A DNA stretch of 7,616 bases. Source: Bryobacterales bacterium. GTDB lineage: Bacteria; Cyanobacteriota; Vampirovibrionia; Obscuribacterales; Obscuribacteraceae. Position 1 is the stretch's first letter; the number at the start of each line of letters is the position of its first letter. Positions 1 through 7,616 of this stretch are shown here, piece after piece. The stretch spans positions 1-7,616 of the forward strand of contig CAJCHQ010000653.1 of the NCBI GenBank assembly GCA_903970295.1, written 5' to 3'. The notes under the pieces were generated by a model, which worked only from the letters and a program-made list of their open reading frames with translations, was not told where the DNA came from and searched no databases. Both the position numbers and the translations under genes were made by a program.

Positions 1-252
1 AACGATGCTAAAAAGCTATATCAGCAAGCAACGGGAACTACTTCTGCGGCAGTGTTACACGCACGGGTAATGGGTCGAAGTCGTGAGATCGCGCTCGATC
101 TTCTCGATATCGGTCCTGCATCTTCCGATCAACAGGTTCGGGATGCGGTTGCTCGGTTTATGGAAATTTCTCCTGAGCAGCTCAATGGCACTGTTATCGA
201 GCGACACGATAATGGCAATATGACATTGCGACCCGAGGCTGTTTTCGGTTGA
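1..252 (+). CDS. Candidate ubiquitin-like modifier, C-terminal 83 residues (5' end outside window)
   Basis: The frame is open from the first base, so the start lies outside the window or at an internal GTG (position 52). The visible part has two short strands (VLHARVMG and REIALDLLD), a helix (about SSDQQVRDAVARFMEI), two more strands (TVIERH and NMTLRPEAV), and ends in Phe-Gly. That order and the terminal glycine fit a beta-grasp, ubiquitin/ThiS-like protein whose glycine an E1 could adenylate. I see no sequence-level match to a named family, so the role rests on the predicted layout plus the E2-like, JAB and E1 genes behind it. It ends in a glycine with no tail, so no maturation cleavage would be needed. 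Its stop overlaps the next gene's TTG start by 4 bp (TTGA), which implies translational coupling. It could instead be a small accessory protein without modifier function. Confidence 0.6.
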   Translation, partial: NDAKKLYQQATGTTSAAVLHARVMGRSREIALDLLDIGPASSDQQVRDAVARFMEISPEQLNGTVIERHDNGNMTLRPEAVFG

Positions 253-1106
253 CCCCGAAGAAGAAAGTCGATCCGCTCGAGTTGGTGGCAAAACTTGCAG
301 CCGAGGAGAGACGTTTATACGACGAATGCTTCATCGCCCCAATCGTTTCCGGCGGACGTGTCTGCGTGCGTGTCTGCGGCATCGTTTACGAGCTGTCCGT
401 TCCGGGCACTTACACGGGTTGGGCTATTCTCAAAATCAAGAACCAGCAGGAAGCCCAGGTGATTGAGCCGGCTACTCCGGCTGTGGTTTTGAAGTATCTG
501 CAGCTGTTTCCGCGCATACAAATGGTGGCACTGCAGCCATTTCAGAATCGCTGGTGGGCGATTGCTGCATCCGGCTCGGACACCAGGATCAAACTTTCAG
601 GTCCGGCTCCGATGCAACTTGTCGGCTCCTGCAGCAGATTTGATACCGTGAACTGCCGCTTCGACGGCAGTGCCTTCTGGTTTGAGTCAATTGATCGCAG
701 GCGGGACCCGCGCATCGCTAAAACCCTCAACAAAGCACTCGCTGAAGGAGTTGAACCTGCAAAGCTTCAATGCCCGGGAGCCACCCCTGAAGAACGCCTT
801 GCATACCGAATGCTATGGTTGGATGAGCACGAAGAGACTTCAGCGGGCGCTAGCGATCTCGAACGCATCAACCGAGCGCTGGCGCATGCCGGGGCCAACC
901 TGGAAGGTTTCTCGTATCAAGACGGCGACCGTGCAACGGTGCGTTTTACTGTCGACGGAACGAGCAGATCAGTGCTCCTGCAAACAAGCGACTTGAGTGT
1001 AATCAGCGCGGGAATATGTTTGAGTGGAATGGATCACCAATTCGACTTGACCAGTCTCGTAGGAGTTTGGCGTGAAGCTGCAGAAAGCGGAATCGACTAC
1101 GACTGA
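249..1106 (+). CDS. 285-residue protein with candidate E2-like C-terminal domain
   Basis: The N-terminal part (about residues 1-195) is rich in predicted strands, contains WW and several cysteines, and I do not recognise it. After a linker (about 192-203) comes a small domain: a helix (LERINRALAHAGA), a strand meander, then ISAGICLSG with Cys257, then FDLTSLVGVWREA. This last stretch resembles the E2 signature, where the catalytic cysteine sits in a G-x-I-C-L motif followed by a loop and helix. An E2-like conjugating role is therefore my inference; the domain is much shorter than a eukaryotic UBC fold. The TTG start overlaps the upstream stop (TTGA) and the 3' end overlaps the JAB gene by 35 bp, so the products are probably made together. 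If it is not an E2, it is a conserved accessory factor of the same operon. Confidence 0.8.
   Translation: MTPKKKVDPLELVAKLAAEERRLYDECFIAPIVSGGRVCVRVCGIVYELSVPGTYTGWAILKIKNQQEAQVIEPATPAVVLKYLQLFPRIQMVALQPFQNRWWAIAASGSDTRIKLSGPAPMQLVGSCSRFDTVNCRFDGSAFWFESIDRRRDPRIAKTLNKALAEGVEPAKLQCPGATPEERLAYRMLWLDEHEETSAGASDLERINRALAHAGANLEGFSYQDGDRATVRFTVDGTSRSVLLQTSDLSVISAGICLSGMDHQFDLTSLVGVWREAAESGIDYD
1061..1065 (+). promoter_or_regulatory. Shine-Dalgarno AGGAG for the JAB gene
   Basis: AGGAG lies six bases before the GTG at 1072, inside the end of the preceding gene. This fixes the JAB start at GTG rather than at a later codon and shows the 35-bp overlap is real. Confidence 0.8.
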
Positions 1107-1602
1107 GGCTTTCAGTCTGGAAACGTGCTGCATTCTCACGGGTGAGATATGCGATGGGCTTTTGCACGCGAAAATGCGCTGGCGTAAGCGCGGTTCGCGA
1201 GCGTCTGTAGAATTCAACTGGCAGCGCGTCTGGCAGCAAGAAGAAAAACGCGGAGACGTCGTCGGTTTCTACCATACACATCCACCCGGTTGCTTGGGGA
1301 TGAGCGCGCGCGACGAAAGAACAATGTGCGCCTGGGCATTCTCTTTTGGAAAGCCTTTGCTGTGCGCGATTCAAGTTATAGGGGCGCAAACTTCAACGAT
1401 CCATGGTAATACTGAGTTTGAATTTGCTGGCGATAATCAAGCAACATCAAGCGATGCAGGCGAGACAGGTGAGGCAGCCGATGCAGCCGATGCAGTTCTT
1501 CGTTCTTGGCTTGTCTATCCCGCGGGTGATATCGTTCAGTGCCATCAGACTGTTTTATTCAGAAATTCGTGGATAATTGCAGTGCTCAGCCAACAGGTGT
1601 GA
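1072..1602 (+). CDS. JAMM/JAB (Mov34/MPN-like) metalloprotease, candidate deubiquitinase-like enzyme
   Basis: Family knowledge: JAMM proteases are zinc isopeptidases that remove ubiquitin-like modifiers or trim their precursors. The motif is complete: His68-x-His70, then ten residues to Asp81, with Ser78 three before it (GFYHTHPPGCLGMSARDE). Glu25, in TGEICDGLL, is the best candidate for the catalytic glutamate by position, since JAB proteins usually carry a Glu in such an ExxGxL strand. The length (176 residues) suits a single-domain bacterial JAB. An acidic, Ala-rich, probably flexible insert (about residues 128-143) is encoded partly by a 9-bp direct repeat and precedes the last strands. 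The gene overlaps the E2-like gene and stops three bases before the E1 start. The predicted role is to reverse or proofread conjugation by the neighbouring E1/E2-like pair. Confidence 0.9.
   Translation: MKLQKAESTTTEAFSLETCCILTGEICDGLLHAKMRWRKRGSRASVEFNWQRVWQQEEKRGDVVGFYHTHPPGCLGMSARDERTMCAWAFSFGKPLLCAIQVIGAQTSTIHGNTEFEFAGDNQATSSDAGETGEAADAADAVLRSWLVYPAGDIVQCHQTVLFRNSWIIAVLSQQV
1474..1495 (+). repeat. Short in-frame direct repeat (GCAGCCGAT, about 2.4 copies)
   Basis: Two exact 9-bp units and a partial third encode the Ala-Ala-Asp run in the flexible part of the JAB protein. Being a multiple of three, it can expand or shrink by slippage without breaking the frame. Confidence 0.8.
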
Positions 1603-1605
1603 CTT

Positions 1606-2244
1606 ATGCGACTCAACCATCACGAAGTGATCTATCGCGGCAAGTCGGCAATGGAAAAACTGTCTTCTGCGGACGTTACGATATGTGGCGCCGGAGCACT
1701 GGGTTCGCACGTCGCAGTAAACCTGGCGCGCTGCGGTGTGAAGAGCATTTGTGTCATCGATCGAGATCGCGTCGAAGAGCACAACGTGAGCACGCAAATC
1801 TTTGGGCTCGACGATGTCGGTGGACAAAAGGCAGATATCTTGAGAAACGTTGTGGCACGCGATGTCGGTATTGATGTACGGTCGGTAACGCGGGAGCTGA
1901 CCGACCAAAATCTAAATAAGCTTCTTAAAGGAGCCAATCTAGTGGTCGACACTTTCGACAACTCGCGTGCGCGCCACCTGGTTTTCGACTATTGCACGCA
2001 AAATGAGATTAATTGTCTTCATGCCGGAGTAAACGACGAATACGGAGAAATCGTTTGGAATGAGAATTACCGCGTGCCTCAAGATGTGGGCGTGGATGCA
2101 TGCGATTATCCGTTAGCACGCAATTTGATTTTGCTAGTATCTGCGGTTGCGTCGGAGTGTCTGCTGCGCTATCTAATCACTGGACAGAAGCAATCTTACG
2201 CTATTACGCTAGGCGACTTGTCGATCTCTGCAGCCGAGTTCTAG
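1606..2244 (+). CDS. E1/ThiF-type adenylyltransferase (activating enzyme)
   Basis: A compact 212-residue ThiF/MoeB-fold protein. Visible motifs: the Rossmann ATP loop GAGALG (residues 28-33), the DxDxVxxxN region (Asp52, Asp54, Asn60), the GGQKA lysine (Lys75), and DTFDNSRAR with Asp118-Asn119. Family knowledge: such enzymes adenylate the C-terminal glycine of a ubiquitin-like protein and pass it on as a thioester. Two points are unusual. The Arg normally found in the N-x-x-R-Q element is Thr63 (NVSTQ), and the paired CxxC zinc cysteines of MoeB/ThiF are absent. A lone Cys166 (DACDYP) sits about where the second zinc cysteine would be and is the best candidate for a thioester cysteine. ATG lies three bases after the JAB stop with AGGTG six bases upstream. 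This is the last gene of the operon; a T-rich stretch at and after the stop has no clear hairpin. Confidence 0.92.
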   Translation: MRLNHHEVIYRGKSAMEKLSSADVTICGAGALGSHVAVNLARCGVKSICVIDRDRVEEHNVSTQIFGLDDVGGQKADILRNVVARDVGIDVRSVTRELTDQNLNKLLKGANLVVDTFDNSRARHLVFDYCTQNEINCLHAGVNDEYGEIVWNENYRVPQDVGVDACDYPLARNLILLVSAVASECLLRYLITGQKQSYAITLGDLSISAAEF

Positions 2245-2275
2245 TTTTGTTTTTGTTGGCGCATGCAAATTCTTG

Positions 2276-2305
2276 TTGACAAAAAAGGCGATCTGTAACT
2301 ATGAT
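2276..2305 (+). promoter_or_regulatory. Sigma70-type promoter P1 (TTGACA - 18 bp - TATGAT)
   Basis: A perfect -35 hexamer (2276-2281) and a -10 with five of six consensus bases (TATGAT, 2300-2305) are separated by 18 bp, 31 bp after the E1 stop. Transcription would begin near 2312 and enter the structured non-coding region. No open frame with a ribosome binding site follows, so the product is likely a non-coding RNA or a long leader. Confidence 0.65.
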
Positions 2306-2311
2306 GGGAAT

Positions 2312-2515
2312 TCGCCTTCCCGAAGCTTGGCCGCATCGCGTGTATTAATCGCTTTTGCGATACAGCGTGATCAATCGTCAAGCAGGGAGGCTAATAGGAG
2401 AGCCTAAGTGGATAGTGATCCAGTAGGTACCTACAACCTAAAAAGGCTCATCCTGCTCGGAGTCCCGACGCCGTTTTCGTATAGCGGCAGAGAGGGACGA
2501 GCTGGATACCTCATG
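2312..2515 (+). ncRNA. Unidentified structured RNA segment downstream of P1
   Basis: No protein gene is visible. Possible helices by hand are: a stem-loop at 2335-2365 capped by TCGC-TTTT-GCGA; AGCAGG (2381-2386) with CCTGCT (2452-2457); AGCCT (2401-2405) with AGGCT (2444-2448), enclosing the hairpin TGGAT-AGTG-ATCCA (2409-2422) and the 12-bp palindrome GTAGGTACCTAC (2423-2434). An alternative long arm pairs ATCC-T-GCTC-GGA-GTCCC (2450-2466) with GGGAC-GAGC-T-GGAT (2494-2507). The two arrangements compete for 2450-2457, so the segment could switch folds. I recognise no known RNA family. It could be an independent RNA, a leader for the Y RNAs, or incidental structure. The transcript boundaries are guesses: the start is from P1 and the end from the last helix. 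Confidence 0.35.
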
Positions 2516-2563
2516 TACGGGCGCAACTAAGTTTGTCGTCCGGCTTTGCGCTTCTCGAAAAGT

Positions 2564-2581
2564 GATACCAAATATGGTATC
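2564..2581. promoter_or_regulatory. Perfect 18-bp palindrome GATACCAAATATGGTATC, candidate operator
   Basis: Two exact 7-bp half-sites (GATACCA / TGGTATC) flank AATA, ending eight bases before the -35 of the Y RNA promoter. Size, symmetry and position fit a dimeric regulator's site. It is not followed by a T run, so an intrinsic terminator is unlikely. No regulator gene is visible in the window. Confidence 0.5.
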
Positions 2582-2589
2582 AAAAAGCA

Positions 2590-2618
2590 TTGACAAACCG
2601 CACTGATGGCGGTACTAT
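2590..2618 (+). promoter_or_regulatory. Sigma70-type promoter P2 (TTGACA - 17 bp - TACTAT) for the Y RNAs
   Basis: TTGACA (2590-2595) and TACTAT (2613-2618) have the optimal 17-bp spacing. The predicted start, near 2625, falls one or two bases before the 5' strand of the first Y RNA stem. That agreement was not built in, so it supports both calls. Confidence 0.7.
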
Positions 2619-2624
2619 GTTTGA

Positions 2625-2766
2625 CATGAGCTTGTGCTCAAACAGCCGGAGCTTACAATCGGCTATTAACCGGGTGGTCGCGGGTTCGAATCCCGCCAGC
2701 TCCTTTAATGGGGCTGTAGCTCAGAGGTAGAGCACCTTCTGTGCTCCAGCAACTCGCACAACTCAC
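2625..2766 (+). ncRNA. Y RNA of YrlA type with permuted tRNA-like core (copy 1)
   Basis: The ends pair as UGAG-[C2631 bulge]-UUGUGC (2627-2637) with GCACAACUCA (2756-2765), giving ten base pairs with a single bulged C, the hallmark of Ro-binding Y RNA stems. A 10 x 8 internal loop and a GGAGC/GCUCC helix (2648-2652, 2743-2747) follow. The core then reads as a tRNA in permuted order: a hairpin with loop CUAUUAA (2659-2673); a T arm GCGGG-UUCGAAU-CCCGC (2680-2696); CAGCUCC (2697-2703) paired through a 6-nt cap with GGGGCUG (2710-2716); and a D arm GCUC-AGAGGUA-GAGC (2719-2733). The D loop keeps the GG needed to dock on the T loop. Known YrlA RNAs mimic tRNA and bind Ro60; the Ro-like gene lies downstream. 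It is not a normal tRNA: the 3' half precedes the 5' half and the acceptor-like stem is closed by a loop. Confidence 0.82.
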
Positions 2767-2902
2767 CGCCTGTACCCTTACAGGAGGAGCATACAAACTG
2801 GTAATCATCCCTCGGGATGATGTGGTTCGATTCCACTCCTGCGTTGAATTACGCTCCAAAGCAACATAGTTGCACTTCGCTCCTACAACTTGTACAGACG
2901 GT
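2765..2902 (+). ncRNA. Second YrlA-type Y RNA in tandem (copy 2), degenerate D arm
   Basis: The lower stem pairs ACCG-C-CUGUAC (2765-2775) with GUACAG-A-CGGU (2892-2902): 4 bp, a C/A mismatch where copy 1 has its bulged C, then 6 bp. It repeats copy 1's layout: a 10-nt loop (2776-2785) with ACAG in the same register, GGAGC (2786-2790) with GCUCC (2879-2883), and an 8-nt loop with CAACU in the same register. The core has a perfect hairpin (2804-2821), a T arm GUGG-UUCGAUU-CCAC (2822-2836), a shortened acceptor-like stem GCGU-UGAAUU-ACGC (2841-2854), and GCAAC-AUA-GUUGC (2861-2873) in place of the D arm. The D-loop GG is lost, so the T loop/D loop contact is probably absent. It starts where copy 1 ends with no promoter of its own visible, so it is probably co-transcribed. 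AAATTTT follows the stem and could aid termination. Confidence 0.72.
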
Positions 2903-3150
2903 AAATTTTGCATCCACCGGACTCGGTAGCGCGCTGTTCGTGATAGCACGCACGCTGCTGTATACCGTGCCGGCGGATTACATAGGGAGGACTTCAGAGT
3001 GGATTTTCTAGATTGCCACGGCATACAGTGCCAGAGGCTGAAGATTGAACGCGGGCCACGGCTTTGTGCTAGTGCCCGCTTCTCCCACTGGAGGACTAGG
3101 GTAACCCGATCGCAGTCCAGCGCGGAGGAAGTATTTTGGATGGAATAAAC
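2903..3150 (+). other. Non-coding spacer with several possible hairpins
   Basis: There is no convincing gene. Possible helices are ACCG-GACT-CGGT (2916-2927); CTGTAT-A-CCGTG (2958-2969) with CACGG-C-ATACAG (3017-3028), eleven pairs with one mismatch; GCGGGC (3051-3056) with GCCCGC (3074-3079); CTCC-CACT-GGAG (3083-3093); and GGACT (3093-3097) with AGTCC (3114-3118). The second is long enough to be another Y-like stem, but its core has no T-loop motif and the mismatch is at a different place. The rest may be chance structure. I see no clear promoter for the downstream Y-like hairpin or the Ro gene here. Confidence 0.4.
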
Positions 3151-3240
3151 CGAATAGTAAGCGTCTGTACGAGTTACGAGAGCGTATTTGACCTTAACTG
3201 AAAGTTTGTAAGCTCTTGCTGTTAGAGTACAGACTATTCG
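3151..3240 (+). ncRNA. Third Y-like RNA hairpin without tRNA-like core
   Basis: CUGUAC (3165-3170) pairs with GUACAG (3227-3232), the same 6-bp stem as Y RNA copy 2. It continues through a 6-nt one-sided bulge into eight pairs, CGAAUAGU (3151-3158) with ACUAUUCG (3233-3240). Beyond an internal loop, CGAGAGC (3177-3183) pairs with GCUCUUG (3212-3218), in the position of the GGAGC/GCUCC helix of the other two. The closed core is only 28 nt and lacks T- and D-arm motifs. Fourteen outer pairs with an exact shared stem make chance unlikely. It may be a minimal Y RNA, a decayed copy, or a Ro-binding element in the Ro mRNA leader that lets the protein control its own expression. Confidence 0.55.
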
Positions 3241-3362
3241 ATCATACCACCGTCGGTCAGGCTTTACTCATCGGCCGAATATTCGCAGCAGCCTTGACCC
3301 CGGGCTGGGCACAATAATGTGGAGTCCATCGCGAGCGCCTGTTAGGCTGAGCAATCACGTCC
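3241..3362 (+). other. Leader of the Ro-like gene with a 9-bp hairpin
   Basis: GGTCA-GGCT (3255-3263) pairs with AGCC-T-TGACC (3290-3299), nine pairs with one bulged T, and encloses the palindrome CGAATATTCG (3276-3285). TTGACC at 3294-3299 has only a weak, closely spaced -10 candidate (TAATGT, 3315-3320), so I do not call a promoter. The Ro gene may be transcribed from P2 through the Y RNA region. Confidence 0.4.
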
Positions 3363-3368
3363 ATGCAT

Positions 3369-3372
3369 GAGG
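3369..3372 (+). promoter_or_regulatory. Shine-Dalgarno GAGG selecting the third in-frame ATG of the Ro-like gene
   Basis: In-frame ATGs occur at 3363, 3375 and 3381. GAGG is inside the first reading, two bases from the second, and eight bases from the third, so 3381 is the best start. Confidence 0.6.
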
Positions 3373-3380
3373 CAATGAAA

Positions 3381-5078
3381 ATGACAGACTTCTGGACAAA
3401 CTTTCTCAATGGCATCCTGCAATCACCTGCGGGGGCGGGCCGCACGCAGCCAGCAACTACCTCCCAACCGACTCCTCTCGGTCGTACCGCAGCGGCCTTC
3501 CACAGAAGGCGGCAGCGAGCTGCCAGCAGTAGTCAGAGGGAGTCAGACCTCAGCCTGTTCGAAGATCTCATCCGGCGAAATGCCAAGGCCGGTGAGCAGG
3601 ACTTCCGTCTGGCCATTTTAAACGCGCTGCTTCGTACTCCACATCGCGAAGTAGAGCCTTACATCGTCTTATTTCGCTTCGTCTATGATCGCGATCCATT
3701 GTTCTTCGGGCAATTGGCGTTCTGGTATTTCGACAATGGTTCTGTGCACGATTTGAAGCAGTTGTTCATCGCTTTTCTGGCCACGTCCAAGTTCTCGGAC
3801 GAGCATCGCGACGCCGGACTGGCATTGCTGAAGAAACTGCCGCCTTATCAGGTCGAACGAGTGCTGACGATAGTGAAGGGACATCGTCAAGGCGAAAAGT
3901 GCATCGAAGGAATTTCGGCATCAGTTCCACGTTCCCTTCGCACTGCCATTGAGCAATATTTGCGTGAGCGCGAAAGAAATACCGACCAGTTCGACAGCGT
4001 AGCCTTGCACGCGCGCAAGTCGTTGAAGTCCCTCTATGCCTCTTTGCGAATCAAGCCCGGCGACTATGCTCAGCGGGTTTTGTTTGACAACGCACCGCCT
4101 GCCGGCAGTCGTTTGCACGTGCTGAAGGAGCTGGCAAAACAAACCGACGCTGCCAGTCAAGCCAAGCTGATAATTGAAAACCGTATTCCTTATAGGGTAG
4201 CTATTTCATCGATCAAGAAGCTTACGCCCAGCCTTCTGGTCGCGCTCGTGAATGCGATGACACCACAAGAGGTGATAAACAATCTCTCGAGCTTGAAGAA
4301 GCGTGGTGCCATGGACAATGCCGATTTGCGCCAGCTGATTGAGAACAAACTGGAGGAAGCAAAGACCGACAAGCGCGTTTCAGCCCTGAAAAGCCGCGAG
4401 GCCATCAAAGTTGCAGGGCTGGATGAACAGCTGACAAAAATGGTTGAAGCTGTCGGAGACAAGCAAATCAAATCAAAAGCACGCATAAAACGACCCACCG
4501 CTTTGCACATTGATAAAAGCGGATCGATGCAGGTCGCCATCGAAGTAGGCAAACAGATCGCTGCCATTAGCGCGCCTTGTTGCGAGGCAGGGCTGTTTGT
4601 CTATGCATTTGACACTCTCGCCTATCCTATCAATGCAAAAGGACCAGAGCTGTCTGATTGGGAAAAGGCATTCAAGGGTATTCAGGCAGGTGGTGGCACT
4701 TCCTGCGGAGTAGCTCTCGAAATGATGCGCCGTAAGGGCGAACGTGTCGAGCAGATAGTGATGGTCACTGACCAAGATGAAAACACGCAGCCGTTGCTGT
4801 TGGCTACCCTCCAGCAATACAGCTCAGAAATGGGCGTGACCCCGGATGTTCTGCTTGTGAATGTCGGTTCATACAGCAATAAGCTGGAAACTCAACTCAC
4901 GCACTCGGGATTCACCTGCGACACATTCACTTTCACTGGAGACTATTACAGCTTGCCCAGCCTGCTGCCAATGATTGCAGGCGGCACGCGGCTTGAGCTG
5001 CTCATGTCCATCATGAGCCACCCGATGCCCGCGCGTTCGAAGAAGCAGCCCGCGGCCCCGCTTGGGGTGCGAGCCTGA
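3381..5078 (+). CDS. Ro60-like RNA-binding protein (TROVE-like repeats + VWA domain)
   Basis: A protein of 565 residues from the chosen ATG. The first 60 or so are Pro/Ser/Arg-rich and probably flexible. Next are about 300 residues of helical repeats; the stretch VNAMTPQEVINNLSSLKKRG matches the part of the Ro60 TROVE ring that ends in a leucine-rich NL-x-K helix. The C-terminal VWA domain keeps a full metal site: Asp378-x-Ser380-x-Ser382 (DKSGS), Thr440 in GGGTSC, and Asp464 in VTDQDEN, equivalent to the TDNE of Ro60. Family knowledge: Ro60 (Rsr in bacteria) is a ring that holds misfolded RNA ends in its cavity and Y RNA on its outer surface, often joined to a nuclease. Sequence outside these motifs is quite divergent, so TROVE assignment rests on motif order plus the Y RNAs just upstream. 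No nuclease or RtcB/RtcA ligase gene is in the window. Confidence 0.82.
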   Translation: MTDFWTNFLNGILQSPAGAGRTQPATTSQPTPLGRTAAAFHRRRQRAASSSQRESDLSLFEDLIRRNAKAGEQDFRLAILNALLRTPHREVEPYIVLFRFVYDRDPLFFGQLAFWYFDNGSVHDLKQLFIAFLATSKFSDEHRDAGLALLKKLPPYQVERVLTIVKGHRQGEKCIEGISASVPRSLRTAIEQYLRERERNTDQFDSVALHARKSLKSLYASLRIKPGDYAQRVLFDNAPPAGSRLHVLKELAKQTDAASQAKLIIENRIPYRVAISSIKKLTPSLLVALVNAMTPQEVINNLSSLKKRGAMDNADLRQLIENKLEEAKTDKRVSALKSREAIKVAGLDEQLTKMVEAVGDKQIKSKARIKRPTALHIDKSGSMQVAIEVGKQIAAISAPCCEAGLFVYAFDTLAYPINAKGPELSDWEKAFKGIQAGGGTSCGVALEMMRRKGERVEQIVMVTDQDENTQPLLLATLQQYSSEMGVTPDVLLVNVGSYSNKLETQLTHSGFTCDTFTFTGDYYSLPSLLPMIAGGTRLELLMSIMSHPMPARSKKQPAAPLGVRA

Positions 5079-5123
5079 TCGCGTGCCGAGTGCGATCAAT
5101 CGACAGCAAGCGCTCCGCGCTTG
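5076..5123 (+). terminator. Two adjacent 7-bp hairpins after the Ro-like gene (weak terminator candidate)
   Basis: TGATCGC (5076-5082, starting at the stop codon) pairs with GCGATCA (5092-5098), and CAAGCGC-TCC-GCGCTTG (5107-5123) follows at once. Neither has a T run, so intrinsic termination is doubtful. They may protect the mRNA 3' end or act with Rho. Confidence 0.35.
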
Positions 5124-5644
5124 ATGCGTCAAATCCCAGCTGCCGAATCAACTGGCAATCGAACAGTCTTTGTGAGCATGGGTATTGTCGGGCGCGCATC
5201 CTCCTCGGGTTGTATGACATACCGATATCCGTCTTTGGGAACGTCGTTAAGTGATTTCAAGAAATGCTTTGACGAGTTTGTTGCTTCTGCTTCGGAAAAG
5301 AGCGGTGTCAAGAAGCCTCAGTATTTCTCGCAACAAGGTGCTCTGTGCATTTCATTCGCCTCCGCAACACAGTTGATGGTTTTTGCGGCCGACGGCCAAA
5401 GTGTCTCGCAGATTTTCATGACGGGGAAAAGTAAAAAAGCTTCTGAGCTATGGTTTTGTGTTCAAGGAGCGATCCGAGCTTGGAATCCGCAAATGACTGA
5501 GGCGAAACAGAGGCGATTATGCGAAAGCTCGGACGGAACGAGGCGAATGTGTTGCCGGACCAAGATGAAGAATTTGATGATGGAAAGGCTCGGTACACCT
5601 TCCATCGGAGTGGTGACAAGTGGGTCGATCAGATTTGGCCATGA
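5124..5644 (+). pseudogene. Small unknown protein gene with an apparent one-base frameshift
   Basis: The first part (from ATG 5124 to about 5510) encodes a globular-looking sequence ending in WNPQMTEAKQ. Read on in that frame it turns Cys/Arg-rich and unlike a folded protein. One base out of register, from about 5510 to the TGA at 5642-5644, it reads AIMRKLGRN... and ends SGDKWVDQIWP, which continues naturally. A single missing base near 5505-5518 explains both, giving a protein of about 173 residues. I do not recognise the family. The start is uncertain: no ribosome binding site is seen, ATG 5214 is possible, and the segment before it (TVFVSMGIVG...SSGC) only weakly resembles a lipoprotein signal. 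It lies in the same frame as the Ro-like gene after its stop. The shift could be a real mutation or a sequencing error. Confidence 0.6.
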
Positions 5645-5770
5645 CACAAAGCAAAGCTGAGCAGCCCAAAAGAGTTCGCGTTCGCGTAAGTGATTGACAC
5701 CGGTGCAACTTTAACCAGCGGTTTTCGCTCCGTTCCAAATCTTCGCTTGCGTAGATATAGAACTAGCAAT

Positions 5771-7616
5771 CTAACGCTTGCTCTGTTCTAGAAAGTCATC
5801 GATTGCCTTTGTCAAATCCGATTTCGTGTTCTTTTCGTACCCATTTAGCATTCTGACTATGGTGCCATCCTTTTTGATACACAAGGTCTGCGGTATCACT
5901 AGCATGTCTAATTTCAGCATTTTACGAAATTGATCGAATAAAGAGTTGGGGGCAATCAGGCGAGAGCAACCAGTTTCTTTGGTCATCAATTTACCTGTTG
6001 CAATTTCGTCGGGAGAAACCATCTTGTTCTTCACCATCTGCCCAATAACCATTTCTGCAGGGTGCACCTCTCCTTCAGCCATAACTATGACTAGACGGAC
6101 TTTGTCGCTAGCATACGCCGATTGTAACTGATCAAATGTTCCGATTATTTTGGGCGACAACAGATCAAACTTGGTGCATAGCGCTACTAAGGTCAGAGAT
6201 GCTCGATGAATAATTGTGTTGAGATCGATTTTCCCACCCGTGTTATCTGACAATGGTAAGCTTCCGATCGCCTCTGGCAGCTTCATTGATACGTTAACCA
6301 CTGGTGCTAACTTGTCGTAGAATTGCTTGTATTGCGCTGCCTGTTCGGCGACGTTTATCATTTGTCCGTGCAGTTTGGCCCAATAGGCGTCCAATATTGT
6401 TCCGGACATATCATCGGGGTGTTGAATCCCGATGGAATGAAAATAATCCGCAAGTCTTGATCCCTTCCAAAGTCCCCAATCGTTTCTCAGCCAGGTGCCA
6501 AAGCCGTGGTGGTACAAGGTCATTTCTGATTTGTCGATTGCATTGATATCATTTTGCGCGGCCGTCGGCAGCATGTTGTCGAGTTCTTGCACCGCATCCG
6601 CGAGATTTTCTGGTATGTATACGCCTGTAGGCGAGCTTGGATCTTTATGCACCTTCAAGCCTTTCAAATGCATGGACATAAGGCTCATTCGCATTATTGG
6701 ATGGTTCCAGTTATTGGCTGATACCACTGCACGATTATCCGAGTAGGAAGAGCCATGTTCAAATTTCGGTTCAACAACGTATTTGCCCGAAACATCGATG
6801 AATCCAACCTTGCCTTGTACCATCACCAATGCTTTACTTGACGAGAACTCCTGAGCATCATCATACGTCGCAGGGATGGTCCACTTCCCTTCTCTATTAA
6901 TGAATCCCCATTTGCCGCCGGCTATTTGCACCGCACAAAGCCCCTCCGAAAAACGGTCAGCAGCTTGATAAATGGCGGGAATGACGATGTTTCCCGCCGT
7001 CGTGATGAAACCGTATTTTCCACCAGCCTTGACGGCGGCTAAGCCTGTAGAAAATTCTCGCGCCTCTTCGAATTGAGCTGGTATCGCGATTTGTCCAGTT
7101 TTATCAGCAAATCCCCACTTCGCCCCAACCTGGACCGGAGCTAAATTGTCCGCAAATGATCCGACGCTCTGATATTTGTCGCCAATGATCTTTCCTGTTT
7201 CATCAATGAACATCCAGTCTTTGCGCTGCTTCACGCCTGCGAGCCCCTGGTGAAAGTCACGGGCTTGATCGAATCTTGGAGCGATAGCCGCATTACCGAC
7301 TTTGTCGATATAGCCCCACTTGCCTGGAAGCCCTTCTGCGTCGATGCGCCCATCATCGATCTCTGTTGGACTCATCCGAACTCGCACGGCAGCAAGCCCT
7401 TCGTGAAACGATCGTCCTTCGTAGAAGCCTTTATTTTTTATGACCTGATTACCCTGTCGGTCAATGTAGCCGTTAACTTTTGACGAAGTCCACACCCAAG
7501 CTAGCCCCTCGCTAAATTCGCGGCAATTCGCGAATTGGCTTGGTATAACTACATTGCCATTCAAATCAACATAACCAAAAGGATTCATCGAGTGGCGGTT
7601 GTCCATGACTGGAGCG
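5771..7616 (-). CDS. WG-repeat protein with DUF6794-like and degenerate thioredoxin-like domains (5' end at window edge)
   Basis: The frame is still open at the window edge; the first visible ATG (7606) gives 611 residues with no signal peptide, and a WG repeat begins at once, so the true N-terminus probably lies outside. Residues 9-300 hold eight WG-type repeats (GYVDLNG, KWGYIDKVG, KWGFADKTG, KYGFITTAG, KWGFINREG and others), each about 35 residues and ending in an EGLAAV-like strand. Residues about 332-415 carry MTLYHHGFGTWLRNDWGLW and IQHPDDMSG, which fit DUF6794. Residues about 440-605 look thioredoxin-like: a LTLVALC strand, LVIVMAE, and a cis-proline motif DMLVIPQT followed by KKDG. 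The CxxC is missing; only Cys477 stands near its place, so redox activity is unlikely. The role is unknown. It converges on the frameshifted gene. Confidence 0.88.
   Translation of the reverse strand, partial: APVMDNRHSMNPFGYVDLNGNVVIPSQFANCREFSEGLAWVWTSSKVNGYIDRQGNQVIKNKGFYEGRSFHEGLAAVRVRMSPTEIDDGRIDAEGLPGKWGYIDKVGNAAIAPRFDQARDFHQGLAGVKQRKDWMFIDETGKIIGDKYQSVGSFADNLAPVQVGAKWGFADKTGQIAIPAQFEEAREFSTGLAAVKAGGKYGFITTAGNIVIPAIYQAADRFSEGLCAVQIAGGKWGFINREGKWTIPATYDDAQEFSSSKALVMVQGKVGFIDVSGKYVVEPKFEHGSSYSDNRAVVSANNWNHPIMRMSLMSMHLKGLKVHKDPSSPTGVYIPENLADAVQELDNMLPTAAQNDINAIDKSEMTLYHHGFGTWLRNDWGLWKGSRLADYFHSIGIQHPDDMSGTILDAYWAKLHGQMINVAEQAAQYKQFYDKLAPVVNVSMKLPEAIGSLPLSDNTGGKIDLNTIIHRASLTLVALCTKFDLLSPKIIGTFDQLQSAYASDKVRLVIVMAEGEVHPAEMVIGQMVKNKMVSPDEIATGKLMTKETGCSRLIAPNSLFDQFRKMLKLDMLVIPQTLCIKKDGTIVRMLNGYEKNTKSDLTKAIDDFLEQSKR

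Follow-up and report, generated by a model that had tools for sequence, protein, structure and literature searches.

A gene for a Ro60-type protein in this Obscuribacterales genome is preceded by two Y RNA-like elements in direct succession, which raises the question of what the second one is and what it might bind. The window analysed here is the whole stretch of 7,616 nucleotides (contig CAJCHQ010000653.1). A sequence-only reading of it had proposed a tandem second Y RNA at 2765..2902 (+ strand; copy 2) whose base pairs covary with those of a first (copy 1, 2627..2765, + strand), and this proposal is supported by the fold, by compensatory changes in the stems and by relatives elsewhere. Copy 2 is a genuine second Y RNA directly behind copy 1.

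Both copies consist of 4 bp, a C, 6 bp, a 10 x 8 internal loop and a GGAGC/GCUCC stem, as can be read from the letters. In copy 1, UGAG (2627-2630) pairs with CUCA (2762-2765), C2631 is bulged, UUGUGC (2632-2637) pairs with GCACAA (2756-2761), the internal loop sets UCAAACAGCC (2638-2647) opposite AGCAACUC (2748-2755), and the inner stem is formed by GGAGC (2648-2652) and GCUCC (2743-2747). The corresponding elements of copy 2 are ACCG (2765-2768) with CGGU (2899-2902), C2769 facing A2898, CUGUAC (2770-2775) with GUACAG (2892-2897), the loop CCUUACAGGA (2776-2785) opposite UACAACUU (2884-2891), and GGAGC (2786-2790) with GCUCC (2879-2883). ACAG and CAACU stand in identical register in the two copies, and the 6-bp stem differs by the compensation described earlier, U-A to C-G and G-C to A-U; the outer four base pairs differ too and are still paired. 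The copy 2 core thus runs on the + strand from 2770..2790 (CUGUAC, the ACAG-bearing loop, GGAGC) to 2879..2897 (GCUCC, the CAACU-bearing loop, GUACAG), the two halves pairing with each other. The folding energy of copy 2 lies 4.2 sd below that of shuffles for 2765-2902 and 4.9 sd below for 2750-2910, and that of copy 1 (2620-2770) 2.8 sd below. Copy 2 has the long stem pairing the ends and the conserved internal loop of bacterial Y RNAs, and its gene adjoins that of a Ro60-type protein, as at many related loci.

Copy 1 is a YrlA-type Y RNA, a tRNA mimic entered at the anticodon loop. It matches the Rfam YrlA family RF02553 at 42.3 bits, under the gathering score of 69, and tmRNA_permuted weakly (26.2 bits, gathering score 47). 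ARAGORN accepts rotated copy 1 as a tRNA: 163 rotations put the junction at the anticodon loop, and 12 put it in the D region. Copy 1 has the YrlA order of arms, that of a tRNA opened at the anticodon loop, whereas copy 2 does not. In a comparison with phage records, the ten places listed of 130 matching records covered just the tRNA-like part of copy 1. A 123-residue reading frame antisense to both Y RNAs (2653-3024, - strand) contains GAGGIRTRD and is presumably the usual spurious product of tRNA-like DNA read backwards.

Upstream of copy 1 lies a promoter-like TTGACA-17-TACTAT (2590..2618, + strand). The scan returned 2 such sites in the window where 1.0 is expected by chance, so the count itself is no evidence for a promoter, and it found no site between copy 1 and copy 2. 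The two copies are probably made in one transcript. A2765 belongs to the outer helices of both, so an uncut transcript cannot have both outer helices complete simultaneously. Further upstream, at 2276-2545 (+ strand), a promoter-like site precedes a stretch whose folding energy is 3.2 sd under that of shuffles; Rfam gives no match there at E up to 1. A third Y RNA, minimal and without a module, was recovered by the scans at 3164..3233 on the - strand, opposite to the Ro60 gene. Six related loci (L001-L006) also have a minimal Y RNA; there it stands immediately ahead of Ro60 and on the same strand.

The module of copy 2 opens with GGUA (2800..2803, + strand), which comparison with relatives suggests is a D-loop remnant. 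A hairpin of 7 bp with a CUCG loop (2804..2821, + strand) follows at the position of an anticodon arm, and behind it come a T-arm-like hairpin, GUGG-UUCGAUU-CCAC (2822..2836, + strand), and an acceptor-like hairpin, GCGU-UGAAUU-ACGC (2841..2854, + strand), each with a stem of 4 bp and 4 nt separating them. The last element, GCAAC-AUA-GUUGC (2861..2873, + strand), is a short hairpin and not a D arm; no D arm was found in the sequence or the fold. As to the claim that copy 2 had lost the D-loop GG, the hairpin at 2861-2873 does lack a GG, but one stands at 2800-2801, close to the start of the module. Relatives suggest a class in which the Y stem enters the D loop, and the missing part is accordingly better read as the D stem than as the GG. 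Searches of copy 2 and of two flanking stretches (2300-2560 and 2905-3130) for 23S- or 16S-like sequence gave nothing at E up to 0.05.

An ordered pair of the same kind was found in a second genome of the order Obscuribacterales (G030, contig C466, locus L172). It follows homologs of the 83-residue, 285-residue and ThiF proteins of the window; a JAB homolog was sought in this stretch and none was found. G030 gave no Ro60 match, and the contig terminates just behind the pair. Over 134 nt, its first RNA shares 80% identity with copy 1; its second is of the copy 2 kind. RNAalifold predicts 24 pairs for copy 2 and this homolog, of which 6 are changed on both sides with pairing kept; the T arm and the acceptor-like hairpin contribute two each, the outer stem and stem B one each. 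Both RNAs have a hairpin preceding the T arm, with wholly different sequences, and the hairpin at 2861-2873 is missing from the homolog. The two RNAs of G030 are spaced by about 260 nt, with a promoter-like site ahead of each, in a stretch with 6 such sites where 1.2 are expected. In the core common to all four RNAs, covariation is modest: three pairs show changes on both sides, a number reached by 23 of 500 shuffles.

This homolog bears on the alternative that copy 2 arose as a tandem duplicate of copy 1 and is decaying, its tRNA mimicry gone. Such decay would fit an RNA that lies directly behind copy 1 with no promoter-like site of its own, that has no Rfam match (RF02553 included) at E up to 1 and that ARAGORN rejects as a tRNA in every rotation. 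However, the G030 RNA keeps the parts in identical order, with compensatory changes in the T arm and the acceptor-like hairpin, and has a promoter-like site of its own; moreover, the module of copy 2 has a complete hairpin before the T arm, and copy 1 has none. We consider decay unlikely, and copy 2 is probably more than a decayed copy 1.

The candidate partner of both RNAs is encoded at 3363..5078 (+ strand). Pfam gives this protein no TROVE match, and vWA_Ro60 only 16.2 bits (E 0.01), under the cut-off of 27.7. A profile of 48 homologs, however, finds TROVE/Ro60 structures: 9kop and 9l5y at 2e-5, 9nen at 5.3e-4, 1yvp at 0.025 and Rsr 2nvo at 0.49. An AlphaFold model (mean pLDDT 84.2, pTM 0.72) shows a helical ring with a vWA domain, the fold of Ro60, and matches 9kop (2.1e-11), Rsr 2nvo (2.4e-10) and human Ro60 9nen (3.0e-10), with TM-scores of 0.55-0.60 over the model. 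On this predicted fold we treat the protein as a divergent Ro60-type protein and as the likely partner of the Y RNAs.

Upstream of the Y RNAs are genes for a 285-residue protein (249-1106), a Prok-JAB protein (1072..1602, + strand; PF14464, 6.6e-7) and a ThiF-family protein (1606..2244, + strand; PF00899, 2e-32), and at 1-252 lies a partial reading frame for a small 83-residue protein ending in FG. The 285- and 83-residue proteins have no match in Pfam or NCBIfam; their assignment as an E2 and a ubiquitin-like protein would be a guess from position, and we set it aside. A survey of 21 Obscuribacterales stretches, some of them overlapping, placed homologs of the 285-residue and ThiF proteins in the same stretch as Ro60 at L004, L108, L109, L111, L112, L114 and L177. 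JAB homologs occurred at L004 and L108 only, and Ro60 stood without the other homologs at L110, L113, L116, L118 and L119.

Chen et al. (2014) reportedly put the number of bacterial and phage species with likely Y RNAs at over 250. We scanned the window and 76 Ro60 loci with a descriptor of the core, using reversed sequences as a control. At a score of at least 15 there were 106 real hits and no reversed ones, while a score of 14 was reached by no real and three reversed sequences; copy 2 scored 19.0, and one of the 106 hits (L038, minus strand, 4136) looks spurious. Once more genomes were added, the set came to 120 distinct RNAs, in which stem pairs covary widely and loops are strongly biased, although the search itself demands pairing, a 5'-side AC and a 3'-side RAYU, so that these features are not independent proof. 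The outer 4-bp extension was not a selection criterion. It is a weak general feature of the Y RNAs: it is fully paired in 35 of the 120, and mean pairing is 2.80, only modestly above the 2.35 of shuffled partners (best of 200 shuffles, 2.52).

A covariance model, R1, was then built from the pair of the window and the pair of G030. It scores copy 2, one of its four training sequences, at 123 bits and the minimal third Y RNA at 55.1 bits. R1 was searched in 57 of the 77 Ro60 loci, the window included, and elsewhere, and returned 164 matches at E up to 0.1 from 71 sources, four matches being training sequences and some sources overlapping. At E up to 0.01, 50 of the 57 Ro60 loci contain at least one match, 43 two or more and 22 three or more; no Y RNA was found at this threshold in the other seven (L045, L050, L054, L055, L060, L071 and L073). 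Neighbouring starts lie within 260 nt of each other in 31 cases, in 20 loci. Among 53 Obscuribacterales genomes 14 have R1 matches, comprising ten of the 11 with a strong Ro60 match (the exception is G007) and four of the remaining 42 (G029, G030, G047 and G053). Some Y RNAs lie on other contigs than the Ro60 found; one contig of G001 (C247), for example, has five matches. The search of other genomes near Ro60-type genes that had been proposed as a check, seeded with the copies and their homologous pair, was thus successful, and the shared pattern is present at related loci.

Nine of 17 viral contigs bearing such a Ro60 also matched at E up to 0.01, two of the nine being the same sequence. The relatives of both copies form mixed arrays beside a Ro60-type protein in many bacteria and some phages. 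On one viral contig (L194, 3884-4534), four consecutive Y RNAs adjoin the Ro60-type gene and their module orders differ. Ro60 has been noted in jumbo phages as well (PMC7824862).

For 181 distinct matches (E up to 0.01) we surveyed the modules by running ARAGORN, also on rotated modules. A tRNA in normal order was recognised in 32. In 46 a tRNA appeared only after rotation, with the junction mainly at the anticodon loop, and in 11 only after rotation with the junction in the D region. Five of these 11 are clear D-region openings (L038 934, L057 5757, L041 5765, L065 817 and L227 5560), and the other six are ambiguous or near-normal. The junction lay towards the variable loop or the T side in eight modules (for example L230 660, L183 4660 and L182 4986) and at the end of the tRNA in one. 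ARAGORN did not recognise 43 modules, that of copy 2 included; six of at least 140 nt were left out of rotation, and 34 RNAs are minimal, with under 50 nt and no module. ARAGORN recognised no tRNA in 109 shuffled modules. An earlier set of 106 modules contained 39 that were normal-order tRNAs without rotation, against 0 of 2120 shuffles.

The normal-order modules vary in their anticodons: 38 of them (for example L011 3445-3563 and 5153-5274) carry 16 different triplets, and 37 of the 38 keep U33, a count to be read with ARAGORN's rules in mind, which favour usual loops. The program calls the modules of L011 and L015 free tRNA genes. This is a warning for annotation, in which normal-order modules within Y RNAs are reported as free tRNA genes, some apparently amber-reading. 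In two normal-order modules (L020 5468-5619 and L021 5125-5276) the T loop is extended by an insert of roughly 30 nt. The Y RNAs starting at L014 5812, L017 5785, L026 5787 and L065 5783 share a module that is not a tRNA for ARAGORN.

For copy 2, we collected 15 RNAs with its order of hairpin, T arm and acceptor-like hairpin. A GG at module nt 7-18 occurs in 14 of these 15; the other modules have it in 28 of 132 cases and the minimal RNAs in 8 of 34, a contrast inflated by a selection made partly by eye. ARAGORN recognises five of the 15 as tRNAs after rotation, with a D-region junction; one member of the class, from L007, has a T stem of 3 bp and folds only 1.5 sd below shuffles. Copy 2 has the order GG, hairpin, T arm, acceptor-like hairpin, and ARAGORN confirms the opening in the five better-preserved relatives only. 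From this order, the GG and the five D-region relatives we infer that copy 2 is a D-loop-entered mimic that lacks the D stem, a reading that comes by way of the relatives. Against it stand the short stems of copy 2 and its rejection by ARAGORN in all rotations. Copy 1 and copy 2 seem to be tRNA look-alikes opened at different places.

The module of copy 2 might instead have ceased to be a tRNA mimic and now tether or gate an enzyme that degrades RNA, for instance PNPase, in the manner published for the Deinococcus Y RNA. Such functions, the gating and tethering of Ro60 (Rsr) and PNPase, have been described for bacterial Y RNAs (PMC4726728 and PMC8394870), and the 34 minimal RNAs of the survey do without any module. 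We nevertheless regard this as quite improbable for copy 2, which retains a T-arm-like hairpin with UUCGAUU that is compensated in its homolog. That 2765-2902 is a cis-acting leader of the Ro60 mRNA and not a separate RNA is very unlikely indeed: copy 2 does lie upstream of the Ro60 gene on the same strand, but it ends 461 nt ahead of the start codon used and is closed by an end stem of its own, and its relatives occur kilobases off or on contigs where Ro60 was not found.

Under the D-loop-entered reading, the lower stem and conserved internal loop of copy 2 would most likely bind the Ro60-type ring protein encoded downstream. Its upper part would mimic a tRNA in part: the Y stem would enter through the D loop and be followed by the D-loop GG, an anticodon-arm-like hairpin, the T arm and a closed acceptor-like hairpin, the D stem having been lost. 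Entry at the anticodon loop would leave the elbow and the acceptor end free in copy 1, and copy 2 would leave free the anticodon-side hairpin and the T arm; since the free parts differ, tRNA-handling enzymes could meet different faces of a tRNA on Ro60. The earlier suggestion that copy 2 has diverged to bind a partner different from that of copy 1 is a plausible hypothesis. Taken as a whole, we think it reasonably likely that copy 2 is a Ro60-bound second Y RNA, co-transcribed with copy 1 and carrying a partial tRNA mimic entered at the D loop.

Some modules elsewhere resemble rRNA. Five Y RNAs downstream of Ro60 (L027 7462-7665, L029 8384-8586, L037 7462-7664, L016 8594-8797 and L066 2953-3155) carry modules 72-80% identical to E. 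coli 23S 1035-1113, and AGTACGAGAGGA, which we take to be the sarcin-ricin loop, can be seen by eye in all five. Three others (L008 3868-4051, L015 3841-4020 and L031 3722-3902) match E. coli 23S 1909/1916-1941 over 26-33 nt. Five rRNA-like loci were compared with the Rfam LSU family: the L027 module scored 54.5 bits, above the gathering score of 50, and L008, L015, L016 and L031 had no match at E up to 0.1. Matches to the L027 module occur in 5375 of 5426 E. coli genomes, the best with 79.7% identity over 79 nt, and the three matches listed sit under annotated 23S genes. The piece cut out at L027 7458-7607 folds no better than shuffles (z 0.84). Across loci, the Y RNAs carry no module, normal-order tRNAs, tRNAs opened at the anticodon, D or variable loop, or 23S-like pieces.

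Among the closest known systems, Salmonella YrlA (RF02553, PDB 6CU1) shares the long end stem, the internal loop, the tRNA-like part and the adjoining Ro60 (Rsr) gene. According to PMC11472068, its arms stand in circularly permuted order and 6CU1 is a circularly permuted tRNA. PMC4726728 and PMC8394870 describe the modification of YrlA, a tRNA mimic, by DusA and TruB, and the second of these papers gives YrlA D, T and acceptor arms, whereas copy 2 is without a D arm and has a hairpin preceding the T arm. The Salmonella rsr-yrlBA-rtcBA operon, with two Y RNAs (PMC7790460), resembles the window in having more than one Y RNA beside a Ro60-type gene. Here, in contrast, no rtc gene was seen in the window, the neighbours encode JAB and ThiF proteins, and one array holds Y RNA modules of differing kinds. 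The Y RNA of Deinococcus radiodurans (RYPER) also sits on a Ro60-type ring protein (PMC4726728), although the protein of the window is distant from Deinococcus Rsr 2nvo by profile and closer by fold (the E values given above). Permuted tmRNA and permuted tRNA genes share a tRNA fold with displaced ends, but here the ends are sealed in the Y stem and the opening site varies within one array. A literature search, with most subscription journals outside its reach, returned no title on other tRNA openings or rRNA modules in Y RNAs, and their novelty is for that reason provisional.

As a more speculative step, the Ro60-type proteins of cyanobacteria, Obscuribacterales, other bacteria and phages may display a library of Y RNAs that mimic the translation machinery, with variously entered tRNAs of changing anticodons and pieces of 23S rRNA (about E. 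coli 1035-1113 and 1909-1941). These would act as decoys or sensors for RNA-targeting attackers, with copy 2 as a D-loop-entered member. We hold this to be possible, if doubtful. The decoy idea would extend a suggestion made in PMC7790460, that the tRNA-like part of YrlA could competitively inhibit an anticodon nuclease; its authors did not find cleavage of YrlA. In the published tRNA mimicry of a bacterial Y RNA (6CU1), the tRNA is opened at a single site. Should neighbours within an array enter it at different loops, or have 23S-like pieces instead, then the module would select the partner and Ro60 would be the common holder, a view that, if true, opens the purpose of bacterial Y RNAs to direct testing.
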